From: Terriglobia bacterium
GTDB lineage: Bacteria; Acidobacteriota; Terriglobia; Terriglobales; Acidobacteriaceae
Assembly (NCBI GenBank): GCA_020073645.1
Contig: JAIQET010000001.1
Coordinates: forward strand, 62,001-126,000
Direction of reading: 5' to 3'
DNA length: 64,000 nucleotides
Both the position numbers and the translations under genes were made by a program. The notes under the pieces were generated by a model that did not search any database, had not been told where the DNA came from, and saw only the letters and a program-made list of their open reading frames with translations. How positions within the stretch are numbered: the stretch's first letter is position 1; the number at the start of each line of letters is the position of its first letter. Shown here in pieces: positions 1 to 64,000 of this stretch.

Positions 1-828
1 CTCCTGGGGTTCCATCTCCAGCAGGATTTCCGAGGTGCGCTCCTCGGGGAGATCGGCCAACAGGTCGGCGGCAGCATCGGGCTCCATCTCTTCCACGATC
101 TCGGCTGCCCGTTCCGAATCGAGCGACTCGACGATCGCCTTCTGTACCTTGGGTTCCACTTCCTCCAAAGCCCCGGCGGCGACTTCTTCATCCAGGGTCT
201 CAAACACGGCTTCGCGCTCGTCCGGGGCCAGATCTTCCACGATGTCGGCGATATCTGCGGGGTGCAGACGGGCCAGGCGCTCGTGCGATATCTTGAGCTT
301 CACGCGCCGCGCGGGATCGGTTTCAATCAGGTCAACAAAATCCCAGGGAATGGTGCGCGGTGGAATCTTGCGGAGCAGGCCGCGCAGCGCCACCAAAGGC
401 ACCACACCTTTCAGCAGCCGGCGCACCGCTCCGCGGGCGCCTACGTCGACCGAACCCACCTTCAGCACCGGGTGGTTGCCCACCACTTCCTGGTGCAAGT
501 CCACATCGTTGACGCGCACTACTTTGCGCCCGTGAACATCAATCACCTGCTGGTCCAGCAGGTCACGCCCCAGCAGCAGCAAGCCCTCCGATCCACCGTT
601 CGCCGGCCATTCTGCGGACGCGGTCGTGGCACGAACCCCTCCATTGAGCGAAGCTATCGCACTAAACGGCAGCATGCGGTCGCCCCGCTTGGTGCGGACG
701 ATGACCATGGCAATGCGGGCCCGGTCTTCCTGCGGGGCCAGGGCCAGCTCGCGCACACGTCCACACTGGCTTCCGGTGCTGTCGAACACCGGAGCGCCCA
801 ACAACTCCGTGAGCGCGACCGTGGACAT
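1..828 (-). CDS. PRC-barrel / MgtE N-terminal domain protein (metal transporter accessory or N-terminal part), runs off the left edge
   Basis: Reverse-strand translation MSTVALTELLGAPVFDSTGSQCGRVRELALAPQEDRARIAMVIV...LARLHPADIADIVEDLAPDEREAVFETLDEEVAAGALEEVEPKVQKAIVESLDSERAAEIVEEMEPDAAADLLADLPEERTSEILLEMEPQE; MgtE_N-type repeats. Absent from the ORF track because it has no stop in the window. Confidence 0.8.
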   Translation of the reverse strand, partial: MSTVALTELLGAPVFDSTGSQCGRVRELALAPQEDRARIAMVIVRTKRGDRMLPFSAIASLNGGVRATTASAEWPANGGSEGLLLLGRDLLDQQVIDVHGRKVVRVNDVDLHQEVVGNHPVLKVGSVDVGARGAVRRLLKGVVPLVALRGLLRKIPPRTIPWDFVDLIETDPARRVKLKISHERLARLHPADIADIVEDLAPDEREAVFETLDEEVAAGALEEVEPKVQKAIVESLDSERAAEIVEEMEPDAAADLLADLPEERTSEILLEMEPQE

Positions 829-1148
829 CACCCAGAGAATACTCAACTGCCCAGACGGAATCCAGACGGGTTGACGGTTTTTTGTTACGGAGGTGCCTTA
901 TGCCGGGGCGGAGTGCGAGCGCTCCCGAATCCAGGGCGCCTAGGGTTACCTGCGGCCTTCCTGCTTGACTTCCTCAGGTTTCCGCAGGACAATGCGCCAG
1001 CATCAGGCTCCCTGAAGAGCAGTTCCTTCCTTCCCCTGGAAGTGCACCACCCTCCGAGCCGCATACCGATCCTTGGGCCCGTGCCGTGGGGGCACGAATC
1101 AGATCAAATCCAGGGCTCTGCCAAGAGCCAGAAAAGAGGGCCCCAGGT

Positions 1149-2897
1149 ATGGAACCAAACGGGAGGTTCTCCAAGATAGTCGTAATCACAATTCTCCTGT
1201 GCGTCCTTGCGTGCTCAGCTGTCATGCCACAACCGCTTCAGGCGCAAGCCGTATGCGACCCCGCGTTCCCAACTGGGTCATCCCAAAACTGCTCAGGCGT
1301 TACCGCGCAGTGCTCTCAAAACCTAGGACGAGCCACCTGTGACCCAGGTGACGCACAACTGTCGCTTGGCCCGCAAGTTTGTGGAATCTGGACCTCTCCA
1401 GTTCCCATATGCACCGCGCAAAGCGGCGGCAAGTGCAGCGGAGTGCATGCTGCCTTGCTGAGCACTGGAAATGTGCTCTTCTGGTATAAGACAAATCAAC
1501 CCTTGAACCCACCGAGCTCGTTTGTGCTTAGCAACGAACTCCTCCCCCACTGCACTGACGCGAGCCCGGACTGCGTATTGAACGAAGTGTCCCCATCGTT
1601 CGGCTACGACATTCTTTGTGCAGGCATCGATTGGGACTTGGACCGGAGTTAACAATCCCCTCCCAAACACGGCTATCGCAACCGGAGGCATGATCGAAGA
1701 GAATGGATTCGTGGATGGAATTGACAACACCAGCTTTTTTACACCAGCGGGAGTAGTGGATCGTGGGCAACGAGCTCGACAGCGAATATGGTTAACCGGC
1801 GGTACTATCCTACTAATGTTCAGATGCCTAGCGGTCAAACGCTGCTTTTGGGAGGTTCGGGCGTAGGAAACCCTGGCCCGCCCCCGGTCCCTCCACCGCT
1901 GGTCCGCCCAATGGAAAGCTTCAGCGGCACCACTTGGGTTGAAACCGGACCGAACGTACCCCAAGCTACCAATCTGTATCCTAGAGTAAAGCTGGTACCG
2001 GGCGGCAGTTATGTCATGGCAGGCCCAAGTAAGCAAACCTATGTTTGGGATGGCAACGTTTCCCATGGCTGGCAAGCTCCGTCTATGGGAATTAACAAGC
2101 TGAACGCCGATCGGCACGACGGGGCAGTAGTACTGCTCGATGGTCTTCAGAAAATCTTTGCCGCAGGCGGAAACACTGCTGCTGAGGGCACGGGATGTCC
2201 GACAAACAGTTCCGAATTGTATGACATTGCCTCGCAGTCCTGGAGCGCCGTTTCCCAGTGTATGTGTTACGCTCGCTATAACCTAAACTTGGTATTGCTA
2301 GCAGACGGAAGTGTGCTGGCGGTTGGCGGCGGAGACGGTTTCGGCAACAACTACAGCGGCCCAGAGTTGGATGCTGAGTTGTATAACCCCGCGACGCAGA
2401 CTTGGAGCGTAATGAGGGCGCAGAAGGTGCAGCGCACGTATCACTCAACCGCTTTGCTGCTCCCGGATGGTCGCGTCCTTTCGGCTGGCTCGGACAAAAA
2501 CGCGGGACAAGCAGGCAGCGCCGACAATACATTTGAGATCTTCAGCCCGCCGTATCTCTTCAATTCGGACGGGTCAGGCGCAACGCAGCCCAAAATTACC
2601 TCCGTCCCATCAACCATCCACTACGGGTCAGCCAACGCCTTTACAATCGTTACTCAAGACGTGGCAACGGCAGCTAGTATCGTCAAAGTAGCCCTCGTCC
2701 GGCCCGGTGCAGTGACGCACGCCAACGATTTCGAGCAGCGTTACGTAACACTGACATTTTCGCACCCGTCCGGCACGAATCAGCTAACAGCAACACCTCC
2801 GAGTGACAGCACGGTTGCTCCTCCTGGCTATTACATGCTCTTTATCCTGAATTCGAGCACACCGTCCGTGGCTATGTTTACGAATCTTCAGCCGTAG
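1149..2897 (+). pseudogene. Glyoxal/galactose oxidase-like kelch protein (secreted), coding frame broken by two compensating frameshifts
   Basis: Signal peptide plus N-part in frame 1149-1652, middle part (NPLPNTAIATGGMIEENGFVDGIDNTSFF) in the +1 frame within 1618-1740, C-part (SGSWATSSTANMVNRRYYPTNVQMPSGQTLLLGG...) back in the first frame to 2897; C-terminal DUF1929-like segment. Confidence 0.7.
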
Positions 2898-2970
2898 CGG
2901 AGTGATGAAATTTCCTTGCTGCCGCGAGAGAGATGGCCCCGCGCGGCCTGGCGAAAGGTTCTTAACTACC

Positions 2971-5382
2971 ATGTTTTCAATGTTTTTCCGCTGGACTCAG
3001 ATCATCAAGTTCGCACTCGTCGCGATCGTGGTAGTGGCATTTTACCGGTCCGCCGGTGGTGCTGGATTTCTGACAGCACCCACTTACACGACAGGCATGT
3101 TCCCTGGTTCGGTGGCGAGCGCGGACTTTAATAGAGATGGTCATTTGGACGTCGCGGCAGCGATCCTGGGGAACGTTAGCGTGCTGCTGAATAAGGGTGA
3201 CGGTACATTCGGAACTCCGACCAATTACCCTGTGAAAGGCACTCCGATTTCTGTGGTGTCAGCGGACGTTAACCAGGACGGCAATCCAGACTTGATCGTT
3301 ATCGGATCAAGCAAGAACACGATCAACGTTCTGCTGGGCAACGGAGACGGCACCTTCCAACCAGCTTTGTTTGTCAATGCGCCGGGAGCACCGACATTCA
3401 TTGCCGTGGGGGACTTCAATGGTGATGGCAACCTGGATCTCGCGGTAAACGATTTCGTGGCGCTGCAAACGGTGAGCATATTGTTGGGGAACGGAGACGG
3501 CAGCTTTCAATCCCCCCTGACCTTTTCGGAGATTGACCCTACTGCAGTTTTCGCGGCTGACGTTAATGCCGATGGCAAACTGGATTTGGTGATGGTAAAG
3601 GAAACTCTCGGCATGGTTAGTGTTCGGCTGGGCAAGGGGGATGGGACGTTTCAGAACGACGCAGACTATACGGTAGGGGCCGATCCTGTCTTTGCGGCGA
3701 TTGGGGATTTGAATGGAGATGGCAAGTTGGACTTAGCAGTCGCCAACACGCAGAGCGACAACGTCAGCATACTGTTAGGCAACGGAGACGGCAGCTTCCA
3801 ACCTGCGCTGAACTATGTGGTGGGTTTGACCGTGGCACCACTGTCGCTTGTCATTGACGATCTCAATCATGACGGCAAGCAGGATCTTGCGGTACTGGCT
3901 GCCAATACCATGGATATTCGCGTACTGCTGGGCAACGGAGATGGTACCTTCCAACTCCCCATGAGCTACGGCGCAGGCTCCCGCACTACGTCAGCGATGA
4001 CGCCGGGCGACTTCAACGGCGACGGTAACCTGGATTTTGTAGTGAGCAACGGAGAACCAAGTTGTGCCGTAGCCGTGGTGCTGGGCAATGGAGACGGAAG
4101 CTTGCGAAGCGCCAGGCACTACGACGCAGGATTCGGCATTTTTTCGGTCGCGGTAGGCGATTTCAATGGTGATGGTAAGATGGACGTAGTCAGCGCGAAT
4201 GCCTTTGACAGTGATGCCAGCGTGCTTTTGGGCAAAGGAGATGGAACTTTCCAGCCAGCAGTGAATTACCCCACCCTTGGGGGCGCGTACGTGGCGGTGG
4301 GCGATTTCAATGGGGATAAAAAGCTGGATCTGGCGATAGCTGATGATGCTGTGAGCATCTTGCTGGGAAACGGGGATGGCAGCTTTCAATCTGCGGTGAA
4401 CTTTCCAGCGGATTTTGCCACTTCCCTCGCCATCGGGGACTTAAATGGAGATGGAAAACTCGACATAGTCACGGCCAATGCTGGCGGCAACAGCGATATT
4501 ACTATTCTTTTGGGGAACGGGGACGGCACTTTCCAGGCCGGCGTGAACTACAGCGTCGGGTTCCTTTCCCAATACGTTGCCATTGGGGATTTCAATCAAG
4601 ACGGCAAGCTCGATCTCGCTGTGGCAGGCAGCCCCGGTATCGCCATTCTGTTAGGAAATGGTGATGGGACATTTCAGACCGGTGGGAGCTTTGCTGCGGG
4701 ATTTGGTCCCGTCGTCACAGGAGATTTCAATCATGACGGTAAGCTCGATTTGGCGGTCAACGATCATGACGCGAACAGCGTCGACGTCCTGCTTGGCAAT
4801 GGAGATGGCACTTTTCAGGCTGAGGTAAAATACGCTGTCGGCGAGCAGCCCTATTCTGTAGCTGTTGTGGATGTGAATGGCGATGGGAAGCAGGATTTGG
4901 CTGTCGTTAACGAGTTTTCTGGCAGCCTGAGCGTGCTGCTGGGTAAGGGTACTGGCACCTTTCAGAAAGCCGTCAACTATGCAACTGGACAACCTCTGAA
5001 CTTGGCCGCTGCCGATTTCAACCGGGATGGCGCCTCCGATTTGGTTCTAGCCGGCCCCGAAAATACTGTCACAATTCTGCTCAACACCGGCGGTGCCTCC
5101 GTCTCCACCACCAGCTCTCAGAATCCCTCCAAGTTCGGCCAGTCGGTGACCTTCACCACCACCGTGACGCCGACCTTCTCTTTCATCGGTACGCCCACGG
5201 GCACCGCGACCTTCAAAGATGGAACCAAGCTGCTCGGCAAGGTGCCGCTGAGCGGAGGTCAGGCCAGCCTGACCACCTCCAGCCTGAGCGTCGGCAAGCA
5301 CAAGATTTCGACTTCTTACTCCGGCGATAGCAACTTCAATCCGAACACGGCACCAGTCCTCAAGCAGAAGGTCACCCAGTAA
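2971..5382 (+). CDS. Secreted FG-GAP/VCBS repeat protein with C-terminal Ig-like (Ig_3 type) domain
   Basis: Many repeats of 'xxGDFNGDGxxDLAVxN...VSILLGNGDGTFQ'; end 'GTATFKDGTKLLGKVPLSGGQASLTTSSLSVGKHKISTSYSGDSNF'; signal-anchor-like start MFSMFFRWTQIIKFALVAIVVVAF (ORF opens at 2902). Confidence 0.85.
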   Translation: MFSMFFRWTQIIKFALVAIVVVAFYRSAGGAGFLTAPTYTTGMFPGSVASADFNRDGHLDVAAAILGNVSVLLNKGDGTFGTPTNYPVKGTPISVVSADVNQDGNPDLIVIGSSKNTINVLLGNGDGTFQPALFVNAPGAPTFIAVGDFNGDGNLDLAVNDFVALQTVSILLGNGDGSFQSPLTFSEIDPTAVFAADVNADGKLDLVMVKETLGMVSVRLGKGDGTFQNDADYTVGADPVFAAIGDLNGDGKLDLAVANTQSDNVSILLGNGDGSFQPALNYVVGLTVAPLSLVIDDLNHDGKQDLAVLAANTMDIRVLLGNGDGTFQLPMSYGAGSRTTSAMTPGDFNGDGNLDFVVSNGEPSCAVAVVLGNGDGSLRSARHYDAGFGIFSVAVGDFNGDGKMDVVSANAFDSDASVLLGKGDGTFQPAVNYPTLGGAYVAVGDFNGDKKLDLAIADDAVSILLGNGDGSFQSAVNFPADFATSLAIGDLNGDGKLDIVTANAGGNSDITILLGNGDGTFQAGVNYSVGFLSQYVAIGDFNQDGKLDLAVAGSPGIAILLGNGDGTFQTGGSFAAGFGPVVTGDFNHDGKLDLAVNDHDANSVDVLLGNGDGTFQAEVKYAVGEQPYSVAVVDVNGDGKQDLAVVNEFSGSLSVLLGKGTGTFQKAVNYATGQPLNLAAADFNRDGASDLVLAGPENTVTILLNTGGASVSTTSSQNPSKFGQSVTFTTTVTPTFSFIGTPTGTATFKDGTKLLGKVPLSGGQASLTTSSLSVGKHKISTSYSGDSNFNPNTAPVLKQKVTQ

Positions 5383-5533
5383 CCCGGCGAAGTTTCTGCG
5401 GTTGCGCGTTGACATTTGTGCTCGGAGGCGCGAAACTACCGGATTCGCCAACCGGGCAGGTTTCCCTCGAGGGGAGCCGCGCGGAACCGCGGATGTTTCA
5501 GGGCTGCAGGTTCATTCGCCAAAAATCTCTGCC

Positions 5534-5980
5534 ATGACCGATCACCGGGTCTCCTACACGCTGGATTCGACTTTGGAGACTGTCGACAGCGCCGAGGAAG
5601 CTGCCAGCCGCATTGCGGCCGAGAGCGGCTTCGACGAAGACGAGGTCATGCAGATCTCCATGGCGGTGCGCGAGGCTGCGGTCAATGCCGTGCTTCATGG
5701 CAACGCCTATGATCCCGGCAAGAAAGTCAGCGTAGATTTTGAAAGGACCGGCCACGACTTGGTCATTACCATCCGCGACCAGGGCAAAGGCCTGGATTTG
5801 AGCAAGATTCCCGACCCCCTGGCGCCGGAGAACCTATTGAAGACGTCGGGGAGGGGTATTTTTCTTATCCGCTCGTTCATGGATGAGGTGCATATCCACC
5901 CTTCCCAGACGGGCACCGAAATCAAACTCGTCAAGCACGTCCACGGCCAGACCGCGGGCGGCAAGGAGGCTTCCCAGTGA
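5534..5980 (+). CDS. RsbW-like anti-sigma factor serine kinase (HATPase_c_2)
   Basis: MTDHRVSYTLDSTLETVDSAEEAASRIA...VREAAVNAVLHGNAYD...VITIRDQGKGLD...SGRGIFLIRSFMDEV: N/G1/G2 boxes of GHKL ATPase. Confidence 0.85.
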   Translation: MTDHRVSYTLDSTLETVDSAEEAASRIAAESGFDEDEVMQISMAVREAAVNAVLHGNAYDPGKKVSVDFERTGHDLVITIRDQGKGLDLSKIPDPLAPENLLKTSGRGIFLIRSFMDEVHIHPSQTGTEIKLVKHVHGQTAGGKEASQ

Positions 5981-6321
5981 GCATGAAGTGCAGCAACCGT
6001 CAGGTCGATGGCGTCACCATTGTGGACTGCAGCGGCCGCATCACGCTAGGTGAGGGCAGCGTCATCCTGCGCGACACCGTCCGCGAACTGCTTTCCAAGG
6101 GACAGAAGAAGATCCTGCTGAACCTTGCGGATGTGAACTATATTGACAGCTCGGGCATCGGCGAACTGGTCAGTGCCTTTACCACCGTGCGCAACCAGGG
6201 TGGCGAACTCAAGCTGCTCAACCTCACCAAGAAAGTGCACGACCTGCTGCAAATCACCAAGCTGTATACCGTCTTCGACGTCAAAGATGAGGAAGCGGCA
6301 GCGGTGAAGGCATTTAGCTAA
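5977..6321 (+). CDS. STAS-domain anti-sigma factor antagonist
   Basis: VDGVTIVDCSGRITLGEGSVILRDTVRELLSKGQKKILLNLADVNYIDSSGIGELVSAF; DSSG phosphosite; overlaps the upstream kinase gene by 4 nt. Confidence 0.9.
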   Translation: MSMKCSNRQVDGVTIVDCSGRITLGEGSVILRDTVRELLSKGQKKILLNLADVNYIDSSGIGELVSAFTTVRNQGGELKLLNLTKKVHDLLQITKLYTVFDVKDEEAAAVKAFS

Positions 6322-6512
6322 GAGAGCCGGTCCACTGCACCAATGGACGTCATCCTGAGGGGCCATTCCGGGCCCCGAAGGATCTGGCGCGCACCACCAC
6401 GGGCGCCTGCCACGGCGCCCGGATTCCTGTATCCCCGGATATCACAACTCCCTGCCTCGCCCGTCACAGCCCGCGGGCCCATGATGCATACAATTGAAAG
6501 CGAGGCCCAAGT

Positions 6513-7037
6513 ATGCGCATCTCTCGTCTCGAAAGCTCGCAGGTAGACTCGGCGACGGCTGAAATCTTCGACAAATTCCAGAAAGAACGCGGCAATGTGC
6601 CCAACATGTTCCGCACCGTGGCGCATCGCCCGGACTACTTGCGGACCATGATTGCCCACTTCCGCACCGTCATGAACACCGGCACCATTTCCACCAAGCT
6701 GAAAGAACTATTGGTGGTACGGGTGTCGCAGATCAACCGCTGCGAGTATTGACTGGCCTCCCATACCGTCTTGGCAAGACGGCAGGGCTGGAGCGAGGAG
6801 CAGGTCAGGGATCTGGCAAACTACGAAAAGCGCGCTGACTTCAGCGCAGCGGAAAAAGCGGCGGTGCGCCTGGCGGAGCGCATGACCTGGGACGCCCACA
6901 CCGTAGATGATGAACTGTGGGCGGAGTTGCGCCAGTATTACGACGAAGGCCAGATCGTGGAACTGGCGTCGGCGATCGGGCTGTTCAACTACTTCAACCG
7001 CTTCAACGACGCGTTGCGAATGGAGCCGACGAAGTAG
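6513..7037 (+). CDS. Selenocysteine-containing AhpD / carboxymuconolactone decarboxylase family protein (CEYU-LASH), in-frame UGA at 6750-6752
   Basis: ORFs 6513-6752 and 6771-7037 are in the same frame; joined they give ...LLVVRVSQINRCEY[UGA]LASHTVLARRQGWSEEQVRDL..., i.e. CxxCxxxH with the second Cys replaced by UGA; hairpin CCGTCTT-GGC-AAGACGG begins 13 nt after UGA. Confidence 0.85.
6756..6787 (+). promoter_or_regulatory. Candidate bacterial SECIS element
   Basis: Perfect 7-bp stem 6766-6772/6776-6782 (CCGTCTT/AAGACGG) with loop GGC (6773-6775); 20 nt between UGA and apical loop; CCC 6760-6762 / GGG 6785-6787 can extend it. Confidence 0.75.
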
Positions 7038-7058
7038 GTCGCCTGGTGTGCGATGAGT

Positions 7059-7127
7059 TTGGGGACGGGTCTCTGGCCCGTCCAGGCCGAGCGCAGTTCG
7101 GCAACGGTTTTGTCCGTAGGAGACCGT
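7059..7127 (+). repeat. Triple-hairpin interspersed repeat, copy 1
   Basis: GGGGACGGGTCTCTGGCCCGTCCAGGCCGAGCGCAGTTCGGCAACGGTTTTGTCCGTAGGAGAC; near-copy on the opposite strand at 24781-24843. Confidence 0.7.
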
Positions 7128-7130
7128 GTA

Positions 7131-7646
7131 GTGGCGTCCGGAAAGACTTTACTGTGGCTCGCACCCGCGTTGCTGATGTCCTCGCTCAGCGCCGCCGACT
7201 GTATCCCCTTCGCCGAAGCCGCCAAGCACGTCGGCGCAACGCGGTGCGTCAGCGGCAAGGTTCTCCACGTCAAGCAGGGCAACCGCGGTGTGACTTTCCT
7301 GAACTTCTGCGAAGACTATCGCCTCTGCTCGTTTAGCGTCGTCGTCTTCCCCAGCGACCTGAAAAGTGTAGGCGACGTACGCCAACTGCAAGGCAAGGAC
7401 ATCGAGGTTCACGGTCCCATCAAGCTCTACGACGGCCGCGCTGAGATCATCCTGCGTGACCACAAACAACTGAGCGGCGAGGCAGCCCAGATTCCGCCAC
7501 TGCCCAAAGGGTACGACGTGGAGAAGAAAGGCCGCTACAGCGCCGGCAAGTTCAGCTATCCCAACAAGCGTAAACCGGCGAAGAAGCGGCAGACCGCGCC
7601 AGTGCAGACGGAAGAGCAGGAGGATACGACGGTCGCGCCGGAATAG
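7131..7646 (+). CDS. Exported OB-fold-like hypothetical protein (start approximate, GTG)
   Basis: VASGKTLLWLAPALLMSSLSAADCIPFAEAAKHVGATRCVSGKVLHVKQGNRGVTFLNFCEDYRLCSFSVVVFPSDLKSVGDVRQLQGKDIEVHGPIKLYDGRAEIILRDHKQL; tRNA_anti/OB-like pattern. Confidence 0.65.
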   Translation: MASGKTLLWLAPALLMSSLSAADCIPFAEAAKHVGATRCVSGKVLHVKQGNRGVTFLNFCEDYRLCSFSVVVFPSDLKSVGDVRQLQGKDIEVHGPIKLYDGRAEIILRDHKQLSGEAAQIPPLPKGYDVEKKGRYSAGKFSYPNKRKPAKKRQTAPVQTEEQEDTTVAPE

Positions 7647-7660
7647 CGTTTGCAGGGGTG

Positions 7661-7712
7661 GCGGCCGGCGGGACCCTTCGACTGCGCTCAGGGCAGGCTG
7701 CCGGCGCTGCGG
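7661..7712. repeat. GC-rich palindromic interspersed repeat (GTAGCGCCGGCGTCCCGCCGGC family, with the CCCTTCGACTGCGCTCAGGGCAGG module)
   Basis: ggcggccggcgggacccttcgactgcgctcagggcaggctgccggcgctgcgg; modules shared with 18361-18428. Confidence 0.7.
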
Positions 7713-7735
7713 CGAAACCGACACTAATCGCGGGT

Positions 7736-8911
7736 CTACACCAGTCCCTTCCTTAAATCCTCGAGTGGGTACTTCGTCCCCCGCCACACTACCCCGCCAC
7801 GCCACAAGGTCAGCAGCATGGATCGCAGCATGGTGTACATGAACAGGGCCGTACTGATCGGATGCAGGAAGAAGTAGTACGCGGGGACGGCAGATTTCCA
7901 CGACATGCCGAGATAGATGAGAAACATGGAGAGTAAGGCTACGGCGTAGGGCAAGCGCGCCCAGCCGTGTGCCAGCCACACTCCCAGGAATGGCATGAGG
8001 TTCAGAAATGCCAGAGCGAAGCAGGAGAGCAGCGCACGCGGCCATTGGAACGACATGATGGCGAAAAAATTCTTGGTCAGGTTGCGCACCACGCCCAGGG
8101 CACCCTTGGCCCAGCGGATGGAGATCAAGTCTTCTCCAAACACGTTGCGCTGGGCGTAGCCGGCGGTCTTCACGACTTTGCCCAGCTTCATGTCATCGAG
8201 CACTTCCATGCGCAGCGCGTGGTAGGTGCCTATCGCCTCGTAAACGCGGCGGCGCACCAGGTTGAACGCGCCCACCCCCATGTGGTCTTTGGTGTCGGGT
8301 TCGGCGACCTTCCAGGGACGGTGGCCGAAGACAAACAGGGTCTGGAAGAAAGCGATCATCATTTTTTCCCCGGGCCGCTTCATGATCATGCGGGGAAACA
8401 ACACCACGTGGTCGGCAGGCTCGGATTCGGCGTACACCATGGCGCGGCGGAGTGCGTCGGGCTTGAACAGCACGTCAGCATCGGTGAACAGCAACCAGTC
8501 ACCTGTGGCTTCTTTGCCGGCCGTCCACATGGCGTGCGTCTTGCCCAGCCAACCCGTAGGCAGGCTGTCGATATGAATCACCTTCAAGCAGCCGTGGGCT
8601 TCGGGACTTGCAGCAATGCGGTCCATAATCTCGCCGGTGCGGTCAGTCGAGCGGTCGTCCACCGCAATGACTTCATAATTGTCATAGTCGAGGGTGAGCA
8701 AGCGCGTCAGCGCCGGTTCGATTTCTTCCTCCTCGTTGCGAGCAGGGACAATGATGCTGACCCGAGGAGTGCCCTGCGGGGTGGCCGGACTACGATCCCA
8801 CTCGGGGCGGGAGATGTCAGCAATCCTGGGCATGCCGAGCGCGGCACTGACCAACCGCGACGCCCAGGCCAGGCCCAGGATGCTGCCGGCAATCCAGTGG
8901 AAGTAGGTCAT
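7736..8911 (-). CDS. Family 2 glycosyltransferase (possibly hopanoid/carotenoid-type, HpnB-like)
   Basis: VSIIVPARNEEEEIEPALTRLLTLDYDNYEVIAVDDRSTDRTGEIM...LPTGWLGKTHAMWTAGKEATGDWLLFTDADVLF; membrane-spanning C-terminus. Confidence 0.75.
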   Translation of the reverse strand: MTYFHWIAGSILGLAWASRLVSAALGMPRIADISRPEWDRSPATPQGTPRVSIIVPARNEEEEIEPALTRLLTLDYDNYEVIAVDDRSTDRTGEIMDRIAASPEAHGCLKVIHIDSLPTGWLGKTHAMWTAGKEATGDWLLFTDADVLFKPDALRRAMVYAESEPADHVVLFPRMIMKRPGEKMMIAFFQTLFVFGHRPWKVAEPDTKDHMGVGAFNLVRRRVYEAIGTYHALRMEVLDDMKLGKVVKTAGYAQRNVFGEDLISIRWAKGALGVVRNLTKNFFAIMSFQWPRALLSCFALAFLNLMPFLGVWLAHGWARLPYAVALLSMFLIYLGMSWKSAVPAYYFFLHPISTALFMYTMLRSMLLTLWRGGVVWRGTKYPLEDLRKGLV

Positions 8912-10152
8912 CCTGCCCCGCCTCCCACCTTGCCGGCGTTGTTGTCCACGCGTACTGGGGGAGCAAATCGCATGCCGTAAAACAGTATGGCAGAAGAGAC
9001 CGCCATGGCGATGACCGGCAGAATGAAGGCCGCTTGCAGGGAGCGGCGGTCGGCAACATATCCCATTAGCGTTGGGGAGGGCACGTCTCCCAGCAGATGG
9101 AAGATGAAGATGTTGACCGCGATGGCGGTGGCACGGATGTGGGCGCCCACGGAGTTGACCAGCGCGGTGTTGAGCGGCGATGTATTCAGCAGCAGCAGAA
9201 ATGCCGCCACCGCAATGGCGGGCAGCATGGCTCGCCCCTTCATAAACAAAGCCATGATCATCACCGGCACGCCCAGGCCCATGCTGATGGCGGACACGAA
9301 ATAGTACGAACTCTTCATCCGGGGCAGCAGGCGATCGCCCAGCCACCCGCCGATTAACGATGCCAGAATGCCGTCGATGACCACGATGGTTCCGAACAGC
9401 TCATTCGCCGCTTGGAGGCTATATCCGCGCGCCCGCGAAAGAAACGTCGGCATCCATACCTGCACTCCACCCAGAGAAAACGTGCCCGCGGCCATGCCCA
9501 GCGTGACCGTCCAGAAGGCCGGGTTGCGCACCAGGCCGAGAATCGTACCCCGCTCCGGCGTTTCCTTCAGCGAGTCGAATTGGCCGCGCTCCGGCTCAGG
9601 AAGAAACAATATGGCAAGCGCCAGCAGGAAGCCGGGGAAGGCCGCGATATAGAAAGGGAATCGCCAGCCCATCGAGGGGCCGAGCTTGCCGCCCAGCAGG
9701 TAGCCCGCCGCCGTGCCCACCGGAATGGCGAGGTAGAACACGCCAAAGATGCGGCCCCGCTCTCTTTCGGGAAACAGATCGGCCACGAACGTGGGGGCAA
9801 TGGTCACGAAGGTGGCTTCGCCAATTCCCACCAGCGTGTGTCGAACCAGCAATTCCCAATAGGTGTGAGTGAAAGCGGTCAGGAGCGTGAGTCCACTCCA
9901 GAAGATTGCGCCCAGCACGATGATGCGCTTGCGCGAGTAGCGGTCGGCCAGCGGACCGGTAAATGGCGCTGCCACCATATAGAAGCCGAGAAAGGCGCTG
10001 GTGAGATAGCCGACCTGTGCGTTGGTGAGGTGGAACTCGCTCTGCACCAGCGGCTGCACCGCGAACAGCACCGAGCGGTCGATGTAGTTCAGCAGATTCA
10101 GCGTGGTGAGCAGGGCGAGCGCGGTTCGGGGATAGAGTTTGGTCGGAGGCAC
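8908..10152 (-). CDS. MFS transporter (spinster-like)
   Basis: MPPTKLYPRTALALLTTLNLLNYIDRSVLFAVQPLVQ...DRYSRKRIIVLGAIFWSGLTLLTAF; 12-TM-like hydrophobic pattern. Confidence 0.85.
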   Translation of the reverse strand: MPPTKLYPRTALALLTTLNLLNYIDRSVLFAVQPLVQSEFHLTNAQVGYLTSAFLGFYMVAAPFTGPLADRYSRKRIIVLGAIFWSGLTLLTAFTHTYWELLVRHTLVGIGEATFVTIAPTFVADLFPERERGRIFGVFYLAIPVGTAAGYLLGGKLGPSMGWRFPFYIAAFPGFLLALAILFLPEPERGQFDSLKETPERGTILGLVRNPAFWTVTLGMAAGTFSLGGVQVWMPTFLSRARGYSLQAANELFGTIVVIDGILASLIGGWLGDRLLPRMKSSYYFVSAISMGLGVPVMIMALFMKGRAMLPAIAVAAFLLLLNTSPLNTALVNSVGAHIRATAIAVNIFIFHLLGDVPSPTLMGYVADRRSLQAAFILPVIAMAVSSAILFYGMRFAPPVRVDNNAGKVGGGAG

Positions 10153-10224
10153 GCCGGGAGGGAATATAACATGCCGCCTCAGCGCTCCTGAGCCGCGGCC
10201 GCCACTAAGGGTGCCTGCAATAGT

Positions 10225-10267
10225 AACGCTTGACGTTATTAACGGTACACGTTATGATCGTAACGTG
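10225..10267. promoter_or_regulatory. Putative HigA operator: two inverted repeats
   Basis: AACG-CTTGA-CGTT (10225-10237) and CACGTTA-TGATCG-TAACGTG (10248-10267), the latter overlapping the GTG start of the toxin. Confidence 0.6.
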
Positions 10268-10540
10268 ATCAGGAGTTTTGCCGATCGGGTGACAGAGATC
10301 ATCTGGCGTACCGGCAAGACCAAGGGAACTCCCCCCTCCAACGTCACGAGACGAAAGCTCGGAATGCTCGACGCGGCAGTGGACTTGAGTGATCTGATGC
10401 ACCCACCGGGTAACCGCCTGGAGAAATTGCGGGGAGACCGGCAGGGGCAACACAGCATCCGTATCAACGACCAGTACCGCATTTGCTTCGTATGGCGCGA
10501 TCACGATGCTTACGACGTTGAAATAACGGACTATCACTGA
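10265..10540 (+). CDS. higB: HigB/RelE-type toxin
   Basis: VIRSFADRVTEIIWRTGKTK...DAAVDLSDLMHPPGNRLEKLRGDRQGQHSIRINDQYRICFVWRDHDAYDVEITDYH. Confidence 0.85.
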   Translation: MIRSFADRVTEIIWRTGKTKGTPPSNVTRRKLGMLDAAVDLSDLMHPPGNRLEKLRGDRQGQHSIRINDQYRICFVWRDHDAYDVEITDYH

Positions 10541-10547
10541 GACTGAG

Positions 10548-10883
10548 GTGGCAAACATCATGGCGGTTGTCAGGAAAGGTACGCCAAACTGGAGAGTGCA
10601 TCCCGGCGAGATTCTGCGTGAGGAGTTCCTTAAGCCGATGGGCATGTCCGCTTATGCACTGGCGAAACGACTGCACGTCCCCCCGCCTCGCATCAATGAC
10701 ATTATCCTGGAAAGGCGGGGAATTACGGCAGACACCGCAGTCCGGCTGTCTCGATTCTTTAAAACCACAGAGCAGTTCTGGCTCAATCTCCAGGATGCGT
10801 ACGAGGTCAGTCGCGTGAAGGCGGAGCGCGCTGATGAACTGGATCGGATCGAGCCGCTGAAGACCGCCCGGGCGCACGCTTGA
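10548..10883 (+). CDS. higA: HigA-type antitoxin (XRE)
   Basis: PNWRVHPGEILREEFLKPMGMSAYALAKRLHVPPPRINDIILERRGITADTAVRLSRFFKTTEQFWLNLQDAYEV. Confidence 0.9.
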   Translation: MANIMAVVRKGTPNWRVHPGEILREEFLKPMGMSAYALAKRLHVPPPRINDIILERRGITADTAVRLSRFFKTTEQFWLNLQDAYEVSRVKAERADELDRIEPLKTARAHA

Positions 10884-10956
10884 ACGGCAGTCCCTCACGT
10901 GCTAAAGCCCGATCTGTGTGGGCCTCTCGGCTGAGCCCTACCCTCCTAGCCGAGTT

Positions 10957-11364
10957 CTAGTTCCGGATGTTCCCTTGCGGACGCGGCCATTTCGCCAGCA
11001 CCACCGTCGCAATCCCTCCCCGCGGCCGGAACTCGCCCTTCACCTCGGCCCAGACCGGGCGCGCGCAGCGCACCACATCTTCCAACACCCGGTTGACGAT
11101 GTTTTCCTGGAAGATTCCCAAGTTGCGGTAGGCCTGCAGGTACTCCTTGAGGGACTTCAGCTCCAGGCAATGCTGGTCGGGCATGTAGCGGATGGTCAGC
11201 GTGCCAAAATCCGGCAGCCCGGTCTTGGGGCAGACCGAGGTGAATTCCGGATCATCCACCACAATCTCGTATCCCGGAAACTGGTTGGGCCAGGTCTCAA
11301 TGTCGGGAAACTTGGCGTCCAGTCCGGAGCGGGCGTGTTCCGGGGTATAGCGCGGCTTCGGCAT
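10957..11364 (-). CDS. queF: NADPH-dependent 7-cyano-7-deazaguanine reductase QueF
   Basis: FTSVCPKTGLPDFGTLTIRYMPDQHCLELKSLKEYLQAYRNLGIFQENIVNRVLEDVV: catalytic Cys and 'ELKSLKEYLQAYR' motif. Confidence 0.93.
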   Translation of the reverse strand: MPKPRYTPEHARSGLDAKFPDIETWPNQFPGYEIVVDDPEFTSVCPKTGLPDFGTLTIRYMPDQHCLELKSLKEYLQAYRNLGIFQENIVNRVLEDVVRCARPVWAEVKGEFRPRGGIATVVLAKWPRPQGNIRN

Positions 11365-11503
11365 GGCCCATTGTATCCACTGGACAGCCGGAACATCCAA
11401 ATTGTGAAGGATTTACGTTTTTCCTCCCGGGACCCTGCATCTAAGTCCTTCAGGTACCCCCTGTACAGGCCGCAGGTGGTACATTATTTCGTTCAGCTAA
11501 GAT

Positions 11504-12757
11504 ATGGCTTCCACTGCTGTCAATTCCCGTTTCCGGGCTCGAAACCGCTGGCTGGTCTGGTCGGTGGCAATCGTCGCCGCCGTGGTGTTGCTGGCTGCGT
11601 TTATGTCCCTGCGCAGCGATGTCGTACCGGTCAGCGCCGCGGTCGCGGTGCGCAGCACCATTCGCAGCGTCATTTCCACCAACGGCAAAGTGGAGCCGGT
11701 GCAGAATTTCGAAGCCCATGCGCCCATTGCCACCACGGTCAGGAAGCTGCTGGTCAAGGAGGGCGATCACGTCAAGAAGGGTCAACTCCTGGTCCAGTTG
11801 AATGATGCCGAAGCCCGCGATCAGGTGGCACGCGCCCTGGCTCAGGTCAAAGCCGCCCAGGCCGATTCCAGCGCTATCGAGAAGGGTGGCACCCGCGAGG
11901 AAGTTCTCACCCTGGAATCGCTGCTGGTGAAGGCCCGTGCGAACCGCGATACCGCGCAGCGTAATCTCGAGGCTCTGCAGCGTCTGCAGCAACAAGGCGC
12001 GGCGGCACCCGGCGAGGTGAAGGCGGCACAGGACCAACTGCAGCATGCAGATGCCGATCTTAAGCTGCTGAACCAGAAGCAGAAGGACCGCTACTCGAAA
12101 CCGGAAGTTGCCCGCGTTGACGCGCAACAGGCCCAGGCTCAGGCAGCTTACGCCGCGGCTGGCGACACCCTGAATCAATTGCAGATCCGGGCCCCCTTTG
12201 ATGGAGTGGTCTATTCCCTTCCTGTCCGTAAGGGGGCATACGTCAACCCCGGCGATCTGGTGCTGCAGGAAGCGGATCTTTCCAAGGTACTGGTGCGCGC
12301 GTTCGTCGACGAACCGGACGTGGGGCGATTGGCCCCTGGACAAGAGATTGAGGTCATCTGGGACGCGTTGCCTGGCCGCGTCTGGAATGGCACCGTCAAC
12401 ACCATTCCCGCTGTCGTCAAGCTGCGTGGTACCCGCAACGTCGGCGAAACCACCTGTGTGGTGGACAATCACGACTTCAAGCTGTTGCCCAACGTCAATG
12501 TGGGTGTGACCATTATTACTGCCGAGCACAAGGGGGTGCTCACGGTTCCGCGCGAAGCGATTCGCCAAAGCGACAGCAAGGCCTACGTTTTCCAGATCGT
12601 CGACGACCAGTTGCAGCACCGCGATGTGCAGACTTCCATCTCGAATCTTACCCAGGTGGAAGTCGTCAGCGGACTGTCGGAAAACGCGCAGGTCGCGCTG
12701 ACTTCCATTAATTCCAAGCCTTTGCGTAACGGGTTGGCAGTAAAGGTGGTTCGTTAA
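11504..12757 (+). CDS. HlyD/MacA-type periplasmic adaptor subunit
   Basis: N-terminal TM, biotinyl-lipoyl-like halves (VKKGQLLVQLNDAEARDQ...; QIRAPFDGVVYSLPVRKGAYVNPGDLVLQEADLSKVLVRAFVDEPDVGRL). Confidence 0.85.
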   Translation: MASTAVNSRFRARNRWLVWSVAIVAAVVLLAAFMSLRSDVVPVSAAVAVRSTIRSVISTNGKVEPVQNFEAHAPIATTVRKLLVKEGDHVKKGQLLVQLNDAEARDQVARALAQVKAAQADSSAIEKGGTREEVLTLESLLVKARANRDTAQRNLEALQRLQQQGAAAPGEVKAAQDQLQHADADLKLLNQKQKDRYSKPEVARVDAQQAQAQAAYAAAGDTLNQLQIRAPFDGVVYSLPVRKGAYVNPGDLVLQEADLSKVLVRAFVDEPDVGRLAPGQEIEVIWDALPGRVWNGTVNTIPAVVKLRGTRNVGETTCVVDNHDFKLLPNVNVGVTIITAEHKGVLTVPREAIRQSDSKAYVFQIVDDQLQHRDVQTSISNLTQVEVVSGLSENAQVALTSINSKPLRNGLAVKVVR

Positions 12758-12760
12758 GCA

Positions 12761-13726
12761 ATGTTTTCGATCAGGAGAATTTTCGTCGTAATTTTGCTGG
12801 TCTTGCTTCCGGGCGTGGCTGGCGCCGCCCAAACCGCGCAGGACCTGCTGGCCGAAGGACGGGTGGATGACGCCATTACCTCCCTGCAAAGCCGTATCAG
12901 CACGACTCCCAAGGACGCCGAATCCTACAACCTGCTGTGTCGCGCTTACTTTGCTCTGCAGTCCTGGGACCGTGGCATTGCGGCGTGTCAGAAGGCGGTA
13001 TCTCTGGAGCCCGATAATGGCTGGTATCACCTCTGGCTGGGACGCATCTATGGAGAGAAGGCCGACCGGGTCAATTTCTTTTCGGCGGCTTCCCTGGCGG
13101 GCAAAGTACGCAACGAGTTTGAAACCGCGGTGCGCCTGAGTCCGCAGAGCGCGGTTGCCCGCACCGATCTGGCGGAATTCTACCTGGAAGCGCCCGGCAT
13201 CGTGGGCGGCGGGCGCGACAAGGCCGCCGAGCAGGCGGAGGTCCTGGCCAAACTGGATCCCGCCAAAGCCCGCTGGGTCAAAGGGCGCATTGCGGAAAAG
13301 AAGAAGGACACGGCCACCGCCGAGCGGGAGTATCGCGCGGCCATTGAAGCCAGCCACGGCAGCGCCAACTCCTGGTTGAACCTGGCCCTGTTCTATCGCC
13401 ACGTCGGGCGACTGGATGACATGGAAGATGCCCTCAGCCACGCCAGTTCCGCCGAGATGAATCAGCCGGAAGTGCTGGTGGATGCGGCCGAGACTTTGAT
13501 TCGCGCCGGACGAAATTTTCCCGGGGCCATTGAGTTGCTGCGCCGCTACCTCTCCTCCAGTTCGACGGTGGAAGAAGCGCCCGCGTTCCGAGCCCACTAT
13601 CTGCTGGGTACCTTGCTGGAGAAGCAGGGAAACGCGCAGGCCGCGGCCCAGGAATACCGTGCTGCGCTTTCCATGGCCAAGAGCTTTTCTCAGGCGCAGG
13701 ATGCGTTGAACCGGCTGAACCGCTAG
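12761..13726 (+). CDS. Secreted TPR-repeat protein
   Basis: Signal peptide; TPR-like helices (AESYNLLCRAYFALQSWDRGIAACQKAVSLEPDNGWYHLWLGRIYGEKAD). Confidence 0.8.
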   Translation: MFSIRRIFVVILLVLLPGVAGAAQTAQDLLAEGRVDDAITSLQSRISTTPKDAESYNLLCRAYFALQSWDRGIAACQKAVSLEPDNGWYHLWLGRIYGEKADRVNFFSAASLAGKVRNEFETAVRLSPQSAVARTDLAEFYLEAPGIVGGGRDKAAEQAEVLAKLDPAKARWVKGRIAEKKKDTATAEREYRAAIEASHGSANSWLNLALFYRHVGRLDDMEDALSHASSAEMNQPEVLVDAAETLIRAGRNFPGAIELLRRYLSSSSTVEEAPAFRAHYLLGTLLEKQGNAQAAAQEYRAALSMAKSFSQAQDALNRLNR

Positions 13727-13916
13727 TGAGGATTCGAAACCGAATTTTCGACTGGACACGTCATTGCCGCCGCAGGCGCGATGCTTTCGGAAAAAATTTG
13801 AACTCCCCTTTCTGTTCCTTGTGCCAAGTACGGACTGTCGGTTGTTCCGCCAAAGTCTTCTAATCTCAGTTGCTCGGTACCCGGTACTTGCTACTCGGTA
13901 CCCTTAAGGTGAAGAG

Positions 13917-15236
13917 ATGAAACATGCTTCACGCGGTGCCTCACGCCTTCTGGTTCCCCTGCTGGTCGCTGTACTCTCCCTGGTGGCGCGGCTGGCCGCC
14001 GAGCCCGTACCCTTGCAGCGCGTTGTCGAATTGGCGCTGAGCCACGGGACTACCGTGGCAGCCGCCGGGGCCGATGAGCAGCGTGCCTATGCCGCTTACC
14101 GCGAGACCCGTGACCAATACATCCCGCAGTTCGCTGTAGGCTCGGGACTGGGGAAGTCATACGGTTTCCCCCTCAGTCTGGAAGGTGCCGCGCCCGCCAT
14201 ACTCAACGTCACTACTCAGTCGGCAGTGATCAATCCCTCGCTGCGGGATTTTGTGCGGGCGGCCAAAACCGACTGGCAGGCCACCACCGTCCAGACCAAG
14301 GAGCAGCGCAACCAACTCATCCAGGACGCAGTGCTCAGCTACGCCGAACTGAGCAAGTGGGAAGGGTCGCTGCAACACCTTCAGCAGGAGCAGGACGACG
14401 CGCTCAAGATGGAACAGATTGTCAACCAGCGCATCCAGGAAGGCGTGGACAGTGAGTTGGCCCGCAACCAGGCCCGCCTCACCACGGCCCGCGTCCGCTA
14501 CCGCATGGCGGAAGCCCGGGGAGCCATGGATGTTCTGCGCAACCGGCTGGAGCAAATGACCGGACTGCCCGCCTCCGCGATCGAGACGGTGCCGCAATCC
14601 ATCCCGACCTTGCCAGACACCCGGCGAGATGACGACCTGGCGTCCAAGGCCGTGCAGGTCAGTCCGGCAGTGCTAGCCGCCGATACCCGCGCCATTGCCC
14701 AGGCGTTCCGCGCTCGCGGCGAACATAGGGCGCTGTGGCCCACCGCCGACTTCGCCGGCCAGTACGCACTTCTGTCCACCACGCTGGCGAACTACCAGCA
14801 GTTCTTTACGGCCGGAAGCTTCCAGCGCCATAACGGCACCTTCGGCTTGGTCCTGCGCTTCCCTTTTCTGAACGAATCTCAACGCGCGCGTGCCCGGGCC
14901 GCTGACGCGGAAGCCCTGCGCGCCAAGAAGGACGCGCAGGCTGCCCGGAACCAGGTTTCCGAAGGGACTTTGAAGCTGCAACGCGCCGTGGAACAACTGT
15001 CAGCCGCAGAGGAAGTGGCGTATCTGGAGTACCAAGTCTCGCAGTCGAACCTGCAAGCCGTGCAGGTTCGTGCCGACGCAGGCACAGCCAGCCTCCATGA
15101 CGTGGAAGACGCCCGCAGCCAAGCCAACCAGCGCTACGACGCCCTGCAGGATGCCAACTTCGAGCTGCAACGGGGCCGCCTCGCGCTCTTGCGTGCCACG
15201 GGTGACCTGGAAGCCTGGGTAGGTGGCAGCAAGTAA
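13917..15236 (+). CDS. TolC-family outer membrane protein
   Basis: Signal peptide, long coiled coil, duplicated OEP pattern (ALSHGTTVAAAGADEQRAYAAYRETRDQYIPQFAVGSGLG). Confidence 0.82.
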   Translation: MKHASRGASRLLVPLLVAVLSLVARLAAEPVPLQRVVELALSHGTTVAAAGADEQRAYAAYRETRDQYIPQFAVGSGLGKSYGFPLSLEGAAPAILNVTTQSAVINPSLRDFVRAAKTDWQATTVQTKEQRNQLIQDAVLSYAELSKWEGSLQHLQQEQDDALKMEQIVNQRIQEGVDSELARNQARLTTARVRYRMAEARGAMDVLRNRLEQMTGLPASAIETVPQSIPTLPDTRRDDDLASKAVQVSPAVLAADTRAIAQAFRARGEHRALWPTADFAGQYALLSTTLANYQQFFTAGSFQRHNGTFGLVLRFPFLNESQRARARAADAEALRAKKDAQAARNQVSEGTLKLQRAVEQLSAAEEVAYLEYQVSQSNLQAVQVRADAGTASLHDVEDARSQANQRYDALQDANFELQRGRLALLRATGDLEAWVGGSK

Positions 15237-15505
15237 TGCCGTCCGGCGTTGCCAGAAGCTTGCCTCCCTGCCATCGTTTCCATGGCCATTCTTGCGTCTC
15301 AATGCATGGAAAAATCCATTCGCCGCAAACGCATTGCCCCGGTTGGGGCGGCCTAAGAGAATGAATCTATACTCTCACGGTGTGTAGTGTGCTTGCGTCG
15401 AGGGGGCCGCAGGAATCGGGCCGAATCCGCATCCTAACCCAGAAGGAATGTATCCAGATACTGGGGAAATCCGGTAGAGGATGTTAGTATAAGTTATTGA
15501 ACCCT

Positions 15506-17008
15506 ATGCCTTTGAAAACACTGTTTCTGAATCCACCCTCATTTGAGAACTTCGACGGCGGAGCCGGTTCTCGTTGGCCGGCAACGCGCGAGATCGAGTC
15601 CTATTGGTACCCGGTTTGGCTGGCGTATCCCACCGGGATGCTGGAGGGCGCGCGCTTGCTGGATGCCCCTCCCCATTACGTTTCTGCGGAAGAGACCATC
15701 AAGATCGCTCGCGACTACGAGTTCCTGGTGCTGTTTACCAGTACTCCTGGCTTCCCCGGCGATATCCGCCTGGCCCAGGCAATCAAGGATGCAAATCCCA
15801 ACATCAAGATCGCCTTTGTCGGTCCGCACGTCACCGTGCTCCCTGAGAAGTCGCTGCGCGATTGTCCGGCGATTGATTTTGTCTGCCGAAGGGAATTTGA
15901 CTACGCTGTGGTTGACTTCGCCAAGGGCAAGCCCTTGCACGAAATTGCCGGTGTGTCTTACCTCAAAGATGACAAGGTTGTGCACACGCCCGACGCTCCG
16001 CAGGTCCAGGATTTGGACGCCCTCCCGCATGTCACGGACGTCTACAAGCGGGACCTCGACGTCACCCGCTACAACGTACCCTTCCTGCTCAATCCCTTCG
16101 TTTCGCTCTACACGACTCGCGGCTGTCCGGCGCAGTGTACCTTCTGCCTGTGGCCGCAGACTTTGAGCGGGCACCCCTGGCGCAAGCGCTCCACCGACGA
16201 TGTGGCACAGGAGATGGCCAAGGCAAAGGAATACTGGCCGTTCGTCAAAGAATTCTTCTTCGACGACGACACCTTCAACATCCAGAAAGCGCGTACTATC
16301 GAGCTTTGCGCCAAGCTGAAGCCGCTCAAGCTCACCTGGTCGTGCACCTCGCGGGTCACCACCGACTTTGAAACCCTGAAGGCCATGAAGGAAGCCGGCT
16401 GCCGCCTGCTCATTGTGGGGTATGAATCAGGAGACCCGCAGATTCTCAAGAACATCAAGAAGGGTGCCACCGTTGAGCGGGCCCGCGAGTTCACTAAGGA
16501 CTGTCACAAGCTCGGCCTGGTCATCCATGGCGATTTCATCCTCGGGCTTCCGGGGGAGACACGGGAGACCATCAACAACACCATTGCTTTCGCTAAGGAA
16601 CTGGACGTGGAGACCATCCAGGTCTCGGTGGCCCACGCTTATCCCGGCACCGAGCTCTACGAGTACGCAACGACAAACGGCTTTATGGTAGCCGGGAACA
16701 AGATGGTGGACGACGGCGGGCACCAGTTGGCCCACATCCAGTATCCGGGATTGCCTGCGGACGAGATTCTCGATTCGGTGCACCGCTTTTACGACGAGTA
16801 CTACTTCCGTCCTAAGGCGGTCTTCCGCATCTTGCGAAAAGCCGCCTTCGACAGCAACGATCGCAAGCGCCTGTACCGCGAGGCGAAGACGTTCCTGAAG
16901 GTGCGTGCCATGCGGCACAAGTTGGTCCAACAGAAACGAAATGAGGACCAGCAAGCTCCCCCTCCGACGGCGGCGGAGCCGGCCAAGGCCTGGGGTAAGA
17001 GCGTGTGA
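15506..17008 (+). CDS. hpnJ: B12-binding radical SAM protein, HpnJ-like (BHT-cyclitol ether pathway)
   Basis: LFLNPPSFENFDGGAGSRWPATREIESYWYPVWLAYPTGMLEGARLLDAPP...SLYTTRGCPAQCTFCLWPQTLSGHPWRKRS (CxxxCxxC). Confidence 0.88.
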   Translation: MPLKTLFLNPPSFENFDGGAGSRWPATREIESYWYPVWLAYPTGMLEGARLLDAPPHYVSAEETIKIARDYEFLVLFTSTPGFPGDIRLAQAIKDANPNIKIAFVGPHVTVLPEKSLRDCPAIDFVCRREFDYAVVDFAKGKPLHEIAGVSYLKDDKVVHTPDAPQVQDLDALPHVTDVYKRDLDVTRYNVPFLLNPFVSLYTTRGCPAQCTFCLWPQTLSGHPWRKRSTDDVAQEMAKAKEYWPFVKEFFFDDDTFNIQKARTIELCAKLKPLKLTWSCTSRVTTDFETLKAMKEAGCRLLIVGYESGDPQILKNIKKGATVERAREFTKDCHKLGLVIHGDFILGLPGETRETINNTIAFAKELDVETIQVSVAHAYPGTELYEYATTNGFMVAGNKMVDDGGHQLAHIQYPGLPADEILDSVHRFYDEYYFRPKAVFRILRKAAFDSNDRKRLYREAKTFLKVRAMRHKLVQQKRNEDQQAPPPTAAEPAKAWGKSV

Positions 17009-17445
17009 CGGTTCGTAAGTATCTGGTGCTGGCTGGGGTAACGATCTTCGCCGCGATGGGCGATTCCCTGCTGGCGTACGGCATGCGGCAAGTGGGTAGC
17101 CTCTCCTGGCACCACTTGCCCGAGGTTATTCTCGCCGTTTTCAATCCCTGGGTGGCCCTGGGGGTTCTTCTTCTGCTCGGATTCTTTGCTTCCTACATGA
17201 CCGCGCTTTCCTGGGCGGATCTGACCTATGTGCTCCCCGCCACCTCGCTCGGCTACGTGCTGCTGGCGCTGATCGCCAGGTTCTGGCTGCACGAGGATGT
17301 GACCAGCAGCCGCTGGTTGGGGATTCTCCTGATCTCGGCCGGCGTGGGATTTGTCACGCAAGGCCCGGCCCTGACCCATCATCCCCCAGCTTCAGTTTCA
17401 GAGGAGTGCTTGCCGGCCATCGCTTCAACGAGGGCGGAGCCATGA
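17005..17445 (+). CDS. EamA/DMT half-transporter (small, about 5 TM)
   Basis: LSWADLTYVLPATSLGYVLLALIARFWLHEDVTSSRWLGILLISAGVGFV. Confidence 0.75.
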   Translation: MTVRKYLVLAGVTIFAAMGDSLLAYGMRQVGSLSWHHLPEVILAVFNPWVALGVLLLLGFFASYMTALSWADLTYVLPATSLGYVLLALIARFWLHEDVTSSRWLGILLISAGVGFVTQGPALTHHPPASVSEECLPAIASTRAEP

Positions 17446-17822
17446 AGCACTTGTATACCTGGAGCGCGATTGCGGTCATTGTACTGGCCTCCACCGCCGG
17501 CGATGTGCTGCTCTCGCGCGCCATGAAGCAAATCGGCGACGTGGGGGAACTGCGTCGCCGTTCCGGACTGCTAAGTGTGGTGGGAAGCATCCTGCGTCAT
17601 CCCAGTTTCCTGCTTGGCGTTTTGGCCATGACCGTGGCCTTTTACAGTCTGCTGTTCGGGCTCTCCTGGGGTGATGTCAGCCTGGTCGCGCCAGCCTCCG
17701 CGTCGCTCACTTTTGTTGCCAGTGCCATCGCCGCCAAGTTCTTCCTGCACGAGCGCGTGGATCATCGCCGCTGGCTGGCGGCGGTGCTGGTGGCCGCCGG
17801 AGTCTTGCTGCTGGCGGCGTAG
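17442..17822 (+). CDS. EamA/DMT half-transporter, partner of the preceding gene
   Basis: LSWGDVSLVAPASASLTFVASAIAAKFFLHERVDHRRWLAAVLVAAGVLLLAA; 4-nt ATGA overlap with upstream ORF. Confidence 0.75.
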   Translation: MKHLYTWSAIAVIVLASTAGDVLLSRAMKQIGDVGELRRRSGLLSVVGSILRHPSFLLGVLAMTVAFYSLLFGLSWGDVSLVAPASASLTFVASAIAAKFFLHERVDHRRWLAAVLVAAGVLLLAA

Positions 17823-17890
17823 CGAGGGAAATCGACTCCAGGGTGGGACTCGCTGTTCTCAGGGGAATGGTCAAGATTCGTCGGACACGT

Positions 17891-17919
17891 GGCCGGCGGG
17901 ACGCCGGCGCTACGGCCGG
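17891..17919. repeat. GC-rich palindromic repeat copy
   Basis: ggccggcgggacgccggcgctacggccgg. Confidence 0.65.
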
Positions 17920-17924
17920 AACCT

Positions 17925-19415
17925 CTATCCGCGAAACAACCGCATGAACCCCCTCGGGGGAAGGTCCGGCGCCAGGAAGGTTGCATCACGCTGCCCCGCC
18001 ACTTGCGCAATGCATTCTGCCGCCTTATAGCCGCTGCGTACCGCCCCTTCCATGGTGGCGGGCCAGCCGGTGGCGGTCCAGTCTCCGGCCAGAAACACCC
18101 GTGGCCACACCGTCTCGGGCTGTGGCCGATGCAGGTCCACGCCCGGTCGGGGCGAATATGTCGCGTGCACTTCTTTAATCACCGTGGATTTCACCAGGTT
18201 CGCGGTTCTGGCCTCGGGGAAAAACTCTCGCAGTTCGCTCAGCGCGAGGTCAATGATTTCGGCGCGGGATTTCTCAACCAGGGTCTTGGAGGAACTGACC
18301 ACGAGTTCGACGTAGCTACCGCCTTGCTGGTCCCCATTGTCTGGGGTTGCGCACTGCTCTGCGGGGGCGGGGCGCCCCCGCCCTTCGACTGCGCTCAGGG
18401 CAGGCTGCCGGCGGGACGCCGGCGCTACAAGTTTCGACTTGTGGAACATCCACTGGATGGTGCGATCGAGCAAGACCGCGTGGTCCAGGTCGGTAATCTG
18501 GCGGTCGAACCAGAGGTGGATGCCGGTAATGGGTGAGGTCTCCAATTGATCGAGCGTCTGGCGTAGCGGCTCGGCCGCCGAGGTTTGCGGGAGCATCCGT
18601 GACAGCACTTCGAAGGGCACCGCCAGGACCGCGAAGTCGAAGCTGTCTTCCCCGCCCGGAAACAACAGTCTGACCCCGGCAAACTCGGCGCGGAAGCCAT
18701 CCACCCCGGCGCGCAAACGTACTTCTCCGCCGCGCATGCTGATGTAATCACCCGCCACGCTGTAAAGCTCGGTCAAGGGGACGGTGGGCACACCCATGCG
18801 GCCGGCTGCCGCTGACTTCAGGAACGACTCCCGCATTACCTGGGCGGCGGAGGGAACGGAGACACGGTCAAGGTCCTCGTTCAGCGCGCTAACCAGCACG
18901 GTTTTCCAGAAGCGCCCTATGGCGCGCTCCGTTTGGCCGTGACGGCGCAGCCAGGTCAGAAAAGATTCTCCCCGGTCCGGGGGCGTCATGGGCGCGAGCG
19001 CTGCCATTGCCCCCGCGATAGCCAACTTGTCGGGCCAGTTGAGGCAGGCAGCGCGTAGAAACGCCGGAGCTGTGTGTAAGGGCGCGGGCAGCGAGGAAGG
19101 TTCGATCACCGAAGCACGGCCACCCGGCTCCAGAAAGGTCAGCCGGTCGTACCAGCGAATTTTCTCTTCCACGCCAATACGTCGATAAAACTTTACCAGG
19201 TTGGTGCAGCAGCCCAGCAGCACATGCTGGCAGTTGTCGACGACTTCGCCAGTGCCGGGATGCTCGTAGGAGGAGGCGCGCCCGCCCAGAAACGGGCGGC
19301 GCTCAAACAGGGTTACGTGAAAGCCGCTGTCGGCTAAAGCACAACCGGCGGCCAGTCCCGCCAGGCCGCCTCCGACCACCGCCACTCTGGGAGCTTGTGT
19401 CCAGCGTTCGCTCAT
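17925..19415 (-). CDS. hpnE: Hydroxysqualene dehydroxylase HpnE (FAD-dependent), with an in-frame repeat-derived insertion
   Basis: VAVVGGGLAGLAAGCALADSGFHVTLFERRPFLGGRASSYEHPGTGEVVDNCQHVLLGCCTNLVKFYRRIGVEEKIRWYDRLTFLEPGGR...RVFLAGDWTATGWPATMEGAVRSGYKAAE. Confidence 0.9.
   Translation of the reverse strand: MSERWTQAPRVAVVGGGLAGLAAGCALADSGFHVTLFERRPFLGGRASSYEHPGTGEVVDNCQHVLLGCCTNLVKFYRRIGVEEKIRWYDRLTFLEPGGRASVIEPSSLPAPLHTAPAFLRAACLNWPDKLAIAGAMAALAPMTPPDRGESFLTWLRRHGQTERAIGRFWKTVLVSALNEDLDRVSVPSAAQVMRESFLKSAAAGRMGVPTVPLTELYSVAGDYISMRGGEVRLRAGVDGFRAEFAGVRLLFPGGEDSFDFAVLAVPFEVLSRMLPQTSAAEPLRQTLDQLETSPITGIHLWFDRQITDLDHAVLLDRTIQWMFHKSKLVAPASRRQPALSAVEGRGRPAPAEQCATPDNGDQQGGSYVELVVSSSKTLVEKSRAEIIDLALSELREFFPEARTANLVKSTVIKEVHATYSPRPGVDLHRPQPETVWPRVFLAGDWTATGWPATMEGAVRSGYKAAECIAQVAGQRDATFLAPDLPPRGFMRLFRG
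18361..18428. repeat. GC-rich palindromic repeat inserted inside hpnE
   Basis: gcgggggcggggcgcccccgcccttcgactgcgctcagggcaggctgccggcgggacgccggcgctac; encodes VAPASRRQPALSAVEGRGRPAPA in the hpnE frame; modules shared with 7661-7712 and 52256-52302. Confidence 0.8.
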
Positions 19416-20356
19416 CAGGCCAGGCGTTTCAGCAAGCCCTTTCCCAGGATGGTGAGCTTCTGGGGCACGGTGAGGCTGACCTTGCCGCTGAACACGTCAT
19501 ACTGACGATTCGCGATTTTCTCGAGCAGCCGCTGGTAGATAGTGATCAGCACCCAAAGGGCGGGCTGGCTGTCCTCTTCGATCAGCGGAATCAGGTCGTC
19601 GCCCGCAGCATAGTATTCGCGCGCCCGGTTGGCTTCCATAGCGAGCAGTTCGCGAAAGCGGGAGGGATCGCCGGCCGAACTCAGCTCGGTGGGAGCAATG
19701 CCAAACTTCGCCAGGTCTTCCTCCGGCAGATACACCCGGCCGACTGCGGCATCTTCTTTCACGTCGCGAATGATATTGGTGAGCTGGAAGGCCAGCCCCA
19801 GGCGCTCGGCCAGGGGTTCGGCGGAAGGATCGCGGTAGCCGAAGACCCGGATGCATACCAGACCCACGACCGAAGCTACCCGGTAGCAATAGAGGTAGAG
19901 ATCGTCGAAGGTCTTGTAATGGACCACCACACCTTGCTGCCCCGACGCGGCCGGCTCCGCCCCTTCCTGCACGTCCATCGCAGTGCCGTAGGCTAACTGG
20001 TCGAGCAGTCCGTCGGGAATCTTGTAGCGGCGCTGCGCGTCGGTAAGCGCCAACAGCACGGCATCGTCGGTCGGGTGGCCGGCTTGCGCGCGGTGCAGGG
20101 CATCCAGCCAATCGCTCAGTTTCTGCCGTCGCTCCTGCAAGGACAAACTCGAGTCGTCCGCGATATCGTCACACCGCCGCATGAACGCATACACCGCGCA
20201 CAGCGCCTGACGCTTGGGCCGCGGCAAGACCAGGAAGGCATAATAGAAATTCCGGGCAGCGGCGCGCGTAATACCGCGACACACCGAGTAGGCAACCGCC
20301 AGTTGCGACTCCGTCGGAGCAAACGGGTTGGGGGCTGGTTGCACGGCGGTACTCAT
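19415..20356 (-). CDS. hpnD: Presqualene diphosphate synthase HpnD
   Basis: FYYAFLVLPRPKRQALCAVYAFMRRCDDIADD...YCYRVASVVGLVCIRVFGY...LGLAFQLTNIIRDVKEDAAVGRVYLPEEDL. Confidence 0.93.
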   Translation of the reverse strand: MSTAVQPAPNPFAPTESQLAVAYSVCRGITRAAARNFYYAFLVLPRPKRQALCAVYAFMRRCDDIADDSSLSLQERRQKLSDWLDALHRAQAGHPTDDAVLLALTDAQRRYKIPDGLLDQLAYGTAMDVQEGAEPAASGQQGVVVHYKTFDDLYLYCYRVASVVGLVCIRVFGYRDPSAEPLAERLGLAFQLTNIIRDVKEDAAVGRVYLPEEDLAKFGIAPTELSSAGDPSRFRELLAMEANRAREYYAAGDDLIPLIEEDSQPALWVLITIYQRLLEKIANRQYDVFSGKVSLTVPQKLTILGKGLLKRLA

Positions 20357-21285
20357 AGCAGCTTCCCCAGCGCGGCTCGCGCCACCAGCGCCAGTTTGCG
20401 GGTTCTGGAGATGGCAGGGCGGCGTCCCAGAACGGCGTATCCCTGGCGTGCGATGGCGCTCAGAATCTCCTGTCCGCCGCGGCTGAACAGCTCGATATCA
20501 GTGGCGAGTTCGCGGTCGACTTTTTCCGCCAGCGGCCGCCCCTGCCGGAACCAGTCATGGGCGCGATCCACCTCAAATCGGATCAATTCGCAAAAGGCCG
20601 ACGTGTTGCTCGCGGAAGCAATCTCTTCTTCCCTTACCCTGTAGCGCTCCAAGTCTTCGAGCGGGAGGTAGATGCGGCCCTTGGCGTAATCCACGCTCAC
20701 ATCCTGCCAGAAATTAGCCAGTTGCAGCGCGGTGCAAGTGAAATCGGAGAGCGTCTGGCGTTCTCCGTCACGATACCCGCAGACATACAGCACCAGGTGG
20801 CCCACCGGGTTGGCGGAATAGCGGCAATAGCCGAGCAAATCTTCGAATGTGGGGTAGCGCGTGATCGTCTGGTCCTGGCGGAAGGCCTTCAGCAAATCAG
20901 AAAACGGCTGCTTGGGGATGTCACAAGTGCGCACGGTCTCCGCCAGTGCCACAAACACCGGGTGCCGCGGCGAACCGCTGTAACAGGCATCCAGTTCGGC
21001 CTCCCACTGGTCGAGCAACTGCAACGAGGCCTGCGCATCACCCACCTCATCTCCCAGGTCATCGGAAATGCGGCAGTAGGCATAAACATTGAAGAAGTGC
21101 TGGCGTAATCGTTCGGGCAGGAACCAGGTCGCCACCGAGAAGTTCTCGTAATGCGTGCGCGCCAAGCGCCGGCAGTACTCGCGAGCTTCGACTCCCGAGG
21201 GGGCGCGCTCAGGAATGGCGTATTCCGGCGGGAGATTGCTCCAGCCAGACGAAAGCCGGGAGTCGTTGCTGGCAATGGATGACAT
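20353..21285 (-). CDS. hpnC: Squalene synthase-like HpnC
   Basis: ENFSVATWFLPERLRQHFFNVYAYCRISDDLGDEVGD...YCRYSANPVGHLVLYVCGY...CTALQLANFWQDVSVDYAKGRIYLPLEDLERY. Confidence 0.92.
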   Translation of the reverse strand: MSSIASNDSRLSSGWSNLPPEYAIPERAPSGVEAREYCRRLARTHYENFSVATWFLPERLRQHFFNVYAYCRISDDLGDEVGDAQASLQLLDQWEAELDACYSGSPRHPVFVALAETVRTCDIPKQPFSDLLKAFRQDQTITRYPTFEDLLGYCRYSANPVGHLVLYVCGYRDGERQTLSDFTCTALQLANFWQDVSVDYAKGRIYLPLEDLERYRVREEEIASASNTSAFCELIRFEVDRAHDWFRQGRPLAEKVDRELATDIELFSRGGQEILSAIARQGYAVLGRRPAISRTRKLALVARAALGKLL

Positions 21286-21321
21286 AGTCAGTTCCGTCCC
21301 CGGTGATTCGAACCCTGTGCC

Positions 21322-22359
21322 TTAATGGCCAGGAATAATGGCGGTCTTGATGTCGCCGTTGCGGTTCAGCATGTGGCGCAGCACCTGCTGCAGGCGCGAA
21401 AGTGGCGCTTCGCCGGTGATGTAGTCGGTGGAGCGCACTTTCTTCTCGGCAATCAGCGCGAACGCCCGGCGCACCGTTTCCGGGGTGTGATGGAAGGTGG
21501 CCTTGAGCGTGACCTCCGAATAATGCAAGCGGTTGGTATCAAGCTGAACCTTGGTGCCACTGGCGCAGCCGCCGAAGAAGTTTACGGTGCCGCCCTTGCG
21601 CACCATATCAATGGCCCACTCCCACGCCTCGGGACGACCCACCGCTTCGATGACCACGTCACCGCCGCGCTTGTCCGGCGAGAGCATGCGCACCGCTTCC
21701 ACCGGATCTTTCACCTTGGTGATTTGCACCACCTCGTGGGCGCCCATGCGTTTGGCCGCATCCACCTGGGAATCCCGTTTGACCACCGAGATGACGTTGC
21801 ATCCCGTGGCTTTCGCCACCTGCACGAACATCAGGCCGATGGGACCGCCACCGATCACGGTTACGGTATCGCCGATCTCCACTCCGGTCTCATGCAAGCC
21901 GCGCAGTACGCAAGCCAGAGGTTCCACCATGGCGGCTTCTTCGTAGGTCACGTCCGGCGGGACGGCCAGCATATTGGTTTCAACGATGCGCCGCGGGATT
22001 CGGATGTACTCCGCATAGGCTCCGTTGTTAAACAGCAGGTCCTCGCAAAGGTTCTCCTGGTGCTTGGAGCAGTAGAAACACATCTGGCAGGGCGCAGAGT
22101 TCAGCGCCACCACCCGCATTCCCTTCTTGAAGCCGCGCACGCCAGGACCGACCTCGTCGATCACTCCCGCCAGTTCGTGCCCGAACAAGGCTGGCGGCAC
22201 AATCATGCGGGCGTGATAGCCGCGCTGGTAAACCTTCAGGTCGGTGCCGCAGGTCAGTGCCACCTGCACCTTGACCAGTACTTCTCCATCCCCCACGCGG
22301 GGAATCGGCACCCGTTCGATCTTTACGTCCTCTTTGCCGTAGAGGACAGCTGCTGTCAT
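21322..22359 (-). CDS. Zn-dependent alcohol dehydrogenase-like (MDR family) in hopanoid locus, paralog A
   Basis: CGTDLKVYQRG...GHELAGVIDEVGPGV...CQMCFYCSKHQENLCEDL; GGGPIGLMFVQVAKATG. Confidence 0.87.
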   Translation of the reverse strand: MTAAVLYGKEDVKIERVPIPRVGDGEVLVKVQVALTCGTDLKVYQRGYHARMIVPPALFGHELAGVIDEVGPGVRGFKKGMRVVALNSAPCQMCFYCSKHQENLCEDLLFNNGAYAEYIRIPRRIVETNMLAVPPDVTYEEAAMVEPLACVLRGLHETGVEIGDTVTVIGGGPIGLMFVQVAKATGCNVISVVKRDSQVDAAKRMGAHEVVQITKVKDPVEAVRMLSPDKRGGDVVIEAVGRPEAWEWAIDMVRKGGTVNFFGGCASGTKVQLDTNRLHYSEVTLKATFHHTPETVRRAFALIAEKKVRSTDYITGEAPLSRLQQVLRHMLNRNGDIKTAIIPGH

Positions 22360-22370
22360 CTTTCCGCTCA

Positions 22371-23492
22371 CTATGGATTTCCTTCCCACGAGCTGCCCGG
22401 CTGAATCACGACTTTCAGGGAATCCGGTTGGGGGTGGGCAGCCAGGTTTAAGGCCTCCACGCTGCTGGAGAGAGAGAAGCGATGACTGATCAGGCGTTCC
22501 AAGTCCATCTCACGGTGCATCACGAACCGCACCGAATCCTCTTGCAGCTCGACGGAAGCGCTGTAGGACCCCAACAATGTTTTCTCGTCTACACAAACCG
22601 AAGCGGGATCGATGCTGGCCTCCCCGCGCACGGTCTGCGCAAATAACAGCACCCGGCCGCCCGGACGTACCGCATCCATGGCGGTCCGGATCAAGGCGTT
22701 GCTGCCGACCGCCAAAACAGCGGCATCAGCACCACGCCCCTCGGTCCGCTCGCGCACTACTTTCACCGTGTCGGTGCACGAAGCGTCAATAATGTTCCCC
22801 AAGCCGAATGTTTTAGATATTGTAAGCCTCTGGGGATACAAATCGGAAGTAATTACCGTGGCCCCTGTCCGTTTGGCCAATACACTCAGTATGATGCCGA
22901 TCGGTCCCTGACCTATTACTAGAACGGTTTCATCCCCTTGCAAGCACAAGCTTTCGATTCCCTTCATGCAAGTGTTCACCGGCTCGACAAAGCAGGCCTG
23001 TTCGAAAGAGATGTTATCCGGGATACGCACGGTTCCGCCACGCACAATCCAGTCCATCACGCGGACATATTGCGCAAAGCCGCCGCCACTGGGTTCGAAG
23101 CCGGCGGTGCAGCCCACCTTCTTGTAGGTTTCACACTGGGCGAAGGTCTTGTGGCGGCAGTAAAAGCATCGGCCGCACGGAATGTGATGAAAGACGACCA
23201 CGCGGTCCGCGGGATTGAAGTCGCGCACGCCCTTCCCCACGGCCGCCACTACCCCTGCAGTCTCGTGTCCGAAGATGCGTGGCGCAGAGTGCGAACCGGT
23301 GGCGATCTTCTTCAAGTCCGTGCCGCAGATGCCGCAGGTGTGCACTCGTACCAACAACTCCCCGGGGCCGACATCGGGGACCGGAACCGTCTCCAGGCGG
23401 ACCTCATTGACCGCGCGGTAAACTGCTGCCAGCATAGTGGCAGGTATCGCTGGCTCGCGTTCTCGGATTGCGAATTGTCCGGCAATCGCCAT
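22371..23492 (-). CDS. Zn-dependent alcohol dehydrogenase-like (MDR family) in hopanoid locus, paralog B
   Basis: CGICGTDLKKI...GHETAGVVAAVGKGV...CGRCFYCRHKTFAQCETY; GQGPIGIILSVLAKRTG. Confidence 0.87.
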   Translation of the reverse strand: MAIAGQFAIREREPAIPATMLAAVYRAVNEVRLETVPVPDVGPGELLVRVHTCGICGTDLKKIATGSHSAPRIFGHETAGVVAAVGKGVRDFNPADRVVVFHHIPCGRCFYCRHKTFAQCETYKKVGCTAGFEPSGGGFAQYVRVMDWIVRGGTVRIPDNISFEQACFVEPVNTCMKGIESLCLQGDETVLVIGQGPIGIILSVLAKRTGATVITSDLYPQRLTISKTFGLGNIIDASCTDTVKVVRERTEGRGADAAVLAVGSNALIRTAMDAVRPGGRVLLFAQTVRGEASIDPASVCVDEKTLLGSYSASVELQEDSVRFVMHREMDLERLISHRFSLSSSVEALNLAAHPQPDSLKVVIQPGSSWEGNP

Positions 23493-23510
23493 TGGGTGGG
23501 TCTTCCCGCT

Positions 23511-24044
23511 TTAGTTGGGGCTGGTATTCGTCAAGCTCACTTCCACGCTCATGCTTTCCAGATGCCAGCGCTCCGGCACCAACAGATGGTACTTCGTGAC
23601 TTGCGTGACACAATAGAAGTCTTCCACTTTAACCACACGCTTCGCCAGCGCCGGAACCACCGCATACACGTTGGGATCCAGGCGCGAAATTGCGCCCTTC
23701 ACTCCCTGGTTCAGGTAAGGGTCCCGGGATGCCAGGAGCAAGTTGCCATACGAGCGTCGTTTCAAGTCCACCAGGCTCACTTGCCACGCCAGAATCCTGT
23801 CGTCCCCCGATCCTACCCTCTCCGGAACCAGGGAGAACTGGTAACGCTCCCGCCCCGCAGAATCCTTGATGCGAGCGTGATACTCAAAATTCTTGTTGTC
23901 CAGGTTCACTTCAAAAGTTGTCTCCGCAATACGCGTCGGACCCTTGCGGAAACTCTCAACATAGACCGTGGCCGGTGTGGCTTGCGCGTGCAACTGCCCC
24001 AGCAACAACAGCATCGTAAGCGCCAGGCAACTCTTCCGGCTCAT
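23511..24044 (-). CDS. Secreted protein of unknown function in hopanoid locus
   Basis: Signal peptide MSRKSCLALTMLLLLGQLHAQA; then ESFRKGPTRIAETTFEVNLDNKNFEYHARIKDSAGRERYQFSLVPERV. Confidence 0.7.
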   Translation of the reverse strand: MSRKSCLALTMLLLLGQLHAQATPATVYVESFRKGPTRIAETTFEVNLDNKNFEYHARIKDSAGRERYQFSLVPERVGSGDDRILAWQVSLVDLKRRSYGNLLLASRDPYLNQGVKGAISRLDPNVYAVVPALAKRVVKVEDFYCVTQVTKYHLLVPERWHLESMSVEVSLTNTSPN

Positions 24045-24772
24045 CGCTCTCGACCCACTGCCGGCTGCAATTCAGGCGCTGCGCTCATTTCGGCTGGACG
24101 ATTGTAGCGGTCCAGCGCGGCGCACAAGGCCTTTGCGGCCAGCGAACTATTCCTAGCCAGTCGCACTAACCTGAGCCACAACCAGGGCCGGAGGGCCGCA
24201 TAGGCAACCAACTTTGCCGAGCTGAACTGCCCATCCGCGTCAAGGAATCTCTGCATGGGAAGCATGACGAAGTCGCTTTCATCCGAAATTGCTTTCAGCG
24301 TACTGAAGCGAATCCCGTGAGCTTGCGCCGCCCGGGCAACTGCGGAGGCCTCCATGTCGACTGCCTGCGCTCCGTACGCCGCGGCCAGCTTGGCCTTTTG
24401 CTCGGTTCCAGCGATGGAAGCTAAGCTGACCAATACGCCATCTCCGGCTCCAGTTTCGACCCGGCTTCCATCTCCAATGTCAACCACCGTGGCTGGCGCA
24501 AACAGCGCGCCGGCTCTCAGCTTCGGATCGAGGGCACCGGCAAAGCCCACAGACAGCACAAGGCCAGGATCATAGAGCGCGATGACCGCTTCCCCGGCCC
24601 GGCGTGCAGCCTCGGCCCCAATTCCGCCGCAAACCAACACCACGCGATCGTTCTCGAAAAACTTGAAGCGTCGGCCCTGGTGGTCGCGTTCAGCTACGCG
24701 CCAGCTCCGGATGAGCGGCCGCACCTCGCGTTCCAGGGCGGCAACGATGGCGACTTTGGAGTTCTTGTGCAC
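24041..24772 (-). CDS. hpnG: Nucleoside phosphorylase-family protein, HpnG-like (adenosylhopane nucleosidase)
   Basis: VAIVAALEREVRPLIRSW...VVLVCGGIGAEAARRAGEAVI...AVDMEASAVARAAQAHGIRFSTLKAISDESDF. Confidence 0.87.
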   Translation of the reverse strand: MHKNSKVAIVAALEREVRPLIRSWRVAERDHQGRRFKFFENDRVVLVCGGIGAEAARRAGEAVIALYDPGLVLSVGFAGALDPKLRAGALFAPATVVDIGDGSRVETGAGDGVLVSLASIAGTEQKAKLAAAYGAQAVDMEASAVARAAQAHGIRFSTLKAISDESDFVMLPMQRFLDADGQFSSAKLVAYAALRPWLWLRLVRLARNSSLAAKALCAALDRYNRPAEMSAAPELQPAVGRER

Positions 24773-24780
24773 GCTTCAGT

Positions 24781-24843
24781 CGTCCCTACGGGACGGTTGC
24801 CGAGCTGCGCTCGGCCTGGACGGGTCAAAGACCCGTCCCTAAA
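24781..24843 (-). repeat. Triple-hairpin interspersed repeat, copy 2
   Basis: cgtccctacgggacg / gccgagctgcgctcggc / gacgggtcaaagacccgtc: three tandem self-complementary modules; opposite-strand near-copy of 7059-7127. Confidence 0.75.
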
Positions 24844-24856
24844 CGAGCCAGGCGGA

Positions 24857-25843
24857 CTAGACGTATCCGTTTCCCTGGAACCACTCCACGGCCCGGCGCA
24901 GGGCTCCGTCGACAGGAACGGTTTTCCAGCCCAGTTCGCGCTCGGCTTTGGCCGAGGAGACAAACATTTTCTTCCGCCCCATGCGGACTGCATCCAGGGT
25001 GATGCGCGGCTCGCGACGCAGCAGCAGCCCAGTCACGACCGTGTCCACCACACCGCTGGCCAGTGCCACCGCGTAAGGGAGCCTCACCTTTGGCGAAGGC
25101 AGTCCCGTAATCGCGGCGAGTTTATCCAGAATCTGTTTCAGGGTCAGGTTCTCGCCGCCCAGGATATAGCGTTCGCCGCTTCGTCCCCGCTCCAGCGCCG
25201 CCACGTGGCCGCGGGCGCATTCCTTCACATCCACCAGGTTCAAGCCGGTGTCCACGTAGGCGGGAAACTTCTTTTTCAGGAAGTCCACGATGATGCGTCC
25301 CGTAGGCGTCGGCTTGATGTCCTGCTCGCCCACAGGCGTGGTGGGGTTCACCACCACCACATCCATTCCGCTCTTCCCCGCCTTGATCGCCACTTCTTCC
25401 GCCATGAACTTCGAGCGTTTGTAGTGGCCAATCATGCTGTCAAGCAAGACCGGAGAGTTCTCGTCCGCAGGCTGACCGTTCGACGTGAAACCCATGGTCG
25501 CCACGCTTGAGGTGTAAACCACCCGGCGCACTCGATTGTTGCGCGCGGCTTGCAGGACGGCGCGCGTCCCGTCGACGTTGGCACGGTACATCTGCTCGGG
25601 ATCGCGAATCCAGAGCCGGTAATCGGCGGCGACGTGAAACAGCACATCACAGCCCGCCATCACCTTTTCGAGTGACGCGGGATCACGCAGGTCGCCGACC
25701 ACCCGCTCCGCCTTCAACCCCTCGATATTCTTGGGATTGCTGCTGGAGCGCACCAGCAGCCGCAGTTCGGCACCCTGCTCGGCCAAAACCTGTGCGACGT
25801 GGCTGCCTACAAACCCCGTCGCGCCTGTGACGAAAACCAGCAT
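24857..25843 (-). CDS. hpnA: NAD-dependent epimerase/dehydratase, HpnA-like
   Basis: MLVFVTGATGFVGSHVAQVLAEQGAELRLLVRSSSNPKNIEGLKAERVVGDLRDPASLEKVMAGCDVLFHVAADYRLW. Confidence 0.9.
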   Translation of the reverse strand: MLVFVTGATGFVGSHVAQVLAEQGAELRLLVRSSSNPKNIEGLKAERVVGDLRDPASLEKVMAGCDVLFHVAADYRLWIRDPEQMYRANVDGTRAVLQAARNNRVRRVVYTSSVATMGFTSNGQPADENSPVLLDSMIGHYKRSKFMAEEVAIKAGKSGMDVVVVNPTTPVGEQDIKPTPTGRIIVDFLKKKFPAYVDTGLNLVDVKECARGHVAALERGRSGERYILGGENLTLKQILDKLAAITGLPSPKVRLPYAVALASGVVDTVVTGLLLRREPRITLDAVRMGRKKMFVSSAKAERELGWKTVPVDGALRRAVEWFQGNGYV

Positions 25844-25943
25844 TTAGCATTTAGCACTTAGCAATTAGCACTTGGCCCACCAGCCTGCTTCCTGACCGCA
25901 AAGCTGGATTGGCTAACTACCAAGTGCCAAGTGCTAATTGCTA
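25844..25943. repeat. TTAGCA/AATTAGC-iteron inverted repeat element
   Basis: Left arm tttagcatttagcacttagcaattagcacttggcc, right arm ggctaactaccaagtgccaagtgctaattgcta. Confidence 0.65.
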
Positions 25944-26390
25944 TTACTCCAGTTTCTCCGGCTGCAGCGAAATGTCGCTTTCTCCGGCCGCCTTCTTCTC
26001 CCAATATTGGCGGACCCACGTCTCCCAGCTCTTGCCGGCGGCCATGTCGCGGCCGGTGAAGGCCAAAGCGGCAATGTCGGCGTAGCATATGGAGGTCTTC
26101 GGACTGCCATCCTTGGGCAACAGGCGCACGATAGAGTCGGCGAGCGTTTTCCCGGCGCGACGATCGAAAATGTAGCCTTCTACCTTGCTGCCGTCTTTGC
26201 GGGTGATCAGGACATCTCCGCGGTAGTCGAAGGCGTGCTCCAGGGCCGTGAGCAACTCTTCCGCAGTCGCCAGCTCCGGCACCCATCCTTCCAGTTTGTC
26301 CCGGGTCGCGCCCGGTACTACCTCTAGCACATTTGGATTCGTGATTTCGGTCGTGGCTGGCAGAGTCCGACCTGCTTCTCTTCCGCTCAA
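25944..26390 (-). CDS. Conserved hypothetical protein between hpnA and hpnH
   Basis: ELLTALEHAFDYRGDVLITRKDGSKVEGYIFDRRAGKTLADSIVRLLPKDGSPKTSICYADIAALAFTGRDMAAGKSWETW; overlaps hpnH by 4 nt. Confidence 0.75.
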   Translation of the reverse strand: MSGREAGRTLPATTEITNPNVLEVVPGATRDKLEGWVPELATAEELLTALEHAFDYRGDVLITRKDGSKVEGYIFDRRAGKTLADSIVRLLPKDGSPKTSICYADIAALAFTGRDMAAGKSWETWVRQYWEKKAAGESDISLQPEKLE

Positions 26391-27508
26391 ACCCGGGTCT
26401 CCTCAGCGACATCGGTATTGATCTGCACCAGAGGGTTGAAGGCGTGGACAGGGCGCACCGGTTCGTTCAACAATTCCGCGGCGGATGGATCCTTGTAGCC
26501 GCTGCCGGCCATGGCGCGCACGGTTTGCCACAAGCCGCCCAGCGAGCTGAAGGTATGGTTCACCGCGGACGCTTCGTAGCCGCTGTGCACCATGCAGTTG
26601 GCACACTTGGGATTGCCGGATTCCGTTCCGTAGCGCTCCCACTCTGTGGTCGCCAACAGCTCCGCAAAGCTGTCAGCATAGCCGTCTTGCAGCAGATAGC
26701 AGGGCTTTTGCCACCCGAAGACGTTGAATGTCGGCATGCCCCAGGGGGTGCAGGCATAATCGCGCTTGCCCATCAGGAATTCCAGAAACAGCGGCGACAT
26801 GTTGAAACGCCAGTCGGGCTTGCGATTCGACAAGATGGCGCGAAATAGCCGCCGGGTGCGGGCGCGTCCCAGGAAGTGGCTCTGGTCGGGCGCTTTTTCA
26901 TAGGAGTAGCCGGGTGAAAGCATCATGCCTTCGACACCGAGTTCCGTCATTTCGTCGAAGAAGGCACGCACGCTCTTGGCATCGGCGCCATCAAACAGCG
27001 TGGTGTTGGTGGTGACGCGGAAACCGCGCGCCAAGGCTTCCTTGATCCCCTCCAGGGCCTTGTCGTATCCGCCTTCCAGGCACACCGAAAAATCATGATG
27101 CTCGCGCTGGCCGTCCATGTGCACCGAGAAGGTCAGATACTTGCTCGGAGTAAAGAGATGGATTTTCTCTTTCAGCAGCAGCGCATTGGTACACAGGTAA
27201 ATGTATTTCTTGCGTGCCACCAGGCCGGCGACAATTTCGTCGATCTGCGGATGCAGCAGCGGTTCACCGCCCGGGATGGCCACCGTCGGCGTGCCGCACT
27301 CATCCACTGCGCGAAAGCACTCCTCTGGACTGAGCTGCATTTTCAGCACGTGGCCGGGGTACTGGATCTTGCCGCAGCCCGCGCAGGCCAGATTGCAGCG
27401 GAACAACGGCTCCAGCATGAGCACGAGCGGGTACTGCTTGCGTCCCTTGAGCTTCTGCTTGAGGACGTAAGTGGCTACCGTCCACATTTGGGAAACTGGT
27501 ACGGCCAT
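26387..27508 (-). CDS. hpnH: Radical SAM protein HpnH (adenosylhopane formation)
   Basis: QKLKGRKQYPLVLMLEPLFRCNLACAGCGKIQYPGHVLKMQLSPEECFRAVDECGTPTVAIPGGEPLLHPQIDEIVAGLV. Confidence 0.94.
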   Translation of the reverse strand: MAVPVSQMWTVATYVLKQKLKGRKQYPLVLMLEPLFRCNLACAGCGKIQYPGHVLKMQLSPEECFRAVDECGTPTVAIPGGEPLLHPQIDEIVAGLVARKKYIYLCTNALLLKEKIHLFTPSKYLTFSVHMDGQREHHDFSVCLEGGYDKALEGIKEALARGFRVTTNTTLFDGADAKSVRAFFDEMTELGVEGMMLSPGYSYEKAPDQSHFLGRARTRRLFRAILSNRKPDWRFNMSPLFLEFLMGKRDYACTPWGMPTFNVFGWQKPCYLLQDGYADSFAELLATTEWERYGTESGNPKCANCMVHSGYEASAVNHTFSSLGGLWQTVRAMAGSGYKDPSAAELLNEPVRPVHAFNPLVQINTDVAEETRV

Positions 27509-27564
27509 TATTTGTTGCCCGCCTCTCGGTGTACTGCTACCAGCTGCGTCTTAACTGCCTGAAG

Positions 27565-27666
27565 GCAATTAGCACTTAGCAATTAGCATTTAGCCCATGA
27601 AGTGCCTTGCCGATCCCCGGTAAGAATCTTCGCTGGCTAATTGCTAAGTGCTAACTGCTAATTGCC
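27565..27666. repeat. AATTAGCACTTAGC-iteron inverted repeat element, overlapping the stop of shc
   Basis: caattagcacttagcaattagcatttagccc ... ggctaattgctaagtgctaactgctaattgcc. Confidence 0.7.
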
Positions 27667-29627
27667 GCGCTTCCCGCCATCACCTTCTTGTACGTGGTCA
27701 GCGCGATCAGCGGGAAGTACTGCCGGTACATGTGATACATCAGGTAAAACACGCGCGGGAAGCCGGTTCCGGTGAAATAAGGCTCATCCCACGAGCCGTC
27801 TTTTTTCTGCGTACGCAACAGGTAGGCAATCCCGCGCGCTACACAGTCGCTGCGCGTGTCATTGGCGGCCAGCAAGCCCATGACCGCCCACGCGGTCTGC
27901 GATGGTGTGCTCGGTCCCACGCCCTTGGTGGTGGGATCGTCGTAGGAATCGCAAGTCTCTCCCCAGCCGCCGTCGGCATTCTGCACCATGCGCAGCCACT
28001 CGGCCGCCTGCTGAATGTAGGGCTCGTGGTGGTCCACGCCCATGGCTTCCAGGCCGCGCAGCACCTGCATGGTGCCGTAGACGTAGTTCACGCCCCAGCG
28101 CCCGAACCAGGAACCGTCGGGTTCCTGCTCGTCGCGGATAAACTTCAGCGCCTTCTTCACCGCGGGATGGTTCTTGTCATAGCCGTAGGCGGCCAGCATC
28201 TCCAGGATGCGCCCGGTGATATCCACCGTTGCCGGATCGAGCATGGCGTTGTGATCGGCAAATGGGATGTACTGGAACACCATGCGGTTGTTGTTCTTGT
28301 CGAACGACGCCCAGCCTCCGTCGCGGCATTGCATGGAGAAGATCCAATCAATGGCCCGCTGCACCGACTCGCGCTGGTAGCGGCCGTTGGGATGCTCCAC
28401 CTGGCCTAGGGCAAGGCACACCATGGCGCTGTCATCCACGTCAGGATAAAACTCGTTGTTGAACTCGAAGTACCAACCCCCGGGTTGTCCCTTTTTGTTT
28501 TTCACTTTCCAGTCGCCGACGGTGCGCACCTGCTTCTGCAAGATCCAGTCGGCGCACTTCACCATGCGGGGATCGTTCGCCGGCACCCCGCTCTCGCCCA
28601 AGGCGTACAAGGCATACGCCGTGTCCCAGACTGGCGACATGCAAGGCTGCATGCGGAAGGTGTCGCCTTCCTCGATGCCCAGCCTTTCGAATTCATCCAG
28701 AGCGCGAATCACCTGGGGATCGTCCACGGAATAGCCGAGGCAGCGCAGCGCGATGATGGCATTCATCATGGAGGGATAAATCGCGCCCAGCCCGTCGCTC
28801 ATCTCGAAGTGCTCCAGCAGCCACTTCTCCGCGCTCTTCAACGCGATCGAGCGCAGCGGCCGGATGTGCACCCGCTCCGCCCAGTGGGCCAGCCGATCCA
28901 GCACCAGGAAGAAGTTGCGCCACGAAACCAGCTTTTTACTCCAGTGCAGGTGCATGCGCGACTTGTCGCGCCCGCCCACGAAGAGTTCTTCGACACCCAT
29001 CTCGTCGGGAATTTTCTTGAACGGCTTCTTGGCGTAGCAAATCGAGAGCGGCACCAGGATGGCACGCGACCACGAAGAAATTTCGTAGATGTTGAACCAG
29101 AACCACTTGGGAAACAGCACGATTTCCGGCGGTATGGCGGGAACTGCGTCGTAATCGTACTGGCCGAAGAAGCAGAGATAGATCTTGGTAAAAGTATTGA
29201 CTTCGGTGACGCCGCCCATCTCCAGAATCTTCTTGCGGGCACGCGCCAGCGCGGGATGATCGGCGGTGTAGCCGGCCAGCTTCAGCCCGAAGTAGGCCTT
29301 GACCGAAGCGCTGATATTCGACGGCCCGGCGGCATAGATGCTCCAGCCGCCGTCCTCGTTCTGGTGTTGCAGAATGTAGTTCGCGGCCTTGCGAAAGCGC
29401 TCAGGATTGCCCGTACCCAGCAAGGTGTGCAGCAGGATATAGTCGGATTCGAGCGTCGTATCCGCTTCCAGTTCGCCGCACCAGTAGCCCTGCTCGTGCT
29501 GTTGCGAGAACAAGTGTTTGCGGGCGCCATCGACCGCCGCCGCAACCCGGCTGGCAAGATCGTCGATTCTTCCGAAACGCAGTTGCGGTGGGGCAGATCT
29601 GGATGGCGACGGGGAGGTATCGTCCAT
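27651..29627 (-). CDS. shc: Squalene-hopene cyclase
   Basis: QW repeats and DxDDTA-like motif region (YPDVDDSAMVCLALGQ); QEPDGSWFGRWGVNYVYGTMQVLRGLEAMGV; MQCRDGGWASFDKNN. Confidence 0.95.
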   Translation of the reverse strand: MDDTSPSPSRSAPPQLRFGRIDDLASRVAAAVDGARKHLFSQQHEQGYWCGELEADTTLESDYILLHTLLGTGNPERFRKAANYILQHQNEDGGWSIYAAGPSNISASVKAYFGLKLAGYTADHPALARARKKILEMGGVTEVNTFTKIYLCFFGQYDYDAVPAIPPEIVLFPKWFWFNIYEISSWSRAILVPLSICYAKKPFKKIPDEMGVEELFVGGRDKSRMHLHWSKKLVSWRNFFLVLDRLAHWAERVHIRPLRSIALKSAEKWLLEHFEMSDGLGAIYPSMMNAIIALRCLGYSVDDPQVIRALDEFERLGIEEGDTFRMQPCMSPVWDTAYALYALGESGVPANDPRMVKCADWILQKQVRTVGDWKVKNKKGQPGGWYFEFNNEFYPDVDDSAMVCLALGQVEHPNGRYQRESVQRAIDWIFSMQCRDGGWASFDKNNNRMVFQYIPFADHNAMLDPATVDITGRILEMLAAYGYDKNHPAVKKALKFIRDEQEPDGSWFGRWGVNYVYGTMQVLRGLEAMGVDHHEPYIQQAAEWLRMVQNADGGWGETCDSYDDPTTKGVGPSTPSQTAWAVMGLLAANDTRSDCVARGIAYLLRTQKKDGSWDEPYFTGTGFPRVFYLMYHMYRQYFPLIALTTYKKVMAGSAAISS

Positions 29628-29636
29628 AATAAGCTT

Positions 29637-30692
29637 TTACTCCGCGGTCACTCCCGTGGGGGCACTGGCGATGGCCTCCACGATCTCTGGGGGTAGACCG
29701 AAGCGCACGTTCTCGGGCATGACCTCGACTTCCTTCACGTTGTCAAAGCCCTTGGTGCCCAGGAACGTCACAACTTCTTCTACTAAACATTCCGGAGCCG
29801 AGGCCCCTGCCGTCAAAGCGATGGTCTTGACCCCATCCAGCCACTCCGGCTTGATATTGCGAAAACTGTCTATTAGATGCGAACTCGTGCCCAGGTTGCG
29901 CGCCACTTCCACCAGGCGGTTGGAATTGGAGCTGTTATCGGAGCCCACCACCAGCAACAGGTCGGCGTCGGAAGCCACCTGCTTCACGGCGACCTGGCGA
30001 TTCTCTGTGGCATAGCAGATGTCCTGCGCCGCCGGCCCCTTGATGTTGGGGAACCTTTCGCGCAAGGCCGCGATGATGTCCTTGGTCTCATCCAGGCTGA
30101 GAGTGGTCTGGGTCAGGTAGGCAATGCGGTCGGGATCGGGCACGGTCAAGGATTTCACCTGCTCGGGTGAGCCCACCACCTGGGTCACAATCGGAGCCTC
30201 ACCCAGCGTGCCGATCACCTCATCGTGGTCGCGGTGGCCGATCAGAATGAGGGAGTACCCTTCCTTGGCGAACTTGACCGCCTCCACGTGCACCTTGGTG
30301 ACCAGCGGGCAGGTGGCGTCAATCACCCGCAGCTTGCGCTGCTCACTGGCCTCGCGAACCTCTGGAGAGACGCCGTGGGCGCTGTAAATCACCCGCTCGC
30401 CTGCCGGGACCTCGTCCACGCTGTCCACAAAAATGGCGCCCTTGCCCTGCAGTTCCTCGACCACAAACCGGTTGTGCACGATTTCTTTGCGGACGTAGAT
30501 CGGCGGGCCGAAGGCCTCCAGCGCGATGCGGACAATGTCAATGGCGCGTACTACCCCCGCGCAGAAGCCCCGCGGCTTCAACAGCAATAATGTCTTCCCA
30601 TCCTCAAACACAGTGATGTCCTTGCTCCTTAGGCTACACTTTTCCCACGGAAGGTTAGTTATTAAATTACCGGAAAGTATCCTTTTGGTCAA
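29637..30692 (-). CDS. ispH: 4-hydroxy-3-methylbut-2-enyl diphosphate reductase (LytB)
   Basis: LLKPRGFCAGVVRAIDIVRIALEAFGPPIYVRKEIVHNRFVVEELQGKGAIFVDSVDEVPAGERVIYSAHGVSPEVRE; ATENRQVAVKQ. Confidence 0.95.
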   Translation of the reverse strand: MTKRILSGNLITNLPWEKCSLRSKDITVFEDGKTLLLLKPRGFCAGVVRAIDIVRIALEAFGPPIYVRKEIVHNRFVVEELQGKGAIFVDSVDEVPAGERVIYSAHGVSPEVREASEQRKLRVIDATCPLVTKVHVEAVKFAKEGYSLILIGHRDHDEVIGTLGEAPIVTQVVGSPEQVKSLTVPDPDRIAYLTQTTLSLDETKDIIAALRERFPNIKGPAAQDICYATENRQVAVKQVASDADLLLVVGSDNSSNSNRLVEVARNLGTSSHLIDSFRNIKPEWLDGVKTIALTAGASAPECLVEEVVTFLGTKGFDNVKEVEVMPENVRFGLPPEIVEAIASAPTGVTAE

Positions 30693-30761
30693 TGTAAGCC
30701 GCTGAAAGAGAGAGGATTAGCAGCGGTTGGGGATAATTACGGGGTGAATGGCGTACCAGCG

Positions 30762-30808
30762 GTAGCGCCGGCATCCCGCCGGCCAGTCGGACGCCGGCGC
30801 AGTCGAAG
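30762..30808. repeat. GC-rich palindromic repeat copy (degenerate)
   Basis: gtagcgccggcatcccgccggccagtcggacgccggcgcagtcgaag. Confidence 0.6.
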
Positions 30809-30815
30809 ATGCCGG

Positions 30816-31100
30816 TCAGAACTGTTCCGGCCACTTACGGGCGGCATGCAGGACCGCGAGGATTTCAACCCGTCCCCGCAGTTGCCGATAAGCCACGATA
30901 AACGGCGTGCCCAGAACCACCAGTTCCCTGGTTCCTTCCACGCGACCCGGACGTCCCAGGAGCGGATGCTTTTCCAGGAACTCGACCGCCGAGAAGGTCC
31001 GCTCCAGAATTGTGTCCGCTGCCTTGGGGTTGTCTTCGGCGATGTATTCGTAGCCAGACCGCAAGTGGCTGACCGCAAGTGCGGTCCAGCTTATCCTCAC
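30816..31100 (-). CDS. RelE/ParE-type toxin
   Basis: MRISWTALAVSHLRSGYEYIAEDNPKAADTILERTFSAVEFLEKHPLLGRPGRVEGTRELVVLGTPFIVAYRQLRGRVEILAVLHAARKWP. Confidence 0.9.
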   Translation of the reverse strand: MRISWTALAVSHLRSGYEYIAEDNPKAADTILERTFSAVEFLEKHPLLGRPGRVEGTRELVVLGTPFIVAYRQLRGRVEILAVLHAARKWPEQF

Positions 31101-31336
31101 CGGCTCCGCCAGCGCGCAGCGAGTCTCTTGACCTTGGAGTGGTCGGTCAACTTCCGCGAGTTAGCTTGTCGCAGGCCTTCTTGAATCTGACCAACCTGCC
31201 ACTGCTGGACTTCGAGGTAGTTCGTTACTGCCTCATTCAGCAGGTAACTGCGGTCGCGGTCTTGCACCTGGGCCAGAGTATCCAGTGCGCTCACCTTCTT
31301 CGCGTCCAGGCGAAAAGTGATTGTTTGCTTGTCCAT
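31097..31336 (-). CDS. Ribbon-helix-helix antitoxin
   Basis: MDKQTITFRLDAKKVSALDTLAQVQDRDRSYLLNEAVTNYLEVQQWQVGQIQEGLRQA; 4-nt overlap with the toxin gene. Confidence 0.88.
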   Translation of the reverse strand: MDKQTITFRLDAKKVSALDTLAQVQDRDRSYLLNEAVTNYLEVQQWQVGQIQEGLRQANSRKLTDHSKVKRLAARWRSR

Positions 31337-31363
31337 ACGCTCTGTATAATACTTTATATTCTT

Positions 31364-31384
31364 GTGTATTACAATGTAATACAC
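31364..31384. promoter_or_regulatory. Perfect palindromic operator in divergent promoter region
   Basis: GTGTATTACA-A-TGTAATACAC between the divergent RHH and XRE genes; TATAAT-like elements nearby. Confidence 0.7.
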
Positions 31385-31425
31385 GGCAACAGACCGGTAC
31401 TCAGGACTGTCACCAGGAGTTGTCT

Positions 31426-31731
31426 ATGCGGACCCACAATCCACCACATCCCGGCTTGGTCCCTCGCGAGTATCTCGGAGACATGGCCGTTTCCCGAGCA
31501 GCAGCACATCTCAGGGTAACCCGAGTAACGCTCTCGCGGGTGCTGAACGGAAAGTCAGGGATCTCCGCCAGCATGGCCCTCCGGCTGGCGGCTGCCCTAG
31601 GCACTTCCCCAGAACTCTGGATGAGCATGCAGGCGCAGTATGACCTCTGGCGGGCACGGCGGAGCCGGCAGCCGGCAGTCAGACGCTTGCCCCACGTAGC
31701 GGGCTCACGGACCGCGGAGTTGCATGCCTAG
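31426..31731 (+). CDS. HigA-family XRE protein (no adjacent HigB)
   Basis: NPPHPGLVPREYLGDMAVSRAAAHLRVTRVTLSRVLNGKSGISASMALRLAAALGTSPELWMSMQAQYDLWRARR. Confidence 0.87.
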   Translation: MRTHNPPHPGLVPREYLGDMAVSRAAAHLRVTRVTLSRVLNGKSGISASMALRLAAALGTSPELWMSMQAQYDLWRARRSRQPAVRRLPHVAGSRTAELHA

Positions 31732-31753
31732 TGGATAGGGAGATTGTACGGCG

Positions 31754-32581
31754 ATGGATGTCGTCCTTGACCTCGATTTGGATTTCTTTGTTTGGCCAAA
31801 AATCCACTACCCACACTGGAAAGGCCGGGCACCGCTACGGGAATGTCCCCATGTAGCCTCTGCAGAATCTGTCCGCACGTTTCTCGAACAGCGCTGTCAT
31901 CTAAGCAAGGACAGTTACGTTTTGGGGCAGGAGTTCAGAGATCACCATCACGCTTTCTATGAATGGCGACGCTGGCTGTTGGACGGTAGATTGACCGCAC
32001 CGTTTGTGGTCGTCCACGTTGACGCCCACGCAGACCTCGGAGTCGGTTCTTCTGCATGGAAATACCTCGAAACGGAGCTGCTCGGTCTGCCCCTCGCAGA
32101 GCGGGCCAAGCCCCGACGCGGCAAGAACGGCCTAAACCTCGCCAATTACTTGCTATTTGCGATCGCAAATCGGTGGGTACACGAACTCACGTATGTGTAT
32201 CCGACGAATCCGTCACCGCCCAGTCCAGTTCGGCAGAGGAATCCCGCCGTACCATCGATCGAGGACATTGCCAAAGAACTAGGCGGCATAGATGGATACG
32301 ATGACGATCAACCGCCCACAAATGACGTTCCGGCTTGTTGCTTCGAGAATGAGGATTGGAAGACCGAAAAGATTCAGCTAAAGCACTATCGTCCACAAGA
32401 TTGGCCTAATCGCTCCAAGTCCATTGGCCTTGAACCCTCCGTGCCATTCCATTGGGCGGCGGGTCGTGAGTTTCAATTCAAAGGATTCACGCACATGGTC
32501 GTCTCACAATCTCCCCGATATACTCCAGAATCTGCAGACGCACTCCTCCCGGTGATTCGAGAGTATTTTCGTCCAGAGTGA
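31754..32581 (+). CDS. UPF0489-like protein (arginase/deacetylase-like metal-binding pattern)
   Basis: MDVVLDLDLDFFVWP...FVVVHVDAHADLGVGSSAW...NLANYLLFAIANRWVHELTYVYPTN...FTHMVVSQSPRYTPESAD. Confidence 0.65.
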   Translation: MDVVLDLDLDFFVWPKIHYPHWKGRAPLRECPHVASAESVRTFLEQRCHLSKDSYVLGQEFRDHHHAFYEWRRWLLDGRLTAPFVVVHVDAHADLGVGSSAWKYLETELLGLPLAERAKPRRGKNGLNLANYLLFAIANRWVHELTYVYPTNPSPPSPVRQRNPAVPSIEDIAKELGGIDGYDDDQPPTNDVPACCFENEDWKTEKIQLKHYRPQDWPNRSKSIGLEPSVPFHWAAGREFQFKGFTHMVVSQSPRYTPESADALLPVIREYFRPE

Positions 32582-32586
32582 CATTC

Positions 32587-34287
32587 TCAGGCGTTCGTTT
32601 TCAGCATCTGCTCGGCGTGCCTGCGCGACGTCTCCGTCAGCTTCGCCCCGCTCAGCATGCGGGCCACTTCCTCGGTGCGCTCCTCGCCCGTGATCGGGCG
32701 GACTGTAACGCGCGTTCGCCCCGACGCTTCTTTCTTCTCGATCAGATAATGCTGGTCGGCGAAGGTTGCAATCTGAGGCAAATGGGTCACGCAGAGCACT
32801 TGATTGGCCTTGGAGAGGCTCTTGAGTTTCTTTCCCACGGCTTCCGCCGCCCGGCCCCCGATCCCGGTATCAATTTCGTCGAACACGAGGGTACGTTGGG
32901 CGCCGGAACTCCGCTTCCGGGTGTGATGGACCGACCCGGCCTCCACACTGGCCTTAAGCGCCAGCATCACCCGCGAGAGTTCCCCTCCCGAGGCAATCTG
33001 CTCTAACCGCCGCAACGGCTCGCCGGGGTTGGTGGAGATCAGGTACACCACCTGGTCGAAGCCCGTGGCCGTCCAGTTCCCTGCTTCGTCTGTGCCGCTG
33101 ACTTCGATATGGAAGTGCGACTTCATGGCGAGGTCGTTGATCTCTGCCTCGACCAATTTCTCCAGCTTCCGGGCCGCCTCGTCCCGCTTCTTGGAAATGG
33201 CACGGGCAGCTCGCAGGTATTGCTCTGCCGCCTGGGTCAGTTCGGCTCGGAGTTGGCGGAGCACTTCGTCTTTGTTCTCCATTTCCGAAAGCTTGCGGCT
33301 GACCTCTTCGCCGAAGTGGATCACGTCTTCGATCGTGGGACCGTACTTGCGTTTGAGCCGGTCTATGGCCGCCAGGCGATCTTCCACCTCCGCCAAGTGC
33401 TCCGGGGAGGCATGGATGCCGCCGGCGTAATCGCGCACCGTTGCGCCCACGTCTTCGACGCTGATGCGGGCCGATTCCAGCGCCGCCGCGGCCTCCTGAA
33501 ATTTCGGCTCGTAGCGGGCGAGTTCTTCGATCTGCTTTTGCGCCGCCCGCAACGAGGCAGAGGTGGAAGCACTGCCTTCATACAGTAGGTCGAAGGCACT
33601 CATCGCCGCGCCGTAGATCTTCTCGGCGTTGGCGAGGACACGCTTTTCGGTCTCCAGGCGTTCGTCTTCGCCCGGCTGTAGCTTAGCGTCTTCGATTTCG
33701 CGCTTCTGGAAGGTCCAGAGATCGAGCAAGCGCAGGCGGTCCTGCTCGTCGTGCTCCAACTCCTGGATGCGTGTCGCAATGCCCTTCCACTTCGAAAAGG
33801 CTTCGGCTATGGCATCCAGTTGGCTTCCGGCGAAAGCATCCAGCAAACCCAGGCGCGCGGCCGCGTCGAACGACAGCAGCGATTCGTTCTGCGCGTGGAT
33901 GGTCGCCAGGTACGGCGCCAGTTGCCGCAATACCGCCACGGTGGCGGGCTGGTTGTTTACGAAGACCCGGCCCTTTCCGCCCGTCGCGATCTCACGGCGC
34001 AGAATGATGGATTCGTCTTCGCCGTCCAAGCCGTTGGTTTCGAGGATTTGTTCGACGAACTTCTCGGCGTCGCCTTCGACCTCGAACACCGCAGAAATCA
34101 AAGCCCGGTCTGCGCCGGCGCGAATCAGGTCGGTGGAAGCTTTTTCGCCGAGCAGAAGGGCAAGGGCATCAATCAGGATGGACTTGCCCGCGCCGGTTTC
34201 GCCGGTCAGCAGGTTCAACCCCGGCGCGAACTCCACCGCCAGGTTATCGATGACCGCGTAGTTCTCGAGCCGCAGTTCGACCAGCAC
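32587..34287 (-). CDS. recN: DNA repair protein RecN
   Basis: MLVELRLENYAVIDNLAVEFAPGLNLLTGETGAGKSILIDALALLLGEKAS...RTLVFDEIDTGIGGRAAEAVGKKLKSLSKANQVLCVTHLPQIA. Confidence 0.96.
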   Translation of the reverse strand: MLVELRLENYAVIDNLAVEFAPGLNLLTGETGAGKSILIDALALLLGEKASTDLIRAGADRALISAVFEVEGDAEKFVEQILETNGLDGEDESIILRREIATGGKGRVFVNNQPATVAVLRQLAPYLATIHAQNESLLSFDAAARLGLLDAFAGSQLDAIAEAFSKWKGIATRIQELEHDEQDRLRLLDLWTFQKREIEDAKLQPGEDERLETEKRVLANAEKIYGAAMSAFDLLYEGSASTSASLRAAQKQIEELARYEPKFQEAAAALESARISVEDVGATVRDYAGGIHASPEHLAEVEDRLAAIDRLKRKYGPTIEDVIHFGEEVSRKLSEMENKDEVLRQLRAELTQAAEQYLRAARAISKKRDEAARKLEKLVEAEINDLAMKSHFHIEVSGTDEAGNWTATGFDQVVYLISTNPGEPLRRLEQIASGGELSRVMLALKASVEAGSVHHTRKRSSGAQRTLVFDEIDTGIGGRAAEAVGKKLKSLSKANQVLCVTHLPQIATFADQHYLIEKKEASGRTRVTVRPITGEERTEEVARMLSGAKLTETSRRHAEQMLKTNA

Positions 34288-34457
34288 CGGGAGTCCTGAG
34301 ATGCAGAATTTCCCGCGAGCATAGCATGAAAAACCCGGCCGCGAGCGACGGCTCAGATCAACAAACCTCTATCTGCAGGTTAATCCCTGGGATTCGGGCC
34401 GCCCAACAGGCCTGCCTGCTTGGTCTATAATCAAGAAACGGCATTCTCCTAATCACA

Positions 34458-35168
34458 ATGCATGTGCCCCATTTGCTGAGCGTGTTCGTCGGCGGCGAAA
34501 TCGTTGACTTGGTGCAGGAAACCGGCGCCGTCGCCAAAGCGGTGCTGCTTTTTCTGTTGGCCTTCAGCGTAGTTTCCTGGGCCATCATCCTTTCCAAGTG
34601 GCGGCTGTTGCGCCGGGCGCGGGTGCAGAGCGGACGTTTCGTGCGTGCCTTCCGCAAAGCGCAGCGCCTGCAGGATGTCGCTACCGTGGCCGAACAGTTC
34701 CGTCCCAGCCCCCTGGTGGGAGTGTTTGAAAGCGGCTTCGAGGAATACCGGCGCCAAGGAGGCGTGGTCCGGAGTCTGCTCGCCGTCCAGCGCGCCATGC
34801 AGATTGCCGCGTCGGAGGAGATGACCCGCTTTGAGCGCAATCTCCCATGGCTCGCCATCACCGGCGCAGTCACGCCGTTTGTCGGGCTTTTCGGCACCGT
34901 CTGGGGCATCATCGACGCCTTCCACGGGCTGGGCACTGCCGGCGCCGCCACCCTGCGCGCGGTTGCGCCCGGCATCTCGGAGGCCTTGATTACTACTGCT
35001 GCCGGACTCGCGGCCGCCATTCCCGCGGTAATCGCCTACAACCTGATCGGCGGCTCCATCCGTGATTTCGCCGCGCGCGGCGATGACTTCGCGCTGGAGA
35101 TGCTGAACGCGGTGGAACGCCAGCAGCCACAAGCCCGCGCGGCGGAAGCTCCGGAGGCGCGGCGCTGA
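34458..35168 (+). CDS. tolQ: TolQ/ExbB proton channel
   Basis: NLPWLAITGAVTPFVGLFGTVWGIIDAFHGLGTAGAATLRAVAPGISEALITTAAGLAAAIPAVIAYNL. Confidence 0.93.
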   Translation: MHVPHLLSVFVGGEIVDLVQETGAVAKAVLLFLLAFSVVSWAIILSKWRLLRRARVQSGRFVRAFRKAQRLQDVATVAEQFRPSPLVGVFESGFEEYRRQGGVVRSLLAVQRAMQIAASEEMTRFERNLPWLAITGAVTPFVGLFGTVWGIIDAFHGLGTAGAATLRAVAPGISEALITTAAGLAAAIPAVIAYNLIGGSIRDFAARGDDFALEMLNAVERQQPQARAAEAPEARR

Positions 35169-35596
35169 TGGCCTTCACTACTGCCAACGGACGCACCCAG
35201 ACTTCGCTTTCCGACATCAACATCACCCCCTTAGTGGACGTGGTGCTGGTGCTGCTAATCATCTTCATGGTCACCGCTCCGGTGCTGCAGTCCGGCATTG
35301 AGGTCAACGTGCCCAGGACGCGCACCGTGAAAGAAATTACCGAGGAGCGACTGGTTATCAGCATCGACAAGAAACAGCGCGTCTTCCTCGGCAACGATCC
35401 CATCAACATCAACGAAATTGCCGACAAACTGCATCAAAAGATAAGGGACCCGCAGCACCAGTCCATCTTCGTGCGCGCCGATGAAGACGTCCCCTTTGGC
35501 GCCTTCGCGACCGTGATGGACGCGGTGAAGCGATCGGGCATCAGCAACGTGAGCATCGTGACCCAACCGCTCGAAACGCATGGCAGCCAACGCTGA
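35168..35596 (+). CDS. tolR: TolR/ExbD
   Basis: LSDINITPLVDVVLVLLIIFMVTAPVLQSGIEVNVPRT. Confidence 0.95.
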   Translation: MAFTTANGRTQTSLSDINITPLVDVVLVLLIIFMVTAPVLQSGIEVNVPRTRTVKEITEERLVISIDKKQRVFLGNDPININEIADKLHQKIRDPQHQSIFVRADEDVPFGAFATVMDAVKRSGISNVSIVTQPLETHGSQR

Positions 35597-36368
35597 GATT
35601 TTTCTCGAGCACGGTGAGTGGGGCAAGCCTCTGGCTTGGTCGGTGGGGCTGCATGTCGCGCTGACCGGGTTGATTGTCCTGTACGCCGTGGTGGCTCCGG
35701 GCCGTGGTACCGGAATCTGGGGAGCGGGCGGCGGCGGGGATGCCATCGGCGTCAGCCTGGTCAGCACGGTTCCTCTGCCCGCCAGCCCGGTGCAGACGCA
35801 GAACGTGCTGGCCAACGAGTCCAAGGGCCTTTCTCAATCGTTACCCAAGGTGGAAGAAAAAGAGCCGGAAGCGATTCCCCTCGCGGATAAGACCTCGAAG
35901 AAGAAACCGAAGAAGGAGACCAGCGCCAGCAAGCAGAAGCCGCAGCCGGAGCCGGTCGAGGAAGCCAGCAATGTGGTCCCCTTCGGGCAGGGTGGCCCGG
36001 TCAGCGGGCCCTATGGCATGTTTAACGCGGGGGGAGCCAAAGGCGGGTTCGGGTTCACTGGCGGAGGCGGCGACTTCGGCAGTCGTTACGCGTGGTACGT
36101 GCGCGTGGTGCAGCAGAAAGTCTCTGAAAACTGGCTGAAATATGAAGTGGACCCGCGCATCACCGACGCCCGGCGCGTTTACGTCACCTTTGATGTGGTG
36201 CGCGATGGGCATCCGACGAATGTCCAAATCGAACAGTCCAGCGGTGTGCCCTCGCTGGATCAGTCGGCCGTCCGGGCCATCCAGCGTATTGACACGTTTG
36301 GTCCGCTGCCGGGAGATTATTCTGGCAACAAGGTTTCGGTCGAGTTCTGGTTCGATTACAAGAGATAG
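35580..36368 (+). CDS. TolA/TonB-type protein
   Basis: N-terminal TM, Lys/Pro-rich linker, C-terminal TonB domain (YVRVVQQKVSENWLKYEVDPRITDARRVYVTFDVVRDGHPTNVQIEQSSGVPSLDQSAVRAIQRIDTFGPLP). Confidence 0.88.
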   Translation: MAANAEIFLEHGEWGKPLAWSVGLHVALTGLIVLYAVVAPGRGTGIWGAGGGGDAIGVSLVSTVPLPASPVQTQNVLANESKGLSQSLPKVEEKEPEAIPLADKTSKKKPKKETSASKQKPQPEPVEEASNVVPFGQGGPVSGPYGMFNAGGAKGGFGFTGGGGDFGSRYAWYVRVVQQKVSENWLKYEVDPRITDARRVYVTFDVVRDGHPTNVQIEQSSGVPSLDQSAVRAIQRIDTFGPLPGDYSGNKVSVEFWFDYKR

Positions 36369-36408
36369 CTACGCGCTTTCAGGGGTTTCACAAGGAAATG
36401 GCACTATT

Positions 36409-37734
36409 ATGAAGTGGTTCTCAGCCTTGTTTCTGCTCTTCCTCCTGCTGGCGCCGACCTTCGGCCAACAGGACTGGATTCGAACGGGTACTGGCCTGGG
36501 TGTGGAGAAGGTCCGCCTGGCCGTCCCTGACTTCAAGCCTTCCAACCAAGACCCCAGGAACGCTGACCTGCTCAAAGTCTTTAACGACACCCTCTGGAAT
36601 GACCTCGACAACGCGGGCATCTTCGACATGGTGTCGAAGAGCTTCATGCCGACGGACACCCCAGCCAATCCCTCCGACGTGAGGTTTGACGCTTGGAACA
36701 CAGCTCCAGTCAACGCCTCCATGCTGGCCTTCGGGAATTTGGGTACTTCCGGGAACGCTCTTACGGTGCAGGGCTGGCTCTATGACGTCAAGAACGTCAC
36801 CTCGCCGCAGGTGCTGGGTAAGCAGTACCAGGATGCGGCCACGGCCGACGCTGCCCGCATCACCGCCCACAAGTTCGCGGACGAGATCATTTTCCGGCTG
36901 GGCGGAGGCATCCCGGGGGTGGCCGAGAGTTCGATCTATTTCGTCAGCAGCCGCAGCGGACACAAGGAAATCTGGGCCATGGATTACGACGGGGCCAACC
37001 AGCGGCAACTGACGCATCTCGGTTCCATTTCCCTGTCGCCGCGGATCTCGCCGGACGGCTCGCGCCTCGCCTTTAGCTCTCTCGCCAAGGGCGGCTGGGA
37101 TATCCTGATGTATTCGTTGGATCTGAACCGCCTGGTCAGTTTCCCCAGGTTTGGCGGCACCAACCTCTCCCCGGCATGGTCTCCTGACGGCACTAGGCTG
37201 GCTTTCTCATCCTCGCGTACCGGTGATTCCGAGATTTATGTGACGGACTCTTCCGGCGGAAATCTGAAGCGCCTGACCGCGTTCAAAGGCCCCGATGTTT
37301 CGCCGGTCTGGAACCGCAAGACCGGGTCACAAATCTCCTGGGTCAGCGGCCGGACCGGACTGCCCCAGATCTATACCATGGAGGCCGATGGCACCAACGA
37401 CCAGCGCATGACCGACGAGGGCTATGCGGTCTCCCCCTCCTGGTCCCCAAATGGGCAATTTCTGGTTTTCTCCTGGATTCGGCACTATGGCCCGGGGGCT
37501 CCGGGGGCGCAAGATATATACATCATGGATATCGCCAGCAAGCAGTGGGTACAGTTGACCCACGATGGCGGCCGCAATGATTTTCCTTGCTGGTCGCCTG
37601 ACGGACGGCACATTATTTTTCAATCCAGCCGCTCCGGTGGCGAGCAAATCTGGACTATGCTGGCCGATGGCTCCAATCAGAAGCAGTTGACTTTCACCGG
37701 CAGCAATACTCAACCGAACTGGAGTTGGAAGTAG
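36409..37734 (+). CDS. tolB: TolB
   Basis: Signal peptide; N-domain (VRLAVPDFKPSNQDPRNADLLKVFNDTLWNDLDNAGIFDMV), then WD40-like 'DGANQRQLTHLGSISLSPRISPDGSRLAF' propeller repeats. Confidence 0.93.
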   Translation: MKWFSALFLLFLLLAPTFGQQDWIRTGTGLGVEKVRLAVPDFKPSNQDPRNADLLKVFNDTLWNDLDNAGIFDMVSKSFMPTDTPANPSDVRFDAWNTAPVNASMLAFGNLGTSGNALTVQGWLYDVKNVTSPQVLGKQYQDAATADAARITAHKFADEIIFRLGGGIPGVAESSIYFVSSRSGHKEIWAMDYDGANQRQLTHLGSISLSPRISPDGSRLAFSSLAKGGWDILMYSLDLNRLVSFPRFGGTNLSPAWSPDGTRLAFSSSRTGDSEIYVTDSSGGNLKRLTAFKGPDVSPVWNRKTGSQISWVSGRTGLPQIYTMEADGTNDQRMTDEGYAVSPSWSPNGQFLVFSWIRHYGPGAPGAQDIYIMDIASKQWVQLTHDGGRNDFPCWSPDGRHIIFQSSRSGGEQIWTMLADGSNQKQLTFTGSNTQPNWSWK

Positions 37735-37860
37735 GATCACACTTATGTTTGACGTGTCTTTCATTCAATCCGGTCCGCAAAAGGCGGAGAAGTTGACCCG
37801 CCCCTGCTGGACTCGAACTGCGCGCCGGCAACCAGGGCGCGCTTATGCACGGAGGAGAAG

Positions 37861-38595
37861 GTGAAGCAGCAAAGACTGAAGTGGATTACGCTCATATTCG
37901 CTTTGGGCGCCATCATGATGCTGGGCGCCTGTAAGAAAAAAGTGGCGCCCCCACCCCCACCACCGCCACCGCCACCGGCCGCGCCCACAGCCTCGCTGAC
38001 CGCGAGCCCGGACACGATCCAGAAGGGTCAGTCCACTACCCTGACCTGGCAGACCAGCAATGCCACCGACGTCAGCATTGACGGCATCGGTGCCGTGCAG
38101 GCCATCGGTTCCCAACAGGTCACTCCGGCGGATTCGACCACCTATCACTTGACCGCCAAGGGACCTGGGGGAACGCAGGATGCCACGGCACGGGTCACGG
38201 TGACCGCGCCTCCTCCGCCACCCCCACCGCCGCCCTCGGCCACTGAGGAGGAGTTGTTCGCGCGGAACGTCAAGGACATCTACTTCGACTACGACAAGTA
38301 CGATATTCGGGGGGACCAGCAATCCGCGTTGCAGGGGGATATTGATTTCCTCAGGCAGCATCCCAACATCAGCTTCACGATCGAGGGACACTGCGACGAG
38401 CGTGGTTCTACCGAATACAATCTCGCCTTGGGTGACAACCGCGCCAACAGTGTGAAGAGCGCGCTGGTGCAAGGTGGCGTCAGCGCCGGCAACATCAAGA
38501 CGATCAGTTACGGCAAGGAAAAGCCGCTCTGCACTGAGTCCAACGAACAGTGCTGGCAGACGAACCGGCGCGGCCACTTCGTGTACGGGAAGTAG
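37861..38595 (+). CDS. pal: Pal, peptidoglycan-associated lipoprotein with extra Ig-like domain
   Basis: Lipobox LGAC; polyPro; Ig-like block; polyPro; OmpA domain (IYFDYDKYDIRGDQQSALQGDIDFLRQHPNISFTIEGHCDERGSTEYNLALGDNRANSVKSALVQGG). Confidence 0.92.
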   Translation: MKQQRLKWITLIFALGAIMMLGACKKKVAPPPPPPPPPPAAPTASLTASPDTIQKGQSTTLTWQTSNATDVSIDGIGAVQAIGSQQVTPADSTTYHLTAKGPGGTQDATARVTVTAPPPPPPPPPSATEEELFARNVKDIYFDYDKYDIRGDQQSALQGDIDFLRQHPNISFTIEGHCDERGSTEYNLALGDNRANSVKSALVQGGVSAGNIKTISYGKEKPLCTESNEQCWQTNRRGHFVYGK

Positions 38596-38601
38596 CATTT
38601 G

Positions 38602-38640
38602 GTAGCGCCGGCATCCCCCCAAGCAGGGGACGTCGGCGCT
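38602..38640. repeat. GC-rich palindromic repeat copy (degenerate)
   Basis: gtagcgccggcatccccccaagcaggggacgtcggcgct. Confidence 0.55.
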
Positions 38641-38760
38641 CCGGTTGCCTCTTGGACGGCTCCAAGACAAGTCTGTCTGGAACGCGCTATTCTGCAAGTA
38701 GACCGGCGCGGCCTTGCCGCTGGGCGTGCCACAAATCTTGACTCTGGCTTGGAACAAGTT

Positions 38761-39606
38761 ATGAAAATGCAACGATATCTGATCATTCTTGTGGTGGTTG
38801 TGCTGGGTTTGGCCCTTACCCCAGCATGGGGCGTGAGCAAAGAAATCGTCCAGTTGCAGACTCAGGTGCAGGCGCTGCAGGACCAGATGGCGCAGATGAA
38901 GCAGTCCTTTGACGAGCGCATGGGGGTCATGCAGCACCTGATCGAGCAGAGCACAGACAACGCCAACAAAGTCTCAAACTCGATCACCAACCTGCAGAAC
39001 GCCTTGCAGAAGCAACAGGGAGACCAAGGCGCCCACCTGGACCAACTCTCCGGCCAGATCCAGGCCCTCAACGATACGCTCGACGAATTAAAGGCTCGCC
39101 TGGCTAAGGTCAGCAAGCAACTGGAGGATTTGCAGTCCGCCCAGCAGACCCTGGCCGCGCAGCAGGCGCAGCAACAGGCCCAGGCCCAGGCGCCCCCGCC
39201 CGACGTGCTCTATAACAACGCCTTGCGGGATTTCAACGCCGGCAAGAATGATCTTGCCACCCAGGAGTTCAACGACTACATCAAGTTCTATCCCAACACT
39301 GACCTGGCTGGAAATTCGTACTTCTACTTGGCGGACATCGAGTACCGGCAGGGCAACTTTCAGCAGGCCGTCAAAGACTACGACCAGGTAATCCAGAACT
39401 TTCCCACTGGCAACAAGGCGCCGTCGGCTCAGTTAAAGAAGGGTTTCGCCCTGCTCGAACTCGGGCAGACCGACGACGGCGTGTCCGAACTCCGCCACGT
39501 CATCCAGCGCTATCCCCGGTCCAACGAGGCGCTGCAGGCCAAGGAACGCCTGCGCAAGATGGGAGTGTCGACGACGGGGACTACAGCGAAGAAAACGCCG
39601 CAGTAG
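38761..39606 (+). CDS. cpoB: CpoB/YbgF, Tol-Pal coiled-coil TPR protein
   Basis: Coiled coil, then LYNNALRDFNAGKNDLATQEFNDYIKFYPNTDLAGNSYFYLADIEYRQGNFQQAVKDYDQVIQNFPTGNKAPSAQLKKGFALLELG. Confidence 0.92.
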   Translation: MKMQRYLIILVVVVLGLALTPAWGVSKEIVQLQTQVQALQDQMAQMKQSFDERMGVMQHLIEQSTDNANKVSNSITNLQNALQKQQGDQGAHLDQLSGQIQALNDTLDELKARLAKVSKQLEDLQSAQQTLAAQQAQQQAQAQAPPPDVLYNNALRDFNAGKNDLATQEFNDYIKFYPNTDLAGNSYFYLADIEYRQGNFQQAVKDYDQVIQNFPTGNKAPSAQLKKGFALLELGQTDDGVSELRHVIQRYPRSNEALQAKERLRKMGVSTTGTTAKKTPQ

Positions 39607-39611
39607 AAGCT

Positions 39612-39677
39612 ATTTTCAATTGCCGATTGCCAATCTGAACTGTGCGTTTTTCAATCGGCAATTGGCAATTGAAAACG
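39612..39677. repeat. Inverted repeat (CAATTGCCGATTGCCAAT / CAATCGGCAATTGGCAATTG), between convergent genes; possible bidirectional terminator
   Basis: ttttcaattgccgattgccaatctgaactgtgcgtttttcaatcggcaattggcaattgaaaa. Confidence 0.6.
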
Positions 39678-39685
39678 GGCAATCC

Positions 39686-40009
39686 TCAAGGCTTCCCTTC
39701 ATCCAACTTCAGAGTTCTCAGGCTGTACTTGATCTCCATGGTCACTTCCTTCACCCGCATGCCTTCCTGCACCATCAGCTTGCAGGAGATGGCTGTCCGG
39801 GCGGGAGTGCCATCGCCCAGGTCGTAGCTCACGCGGCAGTACTGGCAGTCCTCGTTCCAGCAAAACCGCCCGTAGGACACCGCCTCGGGCGCCAGATACT
39901 GGAAACAACGCAGCAATGTGTTGTTCTCAGGGACCTCAAATTCCCTGCCCAGAATGGTGACCTTGACCAGGCGGGTGAAAGGCCGGAACAACGTGGATGG
40001 AGCAGTCAT
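39686..40009 (-). CDS. 2Fe-2S ferredoxin-fold protein
   Basis: RLVKVTILGREFEVPENNTLLRCFQYLAPEAVSYGRFCWNEDCQYCRVSYDLGDGTPARTAISCKLMVQEGMRV. Confidence 0.75.
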   Translation of the reverse strand: MTAPSTLFRPFTRLVKVTILGREFEVPENNTLLRCFQYLAPEAVSYGRFCWNEDCQYCRVSYDLGDGTPARTAISCKLMVQEGMRVKEVTMEIKYSLRTLKLDEGKP

Positions 40010-40170
40010 CCTGGAAGCATTCTAGGTTAGCTTCCGATACGCAGAAAAAACGAAGGTGGTTGTACGACGGGGAGACGCTCGCACAACCACCTTTCCAATG
40101 TCGCAGCCGGAATGGATTCATCCCGCTCTCGCGACCAAGATCTATTACTCACCGCATCACCGCGGAACGA

Positions 40171-40392
40171 CTAAGCCGCTCCATGCCGCCGGTGATGCCG
40201 GCGCGCCCGGCGCCGGTGGTGCCGCCGCCGCTCGCGGCGCTCTCGCCGCTCCATCGCCCGGCTCTCGCTCCGCTCCGCGGCACTGGCGCCTGGGGCTGCT
40301 GGACTCGGGGTTGCCGCCGGCCCTCCCGTCTGCGCCCACAAACTCATCCCGAACAGCAGCACGCTACCCAGAATCAGCATTACTCGTTTCAT
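40171..40392 (-). CDS. Small exported Arg/His-rich protein
   Basis: MKRVMLILGSVLLFGMSLWAQTGGPAATPSPAAPGASAAERSESRAMERRERRERRRHHRRRARRHHRRHGAA. Confidence 0.5.
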   Translation of the reverse strand: MKRVMLILGSVLLFGMSLWAQTGGPAATPSPAAPGASAAERSESRAMERRERRERRRHHRRRARRHHRRHGAA

Positions 40393-40513
40393 TCCACACT
40401 CCTTGGCCTTCCCTGCTTATACCGATCATAAACACCTTTCCCGGGGCGAAGTTTCGTCGTAGGCTAGCCTATGTAGGCAACCTTGATTCCTCGGCCTACG
40501 GGAGCATTCATCT

Positions 40514-40732
40514 ATGACCGATCACAAGGACCAGGACCGTTTGAAAGGGGCGTTAGAGAAGGAAGATCCTACGCAAACCGACAACACATCCATGCAGGGC
40601 CAACTCGGACATCGCGACCAAGACCCCATGCTGAAAGCCGCTGACACGGACTTCCCCGAGCCCGGGGAAAATCCGGAGCACACGGGGGAGCCGGAGAAGG
40701 TAGAGGAACAAAGTGTAGAGGAAGTGACCTAG
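40514..40732 (+). CDS. Small acidic hypothetical protein
   Basis: MTDHKDQDRLKGALEKEDPTQTDNTSMQGQLGHRDQDPMLKAADTDFPEPGENPEHTGEPEKVEEQSVEEVT. Confidence 0.5.
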   Translation: MTDHKDQDRLKGALEKEDPTQTDNTSMQGQLGHRDQDPMLKAADTDFPEPGENPEHTGEPEKVEEQSVEEVT

Positions 40733-40739
40733 AAACCTG

Positions 40740-41045
40740 TCAACCCTCCAACAGGACTTGCGGGTGCTTCTGCGCGATAGCTAGTAGCTTCAGGGCAGCG
40801 TGCCGTGGCTGCCGCACTCCCTGTTCCCAGCTCTCTACCGTGTTCGGACTTACATTGATCAGCTTTGCGAACTTTGCCTGGCTGGCGTGCAACGAGAGCC
40901 TGATCCGTCTGATTTCCGCCGGTCTTATCCTCCGGGCAGGGGTGGGAATTTCAGTCGTGCGCAGATCAATCGCTTCGCCGCGCTCATAACGCCGGGAATC
41001 CCTCAAAGCCGCTTTCAGTTCCTCAAATACTTTGCGCTTCGCCAT
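40740..41045 (-). CDS. XRE-family antitoxin
   Basis: MAKRKVFEELKAALRDSRRYERGEAIDLRTTEIPTPARRIRPAEIRRIRLSLHASQAKFAKLINVSPNTVESWEQGVRQPRHAALKLLAIA. Confidence 0.9.
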   Translation of the reverse strand: MAKRKVFEELKAALRDSRRYERGEAIDLRTTEIPTPARRIRPAEIRRIRLSLHASQAKFAKLINVSPNTVESWEQGVRQPRHAALKLLAIAQKHPQVLLEG

Positions 41046-41052
41046 GTTTCTC

Positions 41053-41391
41053 CTAAACCACCTGCTTGATCGCCTCGACAATCTTTCTCAGCGCCTTCCG
41101 TTCATCCCAGGAAAGGTCTTCCTGTTCATCCTTGTCGAGCAGCAACAACAGATGGATGTGCTGTTTCCGCACAAGGTAAAGAAAGAAGTATCGATAGCCT
41201 CCACGCTTTCCCTTGCCCCTAGCGGGATTAGAGGTTCGTGCTTTCCGTATGCCACCCAACCCCTGCAACAGGTTTCTCCGTTCCGGGCTTTTCAGAAGGT
41301 CAGCCTGAATCCGTTCCAGGACTTCGTGGGCCTTGCCTCCTGCCAGATCCTCTAACCTCTTGGTAAACGAGCGCGATTCAATGAATACCAC
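41053..41391 (-). CDS. RelE/HigB2-type toxin (GTG start)
   Basis: MVFIESRSFTKRLEDLAGGKAHEVLERIQADLLKSPERRNLLQGLGGIRKARTSNPARGKGKRGGYRYFFLYLVRKQHIHLLLLLDKDEQEDLSWDERKALRKIVEAIKQ. Confidence 0.87.
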   Translation of the reverse strand: MVFIESRSFTKRLEDLAGGKAHEVLERIQADLLKSPERRNLLQGLGGIRKARTSNPARGKGKRGGYRYFFLYLVRKQHIHLLLLLDKDEQEDLSWDERKALRKIVEAIKQVV

Positions 41392-41415
41392 ATAGTGGTA
41401 TATACCACTATGTGG
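41388..41415. promoter_or_regulatory. 28-bp perfect palindromic operator of toxin-antitoxin operon
   Basis: CCACATAGTGGTATATACCACTATGTGG, identical to its own reverse complement, overlapping the toxin start codon. Confidence 0.75.
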
Positions 41416-41544
41416 GGGCCATCGTCAAGAGGCATTGTTCACCTGGGGCTAGCGGGCACACCAGGAGAGAACGGACCTACTCGAACCGGGAGAAGGAAAG
41501 GCCGTCTCCCGAGGGACCGCGAAAGCAAACTGGGAACTGCTTTC

Positions 41545-42591
41545 CTACCGCAACTCCTCCATGGCTTTCTCCAGAACTTCCCTGCCCGGACGCACTACCG
41601 AATCCGGCAAGGTTGCCAGCGGCTCATCGGTGATGTTGAGCATCTCGATGAAGTTTGGCGCCTGAGTGTTGACGTAAAACACTCCAGTCAGGACTTCGTT
41701 CTTGTCGTGCGCCTCCCCGAGCCGCTTGATCGCATTGATCTTGTCGGTGGGATCATAGTCCTCTTCCAGCTTGCGCAGGCGCAGGTGGGAGCCGTCGTGC
41801 ATGGTGACCTCAAGCGTGGCGCCCGGGTCGTACTCCACGTTGATCTCCTCGAACGCCGGCACAAAAGTAATGTCCTGCAGGGGCTCTTCGTGGTCCTTCA
41901 TGTACTTGTACGACTTGGTCGAGCCCTCGTGATCGTTGAAGGTCACACAGGGGGAAACTACGTCGAGCATCACCGTGCCGTGGTGCGCAATCGCAGCTTT
42001 CAACATGCTGTGCAACTGCTTCTTGTCACCTGAGAACGAGCGCCCTACGAACGTCGCTCCCAGGCTGATGGCCAGCGCGCAGGTGTCAATCGGTGGGAGA
42101 TCGTTGATCACCCCGGTCTTCAGCTTCGAACCCAAATCCGCCGTCGCTGAGAATTGCCCTTTGGTCAGGCCATAAACACCGTTGTCTTCGATGATGTAGA
42201 TGATGGGCAGATTACGCCGCATCAGGTGAACGAACTGGCCGATCCCGATGGATGCGGTGTCGCCGTCCCCGCTAACGCCCAGCGCGATCAGCCTGCGGTT
42301 GGCCAGGACCGCCCCGGTGGCCACCGACGGCATGCGCCCGTGCACCGCGTTGAAGCTGTGCGAGCGGCTCATGAAATACGCCGGGCTCTTGGAGGAGCAC
42401 CCGATGCCGCTGGGCTTGATCACCCGCTCGGGCGGAACGCCCATCTCGTACATGGCGTCAATGATGCGCTCGGAGATGGCATTGTGGCCGCAACCAGCGC
42501 AGAGTGTGGTCTTGCCGCCGCGGTAATCAAGCACAGTCAGGCCGATGCGGTTGGTCTTGGGTGGCGGCGTGCTGGTCGGTGTGGTCGCCAT
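41545..42591 (-). CDS. korB: 2-oxoacid:ferredoxin oxidoreductase subunit beta
   Basis: TLCAGCGHNAISERIIDAMYEMGVPPERVIKPSGIGCSSKSPAYF...GVSGDGDTASIGIGQFVHLMRRN. Confidence 0.9.
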   Translation of the reverse strand: MATTPTSTPPPKTNRIGLTVLDYRGGKTTLCAGCGHNAISERIIDAMYEMGVPPERVIKPSGIGCSSKSPAYFMSRSHSFNAVHGRMPSVATGAVLANRRLIALGVSGDGDTASIGIGQFVHLMRRNLPIIYIIEDNGVYGLTKGQFSATADLGSKLKTGVINDLPPIDTCALAISLGATFVGRSFSGDKKQLHSMLKAAIAHHGTVMLDVVSPCVTFNDHEGSTKSYKYMKDHEEPLQDITFVPAFEEINVEYDPGATLEVTMHDGSHLRLRKLEEDYDPTDKINAIKRLGEAHDKNEVLTGVFYVNTQAPNFIEMLNITDEPLATLPDSVVRPGREVLEKAMEELR

Positions 42592-42592
42592 C

Positions 42593-44431
42593 TTACTTCC
42601 CCTCCATGCTTATGAGTTCGTCGGTCACCGAGCGGGCGTCGAGCGGGAGCCCGTGGATATGCGCGATGCTGCGCAGCCGCATCACCAGTTCCGGCCTCAC
42701 GTCCAGCTTGAGCAGGCTCTGCATCTGCGCGTCGCGGTTCTGCTCCACCACGTAAACCCGGTCGTGCTGTTCGATGAATTCGTGCACTTCGCGGGTGAAG
42801 GGGTAGGCCCGGATACGCAGATAATCAGCCTCGATGTTGTACTCCTTGCGCAATTGGTCGCGGGATTCCAGGATCGCCCAATGCGATGTGCCGTAAGCGA
42901 TGATCCCCACCTTGGTCTTGCCGTTACTCATCAACTCCGGCCGGGGCACGAACGAACGCGCCGTCTCGAACTTGCGGTTGATGCGCTCCATGTTGTGTTC
43001 GAAATCGTCGGGCCGCTCGCTGTATTGCGACTTCTCATTGTGTCCGGTGCCGCGGGTGAAGTACGCCGCCGCCGGATGGTCGGTGCCCGGCAGCGTACGG
43101 TAACCCACGCCATCGCCGTCCACGTCTTTGTAGCGGGCAAACCCGCCCATCCGCTCCAGATCTTCCTTGCTCAGCACCTTGCCGCGTTTGATCGGCTCCG
43201 TCGGATACTCGAACGGGTCCGACATCCAGTTGTTCATGCCCAGATCCAGGTCCGCCATGACAAAGACGAGCGTCTGGAATTGCTCCGCCAGGTTAAAGGC
43301 ATCCTGTGCCATGCTGAAGCACTCGGCCACGGAATTCGGAATCAGCAGGATGTGCTTGGTGTCGCCGTGCGACAGGAATGCGGTCGAGAGAATATCCCCC
43401 TGCGAGGTGCGGGTGGGCAGCCCGGTCGAAGGTCCTACGCGCTGGATGTCCCAGATCACTCCGGGAACTTCGGCGTAATAAGCCAGACCGGCGAACTCCG
43501 ACATCAGCGAGATGCCGGGACCGGCGGTAGCCGTCATGCTGCGCGCACCAGCCCAGCCGGCGCCAACGACCATGCCGATCGCCGCCAGTTCATCTTCTGC
43601 TTGCACGACGGCAAAGGTCGCTTTGCCGTCCGGGCCGATGCGGTGCTCCTTCAGGTAGTCAATCAAGGTCTCGACCAGCGACGACGAGGGCGTAATCGGA
43701 TACCACGTCACTACCGTCACGCCGGCGAACATGCAGCCCAGGGCCGCAGCCGAGTTGCCGTCGATGATGATCTTGCCCCGGGTCTTGTCCATGCGCTGGA
43801 TGAGATATGGATCCTGCTTGGTCAGGCTGGCCGCGGCGTAATCGAAGCCGGCCTGCACCGCTGCCATGTTGAGATTGGCCGCTTTCACCTTCTTGGCAAA
43901 CTGTCTGCGGATGGCCTTCTCCACTTCCGCCATGTCAATTTCCAGCAGCCGGGCCACTACTCCCACGTAAATCATGTTGCGCACCAGCTTGCGCAGCTTG
44001 GCTTCGGGACAGACCGGGGCCACCAGTTTGTCGTACGGAACGGAATAGAAAATGAGATCGTTACGCAGCTTGCTGAGGTTCAGCGGCTCGTCGTAGAGCA
44101 CGGCGGCGCCCGGGTCCAGCGACATGACATCTTCCTGCGCGGTCTCCGGATTCATCGCAACCAGGAAGTCAATTTCCTTCTTGCGTGCGATGTACCCATC
44201 CTTGTTGGCGCGAATGGTGTACCAGGTCGGCAGGCCTGCAATGTTGGAGGGGAACAGGTTCTTGCCCGAAACCGGCACCCCCATCTGAAAGATGCTGCGT
44301 AAAAGTACGGTATTGGAACTCTGCGAGCCGCTGCCGTTCACCGTCGCCACCTGCAGACTCATATTATTGACGACGCGCTTGGGCTGCACCCCTCCCGTAG
44401 CTTGGTGGGGCGCTACATCGGTTGTGGCCAT
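42593..44431 (-). CDS. korA: 2-oxoacid:acceptor oxidoreductase subunit alpha (gamma-alpha fusion)
   Basis: VATVNGSGSQSSNTVLLRSIFQMGVPVSGKNLFPSNIAGLPTWYTIRANKDGYIARK...IIIDGNSAAALGCMFAGVTVVTWYPITPSSSLVETLIDYLKEH. Confidence 0.92.
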   Translation of the reverse strand: MATTDVAPHQATGGVQPKRVVNNMSLQVATVNGSGSQSSNTVLLRSIFQMGVPVSGKNLFPSNIAGLPTWYTIRANKDGYIARKKEIDFLVAMNPETAQEDVMSLDPGAAVLYDEPLNLSKLRNDLIFYSVPYDKLVAPVCPEAKLRKLVRNMIYVGVVARLLEIDMAEVEKAIRRQFAKKVKAANLNMAAVQAGFDYAAASLTKQDPYLIQRMDKTRGKIIIDGNSAAALGCMFAGVTVVTWYPITPSSSLVETLIDYLKEHRIGPDGKATFAVVQAEDELAAIGMVVGAGWAGARSMTATAGPGISLMSEFAGLAYYAEVPGVIWDIQRVGPSTGLPTRTSQGDILSTAFLSHGDTKHILLIPNSVAECFSMAQDAFNLAEQFQTLVFVMADLDLGMNNWMSDPFEYPTEPIKRGKVLSKEDLERMGGFARYKDVDGDGVGYRTLPGTDHPAAAYFTRGTGHNEKSQYSERPDDFEHNMERINRKFETARSFVPRPELMSNGKTKVGIIAYGTSHWAILESRDQLRKEYNIEADYLRIRAYPFTREVHEFIEQHDRVYVVEQNRDAQMQSLLKLDVRPELVMRLRSIAHIHGLPLDARSVTDELISMEGK

Positions 44432-44574
44432 CCCTCTTCCTTCCTTTGATAGAGGCGGGTCCCGGCCCGCCGGATGCTGTGGAGTGGTCGTGCGAAACTC
44501 TTTATTATACGGCAGGGAAAGTGGTTGCGAACAGGCGCGTTCCGCCCTTCCCGCCGGGGAACCAGCCTGGCTAA

Positions 44575-45531
44575 CTAGGGTTCGACGCGCAGGAACTGCG
44601 CCATGTGACGGAACTTGTTATATCGTGAGGCGACCAATTCGCTGGCCGGGAGCTTACGCAGTTCGGCAAAGTGCTTGCTCAGGGCTGCGTCCAGCAAGGC
44701 CGCAGCCGCTTCGTGGTCCACGTGGGCGCCGCCCTCGGGCTCGGGCACGATGTCGTCAATGCAGCCCAGTTCGCTGAGGTCGGTGGCGGTGATGCGCAGC
44801 GCCTGGGCTGCCAGTTCCTTCTTGGTGGCGTCGCGCCACATGATGGAAGCGCAGCCCTCGGGCGAGATCACCGAGTAGATCGCATTTTCCATCATCAGCA
44901 CGCGGTCAGCGACCGCGATGGCCAGCGCGCCTCCGCTGCCCCCTTCGCCGGTGATGGCCGTAATAATAGGAACTCGCAGCCGCGCCATTTCCCGCAGGTT
45001 GCGCGCGATGGCCTCCGCCTGGCCCCGTTCCTCCGCTCCCACCCCGGGGTTGGCTCCAGTCACGTCCACGAAGGTAAAGATGGGCCGAGAAAACTTCTCT
45101 GCGATCTTCATCACGCGCAACGCTTTGCGGTAGCCCTCGGGATTGGGCAAGCCGAAGTTGCGATAGACTTTTTGCTTCATGTCCCGCTCTTTTTGCGTGC
45201 CCAGCACCACCACTTCTTCGCCGTGAAACCGCGCTATGCCGCACACCATGGCGGGATCATCCCCGAAGCTGCGGTCTCCGTGAACCTCGCTCCAATCGGT
45301 GAAAATGCGCTCGACATAATCGAGTGTGTGGGGACGCTGCGGGTGGCGCGCCAGCTCGGTCTTCTCCCAGGCCCCGAGGTGGGCGGACACCTGTTGGCGC
45401 AAAGCATGAACGCGAGCATGCAGATCCTCGATCTGGTGGCGGGTACCTTCGTCGGGGGTCACCGCTTCCAGCCTGGCGATCTGTTGCTCGATTCTCTCCA
45501 GCTCCTGCTGCGCCCTCAGTCCAGATTCCAT
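44575..45531 (-). CDS. accA: Acetyl-CoA carboxylase carboxyltransferase subunit alpha
   Basis: LARHPQRPHTLDYVERIFTDWSEVHGDRSFGDDPAMVCGIARFHGEEVVVLGTQKERDMKQKVYRNFGLPNPEGYRKALRVMKIAEKFSRPIFTFVDVTGANPGVGAEERGQAEAIARNL. Confidence 0.95.
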   Translation of the reverse strand: MESGLRAQQELERIEQQIARLEAVTPDEGTRHQIEDLHARVHALRQQVSAHLGAWEKTELARHPQRPHTLDYVERIFTDWSEVHGDRSFGDDPAMVCGIARFHGEEVVVLGTQKERDMKQKVYRNFGLPNPEGYRKALRVMKIAEKFSRPIFTFVDVTGANPGVGAEERGQAEAIARNLREMARLRVPIITAITGEGGSGGALAIAVADRVLMMENAIYSVISPEGCASIMWRDATKKELAAQALRITATDLSELGCIDDIVPEPEGGAHVDHEAAAALLDAALSKHFAELRKLPASELVASRYNKFRHMAQFLRVEP

Positions 45532-45690
45532 CGTGCTGTTGTCACCGTTCCGGGCGGACCATCGGGTTTCGACCATAGACAGGAGGAACTCAGCGCTCGC
45601 CACCACCAGCTTGGCATTGGCCACGGCCGGTGCGGCCGCTGCCTGCGCGCTGGAACGCCTGTGAGTGGAAGGTCTCATCCGCCGCACATT

Positions 45691-48600
45691 TCAATCAATG
45701 ATTCGCACCGCGCCGCGGCCGCAGAGCTCTTCCACGCGCGCGATGAAGTTGCGGTCCGGGTGTACATTATAGCCTTCCGCTTCCATCACCACCATGAAAT
45801 CGCCCTGGCGTTCCACGTCGAACAACACTTTAGCTTCGCCCTTGCGCTCCACAAACAGGCTGTGCAGCGCGTCCACGGTAGAGTCGGCTGCGGCTTCCAG
45901 CGGAATGCGGATGCGTAGCGAGCGCGGCAACGGGACCTTGGCGTCCTCCAGCGGAAGGATGTCGTTCACTGTCAGCTTGGGGTTGGCGCCTTCTTCCAGC
46001 CGAACTCCGCCGCGCACCAGCACCGGCACTTCCAGCTTCACCTTCTCTTGCAGCTTGCGGTAGGCGTCAGGAAAGACCAGCATGTCCACCGAGCCCGTCA
46101 TGTCTTCCAGCGTGGCTTGCGCGTAGAAGTCGCCTTTCTTGGACTTCAGGACGCGCAGGTTGGTGATGATTCCCGCCGTGGTGATGCTTTCATCTTTGCC
46201 GGTCGAAGACTTCAGAGCTGCGATCTCTTCCGTGCTCAACGCGCGCAAATCTTCCAGTTTATCTTTGTATTTTTCCAGCGGATGTCCGGTGATGAAGAAG
46301 CCGAGGATTTCTTTCTCGTGGGCCAACCTCTGGTGCTCATCCCAGTCGGGAACTTCTGGCAGCTTGTCATTGTTGTCCGAAACCTCTTGCTCCGCGAACA
46401 CTCCGAATAGTCCGTGCTGGCCGGACTCGGCGTCGCGCTGGGTTTTCTGGGCGCGCTCGATCGCCTTATCCAGGACCGCCATGAGCTGGGCCCGGCGCCC
46501 CAGCGAGTCCATGGCCCCGCTCTTGATCAGTGACTCCAGCACGCGCTTGTTGAGCAGGCGCAGGTCCACCGTCTCGCAGAATTCGAAAATCGAGCGATAG
46601 CGTGCTTGCTTCTTCCGCCCGGCCACGATGGATTCGATGGCGTTGTGGCCCACATTCTTGACCGCCGCCAGCCCGAAGCGGATGGCCGCCCCATGCGGGG
46701 TAAAGTTGGCATCGCTTACGTTGATGTCCGGGGGTTCGACGGCAATTCCCATCTCCCGGCATTCGTTGATGTACTTCACCACGTCATCGGTGTTGCCGGT
46801 CACTGAAGTCAGCAGCGCCGCCATGAACTCCACCGGATAGTGCGTCTTGAGATAAGCCGTGTGATAGGCCAGCAGCGCGTAGGCAGCCGAGTGGGATTTG
46901 TTGAAGCCGTATCCCGCGAACTGAGCCATCAGGTCGAAGATCTTTTCGATTTTCCTCGGAGGGTATCCCCGCTGGTTTGCGCCCGTCACAAAGCGTTCGC
47001 GTTGTGCCGCCATTTCGTCAGGTTTCTTTTTCCCCATCGCCCGCCGCAATAGATCGGCATCGCCGAGGGAGTAGCCGGCCAGCCGGTTGGCAATTTGCAT
47101 CACCTGTTCCTGGTAGACGATGACCCCCATCGTCTCCTGCAGGATCTCCTGCAATTCGGGCAACTCGTACTCGATTCTCTTGCGCCCGTGTTTGCGATCA
47201 ATGAAGTCGTCGATCATGCCGCCTTGGATCGGCCCCGGACGGTACAGCGCATTCAAGGCCGTCAGGTCTTCAATGGAGTTGGGCTGGTAGCGGCGCAACA
47301 CATCGCGCATGCCGTGGGATTCAAACTGGAACACTCCCGACGTGAGCCCGCGATGGAAGACCTTTTCGTAAGTCTCGTGGTCCTCGAGCGGGATTCCCTC
47401 CAGGGTGATGCGCTCGCCACGGGTCTGCGCGATCAGCTTCAAAGTGTCATCGAGAATGGTCAGCGTCGTCAGGCCAAGGAAGTCCATCTTCAACAGGCCC
47501 ATCTTCTCGATGGCGACCATGTCGAAAGCGGTGACGATTTCGTCGTTCTTGGTCTTGTGGAGCGGCACCAGCTCGATCAGCGGCCGCGGGGAGATCACCA
47601 CTCCGGCCGCATGCACGCCGGCGTTGCGCACCAACCCTTCGAGCTTGCGCGCGGTGTCCAGCAGCTGGCGCACCTGCGCGTCGCTCTCGTAGGCCTGCTG
47701 CAGCGCGGGAGAATCCTTGATCGCCTGTTCCAGCTTGATGTTGAGCGTGGTGGGCACCATCTTGGCGATGCGGTCCACGTCGCTGTAGGGAATATCCATG
47801 GCGCGGCCCACGTCCTTGATCGCCGCCTTGGCGGCCATGGTGCCGAAAGTGATGATCTGCGCCACGTTTTCCCGGCCGTACTTGTGGGTGACGTAGTCAA
47901 TCACCTCGCCGCGCCGGTTCATGCAGAAATCAATGTCAATGTCGGGCAAGGAGACGCGCTCGGGATTCAGGAAGCGCTCGAAGATCAGCTCGTGCTGCAA
48001 CGGGTCGAGGTCGGTAATTCCCAGCGAGTAGGAGACCAGCGAGCCCGCCGCCGATCCCCGCCCCGGACCAACCGGGATGTCGTGCTCCCTGGCGTAGCGG
48101 ATGAAGTCCCAGACAATCAGAAAATACCCGGAAAACTTCATTTGCTGAATGATGGCCAGTTCCCGCGCCAGGCGCTGTTCATATTCCGCGATGCTGTGCT
48201 TCAGCCTGTTCTGCGCTTCCAGCGTCTGTAAGACTTCCTTCCGCCGCGCGAATCCCTCGCGGGTGACGTGCTCGAAATAGCTGTCGAGGGTGTAGCCGGC
48301 GGGCACGTCAAAATGCGGGAACGGGTTGCTGACCTTCTCCAGGCGCATGTTGCAGCGTTCGGCGATGTCCAGGGTACGCGCCAGGACTTCAGGCGAATCC
48401 TTGAAGACGCGGTACATCTCGTCATGGCTCTTGACGTAGAAGTCCGTGCCCTGGAACTTCATACGGTTGGCGTCCTGGATGGACTTGCCGGTCTGAATGC
48501 ACACCATCACATCCTGGGCGTGGGCGTCGTCTTCGCAGAGATAGTGGCTGTCGTTGGTAGCGACCAGCGGCAGGCCGAGATCTTTTTCCAGCCGGAACAG

Positions 48601-49173
48601 CGCCGGATGGATGCGGTGCTCCATCTCCAGTCCCTGGTCCTGAATCTCGAGATAGAAGTTCTCTTTGCCAAAAATGTCACGGTAAGTCGCAGCCGCCTCG
48701 CGCGCCGCCTCGTACTTGTCATCCGTCAGGCGCTCGGCCACTTCCCCTTTCAAGCAGCCGGACAGCCCAATCAATCCCTTTGCATGCTCGGCCAGAAATC
48801 TCTTGCTGACCCGCGGCTTGTAGTAGAAGCCGTGCAGAGAAGCCTCGGAGGTGATCTTCGCCAGGTTGCGATAGCCTTCTTCGTTCTCCGCCAGCACCAG
48901 CAGGTGGTTGTAGGTGTCTCCCTCGGGCGGAGTACGCTCGATGTTGTGGTCTTCCTTCTTGCAGATGTACAACTCGCAACCAACGATGGGCTTCACGCCC
49001 ACCTTGTGGGCCGCGTTCACGAAGTGCACCGCGCCAAAAATATTGCCGTGGTCGGTCATGGCGACGGCGGGCATGCCCAGCTCTTTGACGCGCTGGACAA
49101 GCTTTTCCACGTCGCAGGCGCCATCCAGCATGGAGTAGTCGGTGTGCAGGTGCAGGTGGACGAATTGGGACAT
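45691..49173 (-). CDS. dnaE: DNA polymerase III subunit alpha
   Basis: MSQFVHLHLHTDYSMLDGACDVEKLVQRVKELGMPAVAMTDHGNIFGAVHF (PHP); VGPGRGSAAGSLVSYSLGITDLDPLQHELIFERFLNPERVSLPDIDIDFC. Confidence 0.98.
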   Translation of the reverse strand: MSQFVHLHLHTDYSMLDGACDVEKLVQRVKELGMPAVAMTDHGNIFGAVHFVNAAHKVGVKPIVGCELYICKKEDHNIERTPPEGDTYNHLLVLAENEEGYRNLAKITSEASLHGFYYKPRVSKRFLAEHAKGLIGLSGCLKGEVAERLTDDKYEAAREAAATYRDIFGKENFYLEIQDQGLEMEHRIHPALFRLEKDLGLPLVATNDSHYLCEDDAHAQDVMVCIQTGKSIQDANRMKFQGTDFYVKSHDEMYRVFKDSPEVLARTLDIAERCNMRLEKVSNPFPHFDVPAGYTLDSYFEHVTREGFARRKEVLQTLEAQNRLKHSIAEYEQRLARELAIIQQMKFSGYFLIVWDFIRYAREHDIPVGPGRGSAAGSLVSYSLGITDLDPLQHELIFERFLNPERVSLPDIDIDFCMNRRGEVIDYVTHKYGRENVAQIITFGTMAAKAAIKDVGRAMDIPYSDVDRIAKMVPTTLNIKLEQAIKDSPALQQAYESDAQVRQLLDTARKLEGLVRNAGVHAAGVVISPRPLIELVPLHKTKNDEIVTAFDMVAIEKMGLLKMDFLGLTTLTILDDTLKLIAQTRGERITLEGIPLEDHETYEKVFHRGLTSGVFQFESHGMRDVLRRYQPNSIEDLTALNALYRPGPIQGGMIDDFIDRKHGRKRIEYELPELQEILQETMGVIVYQEQVMQIANRLAGYSLGDADLLRRAMGKKKPDEMAAQRERFVTGANQRGYPPRKIEKIFDLMAQFAGYGFNKSHSAAYALLAYHTAYLKTHYPVEFMAALLTSVTGNTDDVVKYINECREMGIAVEPPDINVSDANFTPHGAAIRFGLAAVKNVGHNAIESIVAGRKKQARYRSIFEFCETVDLRLLNKRVLESLIKSGAMDSLGRRAQLMAVLDKAIERAQKTQRDAESGQHGLFGVFAEQEVSDNNDKLPEVPDWDEHQRLAHEKEILGFFITGHPLEKYKDKLEDLRALSTEEIAALKSSTGKDESITTAGIITNLRVLKSKKGDFYAQATLEDMTGSVDMLVFPDAYRKLQEKVKLEVPVLVRGGVRLEEGANPKLTVNDILPLEDAKVPLPRSLRIRIPLEAAADSTVDALHSLFVERKGEAKVLFDVERQGDFMVVMEAEGYNVHPDRNFIARVEELCGRGAVRIID

Positions 49174-49257
49174 TGGGCTCTTTGGTAATTTTACGTTGGC
49201 GACATTGTAATGGGGAACGGTGGCGGCGAAGGCGGAGAATTATCCACAGCCGCCAGC

Positions 49258-49707
49258 TCACTTGTGAATCAAGGTGGTGTGGCTGGCGACGCACTGCCAC
49301 TGCTCATTCTGGAAGATCCAGGTGTCCGTGAACCGCCCGTGGTGATCGATCGGTTTGCCCTTGTAGGTTCCCTTGGTATGGTAAGTGCCGCTGACCACTG
49401 CGGCATTGGGATAGACATCCACCTTCACGTCCTCATTGGCGATCAGGCTGGCCCGAAAGTCCGGATCCTTAATGTCGGCTAAGAATCTGGCCTTGTTCAT
49501 CACCGTACCGTCGGTGTCGGTGTAGACGAACCGGTCGCCGACCAGGGTGTCGAGGGCCTTGGCGTCGTGGTGCAATTGCGCCTGGTTCCACGCATTCTCC
49601 AGGGCAATTAGCTTGCTCTCCTGGGCGGCGGAACCACTCGCCTGGTTTTGGGCGCAGGCCACGGCCACAAACACGGGGAAAAGCAGCAGGCAGAACGAGG
49701 CCTTCAC
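49258..49707 (-). CDS. Secreted SnoaL/NTF2-like (DUF4440-type) protein
   Basis: KLIALENAWNQAQLHHDAKALDTLVGDRFVYTDTDGTVMNKARFLADIKDPDF...GTYHTKGTYKGKPIDHHGRFTDTWIFQNEQWQCVASHTTLI. Confidence 0.85.
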   Translation of the reverse strand: MKASFCLLLFPVFVAVACAQNQASGSAAQESKLIALENAWNQAQLHHDAKALDTLVGDRFVYTDTDGTVMNKARFLADIKDPDFRASLIANEDVKVDVYPNAAVVSGTYHTKGTYKGKPIDHHGRFTDTWIFQNEQWQCVASHTTLIHK

Positions 49708-49816
49708 GATCCTCCTCCGTCGCGTAAATACAAGGCAATTGTCGCAACGACCGGCCGTCGGGCGTGGCCGTGGTGCAGGCAGACTATCTCTCCTGACCTG
49801 GATCAGACCGGAGAAA

Positions 49817-50173
49817 TTATTTCACGGCGTCGTCGGTCTTCTCGGCAGCCTTTTTCGTGGCGTGCCCCACACTCTTCACGCCTTTCTTGATGCCGTGGCC
49901 AGTCTTCTTCGCGGCCTGCTCCGTAGCATCTGCAGTCTTATCGGCGGCTTTCTCTGTGCCCTTGGCAGTCTTGTCAGCTGCCTTCTCGGTACCCTTGGCG
50001 GTCTTGTCGGCTGCCTTCGCCGTGCCGTGGGAGGTTTTCTTGGCAGCTTTCTCGGTTGTCTTGGCCGTGTCTTTCGCGGCCTTGTCGACGTCCGTCGCGA
50101 CGCCCTGCGCATACAGCAACGAAACTGAGGTCAGTAACACGGCTGCCAGAATGGTTGCCAGTTTGGATCTCAT
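49817..50173 (-). CDS. Exported LEA-like protein with 11-residue Lys/Ala/Thr repeats
   Basis: Signal peptide MRSKLATILAAVLLTSVSLLYAQG; then DKTAKGTEKAADKTAKGTEKAADKTADATEQAAKKTGHGIKKG. Confidence 0.7.
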   Translation of the reverse strand: MRSKLATILAAVLLTSVSLLYAQGVATDVDKAAKDTAKTTEKAAKKTSHGTAKAADKTAKGTEKAADKTAKGTEKAADKTADATEQAAKKTGHGIKKGVKSVGHATKKAAEKTDDAVK

Positions 50174-50249
50174 GGTGTGTTTCCTTTAGTGGATTGGGAT
50201 GGTCTGGCGAGTATGCAGCATCTCGGACGCGAAGGCAACCGACTCCCGC

Positions 50250-50936
50250 CTATTTCGGCAGCCGGAATTCCACCCCGCGTTCGTCGTTCAACTGGGCGGT
50301 TGCCGGAATATCGAGCTCGGCAACAGCAACTTTCCTTGCGCGCATCTCGTCGAAGATCCACAACGTCGGTCCCACCACCGCATAGTTTTGCACTTCCTGG
50401 ATGCGCTTGTCGCGGAAGACGAGCACGGTCGAAGTATGGGCGTCGGGCCTCGCCGCCTGCGGCTGGGAAGGAGTCGGTGGCTGCGCTGGACTCGGCGGCG
50501 CAAGGGAGCGCGTCTCCACCTGATCCCGCAAGCGTTCCACTTCGTCGCTGAGCCGGCTGACCTCGTCCGCTAATTCACGATTCTGGTCGTAATACGCCCT
50601 CGACGAGTCATAGGAGGAGGAAACGTCCCCGTAAGGCGGGTAAGAATAGGCGTAGCCCGGGTAGTAGGCGTAAGACCACCAGGGGAAATTCACAAAGAAG
50701 AACCGGCGATGATGAAAGCGGTGGGGAAAGAACGGCTGGCGAAAGCCAGTTGCGAAATGTACGCCCAATCGCGGACCCGGCGCGAAAACCGGGCGACGAC
50801 TGACCATGATCGGGCCGCGTGCGGCCATTCCGGGCCGGGCAACCCCCACCGAGGGCCGACCAGCTCGCATCTGGGCCCAGGCCGGGGTTACGGCAAAAAC
50901 CGCCACCAACGCCGCAACTGACAACCGGCGCCGCAT
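50250..50936 (-). CDS. Exported coiled-coil hypothetical protein
   Basis: Signal peptide; Tyr/Phe/Arg-rich segment; coiled coil NRELADEVSRLSDEVERLRDQVE; C-terminal STVLVFRDKRIQEVQNYAVVGPTLWIFDEMRARKVAVAELDIPATAQLNDERGVEFRLP. Confidence 0.75.
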   Translation of the reverse strand: MRRRLSVAALVAVFAVTPAWAQMRAGRPSVGVARPGMAARGPIMVSRRPVFAPGPRLGVHFATGFRQPFFPHRFHHRRFFFVNFPWWSYAYYPGYAYSYPPYGDVSSSYDSSRAYYDQNRELADEVSRLSDEVERLRDQVETRSLAPPSPAQPPTPSQPQAARPDAHTSTVLVFRDKRIQEVQNYAVVGPTLWIFDEMRARKVAVAELDIPATAQLNDERGVEFRLPK

Positions 50937-50978
50937 ACGAAGATTATACCGCCGCTTGCCTCCGACTCACATGCCTAT

Positions 50979-51114
50979 TCACCACAGAGACACAGAGGCA
51001 CGGAGAAAATAAAGGAAATTGAAAGAGAATTGGTAGCCACGGATGTCGCAAGGCAGTTGTGAGATCGCTTTTGCTTTCTTTCGTTTTCTCTGTGCCTCTG
51101 TGTCTCTGTGGTGA
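50979..51114. repeat. Long hairpin element, ACCACAGAGACACAGAGGCACGGAGAAAA / TTTTCTCTGTGCCTCTGTGTCTCTGTGGTG
   Basis: About 30-bp near-perfect inverted arms separated by about 75 nt, between two minus-strand genes. Confidence 0.8.
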
Positions 51115-51118
51115 GTTC

Positions 51119-52135
51119 TTAATTCTGGTCGCCGCCACCATGTTTCAAGCGGCAAAGCTTGCAGTAGGTGGGCGGCAGGCTGTTGTCCACGCGGTGCTTG
51201 ATCGGCTTCAGGGTTTGCAGGTAGGCGAACATGGCTTTCAAGTCATCATCCGTCAGGTTCTTGTACACCTCGAACGGCATTAGCGAACTCAACTGCCGGG
51301 CCTTCACATAACCCGTGCGCATCGCCTGCATGAAGAGTTGCTCATCGTAGTAGCTGATTCCGGACGGGTCCGGTGTGAGGTTGGCGCTGGCCGCGATCAG
51401 CCCCGATTCTCCGATCGGGAAACCTCCGGCCAGTTCCATGCTGGGCGCAGCCTGCCCTTTCTCCTGCGGGGTGTGGCACTCCCGGCAACTGCCGAGGGTC
51501 ACCAGGTATTTTCCGTATTTCACCGGATCGTTGCGGTCCGGAGCGGCCACCGCTTCCGTTATCGGCTCGGGCGCGCTGCGCATCAGGTACTTGACCGGGA
51601 AAATGATCTCCGTTGCCGGTAGCTCGTGGTGCACCGGAGGCAGCGATCGCAGGTACACCACCACGGACGCCAGGTCCTCGTCCGACATGTTCCTGAAGTT
51701 CGGATAAGGCATGAACGGAAACAGGGTCCGTCCGTCATGGCCGATGCCTTCACGGACAGCTCGCGCCAATTGGTCGTCGGTCCAGTTGCCGGCTCCGGTC
51801 TGCGGGTCCGGAGTCAGGTTGGGGGCGACAACTCGGCCGGGCAAGCCAGGGATGGGCATGACTTGGCCACTGCCTTCCATGCCGGGCAGCACCGGTCCGC
51901 CCCGGATGCTGAAGTCGTGCGGCGCATGGCATCCCGTGGTGCAGCCAGACAGCGTGGTCGCAATGTAGTGACCGCGCTCCAGTCGCTGCGGCGTGGCTTC
52001 AAACCGCCGCGCGGTCAGGGGACGCGCCTTGGGGCCCAGGATGGGCCGCCAACCAATGGTCAGGCTGATGCCTACGACCAACAAGACAACCAGAGTCAGC
52101 AACGCGTAAAACAGAACTTTCCCGAGTTTTTTCAT
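51119..52135 (-). CDS. Di-haem c-type cytochrome
   Basis: Two CxxCH: GCTTGCHAPHDFS and GSCRECHTPQEKG; N-terminal membrane anchor. Confidence 0.88.
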   Translation of the reverse strand: MKKLGKVLFYALLTLVVLLVVGISLTIGWRPILGPKARPLTARRFEATPQRLERGHYIATTLSGCTTGCHAPHDFSIRGGPVLPGMEGSGQVMPIPGLPGRVVAPNLTPDPQTGAGNWTDDQLARAVREGIGHDGRTLFPFMPYPNFRNMSDEDLASVVVYLRSLPPVHHELPATEIIFPVKYLMRSAPEPITEAVAAPDRNDPVKYGKYLVTLGSCRECHTPQEKGQAAPSMELAGGFPIGESGLIAASANLTPDPSGISYYDEQLFMQAMRTGYVKARQLSSLMPFEVYKNLTDDDLKAMFAYLQTLKPIKHRVDNSLPPTYCKLCRLKHGGGDQN

Positions 52136-52255
52136 GTGCTAGTCGCCCCAAGAAGAGAAAGATTGGATCTGTTGACCCCTTGCGCCGTTCGGCCTTTTGG
52201 CGGTGCTCCCGAGAACATCCTCGGACTTCGCTCAGGAGACGCCTTGCTCAGGATG

Positions 52256-52302
52256 TGGGGGCGAGACGCCCCCACGACAGCCGGCGGGACGCCGGCGCTA
52301 CT
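52256..52302. repeat. GC-rich palindromic repeat copy
   Basis: gtggggGCGAGACGCCCCCACgacaGCCGGCGGGACGCCGGCGCTAC; same two modules as 18361-18428. Confidence 0.7.
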
Positions 52303-52305
52303 TCT

Positions 52306-53862
52306 TTACCGCCGCTTCTTCCCTTTGGCTTTCTTGCCGGCGGCCTTGGCTGCTTTTTTTGCGGCTTTCTTTGCAGCTTTGTGCTTCTCCGGCTTGTGCT
52401 TGGGAGCCGCGACTGCCTCGACTTTGGCCACAGCCTGCGGCGCCGGCACAGCCGCAACTCCCCCCTTGCTCTTCTTCTTGCCGGCAGACTGGGCGGCAAT
52501 GGCAGCCTGAGCAGCCGCTGCGGCAGCGGCCGCCGCCTTGGCTGCCCGCCCGCGCTTCGCCGGCGGCGGGGGTGGCGGTGGGGGTGGCGGTGGCGCCAGC
52601 GGCTTCAAGAATTTCAGGATCTCGGTGCGCGACCGCAGCTTGCCGTCCAGCAGCAACATGAACACGTCTTGCGCGATCTTCGGATACACCGGCAACTGCG
52701 GCGTGATGTGCAACTCCGTCATCTCCGCCAAGGGAATCTTCTGCTGCACTTGCCGCCACTTGGTGAAGAAGTTCTTGATCTTCTGCGCCACTGCCTGCTG
52801 GCGCGCGGTTACCGCCAGGAACAGCACCATCTCCGGCCTCGCCTCTGACAGCAGCTTCCAGGTCCGCGAAGGGGTCGCCGCTTCCTTGCTGGTGAGCCGC
52901 TTGGCCAGGTCCTTGGCGTTGTCCTCCAAGTCGCGCCAGGCCTCCACCAGGTCCTTGCGCGGGATGAGCTTGCGCATGTCGGCGATGTCTTTGTCGCCCA
53001 GCCGCGCGGTCAGGAAATACAAAACCGCCGGAGCCGGGTCCGGTGTATAACCCAGCTCGTTCATCTGCTGCCGCGTTTTCAGAAGCTGTCCCAATCCCGC
53101 GCTATCCACTTTGGCTGTGCTCCAGTGCGGGCTGAGCACGTTCAACCATTCTTCCTTTTCCAGCACGCGAATGATGTGCAGCGGGTCTTCCTCGTAGGCC
53201 AACTGCTCGGTCTCGTAGCCGATCGCCCGGTCGGTGATGTATTCGATGTAGTTGTTCTCTTTCGCCGACGCGAACCGCGCCTGGGTGCGCTCCTCCAGCG
53301 GCCAGTGGAAACGCGCCGCGAACCGGCTGGCGCGAATCAGCCGCGATGGGTCTTCCACGAACGCGTAGTTATGCAGCACGCGCAGCAGCTTGGCCTCGAT
53401 ATCCGCCGCGCCATTGAACGGATCCATCAGCAAGCCGCGTGAACCCGGATTCAGCGACAATGCCATGGCGTTCACCGTGAAGTCCCGGCGACGCAAATCC
53501 TCAATGATGGTGGCCGACGCGATGATCGGCGGCTTGCCGGTCTTCTCATAGCGCTCGGTCCGCGCCATGCTGATCTCCGAACGCACCTTGCCCGGCAGCA
53601 CCAGGTACAAAGTCTTCAGGTCGTCGTCCGCGGCCGCAATTGTCGCCCCCGCACGTTCCAGGTCCTTCTGCAGCCTAAGGGGATTGCCCTGCACAGTGAA
53701 GTCGAGGTCACGAATGGGAAGGCCGCTGATGATGTCGCGTACTGCGCCCCCGGTCAGGTAGATGTTCATGCCCGCGGCGCGGGCAATATCTTGCACCAGG
53801 GTGACGCCCCGCTGTTGGTCGGGCGTCAGCCGTATCTCCATGGTGTAGATGTAATCAGCCAT
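52306..53862 (-). CDS. CCA tRNA nucleotidyltransferase/poly(A) polymerase-family protein with low-complexity C-terminal tail
   Basis: YLTGGAVRDIISGLPIRDLDFTVQGNPLRLQKDLERAG...DLRRRDFTVNAMALSLNP...LLDPFNG-like; C-terminus PPPPPPPPPPAKRGRAAKAAAAAAAAA...AAKKAAKKAAKAAGKKAKGKKRR. Confidence 0.88.
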   Translation of the reverse strand: MADYIYTMEIRLTPDQQRGVTLVQDIARAAGMNIYLTGGAVRDIISGLPIRDLDFTVQGNPLRLQKDLERAGATIAAADDDLKTLYLVLPGKVRSEISMARTERYEKTGKPPIIASATIIEDLRRRDFTVNAMALSLNPGSRGLLMDPFNGAADIEAKLLRVLHNYAFVEDPSRLIRASRFAARFHWPLEERTQARFASAKENNYIEYITDRAIGYETEQLAYEEDPLHIIRVLEKEEWLNVLSPHWSTAKVDSAGLGQLLKTRQQMNELGYTPDPAPAVLYFLTARLGDKDIADMRKLIPRKDLVEAWRDLEDNAKDLAKRLTSKEAATPSRTWKLLSEARPEMVLFLAVTARQQAVAQKIKNFFTKWRQVQQKIPLAEMTELHITPQLPVYPKIAQDVFMLLLDGKLRSRTEILKFLKPLAPPPPPPPPPPPAKRGRAAKAAAAAAAAAQAAIAAQSAGKKKSKGGVAAVPAPQAVAKVEAVAAPKHKPEKHKAAKKAAKKAAKAAGKKAKGKKRR

Positions 53863-54140
53863 GCCTTGTTTGTGAGTACTTGGCCCGGAGCCGCCGCGAC
53901 GCCATTTGGTCCGAGATTTCCACAGGGCAAAAGCTTGGCAAATCGACCGCCCCGGCGACTTCCATGTAACCTACTCTATACACTAGGCTTAGACTTTCTA
54001 TGATGGGTAGCAGCAAGCTACAGAAAATAACACAAGGTTAGCATTTTGGCTACTGTCTGGCAGATGTCGCCTCGGCTTCCCCGGAAAAGTGCGAGAATCT
54101 GCTTAAGCCCGGCCGCGGAAACCCGCAGCCAGACGCGGCT

Positions 54141-54629
54141 TTGACCAGCATGCCCTCGACCCACAAGAAAGTCGTTGTCCGCAAGATGGACCGGGACTCC
54201 ATCAACGGCTATGTCGCTCCTGCCAACTTTGTCCACGAAGGCAAGCTGGAGCTCTTGAACACCTCCGGCAACGTGGTGGCCATCGAGCTGCGCGATATCA
54301 AGGGCGTGTACTTCGTGCGCGAGTTCAGCGACTCCGACGCCGTCAGCCGCAAGACCTTCACCAGCCGCCCCCGTACCGAGGGTCTGTGGGTGCGGCTCAA
54401 GTTCAAGGACAATGAAGTGCTTGAAGGCATGATGCCCAATGACCTCAGTCTGACCACGGCCGAGGGCTTTCTGATCAATCCTCCTGATCTCCGCTCCAAC
54501 ACCCAGCGCATCTTCGTGCCGCGCAGCGCACTGGCCTCGCTCACGGTGTTGGCCGTCATCGGAGCCACGCGGCGGCGCCGCAAGGAACTTGCCGCCGATA
54601 CGCGACAGGTTCCGATGTTTGGGGAATAG
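54141..54629 (+). CDS. Conserved hypothetical protein
   Basis: HKKVVVRKMDRDSINGYVAPANFVHEGKLELLNTSGNVVAIELRDIKGVYFVREFSDSD...LWVRLKFKDNEVLEGMMPNDLSLTTAEGFLINPPD. Confidence 0.78.
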   Translation: MTSMPSTHKKVVVRKMDRDSINGYVAPANFVHEGKLELLNTSGNVVAIELRDIKGVYFVREFSDSDAVSRKTFTSRPRTEGLWVRLKFKDNEVLEGMMPNDLSLTTAEGFLINPPDLRSNTQRIFVPRSALASLTVLAVIGATRRRRKELAADTRQVPMFGE

Positions 54630-54677
54630 CGGTCGCCATACTCGTGTCTCGGGCTTCCATTACAATCAGCCTTTTAC

Positions 54678-55697
54678 TTGAGAACAAGAGATATGAAACT
54701 CTCACACATTGCTTCTAGCCTGGGCGCGCGCCTGGAAAACGGCTCGCCCGACACAGAAATTACTGGCGTCGCCGGAATCGAAGAAGCTGGCCCGGGCCAG
54801 CTCACCTTCGTCGCCAACCCGAAGTATGCTTCAGCCGCGCGCAGCACCCGCGCTTCGGCTGTCATTGTCGCCGAGGACTTCCCCGCGCCTACCACCGCGG
54901 CGCTGCGAAGCAAGAACCCCTACCTCGCCTTTGCGCGCGCCATTGAGCTCTTTTACCAGCCACCGCGCTACGAGGCCTCCGTGCATCCGACGGCCGTGAT
55001 TCATCCGTCCGCGAAGGTAGGCAAGGGCGCTCACGTTGGCCCCTATGTCGTAATCGACCAAGACGTCGTGATCGGCAGCCGTGCCGTGCTGCTGGCTCAT
55101 GCCGTGATCTATCGCGGTGCGTGCATCGGCGACAACTTCTTTGCCCACGCGCACTCCGTCGTGCGCGAGCACTGTCGCGTCGGGAACAACGTCATCTTGC
55201 AGAACGGCGTGGTCATTGGCGCCGACGGTTTCGGTTTCGCCAAGGACGATGCTGGGCACTGGTACAAGATCGTCCAGTCCGGCCCAACGGTGGTCGAAGA
55301 CGATGTGGAGGTTCAGGCCAACGCCTGCCTGGACCGCGCTAGCGTGGGCGAAACTCATATCGCCCGCGGCGTCAAGATCGACAACCTGGTCCAGGTCGGG
55401 CACGGCTCGCGCGTCGGAGAGGACACGCTACTCTGCGCCCAAGTCGGTTTGGCAGGTTCAACGGAGGTCGGAAAAAATGTGATTCTGGCGGGACAGGTGG
55501 GTGTGGCCGGCCACTGCAAGATTGGCGACGGCGTCATTGTCACCGCGCAGAGCGGAACCCACGGCGATATTCCCGCCGGCGCGATGGTCAGCGGTTCTCC
55601 CGCCTTTGATCACAAGCTGTGGCTGCGCTGCTCGGCAGCCTTCCCCAAGTTGCCGGAGATTGCGAAAGCGGTGCGGACGAAGGCCCCCAAAGCGTGA
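54678..55697 (+). CDS. lpxD: UDP-3-O-acylglucosamine N-acyltransferase
   Basis: LSHIASSLGARLENGSPDTEITGVAGIEEAGPGQLTFVANPKY; hexapeptide repeats; QNGVVIGADGFGFAKD. Confidence 0.95.
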   Translation: MRTRDMKLSHIASSLGARLENGSPDTEITGVAGIEEAGPGQLTFVANPKYASAARSTRASAVIVAEDFPAPTTAALRSKNPYLAFARAIELFYQPPRYEASVHPTAVIHPSAKVGKGAHVGPYVVIDQDVVIGSRAVLLAHAVIYRGACIGDNFFAHAHSVVREHCRVGNNVILQNGVVIGADGFGFAKDDAGHWYKIVQSGPTVVEDDVEVQANACLDRASVGETHIARGVKIDNLVQVGHGSRVGEDTLLCAQVGLAGSTEVGKNVILAGQVGVAGHCKIGDGVIVTAQSGTHGDIPAGAMVSGSPAFDHKLWLRCSAAFPKLPEIAKAVRTKAPKA

Positions 55698-55785
55698 ACC
55701 ACAGAGGACACGAAGGTGCACGGAGGAATTCGCTCAGGCCGGAGCGGTTCCTTCTTGTTCCTCCGTGTCCGTTGTGGTGATCTGT
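55698..55785. repeat. ACCACAGAGGACACGAAGG...CCTCCGTGTCCGTTGTGGTGATC hairpin element overlapping the plsC-like 3' end
   Basis: Left arm accacagaggacacgaaggtgcacggaggaa, right arm ttcctccgtgtccgttgtggtg; relative of 50979-51114. Confidence 0.72.
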
Positions 55786-56489
55786 TTCCGATATTCTTGC
55801 GGTAATCCGCTGTCCATCACTCGTCTCACCCGTTCCATCAGGCATTCCCGGCTTCCGAAATCTTTCGGTTCAATGGGGTCGTGAAAAATCACTTTGACTG
55901 TCCCCGGCTTGATCGCGAATCGTCTCTTGGGCATCGCGTCGTGCGTGCCGGCAATGGTGATGGGCACGACCGGCACGCTGCACTCCATGGCCAGGTAAAA
56001 CGGCCCTTTCTTGAATGGCAGGAGCTTGCCATCGAAGGAGCGCTTGCCTTCGATGTAGATGGTCATATTGATGCCCTTGCGGATGACCTCTGCTGCCGCC
56101 CTCACCGCGGCGATTCCAGCGTCACGATTGCCGCGATCCACCGGGACCAGCGAGCCCAGCCGCATCACTTTCCCCAACAGGGGGTAGCTGAACAGTTCCT
56201 TCTTGGCCATGACTGAGGTGCGGTGCGGGATCAGCGGGAGCAGCAGCGGCGGATCAATGTTTGACACGTGGTTGGACATGAAGATGTAGCTGCGCGCCGA
56301 ATCCAGTTTCTCCAGCCCGATGGTTTGCACGCGTACGCCCGCGAGCTGCACGCCCGCCGATGCGCCCCACATGCACACCCGGTAAAGGAAGCTGATGTCC
56401 CCGGTGATGAACGTCCAGGGAAAGCAGACCAGTGCCGCCACTGGCAGGGCCACTCCCCAGAACGTCAGCATCACAATGGTGCGGATCAC
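55734..56489 (-). CDS. 1-acyl-sn-glycerol-3-phosphate acyltransferase (PlsC-like)
   Basis: SYIFMSNHVSNIDPPLLL...KKELFSYPLLGKVMRLGSLVPVDRGNRDAGIAAVRAAAEVIRKGINMTIYIEGKRSFDGKLLPFKKGPFYLA. Confidence 0.92.
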   Translation of the reverse strand: MIRTIVMLTFWGVALPVAALVCFPWTFITGDISFLYRVCMWGASAGVQLAGVRVQTIGLEKLDSARSYIFMSNHVSNIDPPLLLPLIPHRTSVMAKKELFSYPLLGKVMRLGSLVPVDRGNRDAGIAAVRAAAEVIRKGINMTIYIEGKRSFDGKLLPFKKGPFYLAMECSVPVVPITIAGTHDAMPKRRFAIKPGTVKVIFHDPIEPKDFGSRECLMERVRRVMDSGLPQEYRKQITTTDTEEQEGTAPA

Positions 56490-58369
56490 GGGCGCGCAGC
56501 TCCTTGCGATTCGCCTCCGAGCCAGGCGTCGCGGTTGGCTTTCTGCTGTGGGGTGATATTGTCCACATCCGCCAGCTCAAACTCAACTTCTTCCCTGCTG
56601 CCCAGCTTCCAATGCAGTTCACGCTGGCCCCGGCGGCCGCGTACCCGAACACGGAGCGTGTCCCCTGGTCGCAGCGGCGCCAACCACCGCTCGAAGTCTG
56701 GACCGGCATTATGGCCGTTGATTTCCACGATGACGTCTTCCACCGCCAGCCCCGCGCGTTCGGCCTCGCTGTTTGGCACAACCCAGGCCACTGTGGGCAC
56801 TGCCCCATGATTGGCGGAGGCGCCAAATCCCAGGTCGGCGACTGGCACTGGCCGCCGCACCAGGCGCAGACCGACACTCTTGAAAACACCGTCCCAGGAA
56901 ATTTCCTCCGTGCCCGCCACGTACTCTTGGAAGAACCAACCCAAGTCGGTATGTCCGACCGCCTCCGCGGCCTGGCGCACTCCCTCGGAGTCGGGAAAGA
57001 ATCGCCCTTGCTGCGCATAGTTCTGGTTCATCCAATGAAACACGTCGCGCAGCGAGGCTGAGCCCTTGCTGGCATCGCGCAGCGCCAAGTCGAGCATCAC
57101 CCCCAGCAGTTCGCCCTTGTTGTAGTAGGAAATGCTGCGCTCGGGCACGCGATAGTACGGATATTTCTCCAGCCACGCATCCAGACTCGATTCCTCTGCC
57201 GATTGCGTCCGGTGAGCCGGACGTCCCTCGAGCGTGGCAATCTGATCTGCCAGGCGCTCCAGGTAACGGCGCTGATCAATCAACCCCGACCGCAGCAGGA
57301 TGTAGTCCTGCACCGTGCTGGTCACGCCCTCACTGAACCAAAGCGCCCGGGTGTAGTTCTCCTTCGTGTAGTCCACCGGCTCGAGCGACTGCGGCCGGAT
57401 GCGCTTCACGTTCCACAGATGGAAGAATTCGTGTGCGTTCACCTCCGGCAGCGCCTCTGGATTGCTGGCGAGGACCTGTGCCTCAACATCGATGGCCGTC
57501 GAATTGGCATGCTCCATGCCTCCGCCTCTCGCACCGTGCGGAAAATGGTACACAAACAGATACGTGCTAAACGGACGATCGTCCATCCAAGTGGTAGCTG
57601 CGCTCACAATCCGACGCACCATGGGCACGATCTTCCGCATGTCGTAGTCGGTGGGATCGGCATCCACCACCACACGGTAGTGCCCGCCGCCTTCGTCGAA
57701 GTCCGCTTCCTGGAAGACGCTGACTTCCACCGGTGCATCCACCAGCCGGTCGTAATTCTCCGCCGCAAAACACGTAGGGGCAGGTGTCCTCACCTGCCCA
57801 GGCGCCGCGAAGTTTGAGGCGACAGCTTCCGGCCCAGCACAAGCCGCGAACGAGGTCGCATACTTCCAGCCGGAGGGAGCGTCTGCAAAACTTACTTGCA
57901 TCGGTGAAGCGCGCGCGTCCACGGGATACATCAGAATCTCTGCCAGATTGAAGAACGCGTGCTGCGGGTTCAACTGCGCGCCATAGGGCCCGGGCAAGTC
58001 GGCCATGATTTCGTACTCAATTTTCGCGCCGTTTTCCGCGCCGCTGATGCGCCAGCGACTCTTGTCCACCTTGAGCACGGTTAGCGGCCGCCCAGAGCTG
58101 CTCTTGGCTCGTACCCAGTTCACGTATTGCGAAAAATCGCGGACTTGATAAAGAGCGTTCCACACCGGCAGTTGCAGTTCGCGCTCCGCTGCACCGGCCG
58201 GGATGTCCATCGTGATGTGAACCAGGTGCGCCGCCGAATCCGCCAGAGAAACTCTGTAGTGAACTGCGGCAGGTTGTAAGGCGTTCTCAGAAATCTGCGC
58301 GTGGGCGCCAACTGCACCGAGCGCAACCAGCATCGCGACCGCAAGGTGGAATCCTTTTCGCTGGATCAC
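56486..58369 (-). CDS. M61-family (glycyl aminopeptidase-like) metallopeptidase with PDZ domain
   Basis: ALPEVNAHEFFHLWNVKRIRPQSLEPVDYTKENYTRALWFSEGVTSTVQDYILLRSG (HExxH-like AHEFFH region); C-terminal PDZ. Confidence 0.9.
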   Translation of the reverse strand: MIQRKGFHLAVAMLVALGAVGAHAQISENALQPAAVHYRVSLADSAAHLVHITMDIPAGAAERELQLPVWNALYQVRDFSQYVNWVRAKSSSGRPLTVLKVDKSRWRISGAENGAKIEYEIMADLPGPYGAQLNPQHAFFNLAEILMYPVDARASPMQVSFADAPSGWKYATSFAACAGPEAVASNFAAPGQVRTPAPTCFAAENYDRLVDAPVEVSVFQEADFDEGGGHYRVVVDADPTDYDMRKIVPMVRRIVSAATTWMDDRPFSTYLFVYHFPHGARGGGMEHANSTAIDVEAQVLASNPEALPEVNAHEFFHLWNVKRIRPQSLEPVDYTKENYTRALWFSEGVTSTVQDYILLRSGLIDQRRYLERLADQIATLEGRPAHRTQSAEESSLDAWLEKYPYYRVPERSISYYNKGELLGVMLDLALRDASKGSASLRDVFHWMNQNYAQQGRFFPDSEGVRQAAEAVGHTDLGWFFQEYVAGTEEISWDGVFKSVGLRLVRRPVPVADLGFGASANHGAVPTVAWVVPNSEAERAGLAVEDVIVEINGHNAGPDFERWLAPLRPGDTLRVRVRGRRGQRELHWKLGSREEVEFELADVDNITPQQKANRDAWLGGESQGAARP

Positions 58370-59814
58370 GCTTGGGCGGGCGCCTCCGCCGGATGGTTGC
58401 TGCTGCCGGCGAGCGATTGCAGGCGTTGCGGCAGCTTTTCGTAGATTCCCCCGAAGCCGCCGTTCGACAGAATCGCCACCACATCGCCCGGGCGCATTTC
58501 GGGCGCTACAAGTTGCACGATGCCATCCACCTCGGGGACGATACGTGCCCGCCGCCCGTGCTTCTGCACCTGCGCCGCCATCGCCGCCAGGTCCAGCCGC
58601 TCCGCTGGCGGAATCGCATCCGACTTGAACACATTCGCAACCACTACTTCATCGGCCAGCGACAGGCTCTGCGCCAACTCATTTTGCAGCACATTGCGGC
58701 GCAGCGTGTTCGAGCGTGGCTCCAGAATCGCCCAAATCCGCGCCCCCGGGAAACGCGAACGCAACGCGGTCAGCGTGCCAGCAATTGCGGTGGGATGATG
58801 CGCGAAGTCATCAATGATCGTGATCCCATTTACCTGCGCCCGCACTTCCAGGCGCCGCTTAACGCTCTTGAAGGTCTTTAGCGCGGCGGCAATTTCTTCT
58901 TTCGAGATTTCGTAATGGGCCGCGATTGCCGCCGCTGCCGTCGCGTTCCACACGTTGTACTCGCCCCCGAGCGCAAACTCGAAGTCAGCCCATGGCTCGC
59001 CCATCCGTAGCACCGTCCACGTCGTGCGTGCCGGCTCCAGGCGCACGTTCGCCACCCGCCATTCTGACTTTGCCGCCGCCCCGTACCGTTCCACCGGGCA
59101 GAACGCCCGCGCCAGGCAACGCTCCAAGCTCTCGCCCGTGTCAAAAGCCGCAATCCGCCCACGCTGAGGAACCAGGTTCACCAGCCGCTTAAATGCGGTC
59201 TCCACCGCCTCCAGATCCTTGTAGATGTCCGCGTGGTCGAACTCCACCGAGGTCAGAATGGCGGCGTCCGGAAAGTAATGGAGGAACTTCGGCCCTTTGT
59301 CGAAGAACGCCGTGTCGTACTCGTCCCCTTCCAGGATGAAATGTTTTCCCTGCCCCAGGCGAAAACTGCTGCCGAAATTTTCCGCGATCCCGCCAATCAA
59401 GAACGAAGGCTGTTGCCCAGCAGTATGAAAGATCCACGCCAGCATCGAAGTCGTGGTCGTCTTACCGTGGGTTCCCGCCACCACCAGCACTTCTTTGCCG
59501 CGGAGGAATTCGTCGTGCAGGATCTGCGGGAGCGAGCAAAACGGAATCCGCTGGTCGAGGACGCACTCCAGTTCCACGTTGCCGCGCGAGATGGCATTCC
59601 CCACCACCACCAGGTCGGGACGGGGGTTCAGATTCTTGGCATCGAAGGGCTGCGCAACCGGAATACCCAGCGACAGCAGGAACTCCGACATGGGCGGGTA
59701 CGCCGCGGCATCCGATCCCGTGACACGAAAGCCGCGCTGCTGCAACATCCCTGCCAGGGATGCCATGGCGGTGCCGCAAATCCCGATCAGGTGAATGTGT
59801 TTCTTGTCGCTCAT
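58366..59814 (-). CDS. mpl: UDP-N-acetylmuramate:L-alanyl-gamma-D-glutamyl-meso-diaminopimelate ligase
   Basis: HIHLIGICGTAMASLAGMLQQRGFRVTGSDAAAYPPMSEFL...VLVVAGTHGKTTTTSMLAWIFHTAGQQPSFLIGGIAENFGSSFRLG. Confidence 0.95.
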   Translation of the reverse strand: MSDKKHIHLIGICGTAMASLAGMLQQRGFRVTGSDAAAYPPMSEFLLSLGIPVAQPFDAKNLNPRPDLVVVGNAISRGNVELECVLDQRIPFCSLPQILHDEFLRGKEVLVVAGTHGKTTTTSMLAWIFHTAGQQPSFLIGGIAENFGSSFRLGQGKHFILEGDEYDTAFFDKGPKFLHYFPDAAILTSVEFDHADIYKDLEAVETAFKRLVNLVPQRGRIAAFDTGESLERCLARAFCPVERYGAAAKSEWRVANVRLEPARTTWTVLRMGEPWADFEFALGGEYNVWNATAAAAIAAHYEISKEEIAAALKTFKSVKRRLEVRAQVNGITIIDDFAHHPTAIAGTLTALRSRFPGARIWAILEPRSNTLRRNVLQNELAQSLSLADEVVVANVFKSDAIPPAERLDLAAMAAQVQKHGRRARIVPEVDGIVQLVAPEMRPGDVVAILSNGGFGGIYEKLPQRLQSLAGSSNHPAEAPAQA

Positions 59815-59947
59815 TTCTTCGACATCCGAGAAGCCGCAGAGAGAAGCAAAACAGGCACCTCAGCGGCTGAAAGCCGTACTTGATTTCAACGCAATTATCG
59901 CAGCGCTGAAGCGCTGCGCCACCCAAAATCAGAGCTCTTCGGACAAC

Positions 59948-60922
59948 CTATGGAGTTCTCGGGGCAGCCTGTGTGGTTGCCGCTTCCAGAATCTTCAGGC
60001 TCATTTCCTTGCTGCCCACACCTAGGGCGGCGCGCACTCCCAGCGGCAGAGTGATATTGCGCCGCGAAACGTGTCCCGAGCGCAGCCCATAAGCCACCGG
60101 GACTCCCAGGTCGCCGACCACGCGCATTACTACTTCTTCCAGCGTGTACCCCTGACCCTTCGTCTGCACGCAGTCCAGCATCTCGCCAAAGATGATCCCC
60201 TTCACCCCTGCCAGTTTCCCCGCCAGCTTCAATTGCATGAGCATGCGGTCAATCTGGTATGGCTTGGCCCCGACGTCTTCCAGGAACAGAATCGTGCCCG
60301 CGGTACGAATGTCATGCGGCGTGCCCAACGATGCCACCAGCATGGACAGGCACCCGCCATACAGGTTCCCTTCCGCATGGCCTTCCACCAGCGGCTTCAC
60401 GCCCGAGTCCGGACCCAAGTCGATCGCCCACTCCGTGAGCCCCGTCAGCGCGGCTTCCCAGGAGGCGAGTTCCACTCCGTCGGGGTGGGCAAAATCTTTG
60501 GTGACCATCGGGCCGTGGAAGGTCACGAATCCCGCCGAGTCCAGAAAGCAGGTCAGCAGTGTGGTGATGTCGCTGTAGCCGACAAAAATCTTCGGGTGCA
60601 TCACGATCTTCTGCGGATCCAGCTTCCCCAGAAGATAATTCGCCCCGTACCCGCCGCGCGCACACACGATCGCCCGCACTTCCTCGCGCACGAACATCTC
60701 TTCCAGTTCCCGCGCCCGGCGCTCCACCGATCCGGCAAAGTAGAGGTCTTGCTCCAAAATCGAGTCGAAATAGAACGGCTTGTATCCCAACTGTTGTAAC
60801 CCCTCGCAGCCCGCCTCCAGCAGATGCCGCTGGATGTTGCTCGCCGGAGCCACAATACCCACTGTGTCGCCCACTTGCAGCGCCAGCGGCTTGACCCGCG
60901 AGATCGGTGCCGTGTTCTGCAT
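59948..60922 (-). CDS. LD-carboxypeptidase (S66 family)
   Basis: LALQVGDTVGIVAPASNIQRHLLEAGCEGLQQLGY...VRAIVCARGGYGANYLLGKLDPQKIVMHPKIFVGYSDITTLL. Confidence 0.92.
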   Translation of the reverse strand: MQNTAPISRVKPLALQVGDTVGIVAPASNIQRHLLEAGCEGLQQLGYKPFYFDSILEQDLYFAGSVERRARELEEMFVREEVRAIVCARGGYGANYLLGKLDPQKIVMHPKIFVGYSDITTLLTCFLDSAGFVTFHGPMVTKDFAHPDGVELASWEAALTGLTEWAIDLGPDSGVKPLVEGHAEGNLYGGCLSMLVASLGTPHDIRTAGTILFLEDVGAKPYQIDRMLMQLKLAGKLAGVKGIIFGEMLDCVQTKGQGYTLEEVVMRVVGDLGVPVAYGLRSGHVSRRNITLPLGVRAALGVGSKEMSLKILEAATTQAAPRTP

Positions 60923-60933
60923 GGAGTCCAATG

Positions 60934-61728
60934 TTAAACGAAAAACTCTCCCCGGCAGATAAGTTGCGCCGGACCGCGCAGAAAGATCTGCTCCTCCCAA
61001 CGCACCGTCTGCACGCCCCCCGGTGTCGCCACCCGCACCGGAGACTCGGCACGTTGCACGCTGATCGCGGCCACCGTCGCGGCGCACGACCCGGTTCCCG
61101 AGGATTGCGTTTCTCCCACCCCGCGCTCGAAAAACCGCGCCTCAATCTCCTGCGCGTTCTTCACCTTTACCAGTTCCACATTAATGCCGTGCTTGAAGTC
61201 GTGGTGCCGTCCGATCTCGGCCGCCTCCCCTTGCCATCCCGGACCAAATTCGTCCACAAAGACAACGTAATGAGGATTGCCCATGGACACCGGGATGCCG
61301 CACACCTCGCGGAAGGCCAGCTTGATCGGGAATTCGTCTCCCACCTGTGGCTCTCCCATGGCGATTTCGAACTCGTACTGGGCGCCACTGCACGCCGTGA
61401 GCACGCAAGTCTTTACCCCCGCCCCGGTTCGCACCGACAGCTTCTCTTTGGGCTGCTCCGCGCACAAATAGGCGGCCACGCAACGGGTGCCATTGCCCGA
61501 GATTTCCGCCTCCGAACCGTCGGCGTTGAACAGCCGTGCCCGCACGTCGGCATCCGTCGCCGGAAACAGCCACTCCACCCCGTCCGCCCCTACCCCTTGG
61601 TGTCGGTCGCAGATGCGCCGGCTGAAGGCGGAGAGGTCCGCTGGGGCATGCATGCCATCAATGATCAGGAAATCGTTGCCGCAGGCGCTGGCCTTGACGA
61701 AAGGAATCGCGGTGCCAGGCGGGTTCAT
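60934..61728 (-). CDS. dapF: Diaminopimelate epimerase
   Basis: IPFVKASACGNDFLIIDGM...DADVRARLFNADGSEAEISGNGTRCVAAYL...VSMGNPHYVVFVD...GVGETQSSGTGSCAATVAAI. Confidence 0.93.
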   Translation of the reverse strand: MNPPGTAIPFVKASACGNDFLIIDGMHAPADLSAFSRRICDRHQGVGADGVEWLFPATDADVRARLFNADGSEAEISGNGTRCVAAYLCAEQPKEKLSVRTGAGVKTCVLTACSGAQYEFEIAMGEPQVGDEFPIKLAFREVCGIPVSMGNPHYVVFVDEFGPGWQGEAAEIGRHHDFKHGINVELVKVKNAQEIEARFFERGVGETQSSGTGSCAATVAAISVQRAESPVRVATPGGVQTVRWEEQIFLRGPAQLICRGEFFV

Positions 61729-62432
61729 TCGCGCTCGGTGCTGCCCAGAGAGTTTATGCTTGAGAAGACGGTGGACTCGTGCAGGCCTAGAGTGAGAGCC
61801 TCGTGCTCGGTACGAACGCAGTCCACGCCGAACACCACCCGTGAAAGTCCGTCCATGGAGACGGCCCGAACATCCTGAAGGCCCAGCCTTTCCTCGTCCA
61901 GGATGCGGTTCAGTTCACTCAGCATCGCCTCGGTGTTCTTGCCCATCACCTCGAAGGAATACCGCATGGACTTCAGGGCGAACTGCCGTTCCAGTTTGCC
62001 CAGCACTGCCAGCGCAACCAGAATGACCCCGGTGGCAAACACCGCAGTGATGTAGAGCCCGCCGCCGGCCGCCATCCCCACCGACGCCACTACAAACAGC
62101 GTGGCAGCGGTGGTAAGACCGGTCACCGAGCCGCGCGAATGCAGAATCGAGCCCGCACCGATGAAACCGATGCCGGGGATGATCTGCGCTGCTACGCGGG
62201 TGTGGTCTCCGCCAAAACTTGACGCCAGCTCGTCTCCCAGGACGGTGAACATGGCCGCTCCGAAGCAGATGAACATGTTGGTGCGCAAGCCCGCGGGCTT
62301 GTGCCGCAGTTCCCGCTCCAAGCCGATGATTCCGCCCAGAATCGCTGCCACCAGCAAACGAAACAGGGTTGAGGACAGGACCACGCCCATTTCGTTGCGG
62401 AGCAGATCCATGCTGTGCTGCAGCGTTTGCAT
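61725..62432 (-). CDS. MgtC/SapB family protein
   Basis: LFRLLVAAILGGIIGLERELRHKPAGLRTNMFICFGAAMFTVLGDELASSFGGDHTRVAAQIIPGIGFIGAGSILHSRGSVTGLTTAATLFVVASVGMAAGGG. Confidence 0.93.
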   Translation of the reverse strand: MQTLQHSMDLLRNEMGVVLSSTLFRLLVAAILGGIIGLERELRHKPAGLRTNMFICFGAAMFTVLGDELASSFGGDHTRVAAQIIPGIGFIGAGSILHSRGSVTGLTTAATLFVVASVGMAAGGGLYITAVFATGVILVALAVLGKLERQFALKSMRYSFEVMGKNTEAMLSELNRILDEERLGLQDVRAVSMDGLSRVVFGVDCVRTEHEALTLGLHESTVFSSINSLGSTERE

Positions 62433-62521
62433 AGCTTTTGCGGGAATCGCGAGTGAGTGAATTTTATCACCGGAAAACGCTCCTTCCGGCGACTTCCAGT
62501 GGCGCAAGTTAACGCGTCTGA

Positions 62522-64000
62522 TTACCGTGCGGGCGGATGGGTCTGGTAGATGGTGGCTGCCGGCTGGCCATTCACGTGGATCTCGGCAATCGGAAAAAGA
62601 GACTGGCTTCGCATTGCCGCCGCCACCGGGTCCCCTTCCACCGCAATCACGAAGTCCGCATTTTGCGCGGGATTCGCCAGGGCCCTCTCCCACTCCCCTT
62701 GCGGGTCCGACGGCTGCTTCCAAGTGCGGTGGTTGCCTTCCTGGATGACGCGGCGCAAAGGGATTCCGGCCTGCTGCAATGCCCCGGGATGGTCACCCAG
62801 GTACATCAGCAGGGTGGAATCGGGAGGGAGTTTTTTCAGGTTACTCGACAACTCACGTTCTAATGCCAGACGCGTCCGCGAGTTGACCCAGGCTTCGCGA
62901 AAGCTGATGGGCTGCGCACGCCACACCGATGCATAGCTCCCCGCGACCACCAACAGCATCGCTGCCAACACCGCCGTTCGCCCGGCCAAATTGCGCAACC
63001 AGCGGCTGCCGAAATAAATCGCCAGTGCGCCAAAGACCGCGAACACCGGCAGCAGTTCCAATCCGTAGCGCACGTTGTAGTAGGAGAACGGCCACCATAC
63101 TGGAAGATAAATCGGCACCCCGCTGTACGCTACCGAAAGCATGTAGAACGGCAGCGGCACCAAGAGCAACAGAAAGGGCCTCAACCGGAGGAAGCCCAGG
63201 CTCATCACCGCCCCCACCAGCAACGCCACGAGCCACACCTTCTGCCAGCTCCCCTCGGCCAGGTTCAACTCCGCCGACTTCAGAAAATAGCTCGCTGCTG
63301 TGGTCAAATCGTTTGCTCCGGGATGCGGCGCAACCCCTGCCCGGGAAGCCTTCTGCTCAATGGCGCGCGCTGAATAGGGACCGTTGGCGAATTCCAGCGG
63401 ATTGCGGTAGATGATCGCGTTGTAACCCAGCCACAGCACCGGAGGTGTCATCGCCAGTAAGACAAATATTCCTAACCCGCGACGAAGGCGTCCTCCGCTG
63501 TGCTCGGCTGGCAAAGCGATCGGTGCGGCCACAGCACACATCGCCACTGCCAGAAACCATCCGTCGTAACGCGTCCAGCAGGCCGCGAACAAGCAGAGAC
63601 CGCACTTTGCCAAGGCGGAGGAAGCCAACCGCGGATCGTCGTCTGCCGCTTGTTCAACGAACTCGCTGAAGTACACCACCGCCCAGATGAACGCTGCCAG
63701 ATACAGCGGTTCGGTCATGGCCGTGGTCTGGAGATAAATGAGATTAGGGTTCGCTCCGTAGATGATCGCTGCGATCCAGGCCGCGATTCGTACCGTGGCG
63801 TCTGGTTCGGAGTGAAAGCTCAGAGCACTGCGCACCAGGCGAAAAATCCCGGCCACGCCTGCAACATAGGCAACCAGCGACGGGACCGATCCGCCCACTC
63901 CCGTTCTCCACATCCAGTCAGAGAGCAAGAAAGGCAGCATCAACAGGTGCGGCAGAGGCAGCCACACCGTACCCAGTTGCAGCAAGCCGGGTGTGCGCGA
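62522..64000 (-). CDS. Membrane glycosyltransferase (GT39-like), probably 5'-truncated by the right window edge
   Basis: LGTVWLPLPHLLMLPFLLSDWMWRTGVGGSVPSLVAYVAGVAGIFRLVR; the reading frame stays open to the window end, so the listed Met at 63985 is unlikely to be the true start. Confidence 0.75.
   Translation of the reverse strand, partial: SRTPGLLQLGTVWLPLPHLLMLPFLLSDWMWRTGVGGSVPSLVAYVAGVAGIFRLVRSALSFHSEPDATVRIAAWIAAIIYGANPNLIYLQTTAMTEPLYLAAFIWAVVYFSEFVEQAADDDPRLASSALAKCGLCLFAACWTRYDGWFLAVAMCAVAAPIALPAEHSGGRLRRGLGIFVLLAMTPPVLWLGYNAIIYRNPLEFANGPYSARAIEQKASRAGVAPHPGANDLTTAASYFLKSAELNLAEGSWQKVWLVALLVGAVMSLGFLRLRPFLLLLVPLPFYMLSVAYSGVPIYLPVWWPFSYYNVRYGLELLPVFAVFGALAIYFGSRWLRNLAGRTAVLAAMLLVVAGSYASVWRAQPISFREAWVNSRTRLALERELSSNLKKLPPDSTLLMYLGDHPGALQQAGIPLRRVIQEGNHRTWKQPSDPQGEWERALANPAQNADFVIAVEGDPVAAAMRSQSLFPIAEIHVNGQPAATIYQTHPPAR

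Follow-up and report, generated by a model that had tools for sequence, protein, structure and literature searches.

A hairpin behind an in-frame UGA in an AhpD-like gene of a soil acidobacterium almost certainly acts as a bacterial SECIS element

An AhpD-like gene of a soil acidobacterium carries a UGA within its reading frame and, a short distance downstream, a compact hairpin. Does this hairpin direct the insertion of selenocysteine (Sec) at the UGA, or is the codon an ordinary stop? We addressed this question in the 64-kb stretch of DNA that carries the gene (the window), in the genome to which it belongs (G000) and in orthologs from related genomes. The hairpin at 6766-6782 almost certainly works as a bacterial SECIS (bSECIS) element, and we give a probability of about 96% to its being a compact bSECIS for SelB-dependent Sec insertion at residue 80, within a CxxU redox centre. 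The gene and its hairpin are a clean new example of a signal type and a selenoprotein family that are both already known. The analysis recovers a selenoprotein gene that standard annotation would end prematurely, at the UGA. The features are as follows.

6513-7037, + strand: predicted AhpD-like (CMD family, peroxidase-related) selenoprotein ORF, 174 aa with the UGA read as Sec; PF02627, TIGR01926
6750-6752, + strand: UGA within the frame, predicted Sec at residue 80, the second redox position in C77-E-Y-U80-L-A-S-H84
6766-6772, + strand: 5' arm of the predicted bSECIS stem, CCGUCUU; paired in 97.0% of cells in UGA orthologs and 21.4% in Cys orthologs
6773-6775, + strand: apical loop GGC, with an invariant first G as the expected SelB contact; GGC in 29/30 and GUU in 1/30 UGA orthologs
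6776-6782, + strand: 3' arm of the predicted bSECIS stem, AAGACGG; covariation with the 5' arm at 4/7 pairs, and the same pairs in RNAalifold

The UGA-containing gene and its protein family

The frame of ORF 6513-7037 is open except for a single in-frame TGA, which is codon 80 of this CMD/AhpD-family ORF and yields a C-E-Y-U motif. With Sec at the UGA, profile matches place the product in the carboxymuconolactone decarboxylase/AhpD superfamily, with scores of 64.3 bits for PF02627 (E 1.1e-17; cut-off 23) and 98.5 bits for the TIGR01926 'peroxidase-related enzyme' profile (cut-off 81.8). Its solved relatives are 'peroxidase-related' AhpD-core proteins, for example 2oyo and 2ijc. Membership of NF053654 (YciW-related (seleno)protein), the NCBIfam (seleno)protein model with the nearest score, was rejected since the product scores 100.3 bits, far under the curated cut-off of 310, and the ORF therefore represents a different subfamily. 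By eye, from their translations, the gene on the 5' side (5977-6321) was named as a STAS-type anti-anti-sigma protein and that on the 3' side (7149-7646) as a hypothetical protein with a putative signal peptide.

AhpD-like selenoproteins with a CxxU motif and a downstream stem-loop first came to light with the Sargasso Sea survey (PMC1088965), and the TIGR01926 AhpD-like CxxU selenoproteins are listed in a 2026 review (PMC13188914). The ORF shares with this family the above-cut-off match, the CxxU motif, the existence of Cys homologs and the stem-loop past the UGA, which replaces the second Cys of CxxC (30 TGA against 84 TGC/TGT in the column). It differs in that the orthologs considered here come from Acidobacteriota of one family and in the subfamily, NF053654 scoring below its cut-off.

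Homologs were drawn from 201 same-family genomes and from named genomes of GTDB species (all Acidobacteriota, the closest a Terriglobia MAG). The distinct orthologs so obtained, at 49-99% identity, comprise 30 with UGA and 84 with Cys. The column of the UGA at 6750-6752 holds TGC or TGT (Cys) in 84 orthologs and TGA in 29 others. In a same-genus genome the frame is intact and 95% identical, with the TGA retained at the same place.

The hairpin and its conservation in orthologs

Directly 3' of the UGA the DNA reads CTGGCCTCCCATA-CCGTCTT-GGC-AAGACGG. A preliminary description, made from the sequence alone, had claimed a perfect 7-bp stem (CCGUCUU/AAGACGG) closing a GGC loop, and both the sequence and RNAfold of 6745-6800 confirmed it: the stem 6766-6772/6776-6782 is perfect, the triloop occupies 6773-6775 and the MFE fold includes exactly this hairpin. 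Its further points also held. The UGA-to-loop spacing is 20 nt by count, the first loop base being the 21st nt past the UGA; this base is a G, as in the loops of the UGA orthologs; and the hairpin lies wholly inside coding sequence.

The published bSECIS model allows a loop of 3-9 nt and an upper stem of 4-16 bp, and asks for a G in the first two loop positions, a UGA-to-loop distance of 16-37 nt and an energy of -7.5 kcal/mol or lower; a bulged U is not among its constraints (PMC13188914). The element at 6766-6782 agrees with this model (bSECISearch, PMC13188914) in its place 3' of a Sec-UGA in a coding region, its GG-starting loop, its 7-bp stem and its 20-nt spacing. As the preliminary description had remarked, the loop is at the small end, namely at the 3-nt lower limit; its suggestion of a divergent SECIS type was rejected because loop, stem, first-position G and spacing are all allowed (PMC13188914). 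The 17-nt hairpin by itself folds with -7.4 kcal/mol, slightly above the limit of the model, and there is no departure in kind. In the SECIS of E. coli fdhF the loop is GGUC, 4 nt long, and the stem contains a bulged U. The two elements are alike in their upper mini-helix, G-rich small loop and similar distance from the UGA, and they differ in that 6766-6782 has a triloop and an unbulged stem.

The fold energy of 6745-6800 (-18.2 kcal/mol) is ordinary (z -0.58; 53/200 shuffles equally good), and because it lends no support, single-sequence folding was left out as evidence. Strict hairpins, defined by a Watson-Crick stem of at least 7 bp and a 3-nt loop that begins with G and lies 16-37 nt from the UGA, follow 7 of the 1664 UGAs on both strands of the 64-kb window; when the looser bSECIS geometry is allowed, still with 7 pairs or more, the share is 8.5% of the UGAs in the window. 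By these counts the hairpin alone is only modestly unusual and is proof of nothing.

It is the pattern among homologs that settles the status of the hairpin. The full seven-pair stem is present in 28/30 UGA orthologs and in 0/84 Cys orthologs. Its variants in the UGA orthologs include CCGUCUU/AAGACGG, CCGCCUU/AAGGCGG, CCGUUCU/AGAACGG, GCGCUCU/AGAGCGC and GCGUCCU/AGGACGC. Across the 29 aligned UGA rows, 97.0% of cells are paired, and compensatory double changes occur at 4/7 pairs (17 double-change cells). The covariation score of these rows is 0.289, compared with 0.136 for shuffled alignments and at most 0.163 for slid partners, and 0/500 shuffles scored as high; the Cys rows are 21.4% paired and the covariation signal is absent from them. 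RNAalifold, run on the UGA set without a supplied structure, returned exactly these seven pairs, and on the Cys ortholog set it predicted no pair. The preliminary description had named two patterns that would count against a bSECIS, namely no conserved stem in homologs that retain the UGA or the same hairpin in Cys homologs; we found the stem kept in the former and missing in the latter.

These data also bear on whether the hairpin arose by chance, plays no part in recoding and owes its fixation to amino-acid constraint on HTVLARR. The HTVLARR segment is indeed conserved in the protein, and hairpins of the loose geometry do follow UGAs in the window by chance. Yet the stem survives combined synonymous and non-synonymous double changes (CCGUUCU/AGAACGG, GCGCUCU/AGAGCGC, GCGUCCU/AGGACGC), is missing in 84/84 Cys orthologs and employs the rare codon AGA. 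The covariation refutes such an origin, which we regard as hardly credible. Codon choice in the UGA forms yields to the stem, with AGA/AGG and GCA in use: the Ala codon in the stem region is GCA in 29/30 UGA forms and GCC or GCG in Cys forms, and the residue after it is encoded by AGA or AGG in most UGA forms and by CGC in Cys forms. In eight clear genes of the window (60% GC), only 3% of the codons for Arg are AGA.

A lower stem, formed by the UGA-flanking sequence with sequence 3' of the hairpin, appeared in some single folds and was rejected, being absent from the RNAalifold consensus. The MFE folds of the 56-nt region favour other structures in several relatives (L022, L026, L034, L039), and the outermost pair is lost or weakened in L076 and L035. 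One ortholog (L030, G032:C1:2217858-2218379) keeps the UGA, has lost the usual stem and carries a 5-bp hairpin, CUGCC-AGUU-GGCAG, in a shifted register 16 nt after the UGA. The genome concerned is complete on a single contig and encodes SelB and tRNA-Sec. This hairpin may represent a SECIS that has shifted register or one that is decaying.

Sec-decoding machinery and hairpins of other selenoprotein genes

The genome of the window encodes SelB (377 bits) with the winged-helix domains PF09106 and PF09107, which bind SECIS in known SelB proteins. It also encodes SelA and a tRNA-Sec with the anticodon UCA (tca). No match to SelD above the cut-off was found in this multi-contig draft, which is 91.8% complete; a same-genus genome (G050) has a SelD that carries its own UGA, so the missing SelD is likely a gap in the draft. 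Among genomes with the UGA form, 25/26 have SelB, compared with 10/35 of those with the Cys form; for tRNA-Sec, under strict filters, the numbers are 21/26 and 10/35. SelB is missing from a single UGA-form genome, G029; as tRNA-Sec and a SelD with a UGA are both present there, a draft gap is again indicated.

Draft status and the SelD result would also fit a UGA that is a true stop, whether through a pseudogene, a sequencing error or two separate genes. This explanation is most improbable: 30 distinct orthologs share the TGA, the sequence on either side of it is conserved at 55-95% identity, and aligned genomes without SelB carry mostly Cys.

The SelD genes of relatives (L204-L208) provide an independent comparison, for SelD is a known selenoprotein and is unrelated to AhpD as a protein. 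In 5/5 loci examined, the SelD gene has its own UGA and, 20 nt further on, a hairpin whose triloop is GGC or GGU and whose stem is 7-8 bp long; one of them, GUCCGGC-GGC-GCUGGAC, includes a single G-U pair. The 20-nt spacing returns in further AhpD-like groups of these genomes, where the hairpins read CUGUUUC-GGC-GAAACAG and CUCGCUUC-GUC-GAAGCGAG. Together with the covariation in UGA homologs, the absence of the stem from Cys homologs and the Sec machinery of the host, the SelD hairpins support the bSECIS reading of the preliminary description.

We also considered that the UGA is read as another amino acid by a near-cognate or suppressor tRNA, with the hairpin as a generic stimulator of readthrough. 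However, the UGA occupies a redox position that is Cys in other orthologs, tRNA-Sec and SelB are in the genome and the same hairpin stands past the UGA of SelD, so we judge this to be very unlikely. For the SECIS element, known families suggest how it would act. SelB-GTP carrying Sec-tRNA(Sec, UCA) would use its C-terminal winged helices to bind the hairpin with the GGC loop; with the stem 20 nt past the UGA, the complex would reach the A site as the UGA enters, beating release factor 2. Selenocysteine would thus be placed at position 80 of the CxxU redox centre, and the stem would afterwards melt and be translated as HTVLARR. By the same analogy, the product would have thiol/selenol peroxidase-type activity.

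Further AhpD-like genes were seen in these genomes. In one of them, from the genome of the window (L019, G000:C104:23518-23913), a UGA lies in frame within a CVYU motif and is followed after 17 nt by the 7-bp hairpin ACGCAGA-GUU-UCUGCGU; this gene probably encodes a second selenoprotein of the genome. Another, represented by L109, L099, L114 and L122 beside selB and by L113 and L119, adjoins selB in opposite orientation in several genomes, with UGA in four examined loci and Cys in two (G050, G010), and its hairpin is of the CUCGCUUC-GUC-GAAGCGAG type.

Sec/Cys switches and the 5' context of the UGA

The 30 Sec and 84 Cys orthologs form a natural comparison set in which gain and loss of the SECIS track the Sec/Cys switch. 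Mapped by eye on the protein tree, a CG fourth pair occurs in one clade of L031/L131/L132, in another of L032/L037/L040/L044 and in L034, and a flipped outer pair (GC) occurs in L039/L043 and in L034. These changes are scattered over the tree and so reflect more than one event. A Cys clade (G047, G152, G132) that is nested within the Sec forms no longer has the stem, although SelB and tRNA-Sec are still encoded, as predicted if selection on the SECIS is relieved after a Sec-to-Cys change. Because support is weak at several forks of the tree, the number of Sec/Cys switches is not fixed.

The codon immediately 5' of the UGA (window 6747-6749) is UAU in 30/30 UGA orthologs and in 26/84 Cys orthologs (Fisher p 2e-12, relatedness ignored). 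UAU also precedes the UGA in the other AhpD-like UGA groups, and GGU does so in the UGA-SelD genes; a U immediately 5' of the UGA thus recurs. As a reading somewhat less likely than not, we propose that these Acidobacteriota may equip unrelated selenoprotein genes with one stereotyped SECIS, in which an unbulged stem of 7 bp carries a G[G/U]N triloop, mostly exactly 20 nt from the UGA, and which goes with a U 5' of the UGA (UAU in all AhpD-like forms); both features would be matched to the SelB of the lineage and to release-factor competition. The fixed loop and spacing, common to SelD, amount to a small testable Sec-insertion rule for this phylum, for which our literature search found little SECIS work.

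In one Cys lineage (L049, L050, L053, L055, L058, L061-L063) the first Cys of CxxC is lost, with T-P-Y-C in place of C-E-Y-C, and this motif suggests a different redox chemistry.
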